From NCBI GenBank assembly GCA_036262515.1, contig DATAIT010000116.1, positions 1 through 52,367 of the forward strand: 52,367 nt of DNA. The letters are read 5' to 3'. The position numbers were made by a program, and so were the translations under genes. Shown piece by piece: positions 1 through 52,367 of this stretch (position 1 is the first letter of the stretch; the number at the start of each line of letters is the position of its first letter). The notes under the pieces are model-generated. The model was not told where the DNA came from and made no database searches. It worked only from the letters and a program-made list of their open reading frames with translations. Origin of the DNA: Acidimicrobiales bacterium (GTDB taxonomy: Bacteria; Actinomycetota; Acidimicrobiia; Acidimicrobiales; GCA-2861595).

Positions 1-11
1 TCCGGCTCGCG

Positions 12-55
12 TCCAGCCACCTTCCAGCGGGCTCACAGCATCCTCCCAGGGTGGG
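12..55 (+). promoter_or_regulatory. 11-bp-periodic direct repeats, probable response-regulator operator
   Basis: Four consecutive 11-bp units (12-22, 23-33, 34-44, 45-55) each carry CAG at the same place, followed in the first three by CT at the unit end. OmpR/PhoB-family regulators bind tandem 11-bp half sites, so this is a plausible autoregulatory operator for the response regulator starting at 87. No clear -10 was identified. The repeats are seen directly; the regulator that binds them is inferred. Confidence 0.5.
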
Positions 56-86
56 GTGGGAACATCGTCGCCATGAGGGTGCCCCG

Positions 87-785
87 ATGACCGCCACCAC
101 CACCGACCGCAAGAGCCGGGTCCTCGTCGTCGACGACGAGGAGAACATCACGTTCCTGCTCGATTCCGCCCTGCGCCACTTCGGCTTCGAGGTCAAGGTG
201 ACCGGCAACGGGCGCGACGCCCTGCGCGAGGTCGAGCGCTTCAACCCCGACGTGATGCTGCTCGACGTGATGCTGCCCGACCTCGACGGGTTCGAGATCG
301 TGCGGCGGCTGCGCACCGACGGCCAGAAGGTGCCGGTGCTCTTCCTCACCGCCCGCGACGCCGTCGACGACAAGGTGCGCGGCCTCACCCTCGGCGGCGA
401 CGACTACGTGACCAAGCCGTTCAGCCTGGAGGAGGTGGTCGCCCGCCTCCAGGTGATCCTGCGCCGCCAGGGCGTCGGCACGAGCTCCTCGCGCCTGGGC
501 CTCGCCGATCTCGAGATGGACGACGACGCCCACGTCGTGCGGCGGGCCGGTCAGGTCATCGACCTGTCGCCCACGGAGTACAACCTCCTGCGCTTCCTGC
601 TGCTCAACGCCGGCCGGGTGCTGTCGCGGAACCAGATCCTCGACCATGTCTGGCAGTACGACTTCGGCGGTCATGCCACGGTCGTCGAGACCTACGTCAG
701 CTACCTGCGCAAGAAGATCGACACGCTGGGGCCGCCCCTCATCCACACCGTGCGCGGCGTCGGCTACACCGCCCGGGTCTCCTGA
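87..785 (+). CDS. OmpR-family two-component response regulator
   Basis: This is a 232-residue DNA-binding response regulator. The receiver domain (about residues 10-122) has the acidic pair in VVDDEEN, the phosphoacceptor Asp60 in LLDVMLPDLDG and the conserved Lys in VTKPFSLEE. The C-terminal part (about 135-232) is a winged helix ending in HTVRGVGYTAR, typical of OmpR/PhoB proteins. ATG 87 was chosen over an in-frame upstream codon at 51 because the protein then begins just before the receiver fold and GAGGGTG lies a few bases upstream. The stop overlaps the start of the kinase gene by one base (TGATG), so the two are translationally coupled. It resembles MprA/TcrA-type actinobacterial regulators; the stimulus cannot be read from the sequence. 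Confidence 0.93.
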   Translation: MTATTTDRKSRVLVVDDEENITFLLDSALRHFGFEVKVTGNGRDALREVERFNPDVMLLDVMLPDLDGFEIVRRLRTDGQKVPVLFLTARDAVDDKVRGLTLGGDDYVTKPFSLEEVVARLQVILRRQGVGTSSSRLGLADLEMDDDAHVVRRAGQVIDLSPTEYNLLRFLLLNAGRVLSRNQILDHVWQYDFGGHATVVETYVSYLRKKIDTLGPPLIHTVRGVGYTARVS

Positions 786-2284
786 TGTCGCTGCGGCGGC
801 GACTGCTCGCCGGTCTCGTCGGCGTCGCCGCCGTGCTCATCGTCACCAACGTGGTGCTGTCCAGCACCATCCAGCGTTTCCTGCTCGACCGGCTCGACCG
901 CCAGCTGGTGGACGTGGCATCGCGCCCGGTGTTCCGCGGCGACGGTCGTCGACCGGGCGGCGGCCCCGGCGGGGGTGGTGGGCACGACTGGCTGTCGAAC
1001 GACGAGCCGACGCTGAGCGAGTACTTCATCGCCGTCGGGGACCCGAACGCCGATGCGCTCACCCCGCTGAGCTCGGCGTTCTTCGACGAGAGCGAGGCGC
1101 CGCGCCTGCGGCGCAGCCAGCTCCTGTCCAACCTCACCTCGCAGGACGCCGCGCCGCACCCGTTCACGACCGGGGCGCTCGAGGGCCGCGCCCGCTGGCG
1201 TCTGGTCGCGGTGGAGGACCCCCGCTTCGGCGCCACGGTGGTGGGCATCAGCCTGGAGGACGTCGACAAGACGATCGAGCGCATCCGCCTGGTGCAGGTC
1301 TTCGGCACGCTCGCCGTGCTGGCCGCCCTCGGTCTCGTGTCGTGGTGGATGCTGCGCCTGGGCGTCCACCCGATCGAGGACATGGCTCGTACCGCCGACG
1401 CCATCGCCGCCGGCGATCTGTCGCAGCGGGTCGAGCACCCGGGCGAGCGCACGGAGGCGGGCCGTCTCGGCGTGGCCCTGAACTCCATGCTCGGGCGGAT
1501 CGAGGAGGCCTTCCACGCCCGCGAGGCCTCGGAGGAGCGGGTGCGGAGGTTCGCGGCCGACGCCTCCCACGAGCTGCGGACGCCGCTCACGTCGATCCAG
1601 GGCTACGCAGAGCTGTGGCGGGCCGGCGGCCTGCGCGACGACGGCGAGCTGGGCGAGGCGATGCGGCGCATGGAGCAGGAGGCCACCCGCATGGGCGCGC
1701 TGGTGGAGGACCTGCTCGCGCTGGCCCGGCTGGACCAGCGCCGACCAATGGAGATGGGCCAGGTACGCCTCCACGACATCACGGGCGACGCCGTGCGGGA
1801 CGCCCGAGCGGTGGAGCCGGACCGCCCGATCGAGCTGGTCGTCACGCCCGTCACCGTCCGGGGCGACGAGATGCGGCTGCGCCAGGTGGTCGCCAACCTG
1901 CTGGCCAACGTGCGGGCCCACACACCGGCGGGCACACCCGTGCGGGTCACCGTCGGCACCGACGGGGTCCAGGCGAGAATCGACGTGGCCGACCAGGGGC
2001 CCGGCCTCGAGCCCGAGGTGGCGGCCAAGGTCTTCGAGCGGTTCTTCCGGGCGGACAAGTCCCGTGCCCGCGCCCGCGGGGGCAGCGGTCTCGGCCTGTC
2101 CATCGTCGCCGCCATCGCCGAGGCCCACGGCGGCCGGGCCGTCGTGTCGTCCGTCGTCGGGAAGGGCAGCACCTTCTCGGTCCTGCTGCCGGTGGCCGCC
2201 TCGCCACCGGAGGCGGGGCCACCGCTCCCGGACGGCGCCGCCGTGCCCGCCGCCCCCCCGCAAGAGGACCCTGTCCACCACTGA
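785..2284 (+). CDS. Membrane sensor histidine kinase
   Basis: This 499-residue kinase is the partner of the upstream regulator. It has a transmembrane helix near residues 8-28, an extracytoplasmic domain that includes a Gly/Pro-rich stretch, a second helix near 173-193, and a HAMP region (MARTADAIAAGDLSQRV). The dimerisation and phosphoacceptor helix has His262 in DASHELRTPLTSIQGY. The ATPase domain has an N box, DQGPGLEP and GGSGLGLSIV. The C-terminal tail is Pro/Ala-rich. The gene shares one base with the regulator gene, which makes a two-gene operon; the YceI-like gene 34 bp downstream may be a third member. The family is certain; the signal is unknown. Confidence 0.93.
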   Translation: MSLRRRLLAGLVGVAAVLIVTNVVLSSTIQRFLLDRLDRQLVDVASRPVFRGDGRRPGGGPGGGGGHDWLSNDEPTLSEYFIAVGDPNADALTPLSSAFFDESEAPRLRRSQLLSNLTSQDAAPHPFTTGALEGRARWRLVAVEDPRFGATVVGISLEDVDKTIERIRLVQVFGTLAVLAALGLVSWWMLRLGVHPIEDMARTADAIAAGDLSQRVEHPGERTEAGRLGVALNSMLGRIEEAFHAREASEERVRRFAADASHELRTPLTSIQGYAELWRAGGLRDDGELGEAMRRMEQEATRMGALVEDLLALARLDQRRPMEMGQVRLHDITGDAVRDARAVEPDRPIELVVTPVTVRGDEMRLRQVVANLLANVRAHTPAGTPVRVTVGTDGVQARIDVADQGPGLEPEVAAKVFERFFRADKSRARARGGSGLGLSIVAAIAEAHGGRAVVSSVVGKGSTFSVLLPVAASPPEAGPPLPDGAAVPAAPPQEDPVHH

Positions 2285-2318
2285 GTCGCCCGGGCGGGCG
2301 AGCCTCGAAGGAGTTCTG

Positions 2319-3053
2319 ATGCGCAAGAGCTGGATGAAGCTGGCCATCGCCGTGCCGGCCGTCCTCGTGGTGCTGGTTACGGCCGGCACGTGGGTGTACC
2401 TGAACCTCATCAAGGACGATCCGCCCGACCGGCTCACGCTCCACGGCGGGACGAGCACCGACCCCTCGGCCGGCACTACGGCGGCGGCGGGTGACGGCAC
2501 GGACACGGCGGCGGACGGCTCCGACGCGGAATCGGGTATCGACGGCACGTGGAAGGTGGTATCGGGCAGCCGGGCCGGCTACCGGGTCAAGGAGATCCTG
2601 TTCGGCCAGAGCGCCGAGGCGGTGGGGCGCACCGACGACGTCACGGGCACGATCGCCATCGAGGGCAGCACCGTCACCAGGGGCTCGTTCACCGTCGACA
2701 TGACCACGGTGGCGAGCGACGAGAGCCGGCGGGACAACCAGTTCCGGACCCGGATCATGAACGTGTCGGCCTACCCGACGTCCACCTTCGAGCTGAGCGA
2801 GCCGATCAGCCTGGCGTCCGTCCCGGAGGACGGCACCGAGGTGGGCGTGAAGGCGACGGGCCGCCTCACCTTGCGGGGCACGACCAAGGAGGTCACGGTG
2901 GCGCTCCAGGCGCAGCGCTCGGGCTCGAGCATCAAGGTGGCCGGGTCGGTGCCGGTCGTGTTCGAGGAGTGGGGGATCCCCAACCCGAGCTTCGGCCCGG
3001 CGGACACCGAGGACAACGGCGAGCTGGAGTTCCTGCTGGTGCTCGGGCGCTGA
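2319..3053 (+). CDS. Membrane-anchored YceI-family lipid-binding protein
   Basis: This 244-residue protein has one N-terminal transmembrane helix (about residues 7-27), a low-complexity Thr/Ala/Gly/Asp linker, and a YceI-like domain from about residue 73. The domain signature is the start DGTWKVVSGSRAGYRVKE, the middle VDMTTVASDESRRDNQFR and the end in VVFEEWGIPNPSFGP. YceI domains form lipocalin-like barrels that bind polyisoprenoid lipids, so a role in envelope lipid handling outside the membrane is likely. AAGGAG sits six bases before ATG 2319, which sets the start. Its position behind the two-component genes suggests it is a target or accessory of that system (inference). Confidence 0.85.
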   Translation: MRKSWMKLAIAVPAVLVVLVTAGTWVYLNLIKDDPPDRLTLHGGTSTDPSAGTTAAAGDGTDTAADGSDAESGIDGTWKVVSGSRAGYRVKEILFGQSAEAVGRTDDVTGTIAIEGSTVTRGSFTVDMTTVASDESRRDNQFRTRIMNVSAYPTSTFELSEPISLASVPEDGTEVGVKATGRLTLRGTTKEVTVALQAQRSGSSIKVAGSVPVVFEEWGIPNPSFGPADTEDNGELEFLLVLGR

Positions 3054-3131
3054 CCCGTCCCGCCGGTGGCCGGCTCGCACGCCGCCACCGCCGATGTGAC
3101 GATCGCCCTCCTGTCGGGGAACACTGACAGG

Positions 3132-4613
3132 GTGAGAACAGCGCGTCGGGTGTTGTGGCCCAAGACCATCGACTCCCTCGACGAGTACGTGGCCCGTAGG
3201 GGCGGCGCCGGCCTCGAGGCGGCCCGGAAGAAGACGGCGGAGCAGCTGATCAAGGAGCTCGAGGACTCGGGCCTGCGGGGCCGAGGCGGGGCCGGGTTCC
3301 CCACCGGGCGCAAGTGGCGCACCATGGTCGAGAACCGGTCGACGGCCGAGCCCACCACGGTGGTGGTGAACGGCGCCGAGGGCGAGCCGGGCACGTTCAA
3401 GGATCGTTCGATCATCCGGCGCTGCCCCTACCACGTCATCGAGGGAGCGCTCATCGCCGCGCTGGCCGTCGGGGCCGACCACATCGTGTTCGGGCTCAAG
3501 CGCTCGTTCCAGCGCGAGGTGGCCCGGGTGCGCTCCGCCATCGAGGAGGTCAAGGCGGCCGGATGGGCCGAGGGCGTGACCATCGAGGTGTTCGAAGGCC
3601 CCGACGAGTACCTGTACGGCGAGGAGACGGCGCTGCTCGAGGCCATCGACGGCCGGTTCCCCTTCCCCCGCCTGGCACCACCGTTCCGCCGGGGCGTGGA
3701 GCGCCATGCCCAGCGCGTCGGGGGCAGTGCGGCGGGCTCCGGCGTGTCCTCGCGCGTCGAGCTGGCCGGGCCCCAGGACGAGCTCGTCGCCCCGCCGGCG
3801 CTCGTCGACAACGTGGAGACCCTCGCCAACGTCCCGCGGATCATCGCCCGGGGTGCGGGCTGGTTCCGCACGCTCGGGACCGAGCAGTCGCCCGGCACCA
3901 TCACCGTCACCGTCACCGGCGCGTCCCGGCGTCACGGCGTGGACGAGGTGATGATGGGCACCACGCTTCGCAAGGTGATCCAGATGGTGGGCGGCGGGGC
4001 ACGCCGGGGTCACCGCATCAAGGGGGTGCTGCCCGGCGTGGCCAATGGGATCGTCCCGGCCGAGCTGCTGGACACACCCGTCACCTACGAGGACATGGCC
4101 GCCATAGGCAGCGGGGTCGGATCGGGCGGCTTCATCGTCCTCGACGACACGGTCGACATGCCCGCGCTGGCCGCCGGCGTGTCGCGCTTTCTCGGCGTGG
4201 AGAGCTGCGGGCAGTGCACGCCGTGCAAGCTCGGCGGCCTGGAGCTGTCGGAGCTGCTGCGCAAGGTGAGCCTTTCCGACGCGGCCGAGCACGATCTCGA
4301 GCTGGTCGGCACGCGGGCCGGCACCGTGTCGGACCGGGCCCGGTGCTATCTCGCCCACCAGCACCAGGTCGTCATGCAGAGCCTCCTCCAGCGATACGGG
4401 AAGGAGTTCGACGCCCACGTGGCCGGCACCATCGGGCCCATCGAGCCCTATCTCATCGCCGAGCTGGTCGACATCGAGGACGGCGTCGCCCATGTCGACG
4501 AGCACTTCCTCGAGAAGCAGCCGGACTGGTCGTTCGACGAATCGTCCACCGGGAAGAACCCGGCCGACCGGCTCGGCCAGAACCGTTTCGGTGAATGGAC
4601 GTTCCGTCCCTGA
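3132..4613 (+). CDS. Stand-alone NuoF-like NADH-binding flavoprotein
   Basis: This protein (493 residues from GTG 3132) belongs to the 51-kDa NADH dehydrogenase subunit family (NuoF, HoxF, formate dehydrogenase beta). The signatures are RGRGGAGFPTGRKW (NADH/FMN site), NGAEGEPGTFKDR, an SLBB-like segment around GTTLRKVIQMVGG, and the iron-sulfur ligands ESCGQCTPCK near residue 359, with the fourth Cys about 45 residues later in ARCYLAHQH. It therefore should bind NADH, FMN and one [4Fe-4S] cluster. No nuoE, nuoG or other Complex I gene is nearby; citrate synthase follows after 37 bp. In-frame GTG codons at 3066 and 3096 are alternative starts; 3132 fits where family members usually begin, but no strong ribosome site decides it. 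Confidence 0.85.
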   Translation: MRTARRVLWPKTIDSLDEYVARRGGAGLEAARKKTAEQLIKELEDSGLRGRGGAGFPTGRKWRTMVENRSTAEPTTVVVNGAEGEPGTFKDRSIIRRCPYHVIEGALIAALAVGADHIVFGLKRSFQREVARVRSAIEEVKAAGWAEGVTIEVFEGPDEYLYGEETALLEAIDGRFPFPRLAPPFRRGVERHAQRVGGSAAGSGVSSRVELAGPQDELVAPPALVDNVETLANVPRIIARGAGWFRTLGTEQSPGTITVTVTGASRRHGVDEVMMGTTLRKVIQMVGGGARRGHRIKGVLPGVANGIVPAELLDTPVTYEDMAAIGSGVGSGGFIVLDDTVDMPALAAGVSRFLGVESCGQCTPCKLGGLELSELLRKVSLSDAAEHDLELVGTRAGTVSDRARCYLAHQHQVVMQSLLQRYGKEFDAHVAGTIGPIEPYLIAELVDIEDGVAHVDEHFLEKQPDWSFDESSTGKNPADRLGQNRFGEWTFRP

Positions 4614-4636
4614 ACAGGCCCCGGTCGCCGCGGCGC

Positions 4637-4642
4637 TAGCGT
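4637..4642 (+). promoter_or_regulatory. TAGCGT -10-type hexamer before gltA
   Basis: TAGCGT lies eight bases before GTG 4651. Because CTGGAGG also precedes the start, the transcript could be either leaderless or very short with a ribosome site. It is one of several TANNNT hexamers at this distance in the window. Confidence 0.4.
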
Positions 4643-4650
4643 CTGGAGGC

Positions 4651-5925
4651 GTGGCGGCCGAATCCATCACGATCACCGACAACCGAACGGGGGAGTCCTT
4701 CGAGATCCCGATCGTGCACGGCGGGGTGGCCTCGGACCGGTGGCGCAAGGCGCTGCCCGACGTGATGTTCCACGATCCCGGGTTCATGGCGACCAGCGCC
4801 TGCGAGAGCGCCATCACCTACCTCGACGGCGACGCCGGGGTCCTCCGCTACCGCGGCTACCCGATCGAGCAGCTGGCCGAGCGCTCGACCTACCTCGAGG
4901 TGGCGTACCTCCTGCTCCAAGGTGAGCTGCCCACGGCCGACCAGTTCGACGAGTGGGTGAAGGACATCACCTACCACACGTTCATCCACGAGAACGTGCG
5001 GAAGCGCTTCCTCGAAGGCTTCCATTACGACGCCCACCCCATGGGCATGCTGGTCTCGGCGGTCGCCGCCCTGTCCACCTTCTATGCCGACGCCAAGGCC
5101 ATCCACGAGACGGCCAACCGCCAGAAGCAGATCGTCCGTCTCATCGCCAAGATGCCCACCTTGGCGGCCGCCGCCCATCGCTTCTCCGTCGGGATGCCCT
5201 TCGTCTACCCGGACAACTCGCTCGCCTTCACCGCCAACTTCCTCTCGATGATGTGGAAGGTCGCCGAACCGCGCTTCGCCGCCAACCCGGCCCTCGCCCA
5301 CGCCCTCGACGTGCTGTTCATCCTCCATGCCGACCACGAGCAGAACTGCTCCACCACGGCCATGCGCACCGTGGGCTCCTCCCACGCCGATCCCTACTCG
5401 GCGTGCGCGGCGGCGTGTGCCGCGCTGTACGGCCCTCGCCACGGCGGCGCCAACGAGGCGGTCATCCGGATGCTCACCGAGATCGGCTCGCTGGAGAACG
5501 TGCCCGCGTTCCTCCAGAGCGTGAAATCCGGCAAGGGCCACCGGCTGCAGGGCTTCGGCCACCGCGTCTACAAGAGCTACGACCCGAGGGCGAGGATCGT
5601 CAAGCAGGTCGCCGACGAGGTCTTCGAGGTCACCGGAAAGAACCCGCTGCTCGACATCGCGCTGAAGCTGGAGGAGGCGGCGCTGTCGGACGAGTACTTC
5701 ATCTCCCGTCGCCTGTACCCGAACGTCGACTTCTACTCGGGCCTGATCTACCAGGCGATGGGTTTCCCCATCGAGATGTTCCCGGTGTTGTTCGCCATCC
5801 CGCGTACCTCGGGCTGGCTGGCCCACTGGGTGGAGCTGCTGGACCAGGACGCGAAGATCGCCCGTCCGCGCCAGCTCTACGTGGGAGCGAGCGAGCGCGA
5901 CTACGTGGCCATGGCCGACCGCTAG
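4651..5925 (+). CDS. gltA: Citrate synthase
   Basis: This 424-residue enzyme condenses acetyl-CoA and oxaloacetate to citrate at the entry of the TCA cycle. Family signatures are DGDAGVLRYRGYPIEQL near the N-terminus, the active-site His in HADHEQNCSTT, GPRHGGANEAV, the second catalytic His in GFGHRVYKSYDPRA, and the catalytic Asp in PNVDFYSGLIYQ. Length matches hexameric bacterial type II synthases. GTG 4651 is directly preceded by CTGGAGG and gives the usual start (AAESITITDN, then the beta-rich N-terminal domain). A sigma factor gene starts six bases after the stop. Confidence 0.96.
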   Translation: MAAESITITDNRTGESFEIPIVHGGVASDRWRKALPDVMFHDPGFMATSACESAITYLDGDAGVLRYRGYPIEQLAERSTYLEVAYLLLQGELPTADQFDEWVKDITYHTFIHENVRKRFLEGFHYDAHPMGMLVSAVAALSTFYADAKAIHETANRQKQIVRLIAKMPTLAAAAHRFSVGMPFVYPDNSLAFTANFLSMMWKVAEPRFAANPALAHALDVLFILHADHEQNCSTTAMRTVGSSHADPYSACAAACAALYGPRHGGANEAVIRMLTEIGSLENVPAFLQSVKSGKGHRLQGFGHRVYKSYDPRARIVKQVADEVFEVTGKNPLLDIALKLEEAALSDEYFISRRLYPNVDFYSGLIYQAMGFPIEMFPVLFAIPRTSGWLAHWVELLDQDAKIARPRQLYVGASERDYVAMADR

Positions 5926-5931
5926 CGCTCC

Positions 5932-6429
5932 GTGGTCTCGGCGGCGGAGGCTTACGGGAGCCTCGCGCCAGCGGTGCTCGGGTACCTGCGGGCGCAGCGC
6001 GCCCCCGACCCCGAGGACATCCTGGGCGAGGTGTTCCTCCAGGTCGCCCGCGACCTCCCGCGCTTCCGGGGTGACGACGCGGCACTGCGGCGCTGGGTGT
6101 TCTCCATCGCCCACAACCGCCTGCTCGACGCCAGGCGGCGCGAGGCCCGCCGCCCGAGGCTCGTCGACCGGGCCGTCCCCGACGTCGCCACCCCGCCGCC
6201 GGCCGATCCGCTCGATCCCGCCCTGGTCGCCGCCCTCGCCGAGCTCACGCCCGAGCAGCGGGAGGTCGTCGTCCTGCGCTTCGTCGCCGACCTCCCCCTG
6301 GCCGACGTGGCCAAGATCACCTCGCGCCGGGTCGGCGCGGTCAAGGCCATGCAGCGCCGGGCCCTCGAGGCGCTCGAACGCGCGCTGGCGTCGCCGGAAG
6401 AGGAGAACGCGCCGCCGGTCGTATCCTGA
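5932..6429 (+). CDS. ECF-type RNA polymerase sigma factor
   Basis: This 165-residue protein has sigma region 2 (PEDILGEVFLQVARDLPRF followed by LRRWVFSIAHNRLLDARRR) and region 4 (LTPEQREVVVLRFVADLPLADV, then a helix-turn-helix ending in VGAVKAMQRRALEALERAL). It is a short extracytoplasmic-function-type sigma factor that lacks region 3. GTG 5932 is only six bases behind gltA, so it is probably co-transcribed with it. The next gene, 29 bp downstream, encodes a membrane protein that sits where an anti-sigma factor is expected. Its promoters and signal are unknown. Confidence 0.88.
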   Translation: MVSAAEAYGSLAPAVLGYLRAQRAPDPEDILGEVFLQVARDLPRFRGDDAALRRWVFSIAHNRLLDARRREARRPRLVDRAVPDVATPPPADPLDPALVAALAELTPEQREVVVLRFVADLPLADVAKITSRRVGAVKAMQRRALEALERALASPEEENAPPVVS

Positions 6430-6458
6430 CCGGTCCCCGCGGCGCTTACTCCTGCATC

Positions 6459-7259
6459 ATGGGAACTCACGATGAAGACGCCATCGTCGGCCGGCTCCGC
6501 TCGCTCGGGACCCAGGCCGTCGACCCCGAGGTGGCCGAGCGCCACGCCTCGTACCTGACGGCCGCCGCCCCGGTCGCCCCCCATCGGCGCATGCGGCCGC
6601 TCATGGCCGGAGCGATGCTGGCAGGCGCCGTGCTCGGCGGCACGGGGCTGGCCGCCGCCCTTCCGGGCTCCCTGCCCGAGCAGGCCGGATCGGTGGCCAA
6701 GAGCGCCCTGGCCGCCGTGAACCTGGTCGACGACGAGGAATCCTCGAAGTCCGAGCACGCCAAGAACGACGCGGCCAAGGCGGCCCACGCCACCGACACC
6801 GACGGCCCGGGCAAGGTCGAGCGGTTCCTGGAAGGCTGCACGACCGGAACGCCTCCTGCGGCGTTCGTCGGCAATCACGGCCAGTACGTCAAGGCGCACC
6901 CGGACGACCCGGCCACCGCCGACGTGAACGAGCGCCAGGTCGCCGCCGACTCCGATTGCGGCAAGCCGATGAGCGCCCTGGCTGGGGACGAGTCCGACGA
7001 GAAGGCCGACACCGACGAGACCGAGAGCGGGACCGACGAGGGCGCCGGCAAGCCCGCGGACGCAGGCCGGCCCGACAGTCCCGGGAAGTCCGAGGAGGAG
7101 CACCCGCCGGCCACCGCGGCCAAGGAACAGGGCTCCGAGCACCGCAGCACCGACACCGGCGACTCCGGCGATGCCGGCAAGGCCGACGAGCATCGACCCG
7201 AGGGTGTCGGTCCGTCCACCACGTCGTCGACGAGCACCACGTCCACGACCGCAGGCTGA
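6459..7259 (+). CDS. Single-pass membrane protein, possible partner of the sigma factor
   Basis: No known family was recognised in this 266-residue protein. The N-terminus (about 1-45) is short and charged (DAIVGRLRSLGTQAVDPEVA), followed by one hydrophobic segment near residues 47-66. The rest is predicted to be outside the cell: a Lys/Asp/Glu/Ala-rich stretch, a small region with two Cys (CTTGTPPAAFVGNHGQYV and ADSDCGKPMS) that could form a disulfide, and a long acidic low-complexity tail ending in a Ser/Thr run. It follows the ECF sigma gene, which is the usual place for an anti-sigma factor, but the His/Cys zinc motif of classical anti-sigma domains is absent. The role is inferred from position only. 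Confidence 0.7.
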   Translation: MGTHDEDAIVGRLRSLGTQAVDPEVAERHASYLTAAAPVAPHRRMRPLMAGAMLAGAVLGGTGLAAALPGSLPEQAGSVAKSALAAVNLVDDEESSKSEHAKNDAAKAAHATDTDGPGKVERFLEGCTTGTPPAAFVGNHGQYVKAHPDDPATADVNERQVAADSDCGKPMSALAGDESDEKADTDETESGTDEGAGKPADAGRPDSPGKSEEEHPPATAAKEQGSEHRSTDTGDSGDAGKADEHRPEGVGPSTTSSTSTTSTTAG

Positions 7260-7278
7260 GCTTCTCAGCGCACCGCAT

Positions 7279-7310
7279 ACCGCCCGGTGGCCTCCCTCCC
7301 ACCGGGCGGT
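7279..7310 (+). terminator. GC-rich hairpin after the sigma-factor operon
   Basis: A perfect 12-bp stem (7279-7290 with 7299-7310, arm ACCGCCCGGTGG) encloses an 8-base loop just behind the stop at 7259. No U-run follows, which is common for terminators in very GC-rich actinobacteria. Confidence 0.6.
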
Positions 7311-7374
7311 TGCGCGTCCGGGCGGCCACGCCGGGCGTGACCTCCGGGGCGGGCGGCGGATGCGAGGATGGCCC

Positions 7375-8232
7375 ATGGCCGCCGTCGACGCGCTGATCGA
7401 CCTGCTCGACCTCGAGGCCATCGAGGTGAACGTCTTCCGCGGGCGCAGCCCCGACGATCGGCGCCAGCGGGTGTTCGGCGGCCAGGTGGCGGGCCAGGCG
7501 TTGGTGGCGGCCGGGCGGACGGTGACCGAGGAGCGGGCCGTCCACTCCCTGCACGCGTACTTCCTGCGCCCGGGTGATCCGTCGGTACCGATCCTTTACG
7601 AGGTCGACCGCATCCGGGACGGCCGCTCGTTCACGACCCGCCGGGTCGTGGCCATCCAGCACGGGCAGGCCATCTTCAACCTGGCCGCGTCGTTCCACCT
7701 CGCCGAGGACGGCTTCGACCACCAGCTCCCGATGCCCGCGGCGCCGCCTCCGGACGCCCTTCCCACCTTCGCCGAGCGGATGGCGCCGTACCGGGACCAG
7801 CTGGGGGAGTGGTACACCCGCCCCCGTCCCATCGACATCCGCCATGTGGGCGAGCCGCCGCACGTCACCGGCGGCAGCGACCGGCGACCGCCGTGCCAGC
7901 AGGTCTGGTTCCGCGCCGACGGGCCGCTTCCGCACGACGCCCTGCTCCACGCGTGCGTCGTCACCTACGCGTCCGACATGACGCTGCTGGACTCCATCCT
8001 GCTGGCCCACGGAACGAGCTGGCTGGACCCCGACCTCATGGGTGCCAGCCTCGATCACGCCATGTGGTTCCACCGGCCCTTCCGGGCCGACGACTGGTTG
8101 CTCTACGACCAGGAGAGCCCCTCGGCCCACGGGTCGAGGGGTCTCGGTCAGGGGCGCATCTACCGCGGCGACGGAGCCCACGTCGTCTCGGTGGTGCAGG
8201 AGGGTCTGTTCCGCCTCCGAAGGCCCACGTGA
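7375..8232 (+). CDS. tesB: Acyl-CoA thioesterase II
   Basis: This 285-residue protein has a double-hotdog fold of the TesB family, which hydrolyses acyl-CoA to free fatty acid and CoA. Typical segments are FRGRSPDDRRQRVFGGQVAG at the N-terminus, HSLHAYFLRPGDP, GRSFTTRRVVAIQ, and in the second hotdog SLDHAMWFHRPF with the catalytic Asp, the Ser/Thr position in ESPSA, and the catalytic Gln in VVQEGLFR. ATG 7375 gives the standard start (AAVDALIDLLDLEAIEVN); an earlier in-frame ATG at 7357 is less likely. It appears to be a single-gene unit after the hairpin at 7279-7310. Confidence 0.93.
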   Translation: MAAVDALIDLLDLEAIEVNVFRGRSPDDRRQRVFGGQVAGQALVAAGRTVTEERAVHSLHAYFLRPGDPSVPILYEVDRIRDGRSFTTRRVVAIQHGQAIFNLAASFHLAEDGFDHQLPMPAAPPPDALPTFAERMAPYRDQLGEWYTRPRPIDIRHVGEPPHVTGGSDRRPPCQQVWFRADGPLPHDALLHACVVTYASDMTLLDSILLAHGTSWLDPDLMGASLDHAMWFHRPFRADDWLLYDQESPSAHGSRGLGQGRIYRGDGAHVVSVVQEGLFRLRRPT

Positions 8233-8256
8233 CCCAACCGGTGGCGCGGCGCTCCG

Positions 8257-8262
8257 TAGCAT
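8257..8262 (+). promoter_or_regulatory. TAGCAT -10 hexamer, leaderless-type start
   Basis: TAGCAT is followed after eight bases by ATG 8271 of the lipoprotein transglycosylase gene. No ribosome site is visible, so transcription probably starts at or next to the start codon. Confidence 0.55.
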
Positions 8263-8270
8263 GCCCGACC

Positions 8271-9206
8271 ATGGGACGACGCCTGGCCGTGGCCCTAGTG
8301 GCACTCGCCGTCCTGGGCGCGTGTTCCGGCGACGAAAAGCCCATGGTGGCCTCCGGTGACACCTCCACGACCTCCACGACCGTCGCATCCGAAGCCCCGA
8401 CGACCACCGCCGTGGCGGCCCCGTCGACCTCGGGAACTGCTTCTGCGACCACGCGCCCGGCCACCACGCTGCCCGGCGGCGGCGCCGCCCTCGCCGCCGG
8501 CGACCCGGCGTCGGTGGCCGTCGCCCTTGCCGCCAGCGAGGCGGCGATCCGCGACCCCGGCACGCCGATGGCAGACCTCGAGCGCCACGGCCGGGCGCAG
8601 CAGGTCGCCTACCGCCAGCTGGCGGCCCATCCGGAGTGGCTCGACCAGGTGCTCGACGGGGTGCCGCAGTCGTTGCACGCGACCGTGCGGGCCAACGTGG
8701 CCGCCGGCACCGAGCTGCGGGCCCTCACCAAGCCCCAGCCGGCGCTGCCGCCGTGGCGCATCGTGGCTCCTGCGCCGGCCGACGAACTGCTCGGCTACTA
8801 CAAGTCGGCGGCGGACGCCCTCGGCGTGCCCTGGAACTACCTGGCCGCCATCCACCTGGTCGAGACCCGCATGGGCCGGATCCGGGGCACGTCGACGTCG
8901 GGCGCCCAGGGGCCGATGCAGTTCCTTCCCGCCACGTGGGCCCAGTACGGCGAAGGCGGGGACATCAACTCCAACCGCGACTCGATCCTCGCCGCCGCCC
9001 GGTACCTGGCGAGGAACGGCGCCCCGGCCGACCTGCCGCATGCCCTGTATGCGTACAACCACAGCCAGCACTACGTGAACGCCGTCACCGCCTACGCCGA
9101 GCAGATGGGCACAGCCGAGCGGGCGTATTACGGCTACTACCAGTGGCAGGTGTACTACCGCATGGCCGACGGCGATCACCTGCTCCCCGTCGGTTACGGC
9201 TCCTGA
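8271..9206 (+). CDS. Lipoprotein lytic transglycosylase (SLT fold)
   Basis: This is a 311-residue cell-wall enzyme. A signal peptide ends in the lipobox VLGAC with Cys18, so the protein should be lipid-anchored outside the membrane. A Thr/Ser-rich linker (about 25-75) follows. The C-terminal half is an SLT-type lysozyme-like domain with the catalytic Glu in HLVETRMG, then SGAQGPMQFLPATW, INSNRDSILAAARYL and ALYAYNHSQHYVNAV. Such domains cleave the peptidoglycan glycan strand to 1,6-anhydro products. ATG 8271 is fixed by the signal peptide and the -10 hexamer upstream. The gene is convergent with the pstS gene on the other side of a strong hairpin. Confidence 0.9.
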   Translation: MGRRLAVALVALAVLGACSGDEKPMVASGDTSTTSTTVASEAPTTTAVAAPSTSGTASATTRPATTLPGGGAALAAGDPASVAVALAASEAAIRDPGTPMADLERHGRAQQVAYRQLAAHPEWLDQVLDGVPQSLHATVRANVAAGTELRALTKPQPALPPWRIVAPAPADELLGYYKSAADALGVPWNYLAAIHLVETRMGRIRGTSTSGAQGPMQFLPATWAQYGEGGDINSNRDSILAAARYLARNGAPADLPHALYAYNHSQHYVNAVTAYAEQMGTAERAYYGYYQWQVYYRMADGDHLLPVGYGS

Positions 9207-9227
9207 ACAGGCCCCGCGTCGAATGCA

Positions 9228-9261
9228 AAGAGGGGTCCGGCCCCCGGGCCGGACCCCTCTT
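9228..9261. terminator. Perfect 16-bp bidirectional terminator hairpin
   Basis: Arms 9228-9243 (AAGAGGGGTCCGGCCC) and 9246-9261 are exact reverse complements with a two-base centre. The hairpin lies between the convergent transglycosylase gene and the secreted pstS gene. Short A/T ends on both sides fit use in both directions. Confidence 0.85.
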
Positions 9262-9303
9262 GCGGGGAAGCTCGATGCGGGACGAGCCCGCACCGTCTTG
9301 GGG

Positions 9304-10413
9304 TTACAGCGGTGCGGGCTCCTTGCGGCACGTGCTGTTGGGCAGCCCGGGGCCGCTCGGCCCACTGGCGATCGGCACGAACCCGTAGAGGGTGATGTTG
9401 GTCGCCTGCGAGCCCGAGCACAGGAAGCCGGGTCCGGTGGCGTCCACGCCGACGGCGCGCAGCACGTCACCGTAGGACGGCGACGTTGTCTTGGCCACGT
9501 TGTAGACCCAGCGGACGCCGAGGAATGTGGCGTTGCCGATGGTCGTCGTGTTGGGCTGCACGCCATTGATGTTCCCCAGCTTGGTCCCGGCCCGGAGATC
9601 GGGGACGACCAGGTTCTTCTGCGCCGTGAATTGTGCGAAGGAGTAGGGAAGAAGGGCGGTCGCCCGGTCGCCGGCGGCGACGAGGGTCGAGTCGTTCTCC
9701 TGGATCTCCGTCGACGGGCAGGCCGGGTTGTTGCTGGTGTTGCCGCCCAGGACCTTGCTGTCGAAGAACGACCGGGTGCCAGAGCCGGCCTGCGCCGTGT
9801 AGCGGACGATCACGCCGGGATCGCCTCCGACGGCGCTCCAGTTGTTGACCACGCAGCCGTAGATGTCCTTGAGGTTCTGCTGGGTCAGGTTCTTCGGGGC
9901 GCAGCCGACGGGGCCGGTGTCGGTGCCCGGGCAGGCCGTGTTCCGGAAGGCGTCCCAGCTGACCGCATCCTTGGCGTACGCGTAGAACTCGATGTTGGCC
10001 GGGTCCGATCCGCTCCGCCCTCGCGAGGAGCGGGCCATGTCGACGCAGCCGGTCGTGTCGTTGATGAGCGCCGTGATGCCGGACGACGATCCGTTCGGCG
10101 GCAGGTTGCCCGGGTTCGTGTAGCTGAAGGCGGCGCAGTTGGCGTCCCCCGGCACGGCGTAGGACCCGCCGGCGGCGAGCACCGGCGGCACGTTCTTGGC
10201 CGTGTCGATGGGCGCCGGGTTGAAGGTGGTGTTGACGTTGAACTTCTTCAGGATCTTCCCCATGACGTCGAACGTCGTGTCGGAGCCGACGGCTGCAAGG
10301 ACGTTCGAGGCCCCGTTCGGCGCCGGCACGGCGTGCGCAGGCGCTGTCGTCAGTCCGACCATCAGCCCCGCGGCCGCCAGGCCGAGTGCCGCGTGTTTCC
10401 CCAGTGAGCGCAT
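9304..10413 (-). CDS. pstS: Secreted PstS-like phosphate-binding protein
   Basis: This 369-residue protein has a classical signal peptide (hydrophobic core within residues 8-24, cleavage after APAHA) and no lipobox Cys, so it is predicted to be secreted or cell-wall associated. The PBP fold starts with VLAAVGSDTTFDVMGKIL, has the polar segment ARSSRGRSGSD, and carries the phosphate-loop-like YTAQAGSGTRSFF. Several Cys pairs suggest disulfides. AAGGGGAG lies just before the ATG. It is the last gene of a minus-strand cluster behind the sortase-like gene, with a 160-bp gap that may hold its own promoter. Ligand specificity is inferred from family and locus. Confidence 0.85.
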   Translation of the reverse strand: MRSLGKHAALGLAAAGLMVGLTTAPAHAVPAPNGASNVLAAVGSDTTFDVMGKILKKFNVNTTFNPAPIDTAKNVPPVLAAGGSYAVPGDANCAAFSYTNPGNLPPNGSSSGITALINDTTGCVDMARSSRGRSGSDPANIEFYAYAKDAVSWDAFRNTACPGTDTGPVGCAPKNLTQQNLKDIYGCVVNNWSAVGGDPGVIVRYTAQAGSGTRSFFDSKVLGGNTSNNPACPSTEIQENDSTLVAAGDRATALLPYSFAQFTAQKNLVVPDLRAGTKLGNINGVQPNTTTIGNATFLGVRWVYNVAKTTSPSYGDVLRAVGVDATGPGFLCSGSQATNITLYGFVPIASGPSGPGLPNSTCRKEPAPL

Positions 10414-10573
10414 TTTCTCCCCTTGTCGTGCTGCCAGGCGCGTTCGCCGGCAGGCTTTCTTCCTTCGATGAGGGGTCTAATCAGTGGAGGTGAACTCCAG
10501 AACCCCAGAAGGGCGTCCACGGGGTGAAATCAACCTGTCCGGTGGGCGACCGGCGCCCCGAGGGGCGGCGTCG

Positions 10574-11497
10574 TCACAGTGTGGCGGGCAGCGCGCCGGA
10601 GAAGCTGTCGAACACCACGTAGACGGCGGCGACGAGAATCGGCGTGGTGATGATCCAGCTGGGCCACAGCCTCCAGCGCCGGTAGAGCAGGGCGGCGCCG
10701 ACGGCCGCCGCCAGGAGGGCCTCGGACGCGAGCAACAGCGGTGTGGCGATCCTCCCGTCACCGTGCACGCCGTCCTCGACCTCGAGAAGATCCTTCGGCC
10801 GCCCGGCCGGCGCCGGGTTGGGGGTGCCCTGGAGCGACGCGGTGACCACCAGCCGCCGTGACGGCCGCAGCGGCGGATCGGACGTGACCAGGGTGAGCCG
10901 GTTGTCGTCCGTCGGGCCGATGACGTCGGGCTGGCCCGCCGCCGGCCTCGTCGTCGCCGTCACAGTGTAGAGGCTGGTCCCCTGCCCGGTCGTGACCCGG
11001 ATCCGGTCCCCGCCCCGCAGGTGCCCGATGCGGGCGAACGGCGCGCCGTACGTGGAGCGGCGGGCCGCCACCACCGCGTTGCCCGGCTGGCCGGGAAGAG
11101 GTCGGGTCCGCAGGTGACCAGGCGCCCGCTTCAGCACGTTCGGCGCCGTCCCCTCGAGCACGACCTGGCGGACGTGGAGTCTCGGTATCTCCAGGAGGGC
11201 GACCGGCGTGCCTTCCCGGATCGCGCCACCGACCGGTGTGCGGCCCGCTTCGAGGTCAGAGCGCAGTGTCGCGAACAAGATGGTCTGGTCGCGGGCCTGG
11301 GCGACGTCGGAGACGACCAGGAGGAAGACCAGGTAGCCGGCGACGACCAGTGCGAGCGTCGTGAGACCTCGGCCGAGGGCTCGGACGAGCCCGGCCTGCG
11401 CCCGCCCGCTGACACGCAGACTGGGCAATGGCACCGGCTGGACCTCGCCCAGCGCAGGGCCTCCAGGGGGTCGCCGCCGCGTCGGGTCGCCCGACAT
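10574..11497 (-). CDS. Degenerate sortase-like membrane protein (catalytic His and Cys replaced)
   Basis: This 307-residue protein has one N-terminal transmembrane helix (about 46-63), a sortase-fold domain (about 95-222), and two C-terminal helices (about 252-272 and 280-297). The framework is recognisable: EIPRLHVRQVVLEG, PLPGQPGNAVVAARRSTYGA and RLTLVTSDPPLRPSRRLVV. Active sortases carry His in the AGHR(S/T) position and Cys in the TLxTC position; here these are Arg146 and Ser206, while the conserved Arg (214/215) remains. The genomic codons are CGC and TCC, so no ordinary misreading of the frame explains it. It should not perform transpeptidation by the normal mechanism. The gene starts 26 bp after the anchored PstS-like gene, in the same operon. 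Confidence 0.8.
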   Translation of the reverse strand: MSGDPTRRRPPGGPALGEVQPVPLPSLRVSGRAQAGLVRALGRGLTTLALVVAGYLVFLLVVSDVAQARDQTILFATLRSDLEAGRTPVGGAIREGTPVALLEIPRLHVRQVVLEGTAPNVLKRAPGHLRTRPLPGQPGNAVVAARRSTYGAPFARIGHLRGGDRIRVTTGQGTSLYTVTATTRPAAGQPDVIGPTDDNRLTLVTSDPPLRPSRRLVVTASLQGTPNPAPAGRPKDLLEVEDGVHGDGRIATPLLLASEALLAAAVGAALLYRRWRLWPSWIITTPILVAAVYVVFDSFSGALPATL

Positions 11498-11523
11498 CGA
11501 TACTTTCTCGAGTGAGTGCTGGC

Positions 11524-13629
11524 TCACGTCGTCCGAGGCCCCTGTCCCGGCCGACGACGACCGCGCCACAGCACCACAGGACCGCTGACCCCGGCGAGCA
11601 GGCCGATCCCGACGAGAGCCGGCAGCACCATGCGGGCGGCGCTCCGGCCGACCACGGCGAGCGCGCGTCGTACGCTCTCGGCCGGCGATCGGGACGGGGC
11701 CGGCGCGGCCGGGCCGGCGCCGGGCGCAGTGGACGAGGCAGGGACGGCCCCCCGCAGCGACGTGCCCGGCCGTCCGCCCGGTGGGCCGTTGGCGCCGGCC
11801 GGACCGGAGGAGGCGGGGGCGGCGCCCTCCACCGCCGCGGCGAGGACCGCAGGGGCCGCGGGTGGTGCCGCCGACCCGGCGCCCCCCGAGCCGCCGGTGG
11901 CGGTGGCGTCGGCGTCGGTGTCCGCGGGCGCGGCGCCATCGTCGACGGAAGCCGGGCCGACCGGAGCCACCGCACCGGCGGACATTGCGGCCAAGGCATC
12001 GGCCGTCTGGGCCTGGAACGCCTCCGGCAGCGCGCTGTAGCCGTAGGGCAGCACGCCGCTCGCCTGTCCCGGCCCGGTCGCGTATTCGACGAACCGGCGG
12101 ATCCTCGCCGCCTTGTCGGTGCTGGTTGCCGACGTGGGAAGCACGGCATAGTCGATGCGTGGGATCGGATAGGCAGCGGCGTCGGGAGCGGCGAAGTTCG
12201 GCGCCCTCGTCACGCCGTCGGGGTTCGTGGTCATCGCCGCGTATGCCGCGGCGAGGCCGGCGGGCTCGGGAGCGACGAAAGTCCCGGCGGCGTTGCGCAG
12301 CCTGGCTACCGGGAGTCCGAAGGCGCGGGCGGTGGCCAGGTCGGTGACCCCGACCAGACCTTCTTGCAGAGGCGATACGGCGGCCGTCGTGGCCTGGTCG
12401 CCGGGCCCGGGTGGAGGATTCCGCCTCGCCTCCCCGTAGAGCAGGTTCTCCACGACCAGCCTCGTGCCTCGGCGCGGCACGTACTCCACGCTGTCCTTCC
12501 GCAGCTCGAAGGTGTCCGTCGGGTACGCGATCCCCTGCCATGCAGGGTCCACCGGCATCCCGGGCTCCTCGCCGGCCAGGAAGCGGCGGGCGTCGGTATC
12601 GGCGGCCAGCCAGCTGGTGAGGAGATACGTGTCGGCGTTCGACTCCGAGCGCAGGAGCGGCGGCGCCAGCCGGTTCAGGGGCCAGGTGTGGCCCGGATTG
12701 ACGGCGAGGAACTCGGGGTCGGTGAACAGGTTCCCGGTCCGCAGGTTGGCCGAATCGGCGATGATCCGAGCGACCAGGCGCGGCGTGAGGTTGAGCTCGG
12801 GGATCGGCTGGCCCTGGTTGTCCTTGATGTTGAAGGCGACCACCACCGCGTTGGCGTCCACGGGGGCGTACGCGAACACGCGGTGCCCGGGCGCCGCGGC
12901 AAGTTCCTCGGCCGTGAACGGGGTGCCGGTCACGGCGACGTCCACGAGATCATCGAGGAAGTCCCGCCGCCCGGCCGGGGACGACAGCTCGAGGTAGTTG
13001 CCCGACAAGGGAGTCTCGCCCGTGCACTGGCGGCCGATCCAGGCGTAGACGGCGCGCGCCGAGGCGCTCGCCCCTTCGAGGCTCACGTCGGGAATCCCCG
13101 CCGCGGGGCAGTCGGCCGCCGTGGGCGCGAAGCTGATCGGGGCCACGGCGGCCTTGTTGGCCAACCGCTCGGCGCTGAAGAGCCCGTTCTCGATGACGAG
13201 GATCGAGCACGGGGTGGCGACGCCGCAGCCCAGCTGTGGCAGGGTCGCCGTTCCCCGCACCTCGATGGTCGCCGTTCCCCCTCCGGTGCCGTTGGTGGCC
13301 GCGATCCGGAGGTTGCCGCGGTCCGGGTGCGGCGGCGGCAGGGCGGTGTAGCAGTCGCCGACGATGTCGGTCACGGCGGCCTTGCATTGCAGGATCACCA
13401 CGTCGTGCGGCGCGCCGGGCAACGAGGGCAGGAAGTGCTTCCAGTGCACGGTGACGGCTTGGCTCCCGAGGTTCGTCGCCGGCGTCACCGTCACCGTGCG
13501 CGGGTTCTCGACGGTATCCGCACCGGCGCGTATCGGCAGCATGGACACGACGGCCGCCGCGAGCAGCATGATCGTCCGCGGGGCCGACCGGCGGATCCCC
13601 CGGCGCGCCCCGCTGGACTGTTCGACCAT
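11524..13629 (-). CDS. Large membrane-anchored PstS-like protein with N-terminal beta domain
   Basis: This 701-residue protein has a signal peptide (APRTIMLLAAAVVSMLP), then a beta-rich domain (about 38-150) resembling neocarzinostatin-like/Ig-like modules (TVTVTPATNLGSQAVTVHW). A PstS-like binding region follows, recognised by YAPVDANAVVVAFNI, LNLTPRLVARII and GVLPYGYSALPEAF. A long Ala/Gly/Pro/Ser linker leads to a C-terminal transmembrane helix and an Arg-rich tail (WRGRRRPGQGPRTT). It should stay anchored in the membrane facing outward. No LPXTG-like sorting signal was found. ATG 13629 is preceded by a G-run; GTG 13668 is an alternative start. It is divergent from pstC across a PHO box and heads an operon with the sortase-like gene. 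Confidence 0.75.
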   Translation of the reverse strand: MVEQSSGARRGIRRSAPRTIMLLAAAVVSMLPIRAGADTVENPRTVTVTPATNLGSQAVTVHWKHFLPSLPGAPHDVVILQCKAAVTDIVGDCYTALPPPHPDRGNLRIAATNGTGGGTATIEVRGTATLPQLGCGVATPCSILVIENGLFSAERLANKAAVAPISFAPTAADCPAAGIPDVSLEGASASARAVYAWIGRQCTGETPLSGNYLELSSPAGRRDFLDDLVDVAVTGTPFTAEELAAAPGHRVFAYAPVDANAVVVAFNIKDNQGQPIPELNLTPRLVARIIADSANLRTGNLFTDPEFLAVNPGHTWPLNRLAPPLLRSESNADTYLLTSWLAADTDARRFLAGEEPGMPVDPAWQGIAYPTDTFELRKDSVEYVPRRGTRLVVENLLYGEARRNPPPGPGDQATTAAVSPLQEGLVGVTDLATARAFGLPVARLRNAAGTFVAPEPAGLAAAYAAMTTNPDGVTRAPNFAAPDAAAYPIPRIDYAVLPTSATSTDKAARIRRFVEYATGPGQASGVLPYGYSALPEAFQAQTADALAAMSAGAVAPVGPASVDDGAAPADTDADATATGGSGGAGSAAPPAAPAVLAAAVEGAAPASSGPAGANGPPGGRPGTSLRGAVPASSTAPGAGPAAPAPSRSPAESVRRALAVVGRSAARMVLPALVGIGLLAGVSGPVVLWRGRRRPGQGPRTT

Positions 13630-13744
13630 CACGCAGAACCCCCCCGGCCACCGCTTTGGGGTGACCACCTTCTCGAGACCCGGCGGGGACGTTGTCGTGC
13701 CGCCTGTGCCGTCGTAGCACAGGGATCTGCGCCCCGAGCACCCA

Positions 13745-13788
13745 GTTCCCCGAGAGTTCGGCCTGCGTTGGCCGGCCCTTCATCCTCG
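13745..13788 (+). promoter_or_regulatory. PHO box (tandem 11-bp repeats) upstream of pstC
   Basis: Units 13745-13755, 13756-13766 and 13767-13777 begin GTTC, GTTC and GTTG, and a weaker unit at 13778-13788 begins CTTC. The 11-bp period and GTTC heads match actinobacterial PhoP/RegX3 sites. The repeats point toward pstC (start 13852); the divergent PstS-like operon could also be affected. Confidence 0.65.
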
Positions 13789-13851
13789 TCTGAGATGCTG
13801 TCCCCGACGGGCGGAGGCTCCGCTCGCGCGCGGCAAGGGGAGGGGGTACGC

Positions 13852-14841
13852 ATGACGCAGTTGGCCGCCGTGCCGAGCGTCCCCGACACCGAGGACGAGC
13901 AGCGGACGCCGGTCGACGTGCGCCGGTCGGGCGCCGACCGCGCCTACCGGCTGGTCCTCCGCTGCTCGGGCGCGCTCACCCTGCTGCTGATGGCGTTCAT
14001 CGGCGGATTCCTGCTCATCCGGGCACGGCCGGCGTTGCACCAGGCCGGTTGGTCGTTCCTCACCGAGCGGCAGTGGGTCCCGAGTGGCGGGCGCTTCGGG
14101 ATCCTCGCCCTGCTGGTCGGGACGGTGATGATCGCACTGGTCGCACTGGTGATCGCCGTCCCCCTGTCCCTTGGCGCCGCACTGTTCATCACCGACTACG
14201 CCCCGCCGTGGCTCCGGCGCCTCCTGACCTCGCTGGTCGACCTTCTGGCCGCCGTTCCGAGCCTGGTGTACGGCTTGTGGGGCCGCTTCTTCCTCCAGCC
14301 CCGGCTCATCGGGGTGAGCCGCTGGCTGGGCACGCACCTCGCCTTCGTGCCGGTGTTCAAGACGTCGCGACCCGACTACGCCGCATCCACCTTCATCGCC
14401 GGCGTCGTGGTGTCGCTCATGATCCTCCCGATCTGCACGGCCGTCATGCGAGAGGTGTTCTCGGGCGCGCCTCCCGGCGAGAAGGAGGGGGCCCTCGCCC
14501 TTGGCGCGACGCGCTGGGGGATGATCCGCATGGTCGTGCTGCCGTTCGGCAAGGGCGGCATCATCGGCGGCTCGATGCTCGGGCTCGGCCGAGCGCTGGG
14601 GGAGACGATCGCCGTCACGTTGATCATCTCGCCCATCTTCACGCCCACGGTCCACATCCTCGAGGGTGGGGGGAACTCCATCGCCGCCCACATCGCCCTC
14701 CGGTTCGGGGAGGCGGACGACTTCGGTCTGAGCGCGCTGATGGCCGCCGGCCTCGCGCTCTTCACCGTCACCCTGGTCGTCAACGCGCTGGCGTCGATCG
14801 TCGTCAGCCGCTCGCGCTCGGGCGCAGCCACGGAGCTATGA
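13852..14841 (+). CDS. pstC: Phosphate ABC transporter permease PstC (system 1)
   Basis: This 329-residue membrane subunit has about six helices, beginning with GALTLLLMAFIGGFLLIRA. The ABC-permease coupling segment is KEGALALGATRWGMIRMVVLP, and GLGRALGETIAVTLI is typical of PstC. It forms the membrane channel with PstA for energy-driven phosphate import. The family is longer here in the region around GRFFLQPRLIGVSRWLGTHL, between helices. GGGGAGGGGG precedes ATG 13852. The stop overlaps the pstA start by 4 bp (ATGA). A PHO box lies about 65-105 bp upstream. Confidence 0.93.
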   Translation: MTQLAAVPSVPDTEDEQRTPVDVRRSGADRAYRLVLRCSGALTLLLMAFIGGFLLIRARPALHQAGWSFLTERQWVPSGGRFGILALLVGTVMIALVALVIAVPLSLGAALFITDYAPPWLRRLLTSLVDLLAAVPSLVYGLWGRFFLQPRLIGVSRWLGTHLAFVPVFKTSRPDYAASTFIAGVVVSLMILPICTAVMREVFSGAPPGEKEGALALGATRWGMIRMVVLPFGKGGIIGGSMLGLGRALGETIAVTLIISPIFTPTVHILEGGGNSIAAHIALRFGEADDFGLSALMAAGLALFTVTLVVNALASIVVSRSRSGAATEL

Positions 14842-15965
14842 CCCTCCGTACCCTCGACGTCCGGGCATCCACGGCGACGACGTTGTCCGCGTCGTCGAAG
14901 GAGGAGATCGCCGTCCGGCCCCGCACGCTCAAACGCTCCGACGTCGGGGAGCTGGCGGGTACGGCGTTGTCGGCACTGTGCCTCACCTGGCTGATCTACA
15001 CCCGCCTCACCCCCCTCCAGGGTGGACTCGGCTTCGTTCTCGTCTGGTACCTGGCCTTCCTCGCCAGCTACTGGCTCGTGGTGCGCGACCAGCGCGGCCG
15101 GATGGCGGCGAGCGATCGGCTGGCCGCGGTGGTGATCACCACCGTGGGCGTCGGTCTCCTCGTGCCCCTGCTGCTGGTGGTGGGCTACACGGTCTTCCGT
15201 GGGTACTCCGCCCTGCGACCGGTCTTCTTCACCCGCACGCAGGCCACCGTGGGCCCGCTGAGCGGCCCGACCGAGGGCGGCGGCGCGCACGCCATCGTCG
15301 GCACGCTCGAGCAGGTCGGCCTGGCCATGCTCGTCTCCGTGCCGCTCGGCCTGGCCACCGCTCTGTACCTGAACGAGGTGGGGGGCCGCCTGGCCCGACC
15401 GGTCCGCCTCATCGTCGACGCAATGAGCGCCATCCCGTCCATCGTCGCCGGCCTCTTCGTCTACGCCCTGGTCGTGCTCTCGCTCGGCCTCGGCCAGTCG
15501 GGTTTCGCCGCCTCGCTGGCCCTCGTCGTGCTGATGCTGCCCACCGTCACCCGGACGACCGAGGTGGTCCTTCGCCTCGTCCCCGGCAGCTTGCGCGAGG
15601 CGTCACTCGCACTCGGTGCCAGCGAATGGCGCACGGCCATGCGGGTCGTCCTGCCCACGGCCCGGACCGGCCTCGTCACCGCCGTCATCCTCGGGATCGC
15701 CCGGGCCGTGGGCGAGACGGCTCCCCTCCTGCTCACCGCCGGCGGCTCGGCCAGGATGCATCTGAACCCCTTCTCCGGCAGCCAGGACGCGCTCCCGCTC
15801 TTCGTGTACCGGCTGGTCCAGTTCCCCCAGCCGGCCCAGATCGACCGGGCCTGGACGGGCGCACTCGTGCTGCTCGCCGTGGTGCTGGTCCTCTTCGTGG
15901 CGGCCAGGGTCATCGGCAGCCGAGGCCCCGGTGGCGGCGGCCGGCTCCGCCGCCGCCCCAGGTGA
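14838..15965 (+). CDS. pstA: Phosphate ABC transporter permease PstA (system 1), N-terminally extended
   Basis: This 375-residue permease starts at the ATGA overlap with pstC. The conserved core (from about residue 95) has the coupling segment [21 protein letters not shown] and [18 protein letters not shown], typical of PstA. It is about 75 residues longer than usual PstA proteins. The extra N-terminal part adds two predicted transmembrane helices (around [13 protein letters not shown] and [18 protein letters not shown]) before the normal first helix. The purpose of the extension is unknown. pstB follows 13 bp downstream. Confidence 0.92.
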
Positions 15966-15978
15966 AAGGAGCGCGATC

Positions 15979-16830
15979 GTGAGCGCGACCAAGCAGGCCC
16001 TGCCCTACGGGCAGGGATCGCCGGCCGGAGCCGAGCGCGATGGGCGACAAGGTGCCTCGGCGCCGGCGGAGCTCACGGTGCGGGGCGTGAGCGCGTGGTT
16101 CGGTACCCACAAGGTGCTGGACCGCGTGTCGCTCGACATCCCTGCGCGCCGGGTGACGGCCCTCATCGGCCCGTCGGGGTGCGGGAAGTCGACGTTCCTG
16201 CGGGTGCTGAACCGGATGCACGAGCTCGTGCCCGGCTCGTCTCTGGCCGGCTCGGTGGAGCTCGACGGGGTCGACATCTACCGGGGGGAACGCTCGGCGA
16301 CCGAGACACGCCGCCGCATCGGCATGGTGTTCCAGAAGCCGAACCCGTTCCCCGCCACGACGGTCGCCGACAACGTGGTGGCCGGGCTGAAGCTGTCGGG
16401 GGTCAAGGTGCGCGACAGCGACGAGATCGTGGAGAACAGCCTCAGGCAAGCGGGTCTGTGGAACGAGGTGAAGAACCGCCTGCGCGACTCCGGCGGGGCA
16501 CTCTCGGGCGGGCAGCAGCAGCGGTTGTGCATCGCCCGCGCCCTGGCCGTGCGGCCGCAGGTGCTGCTCATGGACGAACCCTGCTCGGCTCTCGACCCCA
16601 CTTCGACCCGCCGGATCGAGGAGACCATCGCCGAGCTCTCCGAGCGGGTGACCATCGTGATCGTCACGCACAACATGCAACAGGCGCAGCGGGTCTCCAC
16701 GGACTGCGCCTTCTTCCTGTCGGCCGAGGGCGAGCCCGGAAGCATCGTGGAGTCCGGGCCGACCGACAAGCTGTTCAGCGACCCCGAGGATGCTCGCACT
16801 CTCGACTACGTCCAGGGTCGCTTCGGATGA
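15979..16830 (+). CDS. pstB: Phosphate ABC transporter ATPase PstB (system 1)
   Basis: This 283-residue cytoplasmic ATPase powers the PstC/PstA channel. It has Walker [10 protein letters not shown], the PstB-typical [15 protein letters not shown] (Q loop), the ABC signature [15 protein letters not shown], Walker [14 protein letters not shown] and the switch His in [15 protein letters not shown] 15979 is chosen because AAAGGAG lies just upstream and an earlier in-frame start would add only linker residues. The stop overlaps the start of the anchored PstS gene by 4 bp. Confidence 0.95.
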
Positions 16831-18524
16831 GCGCGGAGCGTGCACGCCGCGGAATGCGGCGGTCGACGCCGCGGCTTCGCCGCGGCCGCTCGTGGTCGCG
16901 CCTCCTGCCGGGCGCCGCCCTGGTGGCGAGCTCCATGATCGTGCAAGCCCGGCCTGCGTCGGCGGCGGTCGAGGTGAAGGGGGCCGGTTCCACGTGGAGC
17001 TCGATCGCCGTCGGGCAGTGGCAGGCCGACGTGGCTCTCCAGGGGCTCAACATCAACTACCAGGCGTCAGGCTCGACCACGGGCCGCAAGTTCTATTACA
17101 CGGGAACGTCGGACTTCGCGGTGTCCGAGATCCCCTTCCAGAGCGCCTATGTCGGCACGGGTCAGAACGTCACCACCGACGAGGTGGCCTTGGCGGCGGC
17201 GCGCCCGTACGTGTACCTGCCCATCGTCGCCGGCGGCACCTCGTTCCTCTACAACCTCTCGGTGAACGGCCAGCGGGTGACCGATCTCAAGCTGTCACCG
17301 ACCACCATCGCCAAGATCTTCACCGGCGTGATCAAGGACTGGAGCGCTCCGGAGATCACCGCCGACGACGGGCGGACCTTCCCGGCCGAGCCGATCGTGC
17401 CGGTCGTCCGCTCCGACGGGTCGGGTACCTCGGCGCAGTTCACGGCGTGGATGGCCAAGGTGACACCCGGGCTCTGGAGCGACTTCTGCGTCAAGGTGGG
17501 ACTGGGGGCGTCCTGCCCGCCGACGTCGCAGTACCCGCTGTTCGACGGGGCCAAGGCCCAGCAGCTCTCGGACGGCGTGGCCAACTACGTGAAGGCGGCG
17601 TACGGCAAGGGCTCGATCACGTATGTCGAGTACGGGTACGCCATCGCCGGGACGCCGTTCCCGGTGGCCTCGGTGCTCAACGCAGCCGGCTACTTCACCC
17701 AGCCCACGGCCGAGAACGTGGCGATCGCCCTGCTGAAGGCCCGGATCAAACCCGACCGGACGCAGGTCCTCGACGACGTGTACACCAACCCCGACCCCCG
17801 GGCCTACCCGGTGTCGAGCTACAGCTACATGATCGCCCCGACGACCACGGCCGCGCCCTTCACAACGGAGAAGGGGACGGCGCTCGGGAAGTTCATCCTG
17901 TACTTCCTGTGCACGGGCCAGCAGACGGCGAAGAGGCTCGGCTACTCGCCGCTGCCGAGGAACCTGGTGGAGTTCGGTTTCGACGCCGTCACCCAGATTC
18001 CCGGTGCCCCGGCTCCTCCCGCCATCGGCGACTGCGCCAATCCCACGATCACCGGGTCGTTCGCGCCCGAGAACGTGCCGCCGCCGCCTGCGACGGACAA
18101 GAAGGCCGGCGGGGCCACGGGCGACACCGGCGCGTCGGGTCCGGCCGCGTCCGCGTCGGCCGCGTCGGGCGGCGGACCGAGTGCGGGCGGGACGAACGCG
18201 GCAGCGGCCGGGGCCACCGGCACCACGCGTCCCGGAACGGGCGCGCGCACGGCCAAGGCTGCGGGGAGCGGATCTGCCGCAACCGCCGGGCCGGGTGCCG
18301 GAGGTCCGGCAACCCGCGATGCCGCCGTCGGCCTGGAGGGTGAGCTGGCGGCGCCGGTCGGCGAGAGGCGGGACGACAGTGCCGTCGAGGTGAACGGCGC
18401 CCCGATCAGCGTCGACGGCACCGGGCCCGGCGGGACGCTCCCGTTCGTGATGGCGGCCCTGACCGTGCTGCTGGCCGTCTTCCTGCCCGCCCTGGTGGGC
18501 ATGCGGCGACCCCGGAGCGATTGA
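16827..18524 (+). CDS. pstS: Membrane-anchored PstS-like phosphate-binding protein (system 1)
   Basis: This 565-residue protein has an Arg-rich N-terminus and signal peptide ([21 protein letters not shown]). The PstS domain (about 47-400) contains [32 protein letters not shown], the peptide [19 protein letters not shown] and the phosphate loop [12 protein letters not shown] linker of about 110 residues rich in Ala, Gly, Thr, Ser and Pro follows, then a C-terminal helix ([20 protein letters not shown]) with a basic end. Most actinobacterial PstS proteins are lipoproteins; this one lacks a lipobox and uses a C-terminal anchor. It is the fourth gene of pstC-pstA-pstB-pstS, an unusual order, coupled to pstB by an ATGA overlap. 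Confidence 0.9.
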
Positions 18525-18615
18525 CGATCCGACCGGCGAAACGGCTCTACACAGGCCGGAGGACGCGGACCTGGCCGTGTTCGGCGTCGGACCGCCGCCG
18601 GCTCAGGCCGGGATC

Positions 18616-19302
18616 TCAGGGGGCGCCGGCGTTGGTCCCGTCGGTCGTGTTGGACACGAAGCTGATGCGCCGGGCGATCTCTACGGCGTGGTCGCCGAGA
18701 CGTTCGTAGAAGCGGCCGAGCAGGGCAAGGTCGATGGCGGGCGCCGTGCCCACCGTGCCGATCAGCAGCATCGCGAAGAGCTCGTGCTGCAACGCGTCGA
18801 GATCGTCGTCGGAGGACTCCACCTGGTGGCCGGCCGCGTCGTCCTCGGCGTCGAAGGCGGACAGGGCGGCGCTGAACTGGCTCGCCGCCACCGTGGCCAT
18901 CTCCACCACGAGGGTGCGCAGGGCGGGGCTGAAGGCGTCGGGCTCCCGCTCGAAGCAGGCCGAGCGGGCGATGTGGGCCACCAGGTCCCCGGACCTCGAG
19001 ACGGCCTCGGTGACGCGCACGAGGGCCACCAGGTGGCGCAGATCGATCGCCATGGGCTGCTGGGTGGCGATCAACTCGTACACCGCCAGCTCCACGTCCC
19101 GCGCCCGCGCCGACCACCCGGCCGTGCGGGCGTCGATGCGGGAGCCGGCGTCGCAGTCCCGCCGCAACCAGACCTCCGTCGCTTCGGCGATGGAACGGCC
19201 CACCTCGTGCCCGATGGCCACGACTGCCGATCGGAGGGAGTCGATGCGCTGGTGGAAATGGCGCCGCCCGTGTCCGTCGCCGGCGGGGATCGGCTTGGTC
19301 AC
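18616..19302 (-). CDS. phoU: PhoU-like protein (second of tandem pair)
   Basis: This 228-residue helical protein belongs to the PhoU family, which connects Pst activity with the phosphate sensor kinase and damps the Pho response. Typical features are the two three-helix bundles with ELIATQQPMAIDLRHLVALV, VTEAVSRSGDLVAHIAR and LLGRFYERLGDHAVEIARR, whose acidic clusters bind metal. GTG 19302 overlaps the stop of the preceding phoU by 4 bp (GTGA), so the two are coupled and may act as a pair. It is convergent with the pstC-pstS operon; the 91 bp between them show no clear terminator. Confidence 0.88.
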   Translation of the reverse strand: MTKPIPAGDGHGRRHFHQRIDSLRSAVVAIGHEVGRSIAEATEVWLRRDCDAGSRIDARTAGWSARARDVELAVYELIATQQPMAIDLRHLVALVRVTEAVSRSGDLVAHIARSACFEREPDAFSPALRTLVVEMATVAASQFSAALSAFDAEDDAAGHQVESSDDDLDALQHELFAMLLIGTVGTAPAIDLALLGRFYERLGDHAVEIARRISFVSNTTDGTNAGAP

Positions 19303-19937
19303 AGCTCGCCCGTCACCAGGTAGCGGACCCGTTCCCCGACCAGCACGGCGTGATCGGCCACCCGCTCGAAGTACCGGCCGACGAGCACCAGCTCGATGGT
19401 GGTGGCCAGCGCCAGTGGCTCGGCGAACAGCTCTCCGAGGAGCCGGCGGTGCAGGTCGTCGAGCCGGTCGTCCCACACGTCGAGGGCCTCGGCCTGGGCG
19501 ACGTCGCGGGACACGTAGGCTTCGATCGCACCCTGGAACAGCTGGTGGGCCTCCCGGGCCATGCGCCCGATGAGCGCACCGACCCGCACCGGCAGGGGGC
19601 TGCGGGGACGGGCGGCGAAGGCGGCGACGTGCTTGACCAGCTTCGCCGATCGCTCCAGCTCGTGGGTGAGGCGGATGACGGTGACCAGCAGGCGCAGGTC
19701 GCCTGCCGCCGGTTGCTGGCGGGCGAGCACTTCGAATGCTCGGGACTCGCACCGCCGGGTGCCGGCGTCGAGCGTCTGGTGACGGTCGACGACGTCCGCT
19801 GCCACGTCGTGCTCTCCGGTCGAGAGCGCCTCGGCCGTGGCGCCGAGAGCCTCGCAGACCTCTGCGGCCAGCAGGACGACCTGGCTGTCCAGCTCCGCCA
19901 GCTCACGGTCGAACGCTGTCCTGGTGGGCTCACCCAT
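19299..19937 (-). CDS. phoU: PhoU-like protein (first of tandem pair)
   Basis: This 212-residue PhoU protein has the signatures REAHQLF, EVLARQQPAAGDLRLLVTVI, THELERSAKLVKHVA and VGRYFERVADHAVLVGERVR. It starts at ATG 19937, eleven bases behind a TACCTT hexamer (19949-19954 on the minus strand), and a two-unit PHO box lies at 19993-20014. It is divergent from the SenX3-like kinase gene and would be expected to interact with that kinase or with a PstB. An upstream extension of the frame is possible but reads into the regulatory region, so it is not accepted. Confidence 0.88.
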   Translation of the reverse strand: MGEPTRTAFDRELAELDSQVVLLAAEVCEALGATAEALSTGEHDVAADVVDRHQTLDAGTRRCESRAFEVLARQQPAAGDLRLLVTVIRLTHELERSAKLVKHVAAFAARPRSPLPVRVGALIGRMAREAHQLFQGAIEAYVSRDVAQAEALDVWDDRLDDLHRRLLGELFAEPLALATTIELVLVGRYFERVADHAVLVGERVRYLVTGEL

Positions 19938-19992
19938 GACGTCAGGTAAAGGTAGGGCTTCGATGGTGGCGCGACGGGCCGAAGAGGCGTCC

Positions 19993-20014
19993 TCGAGGTG
20001 AACGAGGGGTGAAC
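19993..20014 (-). promoter_or_regulatory. PHO box between phoU and the phosphate sensor kinase
   Basis: Two adjacent 11-bp units on the minus strand both begin GTTCACC (20014-20004 and 20003-19993). They lie about 40 bases upstream of the TACCTT hexamer of the phoU pair, a distance similar to that at ppk. The divergent kinase promoter is also close by, so the box may feed back on both. Confidence 0.7.
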
Positions 20015-20062
20015 TCTGCGGCTGGCGGGCGCCAGAGCTTGCCGTCGCCGACCGACGCTCCA

Positions 20063-20068
20063 TAAGGT
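20063..20068 (+). promoter_or_regulatory. TAAGGT -10 hexamer, leaderless-type start of the sensor kinase
   Basis: TAAGGT is followed after six bases by GTG 20075. No ribosome site is present, which fits a leaderless mRNA. Confidence 0.5.
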
Positions 20069-20074
20069 CGTCTC

Positions 20075-21304
20075 GTGCAGCTCCTGTACGGCTGTCTCGC
20101 CGTGCTGGCCGGCGCGGCATCGGCGTGCCTCTGGGTTCGGCATTCCCGCCAGGCGCGGGCCCTCCGGGACCAGCTGCTCGCCATCGCCACGCGCCTGGAG
20201 CCGGCGGACGAGGAGCCTGCCGACCGCGATGCGGTCGGGTACCTCTCGCGGGCGGTGACGGTCGCCATCGATCGGTCGCTCGATGCCATGCACCTCGCCC
20301 GCACGCTGGGCGGGGCGCTCGAGGCGCTTCCCCTGGGCGTCGTCGTCACCGGCGGCGACGGCCGGGTGCTCTTCCGTAACGAGTCGGCCGACGAGCTTCT
20401 CGGTACGCGTGCCTCCGACGCCCTGGCGTGGAGTGCGCTGTCGGACCTGCTGGCCGATGCCGGACGGGGTGATGCGGGCACCCGTCCCCTCGATCTCTAT
20501 GGACCACCGCGCCGCACGCTCTCGCTGACCGCCGTCCCACTGGACAACGGCGCGGCGGCCGTCACCGTCGAGGACGTCTCCGATCGGAAGCGCCTGGACG
20601 CCGTTCGGCGCGACTTCGTCGCCAACGTGAGCCACGAGCTGAAGACGCCGGTGGCTGCGCTCGGCCTGCTGGCCGAGACCCTCGTGGCCGAAGAGGACCA
20701 CGTGGTCGTCCAGCGTCTGGCCGAACGGATGCAGGACGAGGCGTTCCGGGTGGCCCGGATCATCGACGACCTGCTCGACCTGAGCCGCCTCGAGGCCGAT
20801 GAGACCACCCGTCCGGAGACGGTGCGCGTGCACGAGGTGGTCGCACAGGCGGTGGAGCAGGTCCTGCCGTCGGCCGGGTTGCGATCAGTGCGGTTGTCCG
20901 TGGTGCCGGTTCCACGGTCGTGGACGGTACGCGGCCACCGGCGCCAGCTCGTCTCGGCGATGACGAACCTGCTGGAGAACGCCGTGAAGTACTCGGACGA
21001 GGGGTCGTCCGTCGAGGTGACCCCCACCACCGACGGACGGAACGTCGAGCTCGCCGTCAGGGACCGCGGGATAGGCATCCCGTCCCGCGACCTCGACCGC
21101 ATCTTCGAACGCTTCTACCGGGTCGACCGCGGCCGGGGCCGGGATACCGGCGGTACCGGGCTCGGGCTGTCCATCGTGCGGCACATCGCGTCGAACCACG
21201 GCGGCGACGTCGCGGTGGAGTCGGTCGAGGGCGAAGGGTCGACGTTCACGCTCCGCCTGCCCGCAGAACCCGGTCCCGTCGGCGTCGTGGCCGACGCCGG
21301 CTGA
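20075..21304 (+). CDS. senX3: SenX3/PhoR-like phosphate sensor histidine kinase
   Basis: This 409-residue kinase has one N-terminal transmembrane helix (LLYGCLAVLAGAASACLWV), a PAS domain (about 85-165, with ALEALPLGVVVTGGDGRVLF), the phosphoacceptor His187 in FVANVSHELKTPVAALGLLAE, and an ATPase domain with an N box, RDRGIGIPSRDLDRIF and GGTGLGLSIVRHIASNHGG. A short membrane part plus PAS is the SenX3/PhoR layout; these kinases sense phosphate through Pst and PhoU rather than by direct binding. The start is GTG 20075 behind TAAGGT. The response regulator gene follows after 13 bp, and a phoU gene after that. Confidence 0.92.
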   Translation: MQLLYGCLAVLAGAASACLWVRHSRQARALRDQLLAIATRLEPADEEPADRDAVGYLSRAVTVAIDRSLDAMHLARTLGGALEALPLGVVVTGGDGRVLFRNESADELLGTRASDALAWSALSDLLADAGRGDAGTRPLDLYGPPRRTLSLTAVPLDNGAAAVTVEDVSDRKRLDAVRRDFVANVSHELKTPVAALGLLAETLVAEEDHVVVQRLAERMQDEAFRVARIIDDLLDLSRLEADETTRPETVRVHEVVAQAVEQVLPSAGLRSVRLSVVPVPRSWTVRGHRRQLVSAMTNLLENAVKYSDEGSSVEVTPTTDGRNVELAVRDRGIGIPSRDLDRIFERFYRVDRGRGRDTGGTGLGLSIVRHIASNHGGDVAVESVEGEGSTFTLRLPAEPGPVGVVADAG

Positions 21305-21317
21305 CGTCAGGAGGCGC

Positions 21318-22028
21318 ATGTCGGACATCCACCCAACGGTTCTGATCGTGGAGGACGAGGAGTCCTTCGTCGAGGCGCTCATGCTCGGGCTGAAGCGCGA
21401 GGGCTTCCTGGTCCACGTCGCCCGTGACGGCATTACTGCGCTCGCGTTGTTCGACGCCGTGAAACCTGATCTGGTGCTGCTCGACGTCATGCTGCCGAGC
21501 CTCTCGGGTGTCGACGTCTGTCGAGAGATCCGCAGCCGGTCCCGGACGCCGATCATCATGGTCACGGCCAAGAGCTCCGAGATCGACACGGTGGTCGGCC
21601 TCGAGGTGGGAGCCGACGATTACGTCACGAAGCCCTACCGGCTGCGCGAGCTGGTCGCCCGCATGCGGGCCGTCCTTCGCCGCGCACCCCGCCAGGACGC
21701 GAACCCCGGCTCGGGCGCCGTGGTCGAGGTCGGCGACGTGCGCCTGGATCCGGAACGCCACGAGGTGACCGTGCGCGGGGATCACGTCGCCTTGCCCCTG
21801 AAGGAGTTCGACCTGCTCGAGATCCTTCTCGACAATGCCGGCCGGGTCCTCACCCGCGACCTGCTCATCGACCGGGTATGGGGCTCGAACTACGTGGGGG
21901 ACACCAAGACGCTCGACGTCCACATCAAGCGCCTCCGCTCGAAGCTCGAGCACGACCCCTCGAATCCTCAGCGGATCATCACGATCCGCGGCCTCGGCTA
22001 CCGGTACGAGAAGGCCTCCAGCAGCTGA
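21318..22028 (+). CDS. regX3: RegX3/PhoP-like phosphate response regulator
   Basis: This 236-residue OmpR-family regulator has acidic residues in IVEDEESFVEAL, the phosphoacceptor Asp56 in LLDVMLPSLSGVDVC, Lys in YVTKPYRLRELVARM, and a winged helix with LKEFDLLEILLDNAGRVLTR and ITIRGLGYRYEK. AGGAGG lies six bases before ATG 21318. It is most likely the protein that binds the tandem 11-bp GTTCANNNNNN repeats in front of pstC, phoU, pstS and ppk, since family members bind such sites as tandem dimers (inference). It is co-transcribed with the kinase. Confidence 0.93.
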   Translation: MSDIHPTVLIVEDEESFVEALMLGLKREGFLVHVARDGITALALFDAVKPDLVLLDVMLPSLSGVDVCREIRSRSRTPIIMVTAKSSEIDTVVGLEVGADDYVTKPYRLRELVARMRAVLRRAPRQDANPGSGAVVEVGDVRLDPERHEVTVRGDHVALPLKEFDLLEILLDNAGRVLTRDLLIDRVWGSNYVGDTKTLDVHIKRLRSKLEHDPSNPQRIITIRGLGYRYEKASSS

Positions 22029-22069
22029 GGATGCCGCCGCGCCCCGAGCCGTCTGAGAGACTGGTGGCG

Positions 22070-22786
22070 ATGATCGACACACGACGCCGTTACCACGAGC
22101 AGCTGGACGAGATGAAACGCAACACGGTCCGGCTCGGGTCGATGGCCAACGAGGCGATCGGGGCGGGCACCCAGGCCTTGCTGGCAGCCGACCTGGCGGC
22201 AGCCGAGCGCCTGGTGGCGGCGGACCGGGAGATGGACGAGCTCACCCACAGCATCGAGGAGAACGCCTACGTCCTGCTCGCCCGCCAGAACCCCATGGCC
22301 AGCGACCTGCGCACGATTGTCGCCATCCTGCGGGTGATCCACGAGGTCGAGCGCTGCGGCGATCTCATGGTGAACGTGGCCAAGGCCACCCGTCGGCTGT
22401 ACCCGCACGGCCTCGACCCCAAGGTCCGGGGCCTCATCGACCGCATGGGTGCGCAGGCGGCCGAGCAGCTGCGGCTCGCCATCACCGCCTTCGAGGACGG
22501 GGACCTGGCCCAGGCGGCGGCCATCGACGACATGGACGATGTCATGGACGACCTCCAGAAGTCGCTGTTCCGAGCCGTGTTCACGGGCGGGGCCATCGAC
22601 GAGGCCGCTCTCCAGCGGGCCGTCCAGGTGGCGCTGGTGGGTCGCTATTACGAGCGCATCGCCGACCACGCAGTGAACGTGAGCGGCCGTGTCCGCTTCA
22701 TCGTCACGGGTCAGTGGCGGGAGCACGAGGAGGCCGACATCGACGCCGCTACGGCCGAGGCGGGTGCGGCGGGCGGCTCGGCCTGA
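22070..22786 (+). CDS. phoU: PhoU-like protein of the senX3-regX3 operon
   Basis: This 238-residue PhoU-family protein has RRYHEQLDEMKRNTVRLGSM at the start, YVLLARQNPMASDLRTIVAI, VIHEVERCGDLMVNVAKATR and VGRYYERIADHAVNVSGRVR. It is the third PhoU of the window and matches the usual PhoU length better than the tandem pair. ATG 22070 is chosen because homologues begin at this helix; ATG 22031 would add 13 Pro/Arg-rich residues. It lies 41 bp behind the regulator and is convergent with pstB of the second Pst system. Confidence 0.93.
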   Translation: MIDTRRRYHEQLDEMKRNTVRLGSMANEAIGAGTQALLAADLAAAERLVAADREMDELTHSIEENAYVLLARQNPMASDLRTIVAILRVIHEVERCGDLMVNVAKATRRLYPHGLDPKVRGLIDRMGAQAAEQLRLAITAFEDGDLAQAAAIDDMDDVMDDLQKSLFRAVFTGGAIDEAALQRAVQVALVGRYYERIADHAVNVSGRVRFIVTGQWREHEEADIDAATAEAGAAGGSA

Positions 22787-22834
22787 CCTTCCGGAGAAGG
22801 AGCGGTGCGGCCGCGCCCGCGTGCCGCCGTCGCT

Positions 22835-23731
22835 TCAGCCGAAGCGACCGGTGATGTAGTCCTCGGTGCGACGGTCGCTCGGCGCAGTGAAGATCTTCTC
22901 GGTCCGGTCGAACTCAACGAGCACGCCGGTGCGCTCCCGGCCTTCGTCGCTGACCTCGGCCGTGAAGAAGGCGGTCCGGTCCGAGACGCGGGCCGCCTGC
23001 TGCATGTTGTGGGTCACGATCACGATCGTGTAATCACGCTTGAGCTCGATCATGAGCTCCTCGATGCGGTTCGTGGCCAGCGGGTCGAGGGCTGAGCACG
23101 GCTCGTCCATCAGGATCACGTCCGGTCGCACGGCGATGCACCGGGCGATGCACAGACGCTGCTGCTGCCCACCGGAGAGGGACAATGCGCTCTTCTTCAC
23201 CTTGTCCTTGACCTCGTCCCACAGCGCCGCCTTGCGCAGCGACTCCTCCACCAGGTCGTCCATGTCGGCCGTGCTGTGGCCGTTGACCCGCGGGCCGAAG
23301 GCGACGTTGTCGTAGATGGACTTCGGGAAGGGATTGGGCTTCTGGAACACCATGCCGATCCGCCGCCGGACCTCGATGGCGTCGACGTCGGGACCATAGA
23401 GGTCCTGGTCGTGGTAAGTGATCCGGCCGGTGACCTGAGTGCCGGGAATCAGCTCGTTCATCCGGTTCATGCAGCGGATGAACGTGCTCTTCCCGCACCC
23501 CGAGGGGCCGATGACGGCGGTGATCTGGTTGCCGTGGACGTTCATGCTGACGTCCCGGAGGGCGAGGAAGCTGCCGTAGTGGAAGTTCAGCCGCTCGACC
23601 CGGAAGACGGGCTCCGTCTCCGTGGCGGGATCGACGCGGGAGGAGACGGGCACCTCCGGCCGCCGGGTCGGACCCGCCTCACGTTCCCGCTCGACGGTCG
23701 GGTCGCTCACCGTCGTGGGAAGGTCGGTCAC
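22835..23731 (-). CDS. pstB: Phosphate ABC transporter ATPase PstB (system 2)
   Basis: This 298-residue ATPase has Walker [30 protein letters not shown], signature [15 protein letters not shown], Walker [14 protein letters not shown] and His switch [12 protein letters not shown]. It ends in the PstB-typical YITGRFG. GTG 23731 was chosen because GGAGGA sits five bases upstream; the longer frame starts at TTG 23755. The first 45 residues are a variable charged extension. It closes the pstS-pstC-pstA-pstB operon, 48 bp after pstA, and is convergent with phoU. Confidence 0.94.
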
Positions 23732-23779
23732 GTTGTCCTCCACTGGCTCGTTCAACTGACAAAACGCTAACGGGTCGGC

Positions 23780-24679
23780 TCAGCGCACCGTGAACCGGGC
23801 CGACACGACGCGGGCCACGATGGTGAGCACGAGCACCAGCACGATGAGGGTGAGAGCCGCCCCCCACGCCCGTTCCTGCGGGCCGGCGAAGGGTAGCTGG
23901 GCATTGCGGAAGATCTGCGTGGAGAGCGCCGTGTTGGCGCCGTCCTGGAGGCGGGCGTTGAACGACCGGGCGGCGCCGATGGTGAACAGGAGCGGCGCCG
24001 TCTCGCCGGCGGCCCGGGCCACGGCCAGGAGGCAGCCGCTGACCACGCCCGGCAGGGCGGCCGGGAGCACGACGGTGAGAATGGTGCGGGAGCGGCGGGC
24101 GCCCAGCGCGTAGGACGCCTCGCGCAGGTCGTTGGGCACGAGGCGGAGCATGCTCTCGCTCGATCTGATCACGACCGGGAGCATCAGGGCGCCGAGGGCG
24201 AGTGCACCGGCGAAGCCGGACTGGCCGAAGCGGAGGACCCAGACGGTGTAGACGAAGAGGCCCATGACGATCGACGGCACCCCGGCCATGACGTCGCTCA
24301 GGAAGCGGATCACGGCCGTGAGGCGCCCGCCCCTGCCGTACTCGGCCAGGTGGATGGCGGCGAGGACGCCGAGCGGGATGGCCATGAGGGCGGCCGCACC
24401 GGTGATCAGGATCGTGCCCGCCACGGCCGGACCCATGCCGGGCCCCGGCCGGCGGGACGAGATGGGGATGTCCTCGGTGAGGAAGCGCAGATCGACCACC
24501 TGCGCCCCCTTCTGGATCACGTACCCGATCACGAAGAGCAGAGGGACCACGGCAACGACCACCGAACACCAGATCAGCGCGGTCGCCACCGCGTTGCGCG
24601 CCCGGCGGGAGCGACGGACGGTACGGACGCCCAGGTCCGTGCCGAGCGGCGGGGCCGGTGGTGTGACGGTGAGCGTCAC
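23780..24679 (-). CDS. pstA: Phosphate ABC transporter permease PstA (system 2)
   Basis: This 299-residue permease is of normal PstA length. It has a first helix at about 32-54, the domain start GPAVAGTILITGAAALMAIP, FLSDVMAGVPSIVMGLFVY, the coupling segment REASYALGARRSRTILTVVLP and AVARAAGETAPLLFTIGAA. GTG 24679 overlaps the pstC stop by 4 bp (GTGA). It works with the adjacent PstC and PstB and the lipoprotein PstS. Confidence 0.94.
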   Translation of the reverse strand: MTLTVTPPAPPLGTDLGVRTVRRSRRARNAVATALIWCSVVVAVVPLLFVIGYVIQKGAQVVDLRFLTEDIPISSRRPGPGMGPAVAGTILITGAAALMAIPLGVLAAIHLAEYGRGGRLTAVIRFLSDVMAGVPSIVMGLFVYTVWVLRFGQSGFAGALALGALMLPVVIRSSESMLRLVPNDLREASYALGARRSRTILTVVLPAALPGVVSGCLLAVARAAGETAPLLFTIGAARSFNARLQDGANTALSTQIFRNAQLPFAGPQERAWGAALTLIVLVLVLTIVARVVSARFTVR

Positions 24680-25626
24680 CGCGTGACCTCGGCTGCGGAC
24701 AGCCGCCGGACGACGGTTTGGGCTGCGATGTTCACCGCCACGGTGACGATGAACAGCACCACGCCGAGCCCGATGAGTGCGGACCGGTGCACCCCGCCCG
24801 CCTCCCCGAACTGGTTGGCGATGACTGCGGCCATGGCGTCGCCGGAGCGGAGGAGGTGGGCCGTGATCTGTGGGCTCGAACCGATGACGAGGGCGGCGGC
24901 GATTGTCTCGCCCATGGCCCGGCCGAGGCCTAGCATCACCGCCCCGATCATCCCGGCGCGGCTGTGCGGGAACACGGCCTGGCGAACCATCTCCCACCTC
25001 GTCGCGCCGAGGGCCAGAGCCGCCTCCTTCTGGACGGTCGGCACCGTGTTGAACACTTCGCGCACGAGCGACGTGATGATGGGCGTGATCATCAACGCCA
25101 GCACCAGGCCGGCGGTGAGGTAACTCTTGCCATTGACCGGGCCGCCGAGCAGCGTGCCCACGAGGGGTACCCGATCGCTGACGCGGCTGACCTTGTCGTA
25201 CACGCCCACCATCGCCGGAGCGAGCACCAGGAGGCCCCAGAGGCCGAACACGACGGAAGGCACCGCGGCCAGGAGGTCGACGGCGTAGCTCACGGGCCGC
25301 CGGAGCCCCTTCGGTGCCACCTCGGTGAGGAACAAGGCGATGCCGATGCTCACCGGGACGGCGATCACGAGAGCGATGACCGAGATGACGAGCGTGCCGT
25401 AGATGAACGGGAGGGCGCCGAAGGAGCCGACGTTGGGCGCCCACCGGTCGGAGGTGAGAAATCCGATGCCTTCGGACCGGAAGGCCGGCATCGCCTCCCG
25501 TGTCGTCGACACGAGGATCAGGGCCAGGACCACGAGGACCACCAGCCCGGATGCGAAGGTCACCGTGCGGAAGGCACGGTCGGTGAACGCCGGTCTGGCG
25601 GAGCGGAACGGGGATGTCGTGGTCAC
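24676..25626 (-). CDS. pstC: Phosphate ABC transporter permease PstC (system 2)
   Basis: This 316-residue permease has a first helix at about 24-43, FIYGTLVISVIALVIAVPVS, YAVDLLAAVPSVVFGLWGLL, the coupling segment KEAALALGATRWEMVRQAVFP and GLGRAMGETIAAALVIG. It starts at GTG 25626, 65 bp behind the pstS stop, and overlaps pstA by 4 bp. It is only distantly similar to the system 1 PstC by eye outside the coupling region, so the two sets are not a recent duplication. Confidence 0.94.
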   Translation of the reverse strand: MTTTSPFRSARPAFTDRAFRTVTFASGLVVLVVLALILVSTTREAMPAFRSEGIGFLTSDRWAPNVGSFGALPFIYGTLVISVIALVIAVPVSIGIALFLTEVAPKGLRRPVSYAVDLLAAVPSVVFGLWGLLVLAPAMVGVYDKVSRVSDRVPLVGTLLGGPVNGKSYLTAGLVLALMITPIITSLVREVFNTVPTVQKEAALALGATRWEMVRQAVFPHSRAGMIGAVMLGLGRAMGETIAAALVIGSSPQITAHLLRSGDAMAAVIANQFGEAGGVHRSALIGLGVVLFIVTVAVNIAAQTVVRRLSAAEVTR

Positions 25627-25691
25627 GGGAGTCGAGTCGGCGGCGGCGCCGGGCCGTCGGGAGGCGGCGTCCCGGCGATCCGCTCAGCGTT

Positions 25692-26792
25692 TCAGGGCTG
25701 GGCGATGTTGTCGAGTTGGGCGAGCGCCTTCTCCCGGAGGGTCTTGGGCAGTGGCGCGTAGTCGATGTCCGGGGCCAGATCCTGGCCGTCGTTGAGCAGG
25801 AAGGTCACGAAGGACTTGAATGCCGCGGCCTTCGCCTTGTCGACCTGGTTCTTGTACACCAGGATCCACGTCGGCGCCGTGATGGGGTAGGCCTCGTCTC
25901 CGTCGGCGTTCAGCGGGTTGTAGCTGAGGTCGGCGTTGGGCGTCACGCTCTCCACCGCCGCCGTGGCCCCGGCGACGTCGGCCTTCACGAACTTGCCCGC
26001 CTTGTTCTTCAGGTCGGCGATCTGGAGCTGGCTCGCCTTGGCGTCCGACAGGTCCACGTAGCCGATGGCGCCTGAAGTGCTCTTCACGGTCTGCGCGACA
26101 CCCGAGTTGCCGTTGCCGCCCTGGGTGTCGGCCGGCCATTCGACCGTCGATCCCGAGTTCAGCTTCCAGGCGTCCGGTGCGGCGGCCGTGAGGTACTTCG
26201 TGAAGTTCTCCGTGGTGCCCGAGCTGTCCGAGCGGTGGACCACGGTGATCGCCGTCGACGGCAGCTTGGCATCGGCGTTGAGCGCCTTGATGGCGGGGTC
26301 GTCCCACGTCTTGATCTCCCGCTGGAAGATCCTCGCCACCACCGGGGCGTCGAGCTTGAGGCCGCTCACATCGGCCAGGTTGTACGACATGGTGATGGGG
26401 GCGGCAATGGTCGGGATGTAGAGGAACTCGCCACCCTTGAACTTGGGAACGTCCTCGGGCTTGACCAGACCGTCGGAGCCGGCGAAGTCCACGACCATGT
26501 CCTGCAGCTCCTGTCGGCCCTTGCCGGACCCGCCCCCGCCGTAGTTGATCGTCACACCCGGCTGCTCCTCGGCGTACGCGGCGATGACCTCCTCGTAGAA
26601 GGCCTGCGGAAACGTGGCCCCGGAGGCGTTGAGGGTTCCCGAGAGCTGGGCCTCGGTGGTCTCGGTCGCAGAGGAGTCCGTGGTGTCGCCCGCCTCGTCG
26701 TCGCTGTCGCTGCTACACGCGGCGCCGAGCAGTGCCATGACCACGAGCGATGCCACGAGCAGGCGTGCCCGCCGAGGACCGGAACTCATCAT
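25692..26792 (-). CDS. pstS: Lipoprotein phosphate-binding protein PstS (system 2)
   Basis: This 366-residue protein has a lipoprotein signal ending in LLGAACSSD, a Thr/Ser/Asp-rich linker (about 28-48) and a classical PstS domain with LNASGATFPQAFYEEVIAAY, INYGGGGSGKGRQELQ, DFAGSDGLVKPED, VVHRSDSSGTTENFTKYL (phosphate loop) and STSGAIGYVDLSDA. It delivers phosphate to PstC/PstA outside the membrane. Two consecutive ATG codons (26792 and 26789) can start it, with AAGGGG about ten bases upstream. A three-unit PHO box and a TAGGGT hexamer precede it, so it should be induced in low phosphate. Confidence 0.95.
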   Translation of the reverse strand: MMSSGPRRARLLVASLVVMALLGAACSSDSDDEAGDTTDSSATETTEAQLSGTLNASGATFPQAFYEEVIAAYAEEQPGVTINYGGGGSGKGRQELQDMVVDFAGSDGLVKPEDVPKFKGGEFLYIPTIAAPITMSYNLADVSGLKLDAPVVARIFQREIKTWDDPAIKALNADAKLPSTAITVVHRSDSSGTTENFTKYLTAAAPDAWKLNSGSTVEWPADTQGGNGNSGVAQTVKSTSGAIGYVDLSDAKASQLQIADLKNKAGKFVKADVAGATAAVESVTPNADLSYNPLNADGDEAYPITAPTWILVYKNQVDKAKAAAFKSFVTFLLNDGQDLAPDIDYAPLPKTLREKALAQLDNIAQP

Positions 26793-26829
26793 GGGTGGAA
26801 CCCCTTCGTGTCGATGTCCGTCGTCGCGC

Positions 26830-26835
26830 ACCCTA
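26830..26835 (-). promoter_or_regulatory. TAGGGT -10 hexamer of the pstS-pstC-pstA-pstB operon
   Basis: On the minus strand TAGGGT lies 27 bases downstream of the PHO box and 37 bases upstream of ATG 26792. This leaves a short leader with a ribosome site, unlike the leaderless starts elsewhere in the window. Confidence 0.55.
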
Positions 26836-26862
26836 GAAGCGGCGCCTGACGAAGGAGCCACC

Positions 26863-26895
26863 GGAAGGTTGACGGCAGGTGAACGCGGACTGAAC
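26863..26895 (-). promoter_or_regulatory. Three-unit PHO box upstream of pstS
   Basis: Read on the minus strand, three adjacent 11-bp units begin GTTCAG, GTTCAC and GTCAAC (26895-26885, 26884-26874, 26873-26863). This is the clearest match with the known direct-repeat structure of PhoP/RegX3 sites. It sits immediately upstream of the expected -35 position. The box also lies about 70 bases upstream of the divergent exopolyphosphatase promoter. Confidence 0.8.
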
Positions 26896-26962
26896 ATCGT
26901 GCAACGTGCAGGCGTCGTCAGGGCGTGGGAGCCGGGTGTCGGGTCAGGCACCTGGACGCCTC

Positions 26963-26968
26963 TACAGT
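26963..26968 (+). promoter_or_regulatory. TACAGT -10 hexamer, leaderless-type start of ppx
   Basis: TACAGT is followed after eight bases by GTG 26977. No ribosome site is seen. The PHO box of the divergent pstS operon is nearby and might influence this promoter. Confidence 0.55.
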
Positions 26969-26976
26969 GCACGGCA

Positions 26977-28563
26977 GTGCGCATCGCTGCTCTCGACCTC
27001 GGCAGCAACTCGTTCCACCTCCTCGTGGCCGACGCCCATCCGGACGGTTCGTTCGACCGCTTGTTCCGGGAGAAGGAGATGCTGCGCCTCGGCGACGTCG
27101 TGGCCCGCCACGGCCGCCTCACCGACGAGGCCTGTGACCACGCTCTCGACGCGGTGAGGCGGTTCCGGTCCCTCGCCGAAGGAGCGGGCGCCGACGTGTT
27201 CGTGGCGTGCGCCACCAGTGCCATCCGCGAGGCGGATAACGGCGGTGACCTGGTGGAGCGGATCGCGCGCGACACCGGCGTGCGGGTGCGGGTCATAAGC
27301 GGCGCCGAGGAGGCCGCCCTCATCTTCCGGGCGGTCCAGGCCAGCGTGCTCATCGACCCGGGGCCGGCTCTTTGCCTCGACCTGGGAGGCGGCAGCCTCG
27401 AGGTGATGGTCGGTGACTCCACCGAGCTCGCGTGGGCCACAAGCCTGAAGCTCGGCGTGGCCCGGCTGACCGCGGAACTGGTGAAGGGCGACCCGGTCGA
27501 CCCCCTCCGCCCTGGTGACCAACGCCGGCTGCGCAAGCGCATCGAAGCCGTCCTCGGCCCCGTCGCCGATGCGGTGGCCCCGTTCCAACCGAAGCTGCTC
27601 GTGGGCACGAGCGGCACGCTGTGCGATCTGGCCCGCATGGCGGTGGCCGAGGAGACGGGCGCCGTTCCGATCTCCGTGAACCAGCACCGCGTCAGCCGCA
27701 CCGCGGTGGAGAAGCTCCACGAGACGCTCGTGGGTCTCCCACTGGCCGGGCGCAGGCGCATCCCGGGCCTCGACGTGCGCCGGGCCGAGCTGGCTCCGGC
27801 GGGGTCGCTCCTGGCCGTCGTCGCCATGGAGCTGTTCGGCTTCGACGAGCTGGTCGTGGGCACCTGGGCACTGCGGGAGGGCATGGTCCTGGCCGAGATG
27901 CTCCGGCACACGGGTGCCGACCTGTCCGGCGACCCGCGGGTGATGCGGGCCGCGTCGGTGCTCGATCTCTGCCAGCGGTGCGGCTGGCGAGAGGTCCACT
28001 CACGGCAGGTGGCCCGTGTCGCCACCTCGCTGTTCGACCAGACTGCCTCGCTGCACGGCTTGGGCGAGAACCACAGGGAGCTGCTCGAGCACGCGGCATT
28101 CCTGCACGACATCGGCGAGCACGTCTCGGGCGAGTCGCATCACAAGCACACGGCCTACCTGATCCAGCACGGCCAGCTCCGCGGCTTCAGCCCGCACGAG
28201 GTCGGCATGCTGGCCACGATCGGCCGCTACCACCGCCAGGGCGAGCCGAAGACGTCATTCGAGCCGTTCGCGGCCATGGACGACGACGCCCGAGCAGAGG
28301 TGCGGGTCCTCACCGCCCTCCTCCAGATCGCCGACGGCCTCGACCGCGGGCACGCCGGCACCGTGGAGGACGTGCAGGTCACCACCGACGACGACCGCAT
28401 CGTGCTCCTGCTGTGCGCCACCGGCGACGTCGAGCTCGATCTCTGGGGCGCTCGCCGCAAGCGATCGCTTTTCGAGCAGGTGTTCGGTCGCCGGCTCGAG
28501 CTCACCGTACCCGGCGAGGCGGCGCCGGACCTCGCTGCCTGGAGCACCCGGCGCGGCGCCTGA
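26977..28563 (+). CDS. ppx: Ppx/GppA-type exopolyphosphatase with C-terminal HD domain
   Basis: This 528-residue protein has an ASKHA-fold Ppx/GppA domain (about 1-310) with AALDLGSNSFHLLVAD at the N-terminus, ATSAIREADNG, ISGAEEAALIFRAV, the phosphate-binding LDLGGGSLEVMV and LLVGTSGTLCDLARM. The C-terminal part (about 325-490) is an HD-type helical domain with LLEHAAFLHDIGEHVSG and LLQIADGLDRGH. Such enzymes release phosphate from polyphosphate and often also hydrolyse pppGpp. The gene is divergent from the PHO-controlled pstS operon, with Ppk1 further right, so polyphosphate breakdown and synthesis genes are both present. GTG 26977 gives the canonical start at the first motif. Confidence 0.92.
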   Translation: MRIAALDLGSNSFHLLVADAHPDGSFDRLFREKEMLRLGDVVARHGRLTDEACDHALDAVRRFRSLAEGAGADVFVACATSAIREADNGGDLVERIARDTGVRVRVISGAEEAALIFRAVQASVLIDPGPALCLDLGGGSLEVMVGDSTELAWATSLKLGVARLTAELVKGDPVDPLRPGDQRRLRKRIEAVLGPVADAVAPFQPKLLVGTSGTLCDLARMAVAEETGAVPISVNQHRVSRTAVEKLHETLVGLPLAGRRRIPGLDVRRAELAPAGSLLAVVAMELFGFDELVVGTWALREGMVLAEMLRHTGADLSGDPRVMRAASVLDLCQRCGWREVHSRQVARVATSLFDQTASLHGLGENHRELLEHAAFLHDIGEHVSGESHHKHTAYLIQHGQLRGFSPHEVGMLATIGRYHRQGEPKTSFEPFAAMDDDARAEVRVLTALLQIADGLDRGHAGTVEDVQVTTDDDRIVLLLCATGDVELDLWGARRKRSLFEQVFGRRLELTVPGEAAPDLAAWSTRRGA

Positions 28564-28567
28564 GCGC

Positions 28568-28931
28568 TCAACGGGCCGACGGCGGGCCGCTGCCCACGTT
28601 GTCGGGCCAGATGCCCCGAATATGACAGCCGGGCCGTACTTGGCCGAGGTCCCCTCGGGGTCGGTGTCGGTGACAGCCGTGGCCGCGCCGCCCGAGGGCA
28701 GGGTGACTGACGGGGAGTACGACATGCTCGAGGTGTGACGCCGGCCTCGCCCTGGCCCTTGCTCGTGGACGGGCCGCCGGACAGGCTCACGTCGGTGTAG
28801 TAGCCGTAGGCGCCGCCGCTCACGGACACGACGACGGCGCCGGCCGGGCCGGCGCTCGCAGCCGCCATGGCCGTGCCCACCAGTGCCGTGGCCAGCAGCG
28901 AGCGGCTGCACGCCCGAAGTCGCCTGCGCAT
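28568..28931 (-). pseudogene. Frameshifted N-terminal relic of a choice-of-anchor-type surface protein
   Basis: An ATG at 28931, preceded by AGGGGGA, opens a signal peptide (ACSRSLLATALVGTAMAAAS) followed by GGAYGYYTDVSLSGGPSTSK, which parallels GGADGYRLQVSLFGGPVNTR in the intact gene at 29390-33916. Near 28738 homology moves to another frame (SPSVTLPSGGAA and then GTSAKYGPAVIF, matching SPSVVLPSDGG and ARSGPATFF). Similarity ends shortly before 28568. The coding length left is about 120 residues of an expected 1500. It is a broken paralogue fragment that retains its start and ribosome site. Confidence 0.75.
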
Positions 28932-29018
28932 CGACCAAGTCCCCCTGCTCACGAGGCGGAGCTCCGCCACGTCCAATGACCACGACGGCGACCGTGCGCC
29001 GCCCGAACATCGATCGAG

Positions 29019-29135
29019 TTGGCAATGGATGTCCACAAGAACACCATCTCGGCGGGGGTGCTGGAGGTGGGATCGACGACGCCGGTGGTCGACGAGATCG
29101 CCGCCGACGACGATTCGGTGCGGTCAGTCTGGCGG
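29019..29135 (+). mobile_element. Fragment of an IS110-family transposase N-terminus
   Basis: From TTG 29019 the frame reads AMDVHKNTISAGVLEVGS and then PVVDEIAADDDSVRS, the typical start of an IS110-type DEDD transposase (the Asp in DVHK is the first catalytic residue). Similarity stops after about 38 residues, and nothing of the remaining roughly 350-residue transposase follows. No terminal repeats are expected for this family, so the original boundaries cannot be seen. The rest of 28932-29389 holds no recognisable gene apart from the palindromic repeat at 29230-29275. Confidence 0.65.
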
Positions 29136-29229
29136 CCAGCCCACCAGTCGCCCGACGCATGGCCGACCCTCGACCGAGGCCCGCCCACGCGAGGCCACGC
29201 CGGGGTCGTGTCGCAGCCGCCACCCCGGC

Positions 29230-29275
29230 GTCAAGGTCGTTCTTCCTCGCTTCGCTGCGGGCGCTCCGCCTTGAC
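29230..29275. repeat. Palindromic intergenic repeat (REP-like)
   Basis: GTCAAGG (29230-29236) and CCTTGAC (29269-29275) flank 32 bases rich in GCTTCGCTGCGGGCGCTCC. The layout resembles short interspersed palindromes seen between actinobacterial genes. Only one copy is present in the window, so its repeat nature is inferred. Confidence 0.4.
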
Positions 29276-29389
29276 CCCAGGGCCCCCCACCGCCTGCTCA
29301 GCTCCATGCAGGCCCCGAACGTGTGGCTCGGCGCCCTGGAACTGCCGATCGCGCGCTTCGCACAGATCTGCTTGGCGAGCCGTTGCACA

Positions 29390-32300
29390 TCAGTCGTCGT
29401 CGATGATGGTGCCCACGCCGTTGGCGTCGGTGATGGTGGCCCCGCTTGCAACCGACAGGGTGACGCCGAACCTTTCGTCGGCCTCGTCGACGGTGTCGGC
29501 CACGATGGGGACCTTGAAGGTCATGGAGGTGACCCCGGGGGCGAAACTCAGGGTCCCGGTCGTCCTCGTGTAGTCGACCGTCTTGAGGGCGGTGCCGTTG
29601 GCGGTGGCGAAGCTCACCTTCACCGTGGACGTCGACGCCTTCGACAGGCTGGCGGTGAACACGGCGGCCCGGGCCCCGCCGTCGCCCTCGTGCACGGCCA
29701 CGTCGCCGACGGCCAGGCGCAGGCCGGTGACCGTCTTGGGATCGTCGTCGATGATGGTGCCCGTGCCCGTTCCGTCGCCGATCACCGCTCCGCTGGCACC
29801 CGACAAGACCACGGTGAACGACTCGTCGGCCTCGTCGGCGGTGTCGCCGGCGATGGCCACCTTGACCGTGGCGTTGGTCAGCCCGGCGGCGAAGGTCACC
29901 GTTCCGGACTTCGACGTGAAGTCGCCGGGAGAGGAGGCACTGGCGTTGGCGGTGGCGTACGACACCGTCACCGCGGAAGCCGATGGCTCCGACAGGCTGA
30001 CGCTGAACACGGCCGCCCGGGTGCCGGCGTCGCCCTCGGCCACCGCCACGTCGCCCACCGACACGGTGGTAGTTGCGGACACCGTCATGGTGGCCGTGGC
30101 GGTGTCGGAGCCGCCGTTGCCGTCGCTCACCCTGTAGGTGAACGAGTCGACCCCGGAGAAGTCGGCGTCGGGCGTGTAGGTGAACGACCCGTCGCCGCTG
30201 AGGGCGAGGATGCCGTGGGCCGGGCCGGTCCCTCCCGCGGCCGTGAGGGTGTCGCCATCGGGGTCGACGTCGTTGCCCAACACGCCGGGAGCGATGACGC
30301 TCGTCGGAGTGTCCTCGTCGGTGAAGAAGGCGTCATCGTGGGCCATCGGGGCGCGGTTGACCGGCTTCACGGTGACAGCCACGGTGGCGGGCGCCGAGTA
30401 GTCCATGCCGTCCGAGGCCGTGTAGGTGAACGTGTCGGTGCCGGTGAAGCCGGCGTCGGGGGTGTAGGTGAAGGACCCGTCGGCGTCGAGGGCCACGCTC
30501 CCGTGGGCCGGGTCGCTGGCCTGGCCGGCCACCAAGGGGTCGCCGTCAGCATCGGCGTCGTCCTCCAGCACGCCGGGGGCGGGCACGGTCAGTGCGGTCT
30601 GGTAGTCGGTGGTGTAGGCGTCGTTGCCGGCGGCCAGCGCCGGGTTGGACGGGCGCCGGAGCTGCATCTTGACCAACGTGCCCGGAGGGAACTGAGCCGT
30701 CGTGTAGTCGAACTCGAAGGACTCGGTCGTGATGTAGGCGTAGTTTCCGGCGGGGTCACTGACCGCCGGGGCCAGCCAGTTGTCATTGAGGGCAAGGACG
30801 TGGACCGGCTCGAAGGTGCGCAGGTCGATCTTGTACAGCCGATCCGGCGTCGTGGCCCTCGTCAGGCCGTTGGTGCCCTGCGGCCCACCGCAGCAGTACT
30901 TCCCGAAGTACGCGAACGCGCCCTTCGGGTCCATGATCGCGGTGCGGAGGTCTGCATTGCTGGTGCTCTCTGCTCCCAGTGTGATCGCCGCCACCCGCGT
31001 CGCTGCGCGCAGATCGATCTTGACCACCTTCCCGCGGGTGCCGACATAGGCGTGGTCGCCGGCAGGGTCGATCAGCGCCGACACAGGCTGGCCGTCATCC
31101 GGATCAAGGCGGGTGGAGCCTTCCTGGCTGAAGGTGGCGAGGTTGATCTTCACCAGCCGGTGCAGCGCGGGGAGCGTCGGATCCACCCGGGAGACGGCGA
31201 AGTAGGCGAACCGCCCGTCGGGATCCACCACCCCGACCAGAGGCTCGTCATTGGTGTCGAGGTGGATGGCGCCCACCCGCTGGAAGGTGTTCAGGTCGAC
31301 CTTGACCACGCCCGCCGCCGTGGAGGTTGTGCCGTCAGGGGCTTCGACACTGGCTACGGGCGACCCCACATAGAGGAACCTGCCGGCGGGGTCCATCAAC
31401 GCCGGGGCAACGCCGCTGTTGCCGGGACCGGTCTCCATGGCGATGCTGCCGACCCGCTCGAGCGTGCCGAGGTCGATCTTCTCGACGCCGTTCTCCACGA
31501 CCACGTAGGCATAACGCCCGGCGGGGTCGATCACGGCTGACATGGGCCACGAGCCGAGGAGGATGTCACCGACCACCTGCGTCGTCGTCAGGTCGATCTT
31601 GCGGAGACTTCGGCTCGGGTTCTCGGTCACGACGTAGATGTAGCGGCCGGCGGGGTCCATGAGCGGCGTCGCGATGTTGAGGTCGCCTGAGCTGAGAGGG
31701 ATGCTGGCCACCCGCTTGAACGTCAGGACGTCCATCCGCACGGTGTGGATCGCCGAGGACTGCTGGGCCACAGGCGTCGAGGCCGTCATCGCATAGTCGC
31801 CGGCACGATCGGCGGTGAAGCTGAAACGGGCTCTGCCGTCGGCGTCAGTGGTGGCCGTTCCCGTCGAGGGAGTCGCCTGGCCCGTCCACGGCCTGTCCTG
31901 GGCCGGCCAGGTCGCGGCGAAGTCGACCGGAGCCCCCGCCAACGGCCCACAGCCGTCGTCGACCGTGGCGGTCACCGTGGTCGTCTCCTCGGTCTGACCC
32001 GTGGCCGGGCCGTCCAGGGTGACGATCGACTTCGGCTCCTTGAAGCGCACGGTGTGGCGTGCGGTCTTCTCGACACCGGCATGGGTCACAGCCGCGGTGA
32101 CGGTGTAGTCGCCGGCCTGGGGAGCGGTGAACGTGAAGCTGGCCCGCCCGTCGCCACCGGTGGTGGCGGTGCCGTCAGCGGGCACAGCCGGTGCCGGCCC
32201 GGCGACGGTGAAGGCGACGGTGGCGTTGGCCTCGGCGAAGCCGTTGACGAGCAGTCGGGCGGTCACCGTCGGCGGGGTTTCGCAGCCGACCGTGGCCGTG

Positions 32301-33916
32301 GCCGGCCCGTCAAGCGTCAGAACAGGGCCGCTGTTCGGCAGGGTCGTCGTGCTGGTCGGGCCGGTGGTGGTGGTGGTCGGGCCGGTGAAGGTGGTGGTGG
32401 TGATGTTGAGGCACCACCCGCCCATGATGTTGGATGAGCCGAGAACCTGGTCGTCGTTGGCGAAGAGGTTCCAGGTGCCGTTGGGATTGATGCCGTCGAG
32501 GCTGGACAACAGCGTGGTGTCGACCAGCGGCGGGGCGGGGGGCGGCCAGGTGTCGGGGTTGCCGGTGTCTCCAGCCGCGTCCTCGTCGTCGTCGACGGGC
32601 CGCCACCTGCCCTCGGCGATATGGCCGTCGGCGGGCAGCTGCTCGGCGGCCTCGTCGTCGAAGGTGAGATCGGCGGCGCTGGTGGGCTCGTTGTAGTCCC
32701 AGTTGTTGCCGCCGGCGTCGGACATGAGGATCACGGTGGCGTCGTTGGGGGCGGCGACCATGATGTCGTTGTCCTCGGGCCACGGCTCACCAGAGGTGGT
32801 GAAGTCGACCAGCGTCACCTCGACGTCGGTGACGGTGCCGGTGAGGCCGGACACGATGATCGGCGAGGGATAGGGGGTCGCGGCCCCGGACACGAAGGTG
32901 AACGAGTTCGGCTGGGTGATGGGGGCGGGGTTGCAGAGCTGGCCGGGGTCGACCGGCGGCACCGTGGTGGTGGGAGTGGTGGTGGGCACGGGCAGGGTGG
33001 TGGGCGCGTTTGGCAGGGTGGTGGGCACGGCGGGTGTGGTGGTGGTGGTCACGGTGCCGTCGCCGGTCACCCCGCAGTCAGCCTTGCCGATATACAGATC
33101 GCCCACGGCGGTGGGCCCGAGCAGGTACTGGTGCGCGGCGTAGACGGTGATCGAGCCGTCGGGGTTTCGCACCTGCTCGTTGAACACGTAGCGGAAGCTG
33201 TCGGTGGTCCCATTGACGTGGATGTGGCCGTCGTAGGTGGTGTTGGCGTCGGGGTTGGTCGGGATGCTCACCACGACCTGGTCGTGGGCGGTGCCCAGAG
33301 CGTCGTCCCCGCTGTCGGTCCGCAGGGTCCCACCGGTGATGGTGGTCGAGGCGCTCACGCCGGTCTCCGAGGCGCTGCAGGTGCTGGAGGCGGCCACCGC
33401 CGTGAACACCTCGCTGCCCTCGCGGTTGATGTTCAGGATCTGGGTCGAGCTGGTCACCGACCCATCTGGTCCGAGCCCGCCCTGGGTGGCCACATCGAGC
33501 TGGCCGGAGCTGAAGAAGGTGGCAGGCCCGGAACGGGCCGCCGCCCCTTCGGGCTTGGAGGCGTTGAGCCGCCCGCCGTCGGAGGGCAGCACCACCGACG
33601 GGCTGGAGGCCTCCGCCGCCTGGTCGGCCGGCACGCAGCCCGGGGCGGGGGTCGTCTCGGTGCAGGTCTGCTGCCCGACCCCCCGGGTGTTGACGGGACC
33701 ACCGAAAAGGCTCACCTGGAGGCGGTAGCCGTCGGCACCGCCTTTGACCGCAGTGACGGCGGCGGCGGCGGGGGACGGCGCGTTGCCGGCCAGCGTCATC
33801 GCCCCCGCAGCCACGGCGAGAGCGAAGGCCGCCGCCCGACGACCGCGATGGACACGATCCGTCTGCACCTGCACCGTGCGCGCCATCGATCCACCCGCTG
33901 TTCCTGCCCTTGCCAT
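29390..33916 (-). CDS. Giant exported multidomain surface protein with seven-bladed propeller and Calx-beta domains
   Basis: This 1508-residue protein has a signal peptide (AAAFALAVAAGAMTLAG), a choice-of-anchor-type beta domain (about 54-290), a Thr/Pro linker, and a proprotein-convertase P-like domain (about 328-505, with NGTWNLFANDDQ). Two Ig-like repeats (about 525-725) follow, then seven repeats built on DPAGRYAYV..VKIDL (about 730-1090, a seven-bladed propeller), two cadherin-like modules with GSFTYTPDA (about 1095-1280) and two Calx-beta modules ending in GTIIDDD (about 1280-1508). There is no C-terminal helix or LPXTG motif, so it may be secreted or held by non-covalent contacts. ATG 33916 lies six bases behind AAGAAGG; nearby ATG 33922 and 33886 are alternatives. 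The role is probably adhesion or matrix (inference). Confidence 0.85.
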   Translation of the reverse strand: MARAGTAGGSMARTVQVQTDRVHRGRRAAAFALAVAAGAMTLAGNAPSPAAAAVTAVKGGADGYRLQVSLFGGPVNTRGVGQQTCTETTPAPGCVPADQAAEASSPSVVLPSDGGRLNASKPEGAAARSGPATFFSSGQLDVATQGGLGPDGSVTSSTQILNINREGSEVFTAVAASSTCSASETGVSASTTITGGTLRTDSGDDALGTAHDQVVVSIPTNPDANTTYDGHIHVNGTTDSFRYVFNEQVRNPDGSITVYAAHQYLLGPTAVGDLYIGKADCGVTGDGTVTTTTTPAVPTTLPNAPTTLPVPTTTPTTTVPPVDPGQLCNPAPITQPNSFTFVSGAATPYPSPIIVSGLTGTVTDVEVTLVDFTTSGEPWPEDNDIMVAAPNDATVILMSDAGGNNWDYNEPTSAADLTFDDEAAEQLPADGHIAEGRWRPVDDDEDAAGDTGNPDTWPPPAPPLVDTTLLSSLDGINPNGTWNLFANDDQVLGSSNIMGGWCLNITTTTFTGPTTTTTGPTSTTTLPNSGPVLTLDGPATATVGCETPPTVTARLLVNGFAEANATVAFTVAGPAPAVPADGTATTGGDGRASFTFTAPQAGDYTVTAAVTHAGVEKTARHTVRFKEPKSIVTLDGPATGQTEETTTVTATVDDGCGPLAGAPVDFAATWPAQDRPWTGQATPSTGTATTDADGRARFSFTADRAGDYAMTASTPVAQQSSAIHTVRMDVLTFKRVASIPLSSGDLNIATPLMDPAGRYIYVVTENPSRSLRKIDLTTTQVVGDILLGSWPMSAVIDPAGRYAYVVVENGVEKIDLGTLERVGSIAMETGPGNSGVAPALMDPAGRFLYVGSPVASVEAPDGTTSTAAGVVKVDLNTFQRVGAIHLDTNDEPLVGVVDPDGRFAYFAVSRVDPTLPALHRLVKINLATFSQEGSTRLDPDDGQPVSALIDPAGDHAYVGTRGKVVKIDLRAATRVAAITLGAESTSNADLRTAIMDPKGAFAYFGKYCCGGPQGTNGLTRATTPDRLYKIDLRTFEPVHVLALNDNWLAPAVSDPAGNYAYITTESFEFDYTTAQFPPGTLVKMQLRRPSNPALAAGNDAYTTDYQTALTVPAPGVLEDDADADGDPLVAGQASDPAHGSVALDADGSFTYTPDAGFTGTDTFTYTASDGMDYSAPATVAVTVKPVNRAPMAHDDAFFTDEDTPTSVIAPGVLGNDVDPDGDTLTAAGGTGPAHGILALSGDGSFTYTPDADFSGVDSFTYRVSDGNGGSDTATATMTVSATTTVSVGDVAVAEGDAGTRAAVFSVSLSEPSASAVTVSYATANASASSPGDFTSKSGTVTFAAGLTNATVKVAIAGDTADEADESFTVVLSGASGAVIGDGTGTGTIIDDDPKTVTGLRLAVGDVAVHEGDGGARAAVFTASLSKASTSTVKVSFATANGTALKTVDYTRTTGTLSFAPGVTSMTFKVPIVADTVDEADERFGVTLSVASGATITDANGVGTIIDDD

Positions 33917-34063
33917 GTCCATCCTTCTTCGCCGAGGAAACCTTCTACGAGGTCGATCGGCCCCTTGCATCAGGAGGCGTGTTGACTGTCACACCAGGAC
34001 AGCGGGAGAACATGGGCCACACTGGCTGGTTCGCAAGGCCGAAATAGGGCAAGCCGTTCCACA

Positions 34064-34705
34064 TCAGTCGTCGTTGGCGACGGTGGCTACGCCGGTGGTG
34101 TCGGAGATGGTGGCCCCCACCGGGGTGGCCAGCGCCAGGTTGAACGTCTCGGCCGCTTGGACGGCGGTGTCACCCTTGACGGTGACGCTCACCGACGATG
34201 GTGGCCACCGCCGACTTGTCGGCCAACGAGGCGCCGGTGGGCGACGACAGCACCACCCTGAACGTCTCGTCGGCCTCCGGGGCGGTGTCGCCGGTGACGG
34301 CGACGCTGAGCGTCCTCGGCGGGATGCATGCGGCGTTCGTGTAGCAGCTCTGCGGGTGCAGCACCGCATGAGCCGAGCTGGTGACCGAGTCGCCTGCCGC
34401 CGTTCCCTAAGTGCTGGCGCCTCGCCGGCATGTCCGCCCTCCCCCCGGCCGACGGTCGTGGACGGCGGCCGGGGGAGGCGAGCGGGGGTACTTCCAGCCC
34501 GTGATGTCGAGGATCACGCCCATCCCGCTCGAATTGTGCTGGATGGCCACGCAGAAGTGCTTGCCGGTGGCGGCGAACACGCCACTGGTCCATCACGCCC
34601 CAGCCTGATCCGGCGACGGCGGCGGTCGCCGGTCCCACCAGCTGCGATCGCTGCCGCCACGAACACCGTCTTCTTTTGTCCGCCTCGCACGTGCGCCTCC
34701 ACAGG
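34064..34705 (-). pseudogene. Frameshifted C-terminal relic of a Calx-beta surface protein
   Basis: On the minus strand, short coding pieces in different frames add up to a decayed exported protein. One piece reads GKHFCVAIQHNSSGMGVILD followed by ITGWK. Another reads RTLSVAVTGDTAPEADETFR and LADKSAVATIV. After a frame change near 34195, the end reads VTVKGDTAVQAAETFNLALA and GVATVANDD, then a stop. The last two pieces are Calx-beta motifs like those at the end of the neighbouring 1508-residue protein. The bases after the stop (34048-34070) also match those after the intact gene's stop (29374-29396). No complete frame exists. From 34706 to 34861 no gene was found apart from a PHO-like repeat and the ada promoter. 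Confidence 0.7.
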
Positions 34706-34767
34706 CCCTGGTCGTCGTCGACGAGGTTCCCGGATCAAGCTGAGAGGCGGGTTGCCTGCGGCCGGCG

Positions 34768-34789
34768 GTGCGGTTGACACGATGTGAAC
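34768..34789 (-). promoter_or_regulatory. Two-unit PHO-like repeat upstream of the surface-protein relic
   Basis: On the minus strand two adjacent 11-bp units begin GTTCACA and GTCAACC, the same order as the last two units of the pstS box. They point at the decayed gene at 34064-34705. No good -10 was found downstream, so this may be an orphaned site. Confidence 0.35.
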
Positions 34790-34849
34790 GTTCCAGGCGG
34801 CCGGGACATCGGCGGCAAGATGCGGATGGCCTGCGACGACGGGCTGCCG

Positions 34850-34855
34850 TACCTT
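34850..34855 (+). promoter_or_regulatory. TACCTT -10 hexamer, leaderless-type start of ada
   Basis: TACCTT is followed after six bases by ATG 34862, with no ribosome site. This decides the start of the Ada gene. Confidence 0.55.
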
Positions 34856-34861
34856 CGAGGC

Positions 34862-35944
34862 ATGGTGGATGACCCGAGATGGGCGGCCGTGGTGGCACGC
34901 GACGCCGGGTGGGACGGTCGATTCGTCTACGCCGTGCGTTCGACGGGCGTCTATTGCCGGCCGGGGTGCCCGGCTCGTCGCCCGCTCCGGCGGAACGTCG
35001 AGCTCTTCGAGGTTCCCGAGGCGGCCGAGGCGGCCGGGTACCGGGCCTGCCTGCGATGCGGCCCGTCGGCGGGAGGGCGACGGCCCTCCACCCGGGCTGC
35101 CGAGGCCGTCGCCCAGGCCTGCCGGGTGCTGGACGGAGCCGACGAGGCTCCCCTCCTCGCCGAGCTGGCCAGCAAGGTCGGTCTCAGTCCGTACTACCTG
35201 CAGCGGTCCTTCAAGCGGCTGGTGGGCTGCACCCCGCGGCAGTACGCGGCCGCGATGCGTCTCGATCGGGCCAAGGCGGCCATGCGGAACGGGGCAGGCG
35301 TGACGGCGTCGCTGTTCGAGGCCGGCTACGGCTCCAGTCGTGCGTTCTACGAGGAGGCCGCCGGCGCCTTGGGAATGCAGCCTTCCGCCTACCGGCGAGG
35401 CGGAAGCTGCCAGACGATCTCCTACACGACCGTGGACAGCCCGCTGGGGACGTTGCTGGTGGCCGCCACCGGGCGGGGCGTCTGCGCCGTCCGCTTCGTC
35501 GACGGAGACGATGACGGCGACCAGGCCGGGGTCAGGGGCGTCCTCCGCCGGGAGTTCCCGGCCGCCGACCTCCGGCGGGACGACGACGGGTTGCGAGCCA
35601 CGGCCGTGCGCGTGGTGGCGGCCGTGGCCGGAGGGGCCGACGACCTCGAGCTCCCTCTCGACCTGCGCGCCACCGCGTTCCAGCTGCGGGTCTGGCGGGC
35701 CCTTCGGGCCATTCCCCGCGGGGAGACCCGCTCGTACACCGAGGTCGCGGCGTCGATCGGGCAGCCTGCCGCCGTCCGGGCCGTGGCCCGAGCGTGCGCC
35801 ACCAATCCCGTGGCGGTCGTCGTGCCCTGCCATCGCGTGGTCGCGGCCGACGGCACGCTGGCCGGCTATCGCTGGGGAACCGACCGGAAGCAGGCCCTGC
35901 TGGCGATCGAAGGAACGGACGCGGGAGCGGATCTCCGGAGGTGA
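34862..35944 (+). CDS. ada: Bifunctional Ada: DNA methyl phosphotriester/O6-methylguanine repair and regulator
   Basis: This 360-residue protein has the full Ada layout. The N-terminal zinc domain (about 1-75) has the acceptor Cys32 in STGVYCRPGCPARRP and the second Cys pair in YRACLRCGP. The AraC-type helix-turn-helix (about 85-180) includes LSPYYLQRSFKRLVGCTPRQ and FEAGYGSSRAFYE. The C-terminal methyltransferase domain (about 185-350) has active-site Cys323 in VVVPCHRVVA and FQLRVWRALRAIPRGET. It removes methyl groups suicidally and, once methylated, activates adaptive-response genes. It overlaps the MFS transporter gene by one base. The alkylbase glycosylase gene tag lies 16 kb to the right. 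Confidence 0.95.
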   Translation: MVDDPRWAAVVARDAGWDGRFVYAVRSTGVYCRPGCPARRPLRRNVELFEVPEAAEAAGYRACLRCGPSAGGRRPSTRAAEAVAQACRVLDGADEAPLLAELASKVGLSPYYLQRSFKRLVGCTPRQYAAAMRLDRAKAAMRNGAGVTASLFEAGYGSSRAFYEEAAGALGMQPSAYRRGGSCQTISYTTVDSPLGTLLVAATGRGVCAVRFVDGDDDGDQAGVRGVLRREFPAADLRRDDDGLRATAVRVVAAVAGGADDLELPLDLRATAFQLRVWRALRAIPRGETRSYTEVAASIGQPAAVRAVARACATNPVAVVVPCHRVVAADGTLAGYRWGTDRKQALLAIEGTDAGADLRR

Positions 35945-37293
35945 TGCGCCGGCGAGCGCGTCCCAGGCGCCGCCTGGTCGACGGGACGCTGCCGCCGGGT
36001 TCCGGCGACGCGCCGGGGAAGCGGCCACGACGATCCCGCTCCCGCCGGGCCAGGGCCGGCCGGGCGGCCCTGGAGGCCGACTACACCAGGCTGTGGCTGG
36101 CGTCGGCAGTGAGCAACGCCGGGGACGGCGTGTTCGTGGTGGCCCTGCCGCTGGTTGCGGCCACGCTCACCCGCAGCCCTGGGCGCGTGGCTGCGGTGCT
36201 GTTCGCCGGACGGCTCCCCTGGTTGCTGTTGGCGCTGGTGAGCGGGGCACTGGTCGATCGCTGGGACCGCCGCCGGGTCATGTGCGTCGTCGACGCACTG
36301 CGGTGCGCGGGCGTCGGCACCGTGGCGGCAGCCGTCGCCACCGGCGTGGCCACGATCCCTTTGCTGATGGCGAGCGCGTTCCTGCTCGGGGTGGGGGAGA
36401 CCTTGTTCGACAACGCCGCCCAGTCCCTCGTGGCGGTCGTGGTCGGGCGCGACCCCGAGCGCCTGCAGCGCGCCAACGGCCGGCTCCAGGGATCCGAGAT
36501 CGTGGCGAACCAGTTCGCCGGCCCTCCGGCCGGCGGTTTCCTGTTCACCGTCGGCCACGCCGTGCCCTTCCTGGCCGATGCCGCCTCCTTCGCGGTGAGC
36601 TCGGCCCTGATTGCCCGCGTGCGTACGGCCCCTCGGACGCCCGTCGCGACGGAGGCGACCCGACGGCTGCGGACCGAGATCGGGGACGGGCTTCGCTGGT
36701 TGTGGCGCCACCGCCTGCTGCGGACCCTGGGACTGATGGTGGGTGCCATGAACCTCGTGTTCACCGCCGGCGAGTCGGTGCTCGTGCTGTTCGCACAGGA
36801 CGTGCTCGGTGTGGGCCCGGTCGGGTTCGGCATGCTCTCGCTCGGCGGTGCCGCGGGCGGGGTGCTCGCCAGCCTGCTCGGAGGGCGGGTCGTGCGGCGG
36901 CTCGGCGCCGGTCCGACGCTCCTCGGCGCGGCGACCGCGATCGCCCTTGCACAGATCGCCGTCGGCCTGGTGTCCGAGGCCTGGGCCGTGGGGATCCTGT
37001 TCGGGGTGGTCGGTTTCACGACGGTCACCTGGAACGTCCTCACCGTGTCGCTGCGCCAGTCCATCGTGCCCGAGCACCTGCTCGGGCGGGTCAACAGCGT
37101 GTACCGCCTGCTGGCGTGGGGAACGATGCCTGTTGGCGCCGGCGTCGGAGGCCTGCTCGCCACCTGGTTCGGGCTGCGCGGCCCGTTCCTCGTCGGCGGC
37201 GCGTGCCTCCTGCTGCTGCCTCTGGCCGCGGCCGGGGTGGTCAGCAGCGACGCGGTGGCCGCCGCTGGCGCTGTTTCGGACCCACATGCGTGA
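35944..37293 (+). CDS. MFS transporter (DHA3-type exporter)
   Basis: This 449-residue protein has about 12 transmembrane helices beginning near residue 48 (YTRLWLASAVSNAGDGVFVV). The MFS loop motif after helix 2 is GALVDRWDRRRVM, and the second half contains GVLASLLGGRVVRRLGAG. Helix 7 begins near LGLMVGAMNLVFTAGESVLV. The first 45 residues are Arg-rich and cytosolic. The family (enterobactin-exporter-like) expels drugs or small secondary metabolites; the substrate is unknown. ATG 35944 shares one base with the ada stop (TGATG) and is preceded by GGAGG, so it is co-translated with ada, which is unusual and may mean induction by alkylation. Confidence 0.88.
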   Translation: MRRRARPRRRLVDGTLPPGSGDAPGKRPRRSRSRRARAGRAALEADYTRLWLASAVSNAGDGVFVVALPLVAATLTRSPGRVAAVLFAGRLPWLLLALVSGALVDRWDRRRVMCVVDALRCAGVGTVAAAVATGVATIPLLMASAFLLGVGETLFDNAAQSLVAVVVGRDPERLQRANGRLQGSEIVANQFAGPPAGGFLFTVGHAVPFLADAASFAVSSALIARVRTAPRTPVATEATRRLRTEIGDGLRWLWRHRLLRTLGLMVGAMNLVFTAGESVLVLFAQDVLGVGPVGFGMLSLGGAAGGVLASLLGGRVVRRLGAGPTLLGAATAIALAQIAVGLVSEAWAVGILFGVVGFTTVTWNVLTVSLRQSIVPEHLLGRVNSVYRLLAWGTMPVGAGVGGLLATWFGLRGPFLVGGACLLLLPLAAAGVVSSDAVAAAGAVSDPHA

Positions 37294-37394
37294 GCCGCGC
37301 CGGTTGGTGCCCGTGCCGAGCTCCGACCACCGAGGGTGATTTCCGGCGCGGAGTGGGAACAGATCCAGGGGAGCGCTGGAGAGGAGCGGTCGCA

Positions 37395-37850
37395 GTGGAG
37401 ATCAGGATCGGATTGTCACTTCCTCGGGAGGCCCGCACCATCTCCGTCGCCCGCCACATCTGCCGTGAGACGCTCCGCGAGCTCGGCGTGGAAGGTGAGG
37501 GTGTGAGCGACATCGAGGTGGCGCTCACCGAAGCGTGCACGAACGTCCTCGACCACTCCGGCCCGGGCGACGAGTACGACGTCGAGCTGTCTCTCACCGA
37601 CCGACTCTGCGTGATCCGCGTCGTCGACACCGGGCATGGCTTCGACCCGATGGCGACGCCGGCGCCGACGGACGAGCGGGCCGAGAGCGGTCGGGGGATC
37701 CACCTGATGAAGGCCCTGGTGGACTGCGTGCGCTTCGAGTCGCGTCCGGAGGACGGCACCATCGTGCACCTGGAGAAGGAGCTCGCCTTTGTCGAGGGAG
37801 CGCCCGGCCCCATGCTCTCGCTGGGGCGTTCGTCCCGCGACGGGAGCTGA
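37395..37850 (+). CDS. RsbW-like serine kinase / anti-sigma ATPase
   Basis: This 151-residue single-domain GHKL ATPase of the RsbW/SpoIIAB type starts SLPREARTISVARHICRET. It has the N box in DIEVALTEACTNVLDHSG, the G1 box VVDTGHGFDP and the G2 region ERAESGRGIHLMKALVD. Such proteins bind sigma factors and phosphorylate an anti-sigma antagonist. No antagonist or alternative sigma gene is adjacent; the nearest sigma gene is the ECF gene at 5932. GAGAGGAG precedes GTG 37395. It is convergent with the ParA-like gene. Partners are unknown. Confidence 0.88.
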   Translation: MEIRIGLSLPREARTISVARHICRETLRELGVEGEGVSDIEVALTEACTNVLDHSGPGDEYDVELSLTDRLCVIRVVDTGHGFDPMATPAPTDERAESGRGIHLMKALVDCVRFESRPEDGTIVHLEKELAFVEGAPGPMLSLGRSSRDGS

Positions 37851-37910
37851 CGCCTCCCAGCGACGTTCCGGCCGCCGTCCCCTCACGTATCGGGACGAGT
37901 GCGCCTCTCC

Positions 37911-38654
37911 TCAGGGCCAGAGCCGCAGGGCGATCTCGGACCACAGGTCGCGAAACGCCCGGGCCGGGGCCGACGACGGCGCGAAGGCAGCCACCGGGGC
38001 CCGCTCGACGCCCATGCGCTCCACCGCGCTGGCGTTCGGCACGACCGACTTCAGGAAGGCGGGCCAGGCGGCGGCGAGGGCGGAGAGCTGCTCACGATGC
38101 AGCTTCTTCCGGCGGTCGACCATGGTGAAGTGGGGGAGCAGGACCGGTGCGCCGGACAGACCTTCCAAGAAGGCAGCCAGCTGGCTCAGCGTGCGGGCGG
38201 AGAGCGTGGTGGGGATCACGGGGACGAGCAGCGCGGCCGTGGCGCCGAACACGCTCTCGCTGGCCAGGGAGATTCCCGGAGGGCAGTCGAGGAAGGCGAC
38301 GTCGTAGCTCTCGTCGAGCGGCGCCAGCAGGGCGGCGAGCCGCTCGGTCGGTCTCTTGGTGGCGTCGAGGTGAAGGTCGAGGTGACGCAGGGAGAAGTCG
38401 GCCGGCACTATATGGAGGCCCGGGAGGTCGGTGGCCCGCACGTGGGCGGCGAGCTCGCCGCGGGCCCCGACCAGCCGGCTCGTCCCGCCCTTGACCTTGG
38501 GCTTGATCCGGAAGAAGTAGCTGGCCGCTCCCTGCGGGTCGAGGTCCCAGAGCAGGACGCGGGCGCCGGCACGCGACGCCTCGTTGGCCAGGTTCACCGC
38601 CGAGGTGGTCTTCCCGACCCCGCCCTTGATGCTGTACGTGGCGAGGACCCTCAT
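37911..38654 (-). CDS. Orphan ParA-like ATPase next to a CHAD protein
   Basis: This 247-residue ParA/MinD-type ATPase has the deviant Walker A in YSIKGGVGKTTSAVNLA, the switch region LLWDLDPQGAASYFF and the Walker B region YDVAFLDCPPGISLASESV. ParA proteins form nucleoid-bound gradients that segregate plasmids, chromosomes, carboxysomes or chemoreceptors. No ParB gene or parS-like cluster is near. It starts 19 bp after the CHAD gene on the same strand, so both are likely one operon. Since CHAD proteins bind polyphosphate granules, the ATPase may position them (inference). A start at ATG 38654 is required by the Walker A near the N-terminus. Confidence 0.9.
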   Translation of the reverse strand: MRVLATYSIKGGVGKTTSAVNLANEASRAGARVLLWDLDPQGAASYFFRIKPKVKGGTSRLVGARGELAAHVRATDLPGLHIVPADFSLRHLDLHLDATKRPTERLAALLAPLDESYDVAFLDCPPGISLASESVFGATAALLVPVIPTTLSARTLSQLAAFLEGLSGAPVLLPHFTMVDRRKKLHREQLSALAAAWPAFLKSVVPNASAVERMGVERAPVAAFAPSSAPARAFRDLWSEIALRLWP

Positions 38655-38673
38655 GACGACCCCGTCTCTGTCG

Positions 38674-40209
38674 TCATCCGCCCCCCGTCGATCGCAGGAG
38701 GGCAGCGAGCGTCTCCGCCGTGCGCTTCGTGTCGTAGGCGGCGAAGCGCTGGGCGAACTCGTCCCGGGCCGCTCGCCGCCGTCCCTCGAGGCTCTCCGTG
38801 AGCCGCCCCACGGCCACGAGCGTGTCGGGCCCGCAGGATTGCAGGCTCCGGGACATCTCTCGTAGCTGGGTGACGTGCACCTCGGCGTCCTGGTGCTCGC
38901 CGAGGTTGTCCTGGAGAGCCTTCAAGCGCTGGACGAACGCCTTTCGGGCCGGTGGGGCGTACAGGCCGCCGAGGCACTCGAGGAGGTACCGAAGCTTCTT
39001 TGCGTCCTTTCGCAGCTCGTGAAGCTCCTCGGCGGGCGTGCCCGCATCGATGCCTCGTCCGCGGTCGAGCACCTGGGCCTGGGCCCGCTGGATCCGGGCG
39101 CCGGCCACCTTGGCGATGTCGCGGCACGCGTCCTTGGCGCTGCGGTCCACCGCCGGTCGGTCGACCCAGCGGTGCCACCCGGTCAGCAGCTGGCGGTACC
39201 GCGACGACTGCAGCACCTTGGCCAGGGTGGCGTGGGCGGCGGCGCGGCGGGACACGATGTCGTCGAGAACCGGGCCGAGGGCGGCTGCGTCGGCGCCCAG
39301 CGGCGCCACGTAGTCGGCCCACTCGATGACGTAGACGTCGAGGTCACGAGCCGGCCCGGTGGCCTGTCCCAGCCAGCCGAACCCCTCGCGGAACCGCCTG
39401 CGCACCTCGGGCGGCAGCACCCCCCTGGCCTCCGAGAGGACCGAGCGGGTGCGGCGCACGGCCACCCGCAGGTCGTGCAGGAACTCGGGGTCGATGTGGT
39501 CGATCGTGCCGGGCCGGTTGGCGTCGATGGCGGCAGCCAGGTTGGACAGCACCTTGCGGAACGCGTCGAGCGCGGGCTCCCCCGGGTCGAGCGGGACGGT
39601 GGGCGATCCCCGGAACCCGGCAACATCGACGACGAGCGCGCCGGCGACCGCATCGAGCAGGCCGCCGGCGGTCCTTCGCAGCCCCATGGACGACAGGAGC
39701 CGATCCGCTGATTCCGCGTCCTTGGCATAGCCGGCCAGCGGTTCCACGGTGGCCACCCACGCGAATGGCGGAGACGCGAAGCTCTCGACCGTCAGCCGCT
39801 CGGCCACCGAGATGCCGGCGCGGACCTTGCCCGCCGGGTCGCGGCGTACGGCCGTGCGCATCCGGGCCGTCACGGTGAGGACGGGCAGCAGCGCCCGGAC
39901 GTCGAGGACTGCCGCCAGGCGCCGGCGCAGAGGGCCGGCGGGGACGTCGGCTGCAAGGCGCGGTCGCTCGGCCACGGCGACGCGCGCCTCGGTCGGCCCT
40001 CCGCCCCGCAGCACCAGCTCCTGGCCGGCGGACCGGTGCAACTCGAGGCGCAGGCCGGCTGCATGCAGCCGCCCGTCGAACGTGTCGAGCATCGTGCGGG
40101 CCACGGTCGACGAGGACCCGACCGAGAAGCCGGCGGCGACAAGCGCGTCGACGACGGCTGCGGCTCCCAGGTCGGTCGAGGTGAATGACGTGGCGTCCAT
40201 AGCGCGCAT
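38674..40209 (-). CDS. CHAD-domain protein with CYTH-like N-terminus
   Basis: The C-terminal half of this 511-residue protein (about 215-505) is a CHAD domain: helical with conserved His and basic residues, as in FLHDLRVAVRRTRSVLSEA, QATGPARDLDVYVIEW, ELHELRKDAKKLRYLLECLG and LQDNLGEHQDAEVHV. CHAD domains bind polyphosphate and locate to polyphosphate granules. The N-terminal half (about 5-200) resembles a CYTH barrel (MLDTFDGRLHAAGLRLELHR) but lacks the EIERKF metal/phosphate motif, so it is probably not catalytic. The first codon can be ATG 40209 or ATG 40200. It is divergent from a genuine CYTH gene and co-directional with the ParA-like gene. Confidence 0.9.
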   Translation of the reverse strand: MRAMDATSFTSTDLGAAAVVDALVAAGFSVGSSSTVARTMLDTFDGRLHAAGLRLELHRSAGQELVLRGGGPTEARVAVAERPRLAADVPAGPLRRRLAAVLDVRALLPVLTVTARMRTAVRRDPAGKVRAGISVAERLTVESFASPPFAWVATVEPLAGYAKDAESADRLLSSMGLRRTAGGLLDAVAGALVVDVAGFRGSPTVPLDPGEPALDAFRKVLSNLAAAIDANRPGTIDHIDPEFLHDLRVAVRRTRSVLSEARGVLPPEVRRRFREGFGWLGQATGPARDLDVYVIEWADYVAPLGADAAALGPVLDDIVSRRAAAHATLAKVLQSSRYRQLLTGWHRWVDRPAVDRSAKDACRDIAKVAGARIQRAQAQVLDRGRGIDAGTPAEELHELRKDAKKLRYLLECLGGLYAPPARKAFVQRLKALQDNLGEHQDAEVHVTQLREMSRSLQSCGPDTLVAVGRLTESLEGRRRAARDEFAQRFAAYDTKRTAETLAALLRSTGGG

Positions 40210-40248
40210 GTTGTGCGGAAGTCCCGCAGATCACCGAAGCTGGTCGCC

Positions 40249-40713
40249 GTGGCGAACGAGATCGAGCGGAAGTTCGTTGTGGCCGAGCTCCCCGGGGAAG
40301 CTGTGCTGGGACCGGGGAGCAGGTTGCGGCAAGGGTATCTCGCAGAGGACGGGGGCGTGCAGGTGCGCGTGCGCATCACCGAGCACTCCGCCGTCCTGAC
40401 CGTGAAGGCCGGAGGGGGGCTCGTCCGAACCGAGGTCGAGGCGACGATCGCGCTCGACCAGGCGGACGCATTGTGGCCCCATACCGAGGGGCGTCGCGTG
40501 GAGAAGGTACGCCACCGGGTGGCGGTCGGGCATCTGACCGCGGACGTGGACGTGTACGAAGGGCCACTGGCCGGTCTGTGCACGGCCGAGGTCGAGTTCG
40601 CGTCGCCCGACGAGGCCGCCGCCTTCGAGCCGCCCCGGTGGTTCGGTCGCGACGTCACGGAGGAGCCGGGCTGGGACAACGCCTCCCTCGCCCGTCACGG
40701 GAGGCCGGAGTGA
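40249..40713 (+). CDS. CYTH-domain phosphatase/triphosphate-tunnel protein
   Basis: This 154-residue CYTH protein starts with the diagnostic NEIERKFVVAELP and continues with the alternating basic/acidic strands RLRQGYLAEDGGVQVRVRIT, AVLTVKAGG, TEVEATIA, EKVRHRVAVG and AEVEFASPDEAAAF. Triphosphate-tunnel enzymes hydrolyse inorganic triphosphate or other triphosphates, and some bind polyphosphate. GTG 40249 gives the conserved start; an in-frame codon at 40213 adds a basic leader and is less likely. Its placement, divergent from the CHAD gene, supports a link to polyphosphate metabolism. Confidence 0.9.
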   Translation: MANEIERKFVVAELPGEAVLGPGSRLRQGYLAEDGGVQVRVRITEHSAVLTVKAGGGLVRTEVEATIALDQADALWPHTEGRRVEKVRHRVAVGHLTADVDVYEGPLAGLCTAEVEFASPDEAAAFEPPRWFGRDVTEEPGWDNASLARHGRPE

Positions 40714-40839
40714 CGTCCTCGTCGCCCTCCACCACTCCACCGGTCCCGGCTGGCATGGTGGACAGCCGATGACGATCGTTCGCGCTCCGGGACGGCACGC
40801 CGGTCCCGGGGCCGGCCCGAGCTCGCCAGGAGCTGCCCC

Positions 40840-42222
40840 GTGTTGTCGCCATCGGTCCACGACCCTGTGACCGGACCCGGCTCGCTGACCAAGACCGTCG
40901 TCCTCGACACGTCGGTGCTCGTCGCCGAGCCCGGGGCTCTGCACGAGTTCGAGGGCTGCGCGCTGAAGGTTCCCCTCACCGTCATCGAGGAGCTCGACAG
41001 CCTCAAGACGCGCGCCGACGGTGTTGGGCGCACGGCTCGGGATGCGTTGCGCCGCATCGAGGCCCTACGGGTCGAGGCCGGCGGCTCCCTCGTCGAGCCG
41101 GTGGCGCTGCCGCACGGCGGCACGCTGGCGATCGTCCTGAACGGGGTCAACGCCACCGTGCTCGGCGAGCACTACCTCGACGTCGCCGTTCCCGACAACC
41201 GGATCATCGGCGCCGCCCTGGCGCTGCGCGCCGACGGTCACGAGGTCGAGGTGGTGTCGAACGACGCCGCCCTGCGCATCAAGGCCGCCCACCTCGGCCT
41301 GGCCGCCAAGGAGTACGTGCCACTGCCGGCCTACGGGCGCGGCCAGGACTCACCGGGCTGGCGCACCATCAGCGATCTCGAGGGCGCGCTCGTCGACCGC
41401 CTGTTCAGCGCGCGCAGCGTGCCGGTGACCGAGGTGCCGGGCGGCGGGGCCGTTCCCGAGAACGAGTTCGCCGTGCTGCGGGCTGGCCAGCAGTCGGCCC
41501 TCGCTCGCCGCAAGGGAGATCTTCTCTGCCTGCTCCGCCAGGGCCACGAGGCGTTCGACCTCAAACCGCGCAACATCGAGCAGAGGCTGGCCCTCGACCT
41601 GCTGCTCGACCCCGAGGTCTGCGTCGTCGCCCTGGACGGTCCCGCCGGCACGGGGAAGACACTGCTGGCGATCGCCGCCGGTCTCGAGCAGGTGTGGAAC
41701 CACCCTGCCACCCGCCGGTACGAGCGCATGGCGATCTTCCGTCCTGTCGTCGCCGTCGGCCGCCAGGACCTCGGGTACCTGCCCGGCACGCTCGACGAGA
41801 AGCTCGATCCGTGGATGGGCGCCATACATGACGCGGTCGTGGCCATGAGCGACGGCCGGCGAAAGAGCACGGCCGACGAGACCCTCGCCCAGGTCACGGC
41901 GGAGGGGCGGCTCACCATGGAGTCGGTCACGTACCTGCGCGGGCGCTCGCTCCACGGCACCTGGGTGCTGCTCGACGAGGCCCAGAACCTCGAGCCCAGC
42001 CTGGCCAAGACCGTGCTCACGCGGGCGGCGGAAGGCACCAAGGTGGTGTTCACCGGCGACACCAGCCAGATCGACGCCCCGTTCCTGTCCGCCGACAACA
42101 ACGCCATGGCCGTCCTCACCGCCGCCCTGGGCGCCGGCCGCGGCGGTGGGCTGTTCGGCCACATCCGCCTCACCCAGGGCGAGCGCAGTCCGCTGGCGAC
42201 GATGGCGGCTGAGCTGCTGTGA
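40840..42222 (+). CDS. phoH2: PhoH2: PIN-domain RNase fused to PhoH ATPase
   Basis: This 460-residue protein has an N-terminal PIN domain (about 18-150), with acidic residues in VVLDTSVLV, IEELDSL, DNRIIGAAL and VVSNDAALR, and a C-terminal PhoH ATPase (about 240-455). The ATPase carries Walker A LDGPAGTGKTLLA, RPVVAVGRQDLGYLPGTLDE and Walker B TWVLLDEAQNLEPS. Family members act as sequence-specific RNA-unwinding ribonucleases. GTG 40840 is preceded by AGGAG. In mycobacteria phoH2 is preceded by a small antitoxin gene; here only a 33-codon frame at 40769-40870 occupies that place. It is convergent with the Nudix gene. Confidence 0.93.
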   Translation: MLSPSVHDPVTGPGSLTKTVVLDTSVLVAEPGALHEFEGCALKVPLTVIEELDSLKTRADGVGRTARDALRRIEALRVEAGGSLVEPVALPHGGTLAIVLNGVNATVLGEHYLDVAVPDNRIIGAALALRADGHEVEVVSNDAALRIKAAHLGLAAKEYVPLPAYGRGQDSPGWRTISDLEGALVDRLFSARSVPVTEVPGGGAVPENEFAVLRAGQQSALARRKGDLLCLLRQGHEAFDLKPRNIEQRLALDLLLDPEVCVVALDGPAGTGKTLLAIAAGLEQVWNHPATRRYERMAIFRPVVAVGRQDLGYLPGTLDEKLDPWMGAIHDAVVAMSDGRRKSTADETLAQVTAEGRLTMESVTYLRGRSLHGTWVLLDEAQNLEPSLAKTVLTRAAEGTKVVFTGDTSQIDAPFLSADNNAMAVLTAALGAGRGGGLFGHIRLTQGERSPLATMAAELL

Positions 42223-42226
42223 ACGA

Positions 42227-42658
42227 TCAGGCCGGCGGCCGGTCCACCAGCGCCTGCACGATCGATCGGTCCCGGCCGTAGGAGAGCAGCTCCATGGCGT
42301 CGTCCAGGGCGAGCCATCGCACCTCGTCGACCTCGGAGTTGGGCTCGAACGCCCCGCTCTCCGGGACCATGGCCCAGTAGCGCGCCACCTTCGGCCGGTC
42401 GAACCGGTCCCGATAGGCGACATCACCGAGGTGCTCGCCGAGCGCGCACCGCAGCCCGGTCTCCTCCTCCACCTCACGAAGGGCGCAGTCCTCGTCCGTC
42501 TCGCCGGGCTCCGCCTTTCCCTTCGGCAGGCTCCAGTCGTCGTACTTCGGCCGGTGGACGAGCAGGATCTCCGTGGCGCGGCCGGCGCCGTCTCCCCGGC
42601 GCCGCCACACCACGCCGCCGGCGGCGCGGACCGGGCCAGGGGGGGTGGACGGGGTCAC
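42227..42658 (-). CDS. Nudix hydrolase, MutT1-type N-terminal half
   Basis: This 143-residue protein has an intact Nudix box: GKAEPGETDEDCALREVEEE followed by TGL. The preceding strand VRAAGGVVWRRRGDG and WSLPKGK match MutT/diadenosine-polyphosphate hydrolases. It starts at GTG 42658, overlapping the histidine phosphatase gene by 4 bp. In mycobacterial MutT1 the Nudix domain and a histidine-phosphatase domain form one protein beside ppk; here they are two coupled genes in the opposite order. Likely substrates are oxidised nucleotides or diadenosine polyphosphates. Confidence 0.92.
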   Translation of the reverse strand: MTPSTPPGPVRAAGGVVWRRRGDGAGRATEILLVHRPKYDDWSLPKGKAEPGETDEDCALREVEEETGLRCALGEHLGDVAYRDRFDRPKVARYWAMVPESGAFEPNSEVDEVRWLALDDAMELLSYGRDRSIVQALVDRPPA

Positions 42659-43128
42659 GCCGCCGGCGGTGTGTAGCAGCCCGTCGTGCGTCCGTCACGG
42701 TCTCGCCGCAGCGCCCACACCGACCCCTTCTGGCAGCGCCCGCCGTCGCCGAGATCCGCTCCCTCACGGGCGAGCACGTCGAGGCACTCGGGGATGACGT
42801 CACCGTGCGAGCACAGCACCACCGCCTGTCCGCCGCCAGGGGCGGTGAGCATGGACCGGATGAGGGCCAGGGCGCGTGGCCCTTCGCCTTCGAACAGGTC
42901 GTTCTCGTTCACCACGTCGAGCCCTCGTGCGACGGCCAGCGGCTCGACGGTGGCGACGCAGCGCACCGTCGGGCTGGCCAGGACCCGCACCACGTCGAAG
43001 GTCTTCAGCTCCCCGACGAGAGCGGCCGCCTGCCGCCCTCCGCGCTCATTGAGTGGCCGGAGGGCGTCGTCCTCCGTCCAGGAGCGCCGGGAGACGGCGA
43101 CGGCGTGCCGGACGAGGAGCACCACCAT
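42655..43128 (-). CDS. SixA-like histidine phosphatase
   Basis: This 157-residue protein of the phosphoglycerate-mutase/SixA superfamily has the RH motif in VVLLVRHAVAVSRRSW, the second basic site in VRVLASPTVRCVATVEPLA and the catalytic His in VVLCSHGDVIPECLDV. It resembles the C-terminal domain of mycobacterial MutT1. GTGA overlap couples it to the Nudix gene. It lies 54 bp behind ppk on the same strand, so ppk, this gene and the Nudix gene probably form an operon under the PHO-box promoter at 45.4 kb. Confidence 0.88.
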   Translation of the reverse strand: MVVLLVRHAVAVSRRSWTEDDALRPLNERGGRQAAALVGELKTFDVVRVLASPTVRCVATVEPLAVARGLDVVNENDLFEGEGPRALALIRSMLTAPGGGQAVVLCSHGDVIPECLDVLAREGADLGDGGRCQKGSVWALRRDRDGRTTGCYTPPAA

Positions 43129-43182
43129 GGGGGAAAGTCTGGTCTGCGGCAGCCTGCCCGCCCAATCGGCGGGCGGCCTCGC

Positions 43183-45318
43183 TCAGGGGAGCTCCGACAC
43201 GAGCGACTGGGCGTCCTTCCGCTGGCGCTCGAGGGCGAGCTCCTGGAGCCGGGAATGGGAGGCCACGCCTTCGACCGTCGGCACCTTCGACCACCGACCG
43301 TCCCCGTCGAGCTGCCAGGCAAGCGTGTCGTCGGCCAGCTCGACGTCGAGGATCTCCTGCAGCCGGACCTGGAGCGCAGGCTGCTCGACGGGCACGACCA
43401 CCTCGATTCGCTTGTCGAGGTTGCGCTGCATCATGTCGGCGGAGCCGATGAGGTAGCGGACGCCGCCCTGCTCTGGTTCGCCGAAGGCGAAGATCCGCGA
43501 GTGCTCGAGGTAGCGCCCGACGACGGATCGGACCCGGATGTTGTCCGACAAGCCGGGAACTCCGGGGCGCAGGGAACACATGCTCCGCACGATCAGGTCG
43601 ATGGACGTTCCTGCGATCGACGCGCTGTACAGCGCATCGATCACGGCCTTGTCGACCAGGCTGTTCATCTTCATGACGATCCGACCGGGCCGCTCGCCGG
43701 CGGCCTCGCCGTCGATGAGCTCCACGATGCGGGCCCGCAGCTGGGTGGGGGCGAGCAGAAGCTTCCGGTACTGATGCTGGCGGCTGTACCCCGTGAGGAA
43801 GTTGAACAGCTCGGTGAGATCCGCACCCAGGTCCGGGTTGGCCGAGAGGAGACCGACGTCCTCGTACATACGCGCCGTCTTGGGGTTGTAGTTGCCGGTG
43901 CCCACGTGGCAGTAGCGCCGGATGCCGTCGTCCTCCTGGCGCACGACGAGGGCGGTCTTGCTGTGGGTCTTGAAGCCGACGAGGCCGTACACGACGTGCA
44001 CGCCCGCCTCTTCCAGGGCGCGGGCCCACGCGATGTTTGCCTGCTCGTCGAAGCGCGCCTTGAGCTCCACGAGGGCGGAAACCTGCTTCCCCCGTTCCGC
44101 CGCCCGGATCAGTGCCTTCACGATGGGACTGTCACCGGAGGTCCGGTAGAGCGTCTGCTTGATCGCAAGCACCTTGGGGTCGCGCGCCGCTTGCCGGACG
44201 AAGGCCTCGACCGTGGTGCGGAAGGAGTCGTACGGGTGGTGGACGAGGATGTCGCGCTCGCGCAGCGCGGCGAACACGTCGACGTGCTCGTCGGCGTCGA
44301 CCAGGAGCCCCGACGGCGTGACGGGCTGCCACGGCTCGTCCTTCAGATCGGGCCGGGCCAGATCGTGCAGCGCCCACAGCGCGGACAAGCCGAGCGGTCC
44401 GTCGAGCACGTAGACGTCGCCGGGCTCCACCTCCAGCTCCCGCTCGAGGAGGTCCCGGGCCTCGTCGCTCATGCTGGTGTCGATCTCGAGGCGGACGGCC
44501 TGCCCGAAGCGGCGCTGGCGCAGCTCCATCTCCACCGCGGCCAGCAGGTCGTCCGCCTCTTCGGAGTCCTCCTGGATCGTGAGGTCCGTGTTCCGCGTGA
44601 CTCGGAACGGATAGTGGCACTCGATCTCCATGCCGGCGAACAGGCGGTCGAGGTGGGCGGCGATCACCTGCTCGAGCGGCACGAAGTTCGCACCGTCCGG
44701 CAGGCCGACGAATCGGGGCAGAAGCGGAGGCACCTTCACGCGGGCGAAGCGACGCTCCGACGTGACAGGGTCGCGCGCGATCACGGCCAGGTTGAGAGAC
44801 AGGTTGGAGATGTAGGGGAACGGGTGTCCCGGGTCGACGGCCAGCGGCGTGAGCACCGGGAAGACGTCGTCGAACACGGCTTGCATGTGCTTCTGGTCGC
44901 CGTGGTCGAGCGAGTCCCAGTCCCGGATGCGGATGCCTGCTTCGGCCAGGGCGGGGACGACGCTGTCGAGAAAGACGCGGGACTGCCGCGTGGCCAGCAC
45001 CCCGAGGCGCTCGCGAATGGCGGCGAGGGTCTCCGCCGGGGTCGAACCGTCCGTGCCGGGCGTTCCGACTCCTGCCGCCACCTGGTCCTTGAGCCCAGCC
45101 ACCCGGACCTGGAAGAACTCGTCGATGTTGCTCGAGAAGATCGCGAGGAACTTGGCCCGCTCGAGGAGCGGGAGGCCCGTGTCCTCGGCGAGCGACAGCA
45201 CCCGCTCCTGGAAGTCGAGCAGGGACAGCTCCCGGTTGAGGTACGGGGGTTCGTTCCCGGTCTCCGGCGGCTGGACCGGTGCCGGCGTCTCTATGAGCTC
45301 GTCGAGCTGCCTGGCCAT
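43183..45318 (-). CDS. ppk: Polyphosphate kinase 1
   Basis: This 711-residue enzyme makes polyphosphate from the ATP gamma-phosphate at the membrane or in granules. The N domain has LNRELSLLDFQERVL and FLAIFSSNIDEFFQVRVAGL. The head domain has YPFRVTRNTDLTIQEDSEEA. The two PLD-like catalytic domains carry the phosphorylated His452 in GFKTHSKTALVV, the nearby GTGNYNPKTARMYEDVGLL, and the second His region FGEPEQGGVRYLIGSADMMQ. ATG 45318 is preferred over GTG 45327 because TAGCGT lies seven bases upstream of the ATG, which implies a leaderless start. A four-unit PHO box precedes it. Confidence 0.95.
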   Translation of the reverse strand: MARQLDELIETPAPVQPPETGNEPPYLNRELSLLDFQERVLSLAEDTGLPLLERAKFLAIFSSNIDEFFQVRVAGLKDQVAAGVGTPGTDGSTPAETLAAIRERLGVLATRQSRVFLDSVVPALAEAGIRIRDWDSLDHGDQKHMQAVFDDVFPVLTPLAVDPGHPFPYISNLSLNLAVIARDPVTSERRFARVKVPPLLPRFVGLPDGANFVPLEQVIAAHLDRLFAGMEIECHYPFRVTRNTDLTIQEDSEEADDLLAAVEMELRQRRFGQAVRLEIDTSMSDEARDLLERELEVEPGDVYVLDGPLGLSALWALHDLARPDLKDEPWQPVTPSGLLVDADEHVDVFAALRERDILVHHPYDSFRTTVEAFVRQAARDPKVLAIKQTLYRTSGDSPIVKALIRAAERGKQVSALVELKARFDEQANIAWARALEEAGVHVVYGLVGFKTHSKTALVVRQEDDGIRRYCHVGTGNYNPKTARMYEDVGLLSANPDLGADLTELFNFLTGYSRQHQYRKLLLAPTQLRARIVELIDGEAAGERPGRIVMKMNSLVDKAVIDALYSASIAGTSIDLIVRSMCSLRPGVPGLSDNIRVRSVVGRYLEHSRIFAFGEPEQGGVRYLIGSADMMQRNLDKRIEVVVPVEQPALQVRLQEILDVELADDTLAWQLDGDGRWSKVPTVEGVASHSRLQELALERQRKDAQSLVSELP

Positions 45319-45325
45319 CGACTCC

Positions 45326-45331
45326 ACGCTA
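45326..45331 (-). promoter_or_regulatory. TAGCGT -10 hexamer, leaderless-type start of ppk
   Basis: On the minus strand TAGCGT is followed after seven bases by ATG 45318. It overlaps the alternative GTG 45327, which argues against that codon. Confidence 0.6.
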
Positions 45332-45367
45332 CGTCAGTCTTCTCGGCGCCCCTGCGCCCGTCTGACG

Positions 45368-45411
45368 CGGTCGTGAACGTGGGGTGAACGTCTTTCGAAC
45401 ACCTGCCGAAC
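45368..45411 (-). promoter_or_regulatory. Four-unit PHO box upstream of ppk
   Basis: On the minus strand four adjacent 11-bp units begin GTTCGG, GTTCGA, GTTCAC and GTTCAC (45411-45401, 45400-45390, 45389-45379, 45378-45368). It ends 36 bases before the TAGCGT hexamer, that is, just upstream of the -35 region. It is the longest PHO box in the window and indicates phosphate-starvation control of polyphosphate synthesis. Confidence 0.8.
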
Positions 45412-45433
45412 AAGGCGGCGGGGCACACCTGCG

Positions 45434-48151
45434 TCAGGCCAACAGGCTCGCCGTGGCGCCCTTCCGTGCAAACTCGGCGAGGGCGGCGGGGGCAAGGGGG
45501 CGGGAGTAGTAGTAGCCCTGCCCGAGCTCGCACCCGATCGTCCGGAGGGCGAGCAGCTGGTCGGTCTCCTCGATCCCTTCGGCCACCATCTTGAGGTTCA
45601 GCCCTTCGCCGAGCCGCACGATGCCCGAGGCCAGGCTCCGCTCGGGAGCCTCCTGGGAGAGGCGCTCGACGAACGAACGGTCGATCTTCAAGACGTCGAA
45701 CGGGAAGCGGTGGAGGTAGCTGAGCGACGAGTAGCCGGTGCCGAAGTCGTCGATGGCGAGCCGCACCCCGAGGTCCTTGAGCAGCCGCAGCGTGCTCACC
45801 GTCTCGTCGTTGTGCTCGAGCAGGACGCTCTCGGTCATCTCGAGCACGAGCTGCGACGGCTCCAGCCCCGACAGCTGCAGCGCGACGGCCACGTCGGTGG
45901 CCAGTCCCGGGTGCAGCAGCTGACGACCGGACAGGTTCACCGAGACCGACGGTGAGGCGTCGCCCCACAGATCCGACCACTGCCGGATCTGCGAGCACGC
46001 CTCCTGGAGGACCCAGCGGCCGATGTCGACGATGAGGGCCGACCACTCGGCGAGGGGGATGAACTCGTTCGGCGCCACCCTGCCGCGCGTCGGATGGTCC
46101 CAGCGGGCCAAGGCCTCCACGCCCACCATGCAGCCGGTCTCCAAGTGGACGATGGGCTGGTATTCGAGCGACAGCTCGTTGCGGGCGACGGCGTGGTGCA
46201 GGTCGCTCTCCAGCCCGGTGCGGTCGACTGCGGCCGTGCGCATGGTGCGCTCGAAGCGCTTGTAGCCGCCGAGTCCCTCGGACTTGGCCCGGTACATCGC
46301 CAGGTCGGCGTTGCGCAGGAGGCTGTCGGCCGTCTCCGCCTCGGGATCGGCCACGGCGATACCGATGCTGAAGCTGAGGAACAGGTCACGGCCGTCGATG
46401 ACGATCGGGGCACGCAGCGTCTCGCTCAGGCGCTCGGCCACGACGTTGGCCTCGGCCTCGAACATGACGTCCTCGAGGAGCACGGCGAACTCGTCGCCGC
46501 CGAGGCGGGCCACCGTGTCGCCCGGCCGGACGACCGCGCTCAGGCGCTCACCCACCGCCTTGAGGAGCAGGTCGCCGGACGCATGGCCGAGGCTGTCGTT
46601 GACCCGCTTGAAGCCGTCGAGGTCGCAGAACAGGACCGCCACCGCCCGCCGGCGCAGGTGCCGCTGGGCCAGGGCGTGGCCGATGCGGTCGCGGAAGAGG
46701 CAGGCGTTGGCCAGCCCGGTGAGCGGATCGTGAAAGGCCTGGTGCACCAGCTGGTCCTCGAGCATCTTGCGCTCGCTGATGTCGCGGGTGTTGAGCACGA
46801 CACCGCGCACGCTCGGCTCGGCCAGCAGATTGGTTATCGCCGTCTCCGACCGGCACCAGTGCCCGGCGCGATGAAGGAGGCCGAGCTCCACGAGGGCCGT
46901 TCCACCCGGCGCGCTCTCCGCCTGGCCGACGGCGTTGAGGAAGACGTCGATGTCGTCGACGTGGACCAGGTCGGCGAAGGCGGTGCCGGTGAGGAGGTCC
47001 GGCTCGTAGCCGAAGACGCGCTCCACCGACGCGCTCTGATAGCGGATGGACCCGTCCGGCTCGAGGATCGTCACCACGTCGGAGGAGTTCTGCACGAGCG
47101 AGCGGAACCGTTCCTCGTTCTTGCGCACCTCCTCCGTGCGCACGCGGACCCGCTCCTCCAGCGTTCGGGCCAGGCTGTGGTTCTCGAGGATGGACAGGTA
47201 CTGGCGGGCGACGAGCAGCAGCATGGTGACCACGAGGTCCCATACGACGAAGGCCTCGATGCTGCCGCCGAAGATCTGCAGTGCACCGGCGGCGGTGATG
47301 GCGCCGAGCACGGCGAGGTACGGGGTGGCCGCTGCCGCCCGGCGGGGGATGGCGTCCTCCGAGGAGTGGCCGTGGAAGCGCCGCCGGCTGCTGGATGCCA
47401 CGAAGAGCAGCCCGAAGCCGATGAACCATCCGCTGTCGATGAGGTTGCCCGACTGGTAGAGACCCTTGGTGGTGAGATAGGTGAAGCCGCTGTCGGCGAC
47501 CGCCAGCGACGTCAGGGCGGCGGAGATGACGACGAGGTTGCCCATCGGCGCGCCGTCGGCCCGGCGGCACTGCGAGATGTAGGCCAGCGCCATGGTCACC
47601 ATCACGACGTCGCCCACCGGGTAGGCGAGGCTGATGACGAGCTGCAGGAGGTGCTGGCCGCCGGCGTGGACCAGCGGTCCCAGTACGACTGCCCAGCTCA
47701 CCACCATGAGCGAGCTCGCCGTGACGAGACCGTCGAGGACCATCCGCACCCTGCTGGCCGAGCTGCGGGCGGTGCTCGGCATCGACAGGAGGGCGGCCAC
47801 GGCCAGGGGCACGGCTCCGAGATAGCCGATGTCGGCCAGCGACGGGAACGGGACCGACCGGTTCAGCACCGTCTCGTACAGGGTCCACGTCGCCTGACCC
47901 AGGCCCCACGACGCGCAGGAGGCGGCGAAGAGGAACCACGCCCGCCTGGACCCGTCGCAGCTGCGGCGGCCGGCTGCCGCGCAGGACACGGCGGCCACGC
48001 CGGCTGCGCTGATCAACCCCACGTTGGATACCAGGCGAGCCGCGACCTCCCCCTGATGGAAGGCGAGGAAGAGGCCCCAGGCCGCGGTCACCGCAGCGGC
48101 GACGAAGACCTCGAACCCGAATGGGACGCTCGACCTTCTCCGCGCACGCAC
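45434..48151 (-). CDS. Membrane GGDEF-EAL protein with PAS domain (c-di-GMP turnover)
   Basis: This 905-residue protein has about eight to nine N-terminal transmembrane helices (residues 10-315) and a short coiled coil (SLARTLEERVRVRTEEVRKN). A PAS domain (about 340-460) follows, then a GGDEF domain (about 475-635) with intact ARLGGDEFAVLL and an I-site RPGD five residues before it. The EAL domain (about 650-895) has VEALARWDHP, VNLSGRQLL, LEMTES, DDFGTGYSSL, KIDRSF and VAEGIE. Both catalytic domains look competent, so it may make and degrade c-di-GMP. It starts at GTG 48151, where a FliA-type promoter would begin the transcript, so it may be leaderless. No flagellar gene is in the window. 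Confidence 0.92.
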   Translation of the reverse strand: MRARRRSSVPFGFEVFVAAAVTAAWGLFLAFHQGEVAARLVSNVGLISAAGVAAVSCAAAGRRSCDGSRRAWFLFAASCASWGLGQATWTLYETVLNRSVPFPSLADIGYLGAVPLAVAALLSMPSTARSSASRVRMVLDGLVTASSLMVVSWAVVLGPLVHAGGQHLLQLVISLAYPVGDVVMVTMALAYISQCRRADGAPMGNLVVISAALTSLAVADSGFTYLTTKGLYQSGNLIDSGWFIGFGLLFVASSSRRRFHGHSSEDAIPRRAAAATPYLAVLGAITAAGALQIFGGSIEAFVVWDLVVTMLLLVARQYLSILENHSLARTLEERVRVRTEEVRKNEERFRSLVQNSSDVVTILEPDGSIRYQSASVERVFGYEPDLLTGTAFADLVHVDDIDVFLNAVGQAESAPGGTALVELGLLHRAGHWCRSETAITNLLAEPSVRGVVLNTRDISERKMLEDQLVHQAFHDPLTGLANACLFRDRIGHALAQRHLRRRAVAVLFCDLDGFKRVNDSLGHASGDLLLKAVGERLSAVVRPGDTVARLGGDEFAVLLEDVMFEAEANVVAERLSETLRAPIVIDGRDLFLSFSIGIAVADPEAETADSLLRNADLAMYRAKSEGLGGYKRFERTMRTAAVDRTGLESDLHHAVARNELSLEYQPIVHLETGCMVGVEALARWDHPTRGRVAPNEFIPLAEWSALIVDIGRWVLQEACSQIRQWSDLWGDASPSVSVNLSGRQLLHPGLATDVAVALQLSGLEPSQLVLEMTESVLLEHNDETVSTLRLLKDLGVRLAIDDFGTGYSSLSYLHRFPFDVLKIDRSFVERLSQEAPERSLASGIVRLGEGLNLKMVAEGIEETDQLLALRTIGCELGQGYYYSRPLAPAALAEFARKGATASLLA

Positions 48152-48158
48152 CGGGGAT

Positions 48159-48187
48159 GCATCGGCGTCCCGAAAGGTGAACTTGAG
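48159..48187 (-). promoter_or_regulatory. FliA (sigma-28)-type promoter of the GGDEF-EAL gene
   Basis: On the minus strand CTCAAG (48187-48182), a 15-base spacer and GCCGATGC (48166-48159) match the sigma-28 pattern CTCA-N15/17-GCCGA. Transcription would start at or next to GTG 48151. Confidence 0.6.
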
Positions 48188-48276
48188 CCAAAAACCCTGG
48201 AACGGCGATTTTCTGCGGAAGCTTCTTTCCAGTTGGATCGTCTGACTTCCCTGACTCGGAGAATCTCGAAGAATCG

Positions 48277-48305
48277 CTCAAGTCGAGTCGAGCGCGCGCC
48301 GAGGA
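48277..48305 (+). promoter_or_regulatory. FliA (sigma-28)-type promoter of the decarboxylase gene
   Basis: CTCAAG (48277-48282), a 15-base spacer and GCCGAGGA (48298-48305) repeat the same pattern in the opposite direction. This leaves a leader of about 45 bases before ATG 48356, which has a good ribosome site. Confidence 0.55.
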
Positions 48306-48355
48306 CCAAATCGGCCGGATCGTGTGCGGGACACGGGTGCGCCAGGGGAGAGCAC

Positions 48356-49552
48356 ATGTCGATCCAGACTGTCCATGCCGTTCCGGCTGCGGATCTCGAC
48401 ACCTGGCCGGCGGCGCTGACCCCCGAAGCGCTCGGGACGTTGTGCGACCCGACGCCCGTGCTGGTGTGCGACACGTCCGTCATCGCGGCGCGCTACGCAG
48501 CCATGCGCGCCTGCCTGCCCGATGTCGGGATCTCGTATGCCGTGAAGTGCAACCCGTCGCCCGCGGTGCTCCGGTCCCTCGTGCACCTCGGTGCCGGGTT
48601 CGAGATCGCATCCCTGTTCGAGCTCGAGATGGTGCGGGCGGCGGGCGGCGACCCGTCGACGGCGCTGTACAGCAACACGGTCAAGCCGGCCGGGCACATC
48701 CGACACGCCTACCTGGGGGGCGTGCGCCGTTTCGGCTTCGACGGCGAGGGAGAGCTGCACAAGCTGGCCGCCCACGCACCCGGCAGCCAGGTCTACGTCC
48801 GGCTTCGGGTCAACGACAACCAGAGCCTGTTCCCGCTCTCGGAGAAGTTCGGGACGTCGGTGGACGAGGCCTGCCGCCTGCTCGTCCTCGCCCGTGATCT
48901 CGGCCTGCACGTGTACGGCGCCACCTTCCACGTCGGCTCACAGTGCGCCGACGCGGGAGCCTGGCCGCGAGCCATCGCCCAGTGCGGCGTGTTGATCCGC
49001 CTCCTCAAGCGGCAGGGCCTGAGTCTCGAGATGCTCGACATCGGAGGCGGGTTCCCGGCCAGGTACTGCGATCCCGTGCCGGAGTTCGACGAGATCGCCG
49101 CCGGCATCCGGACGGCCCTCGACCGCCTGCCCAGCCGCCCGGCGACGGTGGTCGCCGAGCCGGGCCGGTACCTGGTCGCCGAAAGCGGCGTCCTCGTGGC
49201 GACCGTGATCGGTGTGGACGACCGGCGCGACGGCCCGTGGTGCTACCTCGACGTCGGCGGCTACAACGGGCTCATGGAGGCCGTCCAGACGGGCGGCCGC
49301 TGGCGATTCCCGCTGCGCACCGAGGGGCCGGGCACGGCACCGCTCGTCCCCTTCACGGTGACGGGACCCTCGTGCGACAGCAGCGACACGATGTTCTACG
49401 GGGCGCTGCTCCCGGCCGACCTGGCCGAAGGGCAGCGGGTGTTCATCGGTTCGACCGGCGCCTACACGACGAGCTACGCCTCGCACTTCAACGGCTTCCC
49501 GCCGCCCCGATCGTTGTTCACCGACGGCGGGACGTCGCTCCGCGAGTGGTGA
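48356..49552 (+). CDS. Fold-III PLP decarboxylase, ornithine/lysine decarboxylase-like
   Basis: This 398-residue alanine-racemase-fold decarboxylase has the PLP Lys64 in ISYAVKCNPSPAVLRSL, FEIASLFELEMV, HVGSQCADAGAWPRAI, the PLP-phosphate loop DIGGGFPARY, VVAEPGRYLVAESG and the catalytic Cys340 in GPSCDSSDTMFY. The compact length and CDSSD motif fit eukaryotic-like ornithine decarboxylases, which yield putrescine; lysine is also possible. AGGGGAG precedes ATG 48356. It overlaps the next transporter gene by 4 bp, so product and transporter are probably linked. It is divergent from the GGDEF-EAL gene with paired FliA-type promoters. Confidence 0.9.
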   Translation: MSIQTVHAVPAADLDTWPAALTPEALGTLCDPTPVLVCDTSVIAARYAAMRACLPDVGISYAVKCNPSPAVLRSLVHLGAGFEIASLFELEMVRAAGGDPSTALYSNTVKPAGHIRHAYLGGVRRFGFDGEGELHKLAAHAPGSQVYVRLRVNDNQSLFPLSEKFGTSVDEACRLLVLARDLGLHVYGATFHVGSQCADAGAWPRAIAQCGVLIRLLKRQGLSLEMLDIGGGFPARYCDPVPEFDEIAAGIRTALDRLPSRPATVVAEPGRYLVAESGVLVATVIGVDDRRDGPWCYLDVGGYNGLMEAVQTGGRWRFPLRTEGPGTAPLVPFTVTGPSCDSSDTMFYGALLPADLAEGQRVFIGSTGAYTTSYASHFNGFPPPRSLFTDGGTSLREW

Positions 49553-50391
49553 GCGCGCCGTTCGCCGCTGCGCTCCTTGCCGCGGCGTGCTTCGGCACCG
49601 CCTCGGTCCTCCAGCACACGGCGGCGTCGGGCGCCCGGCGCGGCGGCGCCCTCGATCCCCGCGTGCTGATGCGCCTGGCCCGTCGGGGGCCGTACCTGGC
49701 CGGGCTCGGGCTCGACGGCGCCGGGTTCGTGCTCTCCGCCTGGGCGGTCCGGGCGCTGCCGCTGTTCCTCGTGCAGGCGGCGCTGGCCTCGAGTCTCGCC
49801 GTCACGTCGGCGGTCGCCGCCCTCGTCGCCGGTGAGTCGCTGTGCCGGGCCGAGCGGGGCGCCGTCGCCACCATCGTCGTCGGGCTCGTGCTGCTGGCCG
49901 CCTCGGCCGCTCCCGAGCACGCCGCCGCAGGGAGCGCGCTCTCCACTGGCATCGCGCTGGCCGGCCTCCCTGTCCTCGTGGCGGCGGGGGCCTGGGTCGG
50001 ACGGCGCCCGGACAATTCCCGGACCGGGGCGGCGCTCGGCATGCTCGCGGGGCTGGCCTTCGCCGGCTTCGGCATGTCGGGTCGCCTCCTCGGCGCCTCG
50101 GATCGCCCGACCCTCGTCGCCGATCCCCTGGCGTGGGCGCTCGTCGCCTACGTCACCCTCGGGCTCCTGCTCTACGGCGCCGCCCTCCAGCGCGGGCGGG
50201 TGACGACGATCACCGCCGCCTGCGTCGTGGCCGAGACGCTCGTGCCCGCCGCCGTCGGGGTGCTCGCCTTCGGCGACGGCGCCCGGGCGGGGCTCGCTGC
50301 CCTGGCCGTTGCCGGTTTCGGGTTGACGGCGGCGGCTGCCCTGTGGCTCGCTCGCCAGGACCCGACCCCCGTGCTCGCCGCCGCGGCCTGA
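49549..50391 (+). CDS. Multi-pass DMT-superfamily-like membrane protein
   Basis: This 280-residue protein is almost wholly hydrophobic, with about nine to ten helices, beginning with APFAAALLAAACFGTASVLQH and later YLAGLGLDGAGFVLSAWAV and AALASSLAVTSAVAALVAGE. The repeat pattern resembles DMT/EamA-like transporters and the NIPA-like branch, though no diagnostic motif is decisive. GTG 49549 overlaps the decarboxylase stop (GTGA). A coupled transporter suggests export of the diamine or import of the amino acid (inference). Confidence 0.75.
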   Translation: MSAPFAAALLAAACFGTASVLQHTAASGARRGGALDPRVLMRLARRGPYLAGLGLDGAGFVLSAWAVRALPLFLVQAALASSLAVTSAVAALVAGESLCRAERGAVATIVVGLVLLAASAAPEHAAAGSALSTGIALAGLPVLVAAGAWVGRRPDNSRTGAALGMLAGLAFAGFGMSGRLLGASDRPTLVADPLAWALVAYVTLGLLLYGAALQRGRVTTITAACVVAETLVPAAVGVLAFGDGARAGLAALAVAGFGLTAAAALWLARQDPTPVLAAAA

Positions 50392-50407
50392 GGCCGAGCG
50401 GAGACCG

Positions 50408-50427
50408 CCGGCGTTCGGGGTCGCCGG
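50408..50427. terminator. Small hairpin between convergent transporter genes
   Basis: CCGGCG (50408-50413) pairs with CGCCGG (50422-50427) around an 8-base loop, in the 43 bp between the two convergent transporter genes. The short stem makes this a weak call. Confidence 0.35.
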
Positions 50428-50434
50428 TATCAGG

Positions 50435-51349
50435 TCAAGCCGTCCTCCTGTCCGGCCGCCCCGGCCGCACGGCCACGACTGCGGGGCCGCCCGGCGAGCC
50501 GGCGCGGGCGAGGACGATGACAGCGGTGAGTACGAGGGCTGCGCCCACCACCTGTGCAGCCGAGAGGCGCTCGTCGAGTACGGCCCACGCCAGGACCACG
50601 GTGACCACCGGTTCGATGGTCGACAGCGTCGACGCGTCGGTGGCGCCGAGGCGCTCCATCCCGGCGAAGAAGGTGGTGATGGCCACGACCGTCGACACGA
50701 GGGCGATGGCGACGACGGCGCACCAGCTCCCGGCCGTCTGCGGGAACGTGGGCCGCTGGACGGCCACGACGACGGCGTAGACGGCCGCCGCCGACGCCAT
50801 CACGACGGCGGCGGACGGGAGAGCGCCCGCCTGCGGCGTGAGCCGGCTGCCGGCCAGGATGTAGACCGAGTAGATGACCGCGGCGAGCGCGCCGAGGGCC
50901 ACCCCGCCCGGGCGTCCGGAGAGCTCGGGGCCGACGATGAGTCCTGTGCCGGCCAAGGCCAGTGCGAGGGCCGCCATCCGCGTCGCCGTCAGCCGCACGC
51001 CGAGCAGGACGGCCGACAGGACTGTGACGATGGCCGGGTAGCCGTAGAGCAGCAGGGCGACCAGGCTGGCCGACGCCAGGGTGAGGGCCGTGAAGTACGA
51101 CAGGGACTGGCCGACGTACCCGATTCCCCCCATGGCGATGAGGCCGCACAACACCCGTCCCTGCGGCCATGTGTGGCCGCGCACGCGAAGAAGCATGGCC
51201 ATGCACGGCGCGGCGATGAGGAACCGGAGGAAGAGCACGGCGGTGATGTCGGCGCCGCCGTCGTAGGCGAGCCGGGCGAAGATCGCCATGGCTCCGAACG
51301 ACGCCGCCGACACGGCGATCAACGCGACACCGGTCGCCCGCTCGGACAT
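50435..51349 (-). CDS. EamA-family DMT transporter
   Basis: This 304-residue protein has ten predicted helices in two EamA repeats. The first is GVALIAVSAASFGAMAIFAR through LVALLLYGYPAIVTVLSAVLL. The second is GALAAVIYSVYILAGSRLTP through TLSTIEPVVTVVLAWAVLDE, whose Glu/Pro motif is typical of the family. These proteins export amino acids or other metabolites. GGGGACGAG precedes ATG 51349. It is divergent from tag. The substrate is unknown. Confidence 0.88.
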   Translation of the reverse strand: MSERATGVALIAVSAASFGAMAIFARLAYDGGADITAVLFLRFLIAAPCMAMLLRVRGHTWPQGRVLCGLIAMGGIGYVGQSLSYFTALTLASASLVALLLYGYPAIVTVLSAVLLGVRLTATRMAALALALAGTGLIVGPELSGRPGGVALGALAAVIYSVYILAGSRLTPQAGALPSAAVVMASAAAVYAVVVAVQRPTFPQTAGSWCAVVAIALVSTVVAITTFFAGMERLGATDASTLSTIEPVVTVVLAWAVLDERLSAAQVVGAALVLTAVIVLARAGSPGGPAVVAVRPGRPDRRTA

Positions 51350-51437
51350 CAGCTCGTCCCCGTGGCGGGCCCCATGCGACAGTCTGGCCCCATGGACGTG
51401 GTGCGGCGCTCGGACCTCGGGCGCAACGGAGCGACGG

Positions 51438-51443
51438 TAGGGT
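51438..51443 (+). promoter_or_regulatory. TAGGGT -10 hexamer, leaderless-type start of tag
   Basis: TAGGGT is followed after ten bases by ATG 51454 and no ribosome site is visible. Confidence 0.5.
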
Positions 51444-51453
51444 CACCGCCGCG

Positions 51454-52101
51454 ATGGCTGACCGGGCGGACGCGGGGGTCGTCCGGGGTGACGACGGTCG
51501 GCGCCGGTGCGCGTGGTGCCTCTCAGCGGAGGACTACGTCGCCTATCACGACGGCGAGTGGGGCCGGCCGGTCGCCGACGACGGCCGCCTCTACGAGAAG
51601 ATCTGTTTGGAGGGCTTCCAGTCCGGCCTGTCGTGGCTCACCATCTTGCGGAAGCGGGAGGGCTTCCGGCGGGCATTCGCCGACTTCGTCCCCGAGGTGG
51701 TGGCCGGATTCGGTCCCGGGGACGTCGAGCGACTGGTGCAGGATGCGGGCATCGTGCGTCACCGGGGGAAGATCGAGGCCACGATCGCGAATGCTGCTGC
51801 TGTCCTCGAGGCGCGCCGCTCCCACGGATCCCTCGCGCGCCTCGTGTGGTCGTTCGAGCCGGAGCGGAAGGGGCGCTCGGCGCCCCGACGAATGGGTGAC
51901 TTGCAGTCGATCACCCCCGAGTCCACGGCGCTGGCAAAGGCGCTGCGCATGCTGGGTTTTCGGCTCATCGGTCCGACGACGGCCTACGCGACCATGCAAT
52001 CCGTCGGTGTGGTGAACGACCACCTGGCCGGCTGTCACGTGCGCACCGCCTGCGAACGCGAGCGCCGCCGGGTGCGCACCGAGGTCGGGCTCGACGGCTG
52101 A
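51454..52101 (+). CDS. tag: DNA-3-methyladenine glycosylase I
   Basis: This 215-residue enzyme removes 3-methyladenine from alkylated DNA in base excision repair. It has the zinc-ligand start RRCAWCLSAEDYVAYHDGEW, the substrate-binding Glu in KICLEGFQSGLSWLTILRKR, and the C-terminal zinc ligands in VVNDHLAGCHVRTAC. The helical core includes MLGFRLIGPTTAYATMQSVG. It lies alone, divergent from the EamA gene; Ada at 34.9 kb provides the other half of alkylation defence. Confidence 0.95.
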   Translation: MADRADAGVVRGDDGRRRCAWCLSAEDYVAYHDGEWGRPVADDGRLYEKICLEGFQSGLSWLTILRKREGFRRAFADFVPEVVAGFGPGDVERLVQDAGIVRHRGKIEATIANAAAVLEARRSHGSLARLVWSFEPERKGRSAPRRMGDLQSITPESTALAKALRMLGFRLIGPTTAYATMQSVGVVNDHLAGCHVRTACERERRRVRTEVGLDG

Positions 52102-52222
52102 ACTGGGGCCGGCGCTCGGCGCGCACGGCGCAATCGGGGAACCGAACGTCCCACCACCGGTGGCTTTCATGCTCGTGCCTGGGCGGTCGGCTGCCGACCT
52201 CGTTCGTGTCACACCCTCCGGG

Positions 52223-52228
52223 TATAAT
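52223..52228 (+). promoter_or_regulatory. Consensus TATAAT before the DUF222/HNH gene
   Basis: A perfect TATAAT is followed after seven bases by ATG 52236. It is the strongest -10 hexamer of the window and fits a leaderless start. Confidence 0.65.
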
Positions 52229-52235
52229 CGAACAT

Positions 52236-52367
52236 ATGTTTGGGTGGGAGGTGGGCAGGCTGCGGGTGGAGGTGGGCCGCTACCTGGCCGGCTTCGACGC
52301 CTCGCTGCTCACCGCGGCCGACGCCGTGGTGGTGGTCGACGAGGCGGCCCGCATCGAGAAGATGGCG
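52236..52367 (+). CDS. DUF222/HNH endonuclease-type protein, N-terminal part
   Basis: The window ends inside this gene, leaving 44 codons. The start FGWEVGRLRVEVGRYLAGFD followed by SLLTAADAVVVVDEAARIEK is typical of DUF222 proteins, which usually have a C-terminal HNH endonuclease domain and are present in many copies in actinobacterial genomes, especially Acidimicrobiia. The HNH domain itself is not visible here. The start is set by TATAAT seven bases upstream. Confidence 0.7.
   Translation, partial: MFGWEVGRLRVEVGRYLAGFDASLLTAADAVVVVDEAARIEKMA

Follow-up and report, generated by a model that had tools for sequence, protein, structure and literature searches.

A catalytically dead relative of class E sortases beside pst genes in Actinomycetota: a candidate non-cleaving scaffold

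Relation to known sortases and phosphate-binding proteins

Among described proteins, the closest to the sortase-like protein studied here are the class E sortases, exemplified by S. coelicolor SrtE1 and S. avermitilis SrtE (PDB 5go5 and 5go6), with which it has in common the fold, the sequence profile, an N-terminal transmembrane (TM) helix and the motifs GPGH..T.LPGQ.GN and YG.PF. Its neighbor, here called P2, has the fold of PstS (M. tuberculosis PstS3, 4lvq; E. coli PstS in PstSCAB, 9k3x), but is set apart by an N-terminal beta domain, a tail TM anchor and the loss of the SG(T/S) phosphate loop, as discussed below. A third known arrangement is the sortase-substrate gene pair; one subtype of our loci (subtype B) likewise has an LPxTG gene overlapping the sortase gene at start/stop, but with a dead sortase and with tails that frequently follow a G-R-x5-[RK]-P-like pattern, unlike other sorting tails in the DNA examined. 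In iRhoms, the rhomboid pseudoproteases, and in other pseudopeptidases, a membrane fold recognizes anchored clients without cutting them; the protein described here does not have a common ancestry with iRhoms, and clients and cellular role differ. With respect to the active enzymes, the catalytic Arg of sortases contacts the peptide, and Tyr229 of SrtE1 is the pocket residue that reads the Ala of LAxTG (PMC5148588). Five sortases of Actinoplanes missouriensis have been characterized, none of them apparently pst-linked, and the word "phosphate" is absent from that text (PMC13251363). In the open-access literature searched, with most subscription journals outside it, we found no description of a pseudosortase family, nor of a sortase in pst loci or with a Pst transporter.

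The window, i.e. the whole stretch of DNA analyzed here (52,367 nucleotides from an Acidimicrobiales bacterium), carries this gene in a pst locus (Table 1). An earlier note on this DNA, written from the letters alone, had held that the sortase fold and its flanking motifs are well preserved, and this was borne out by three kinds of evidence: 1) the protein matched Pfam Sortase (PF04203) with an E value of 2e-23 and 82.9 bits vs. a cut-off of 26.6, which places it in the sortase superfamily; 2) its top PDB sequence matches were 5go6 and 5go5; 3) an AlphaFold2 (AF2) model built with 20 relatives (pLDDT 89.4, pTM 0.81) displayed a sortase domain between a long N-terminal TM helix and a C-terminal TM hairpin, and matched SrtE and SrtD structures in Foldseek (5go6, TMt 0.78, rmsd 2.2 Å). 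The best NCBIfam match was class_E_sortase (NF033747, E = 8.5e-28), with 97.6 bits against a curated cut-off of 160, which the window protein therefore does not reach for membership in class E. We conclude that the protein has kept the sortase fold and is nearest to class E, but is not an active sortase by the features tested. It also departs from class E in having two extra C-terminal TM helices, a feature seen as well in many intact Acidimicrobiales-type sortases, and its last residues are LPATL. As a separate observation, intact class E-like sortases of the order (L002 in the window genome, at C123:25079-26089, and L083-L107) have two extra C-terminal TM helices and end in LLPS or LLPA, a three-TM plan unlike that of the single-TM SrtE1.

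Table 1. Features of the pseudosortase locus (window nucleotide positions, or residues of the named protein).
Feature	Position	Strand	Evidence or remark
Secreted PstS-family protein, no TM anchor	9304..10413	-	PBP_like_2 1.1e-7; downstream of pseudosortase, same orientation
Pseudosortase ORF, 307 aa, intact	10574..11497	-	ATG to stop
Codon TCC, Ser206 (catalytic Cys position)	10880..10882	-	Sequence
Codon CGC, Arg146 (catalytic His position)	11060..11062	-	Sequence
Pseudosortase topology	TM helix (AF2 helix 31-83); sortase domain ~97-223; C-terminal TM helices 248-274 and 277-300		Cytoplasmic N-terminus
P2, tail-anchored pseudo-PstS, 714 aa	11524..13668	-	PBP_like_2 4e-9; AF2; Foldseek
P2 layout	PstS fold ~195-565; TM ~678-699		N-terminal beta-rich domain before the PstS fold; disordered linker before the TM
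pstC, divergent from P2	13852..14841	+	
pstA, start approximate	14913..15965	+	
pstB	15931..16830	+	
Tail-anchored PstS, intact loop RSDGSGTS	16827..18524	+	PBP_like_2 1.1e-33

Loss of the active site across one clade

In the alignment, the His-region motif of the window protein is GNAVVAARRSTYGAPF where intact sortases have GN..IAGHRTTYGAPF, and the Cys-region motif is TLVTSDPP where intact sortases have TLTTCHP. Because of these aligned motifs, the catalytic His is assigned to Arg146 and the catalytic Cys to Ser206, as the earlier note had read them, and both codons are plain in the DNA. The third catalytic residue, the conserved Arg said to remain, is indeed present in the window protein as Arg215. 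The three further sortase loci of the window genome have His and Cys intact.

A collection scan with a check of these residues set apart from the intact sortases a group of relatives in which His is replaced by Arg and Cys by Ser or Gly (L006-L009, L018, L040 and L054); further members came from profile searches of 198 genomes from the order and 396 from the phylum. Of the sortases in loci with enough flank, 28 were without both residues and 58 had both, with no intermediate. A tree was built from 30 dead and 40 live sequences after masking of the two catalytic columns; all dead sequences fell on one side of a single branch (100/99), the root not being fixed and the bootstrap not fully settled in this tree. 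The members extend across Actinomycetota, including Amycolatopsis coloradensis and genomes beyond the order and class of the window. All 30 are without both catalytic residues, and no close orthologue with intact His and Cys was found. The clade thus consists of pseudoenzymes, and the idea of a retained pseudoenzyme with an undamaged frame, as put forward for the window protein with its open 307-aa ORF, holds for the clade as a whole. A side observation concerns L193, from genome G009 of the window genome's own genus: its pseudosortase is of the other subtype and its pst locus has a different arrangement, which suggests that whole pst loci may have been replaced or transferred.

Whether the substituted residues are conserved in orthologues was answered differently for the two sites. 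Arg at the His position is found in 28 of 30 members (Lys and Ala in one each; His in 40/40 intact sortases), while Ser at the Cys position is not conserved, with Ala in 14, Ser in 13 and Gly, Thr and Val in one each (Cys in 40/40 intact sortases). Another Arg, residue 79 just past the first TM helix, is fixed in 29/30 members and variable in live sortases. As for the residues that line the groove, the catalytic Arg is retained in only 8/30 of the clade, and the site of the class E pocket Tyr, which is Leu129 in the window protein, has Tyr in 1/30 vs. 29/40 live sortases. Because of the near absence of this Tyr and the infrequent retention of the catalytic Arg, any binding of a sorting signal by the groove may depart from the usual mode.

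The pst neighborhood and the pseudo-PstS partner

The earlier note had described the adjoining gene product as a membrane-anchored, PstS-like protein devoid of a sorting signal. P2 is in fact tail-anchored, and it is a degenerate PstS in addition. Its AF2 model has a PstS fold in Foldseek (4lvq PstS3, TMt 0.81), with the phosphate-binding loop RSDGSGT replaced by RSESNADT. This loop, RSDGSG(T/S), is missing in 20/20 P2 homologues, while SG(T/S) is kept in the 6 tail-anchored PstS proteins compared, which come from the same kind of loci; the mate of the pseudosortase is therefore a pseudo-PstS rather than an ordinary phosphate-binding protein. In the pseudosortase locus, the role of functional phosphate receptor would fall to the tail-anchored PstS encoded after pstB. 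No LPxTG-like signal was found in the window's own P2 or PstS, nor one before the C-terminal TM helix in the P2 C-termini of related loci, and no conserved motif ahead of the TM helix was recognized by eye in these C-termini. On a separate note, P2 homologues have four nearly invariant Cys (residues 148, 154, 187 and 215 of the window P2), which possibly form structural disulfides.

The same association recurs in other genomes. P2, the dead sortase and pst genes are found together in several gene orders, with P2 in every complete locus; in some loci there is a single run of pstC-pstA-pstS, followed by P2, the dead sortase and pstB. A homologue of the secreted PstS-family protein encoded downstream of the pseudosortase is also found in many related loci. 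PstA or PstC was encoded within 8 kb of 19/28 dead sortases vs. 0/58 intact ones, counts that come from related genomes and are not independent trials. For the other 9 of the 28, relatives of P2, PstB or PstS adjoin, or the permease genes are farther than 8 kb away or beyond the available stretch; L007, L018 and L054, for instance, have P2 with no Pst permease within the available DNA. Members of the clade are thus all beside genes for phosphate import or phosphate-binding proteins.

The genome samples led to a similar picture. In the phylum sample, strong P2 and strong dead-sortase matches occurred in the same 9/396 genomes, all nine of which had contributed to the models, the informative part being that no genome had just one partner. 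In the order sample of 198 genomes, ten P2 genomes and G163 of which were outside model building, both partners were found in 17. The exceptions were at contig edges: in G185, which has P2, the sortase gene is truncated where the contig ends, and in G163 a 3.7-kb contig carries the dead sortase together with pstB. In G062, P2 and the dead sortase are on separate short contigs.

We also observed that the window harbors a second, ordinary pst set (PstB, PstA, PstC, PstS), with genes for PhoU, a PhoR-like and a PhoB-like protein between the two sets (second set and regulators: 22835-28112 on the minus strand and 18619-22028). There is no sortase in this second set, and the pseudosortase therefore marks only one of the two pst systems.

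Gene overlap provided a further tie between the partners. In 15 of 17 adjacent same-strand pairs, the stop of P2 and the start of the dead sortase overlap by 4 nt (ATGA, GTGA or TTGA), the start codons in these counts being candidates read from the DNA rather than mapped starts; the exceptions are the window, with a 26-nt gap between P2 and sortase, and L007. In subtype B, other genes sit between P2 and the dead sortase, and the gene directly upstream of the latter encodes a secreted LPxTG-tailed protein in 11 loci, two of them near-copies, with the 4-nt overlap in 10/11. These upstream proteins have the features of sortase substrates, namely an LPxTG-like motif (LPATG, LPLTG, LPVTG, LPMTG, LPRTG, LPETG, LARTG, VPVTG or IPRTG), a hydrophobic stretch and a basic tail, often with the pattern G-R-x5-[RK]-P, and none of them matched a Pfam family. 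In the other DNA examined (1.19 Mb), there were only about six LPxTG-like tails, none with this pattern. From the overlaps, we infer that P2 or the LPxTG gene is likely translationally coupled with the dead sortase. The tie to a PstS-like partner proposed earlier is hence strongly supported by co-occurrence and start/stop overlap. As an additional observation, genes between P2 and the dead sortase in L185, L186, L187, L189, L190, L191, L193, L196, L236, L146 and L150 encode secreted proteins that match no Pfam family, contain a repeated C.GDSA...YRV.S..VP-like region and are often LPxTG-tailed.

A possible non-cleaving scaffold and its alternatives

We surmise, with a probability of about 0.5, that the pseudosortase is a non-cleaving receptor or scaffold for C-terminally anchored Pst envelope proteins. 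Given the dead active site, the wide retention, the pst-side location and the anchored neighbor, it probably holds partners rather than cutting them; in addition, the coupling of a dead sortase with either a sorting-signal client, as in subtype B, or a tail-anchored pseudo-PstS, as in the window, favors a scaffold that does not cleave. We speculate that the pseudosortase, having lost the abilities of cleavage and transfer, would contact a partner through the old sortase groove and its own membrane helices, binding the linker and TM helix that make up the partner's C-terminal anchor region; this partner would be P2 in the window subtype and the LPxTG-tailed proteins in the other. The partner would be kept uncut at the membrane beside the PstCAB transporter, and the pseudosortase might serve as a docking scaffold or assembly factor on the extracytoplasmic side of phosphate uptake, perhaps working like the catalytically dead iRhoms, whose substrate-recognizing fold acts apart from catalysis. 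Docking or peptide binding, as raised in the earlier note, is a putative activity of the pseudosortase. Counting against this reading are the loss of the pocket Tyr and often of the catalytic Arg, the absence of an LPxTG motif from the window P2, the gap in place of an overlap in the window pair, and the loci (L007, L018 and L054) in which no Pst permease was found within the available DNA.

Tentatively, and with distinctly less assurance, we would extend this reading to a Pst accessory module, in which an ex-sortase and an ex-phosphate receptor, both with their active sites lost, form a coupled membrane scaffold; the pseudosortase would hold the C-terminal tails of envelope proteins (LPxTG-like in one subtype) non-covalently and leave them uncut at the transporter, with retention taking the place of covalent wall attachment. 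If true, substrate recognition by sortases would be separable from catalysis, and two uncharacterized subunits or assembly factors would be added to the Pst systems of monoderm Actinomycetota. For annotation, a protein with Arg at the His position, no Cys and adjoining pst genes should not be filed as an active sortase. Because one carrier, Amycolatopsis coloradensis DSM 44225 (L009), is cultured, the idea is testable.

Among the alternatives, it seems unlikely to us that the pseudosortase is a decoy or regulator of a live class E sortase, steering which envelope proteins are covalently anchored under phosphate limitation by binding either LPxTG/LAxTG proteins or the live enzyme. Such a role would be in keeping with the live class E three-TM sortases of the window genome (L002) and several other carrier genomes, and with the subtype B coupling between the dead gene and LPxTG proteins; however, no LPxTG gene was found in the window-subtype locus, live sortase genes were never near pst permeases in the loci examined, and throughout the phylum the dead gene goes with P2. 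We also doubt that the P2-pseudosortase pair is a signaling element, one that reads an extracytoplasmic cue (a cell-wall phosphate polymer, a phospholipid or another anion, perhaps via two fixed Arg) and passes it on to PhoU/PhoR via the Pst complex. That both partners are retained despite a lost catalytic or ligand site, that new Arg residues are fixed and that phoU, a phoR-like kinase and a phoB-like regulator are in the same window would fit, but there is neither a sensor domain nor coupling to a kinase gene, and conserved phoR/phoU adjacency was not observed in an unsystematic reading of the loci. Somewhat less probable again is a lipid- or glycan-binding membrane anchor unrelated to the C-termini of partners, with the sortase domain as a rigid spacer between TM helices; it would account for a structural core and TM hairpin that are conserved while groove residues (the Tyr229 equivalent and the catalytic Arg) drift, but would leave unexplained why, in 25/28 neighboring pairs, the gene overlaps at start/stop with one for a tail-anchored or LPxTG protein.

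Residual catalysis with Ser206 as nucleophile is very improbable. Although Ser is found in the window protein and in 12 other members, the Cys position is occupied by Ala, Gly or Val in 16/30 and by Thr in one, and none has the His. An Arg that is constant at the His position, next to a Cys position free to vary, points to a new constraint unrelated to catalysis and speaks against a Ser enzyme, which we rejected since Ser is not conserved in the clade. Finally, even though a single base change would restore His or Cys at each codon, a sequencing error at the two codons or a locally decayed copy can be dismissed, because the same losses, in open frames and from many assemblies, are found in 29 further sequences that form one clade with the window protein.

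Follow-up and report, generated by a model that had tools for sequence, protein, structure and literature searches.

The locus described here raises the question of why a ParA-type ATPase is encoded directly behind a CHAD protein, amid enzymes of phosphate metabolism. The genes of known ParA/MinD ATPases frequently adjoin those of their cargo (PMC10241942). A 2025 review leaves it open whether cells spend energy on the placement of polyphosphate (polyP) granules, and lists AlgP as the sole positioning factor for these granules (PMC13052382). The window that we analyzed is a stretch of 52,367 nucleotides that makes up contig C116 of a 3.4-Mb draft assembly, which is 97.8% complete. It contains the following features:

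37911..38654, minus strand: ParA/MinD-family ATPase, 247 aa (Pfam, alignments, AlphaFold model, Foldseek, tree)
38655..38673, minus strand: 19-bp gap between the CHAD stop and the ParA start (most relatives have an overlap of 4 bp or 1 bp)
38674..40209, minus strand: CHAD protein, 511 aa (Pfam, AlphaFold model, Foldseek, conserved polyP residues)
40252..40713, plus strand: separate CYTH protein, divergently encoded, with intact E.E.K motif (EIERK; Pfam CYTH 2.7e-07)
40840..42222, plus strand: neighbouring PhoH2 (PIN plus PhoH helicase), kept in a genome of the same family (G001)
42227..42658, minus strand: Nudix hydrolase (domain search)
42655..43128, minus strand: histidine phosphatase, branch 1 (domain search)
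43183..45327, minus strand: polyphosphate kinase PPK1, the polyP-making enzyme (the only PPK1 match in the assembly)

The spacing of 19 bp that the earlier note gave for the ParA and CHAD genes is exact, and the CYTH, PhoH2, Nudix, histidine phosphatase and Ppk1 neighbours that it named are all present. The Nudix and histidine phosphatase genes (42227-43128) share 4 bp, and each matches one half of mycobacterial MutT1 (NF052459); at another locus (L055) a single open frame directly behind the ParA gene (7708-8631) matches both halves. The PPK1 gene of the window is adjoined by that for a 905-aa PAS-GGDEF-EAL protein (45434-48151).

Only one ParB match was found in the assembly (C80:45830-46351), and it lies directly behind another ParA (C80:45007-45747). 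The view that the CHAD-linked ParA is an orphan therefore holds across the whole 3.4 Mb. A ParB encoded elsewhere was considered as an explanation for this ATPase and rejected, because that single ParB is paired with the other ParA. The CHAD-linked ParA shares its ATPase fold and motifs with the ParABS system (Soj/Spo0J), but it differs from that system in falling into a separate clade, in having CHAD as its partner, and in the absence of any cognate ParB, adjacent or free. These observations bear on the idea that polyP is coupled to the chromosome, with CHAD-bound granules serving as ballast or as a signal for segregation or cell-cycle exit while ParA acts on the DNA. PolyP granules do arise in the nucleoid, affect cell-cycle exit in Pseudomonas aeruginosa, and track segregation in Caulobacter (PMC9239181, PMC13052382). 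However, the genome has a separate ParA-ParB pair for its chromosome and the CHAD-linked ParAs are distinct from Soj, and we consider such a coupling very unlikely.

The window ParA matches the Pfam families AAA_31 (6.6e-28) and CbiA (3.3e-15), and its ATPase motifs are intact: a deviant Walker A (KGGVGKT) with the signature Lys10, a Walker A' (DLDPQ) and a Walker B (LDCPP). Residues K10, K15, D39 and D123 are invariant in alignments of 28-29 sequences, and the clade of CHAD-linked ParAs has a family motif, FRxKPxVKGG. When the AlphaFold model (pLDDT 95) was searched with Foldseek, the best folds were those of Soj/ParA, with TM-scores of 0.88-0.92 to Soj and ParA structures, followed by McdA. 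The model gives a confidently predicted final helix (229-245), and the chain stops at residue 247 without a tail, which argues against targeting to the membrane in the manner of MinD. Two conserved sets of basic residues, 49-55 and 181-183, are candidate contacts to DNA (or polyP), and R181/R182/K183 align with the 'M.D.R' segment of Soj.

To define the spread of the pair, we scanned genome contigs with the ParA alignment alone, which yielded 80 loci. A CHAD gene was located directly upstream on the same strand in 57 of these, from nine phyla (Pseudomonadota, Actinomycetota, Acidobacteriota, Gemmatimonadota, Planctomycetota, Chloroflexota, Chlorobiota, Thermodesulfobacteriota and Ca. Dormiibacterota); among the non-adjacent loci at least two (L015, L022) are truncated by a contig end. 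The adjacency is thus conserved well beyond the window. Of the three refuting conditions that the earlier note set, a lack of this conservation and a ParB partner elsewhere were both checked, and both outcomes favour its reading. The ParA gene is linked to that of a candidate cargo or adaptor protein, as are ATPases of the McdA, ParC and FlhG type. In a set of 68 adjacent cases, which includes duplicates of the window and other sources, the order is always CHAD followed by ParA; with start codons as assigned automatically, the genes overlap by 4 bp in 35 cases (ATGA-type) and by 1 bp in 13. The same-family genome G001 retains the pair, and a genome of the same genus (G003) gave no ParA match at E 1e-30. 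Near the pair in G001 there are two PPK1 matches (C85:33468-33980 and 39230-39763).

A quick maximum-likelihood tree places the CHAD-linked ParAs together, apart from Soj, in a single group (92 rows, SH-aLRT 95). This group also takes in members without an adjacent CHAD, such as those of Methylococcales with CHAD elsewhere in the genome, and some members from genomes that have no CHAD. The CHAD tree repeats many groupings of the ParA tree, including one of Paracoccus, Colwellia, Chlorobiaceae and Chloroflexota, although inner branches are often weak. Pairwise distances between ParAs and between CHADs correlate with r = 0.70, whereas permutations reached at most 0.24. The mirrored trees point to a long inheritance of ParA and CHAD as a unit, which was probably also transferred as such between lineages.

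Co-occurrence extends to genomes in which the two genes are apart. Among 274 genomes of Gammaproteobacteria (the class of Methylovulum), ParA is present in 44, with CHAD adjacent in 30, elsewhere in 8 and absent in 6. CHAD thus occurs in 38 of the 44 ParA-positive genomes versus 49 of the 230 ParA-free ones (Fisher p 2e-16, a descriptive value because the sampled genomes are not phylogenetically independent). In Actinomycetota, the window's phylum as judged by its relatives, 11 of 296 genomes have the ParA, with CHAD adjacent in 7, elsewhere in 3 and absent in 1; CHAD itself is found in 123 genomes, 10 of which have a ParA of the CHAD-linked type. In the window's own class (198 genomes) a threshold of E 1e-40 gives 24 ParA loci, of which 10 are adjacent to CHAD, and all seven loci with E below 1e-100 are adjacent. 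The pair is therefore a widespread minority system. Since most genomes with CHAD lack the ParA clade, ParA is dispensable for CHAD function in general, and CHADs mostly function without it. That the two proteins of the pair are functionally linked is nonetheless near certain. The genes could in general be neighbours by chance, or passive members of an operon with no common function, and nothing more specific speaks for this; given the conservation over nine phyla, the fixed order and orientation, the overlapping codons, the similar trees and the co-occurrence, we consider its probability negligible.

The CHAD partner ties the pair to polyP. The window protein contains the domain PF05235 at residues 221-448 (E 1.9e-58), and its AlphaFold model (pLDDT 95.7) has a CYTH/TTM fold (about 1-205) in front of a CHAD domain of the 'long' type (about 213-455), followed by conserved helices at the C-terminus (about 461-506). 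Foldseek retrieved the structures 6qv7, 6qva and 3e0s together with TTM proteins, in agreement with the suggestion that the N-terminal half is CYTH-like. The nearest solved structure (E about 1e-39) is the CHAD protein of Chlorobaculum tepidum, which was crystallised with polyP (PDB 6qva; PMC6537752). Residues H253, R256, R260, R296 and R418/Y419 of the C. tepidum protein, which were mutated in the structural study (PMC6537752), map to H245, R248, R252, R288 and R407/Y408 of the window protein, and their equivalents are invariant in all 54 aligned ParA-linked CHADs. Other CHADs localise to polyP granules, according to work cited in PMC6537752. What we take to be the genome of C. tepidum, since its CHAD is a 100% match to the crystallised chain, has a ParA of the clade 2 bp downstream of the CHAD gene, a neighbour of which a text search of PMC6537752 finds no mention. 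In Chlorobiaceae, CHAD is followed by ParA at 19 of 20 loci, and at the remaining one PPK1 is found there. ParAs without CHAD may also sit beside PPK1, either directly behind it (L125) or convergent with it (Marinobacter, L077), and of the 11 CHAD-less ParA genomes that we checked, 9 contain PPK1. Based on these data, the pair very probably acts on polyP. The CHAD could instead hold some other assembly, such as a soluble enzyme cluster, a metal store or a membrane site: CHAD proteins have also been tied to copper (PMC10892726), and that of C. tepidum also binds heparin (PMC6537752). Against this stand the invariance of the tested polyP-binding residues and the presence of PPK1 within the window, which make a cargo of this kind highly improbable.

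Action on polyP may nevertheless take the form of regulation, in which ParA would switch CHAD, PPK1 or a nearby phosphatase according to ATP status and have no role in placement. An equally doubtful variant has ParA setting the nucleation or size of granules, in the way that FleN, BcsQ and Soj-NrdR act on their partners. All three of these are among the fold matches of the ParA model, which counts against positioning; the neighbouring genes encode enzymes of phosphate metabolism, and the two CHAD-less loci just mentioned place ParA next to PPK1 itself. However, PPK1 was present in only 6 of the ParA loci scanned, and the constant partner is CHAD, a non-enzyme whose CYTH half has lost the catalytic motif. 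We therefore regard regulation as doubtful in either form.

Taken together, the gene and fold comparisons suggest that the pair positions or partitions polyP granules, and we put the probability of this reading at roughly 0.6. We favour it because of the adjacency in 57 of 80 loci, the mirrored trees and the co-occurrence of genes that are not adjacent; because CHAD-less ParAs keep a link to PPK1, the C. tepidum CHAD is linked to a ParA, the fold is that of Soj and McdA, and the sole ParB lies elsewhere; and because ParA/MinD ATPases are often encoded beside their cargo genes (PMC10241942). The absence of ParA from most CHAD genomes, the presence of some group members in genomes without CHAD, and the lack of a basic peptide in CHAD (see below) speak against it. 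Only marginally less probable is the fuller proposal of an ATP-driven system spanning phyla, in which CHAD would be an adaptor like ParB or McdB through a CYTH domain that has lost catalysis and been repurposed.

As a ParA/MinD-type spatial organiser with the polyP granule as cargo, the pair might work as follows. CHAD would coat polyP or tether to it via its basic pore, the residues of which are conserved; for a ParA-linked orthologue, biochemical work has demonstrated the binding. The ATP sandwich dimer of ParA would bind the nucleoid non-specifically. Contact of granule-borne CHAD with ParA would stimulate the ATPase and create a zone depleted of ParA, which would move the granule or hold it at mid-nucleoid, so that granules are split between the daughter cells. 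We infer these steps of contact, nucleoid binding, stimulation and movement. The surfaces of CHAD that are likely to face ParA are its inactive CYTH domain, its C-terminal helices, or both. The E.E.K motif near the start is present in none of the 54 aligned ParA-linked CHADs, as compared to 11 of 13 ParA-free CHADs from the same class, most of which are encoded beside PPK1. The ParA-linked proteins have conserved positions of their own in the CYTH-like half, for example R105, K128, G160 and Y161. Loss of the catalytic motif with retention of the fold would fit a non-enzymatic adaptor role. A basic N-terminal peptide is typical of ParA partners such as ParB, McdB and MinE. No ParA-activating peptide of this type was found in 55 linked CHADs, the first 20 residues of which have a mean net charge of −0.9. 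We also considered a C-terminal tail exclusive to ParA-linked CHADs; the tail is conserved, but a basic tail of a different build occurs in ParA-free CHADs as well, so that the conserved tail is no more than a candidate site of contact. Natural fusions of CHAD and ParA were absent among the loci collected.

Of the known systems, McdA-McdB is similar in that an orphan ParA-type ATPase is encoded with a cargo gene and without ParB. It differs in its cargo, the carboxysome, where here a polyP granule would be moved, and in its adaptor, as McdB is largely disordered whereas the CHAD protein binds polyP and has no conserved basic N-terminal peptide. AlgP, which spaces granules in P. aeruginosa, has the cargo and the nucleoid scaffold in common with the proposed system, but it is an unrelated histone-H1-like tether without an ATPase (PMC9239181). 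A survey of multiple ParA/MinD ATPases (PMC10241942) gave no match for polyphosphate or CHAD, and we found no proposal of a ParA-based positioning system for polyP granules or CHAD in the open-licence literature. The earlier note's statement that no such system has been described thus stands for the function within that literature. For the adjacency it does not, as a folD-ppk-parA-CHAD cluster of Acidithiobacillus had appeared in print in 2019 and again in 2024 (PMC6416229, PMC10892726); the passages concerned give it as context, uninterpreted and with no positioning function put forward. If the positioning reading is correct, polyP granules would be a further cargo of ParA/MinD ATPases and a whole CHAD subfamily would gain a function. 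The pair is a specific and widely conserved candidate for granule placement, present in the very organism whose CHAD was crystallised with polyP.

Several loci show further arrangements. On Paracoccus plasmids the order is CHAD-ParA-CYTH-Nudix, in P. marcusii beside pstB-phoU-phoB. The CHAD-ParA operon on two Paracoccus plasmids opens with a gene for a 62-aa RHH/CopG-like protein with a basic N-terminus (L006 3299-3487, L008 3288-3476), which resembles ParA partners of the ParG type in size and fold class, with a weak Pfam match below the cut-off. In Halomonas (L048, L051, L059) the two genes do not form an operon; ParA converges with the neighbouring gene for a short and divergent CHAD. A SixA-like histidine phosphatase is encoded directly behind ParA at two Nitrosomonas loci and one Chromatiales locus (L067, L083, L071), and in the last of these PPK1 follows. 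Related ParAs outside the CHAD group occur on Sphingomonadaceae plasmids (L007, L011), in Sphingomonas parapaucimobilis beside an aat gene. Finally, the Marinobacter nauticus plasmid pMAQU02 encodes an orphan ParA (L009, 5001-5747) that joins the tree near the clade by a long branch. Its gene is close to that for an acetoacetyl-CoA reductase (phbB) and about 7 kb from a CHAD gene, and it may belong to a related system for granules of PHB or polyP.
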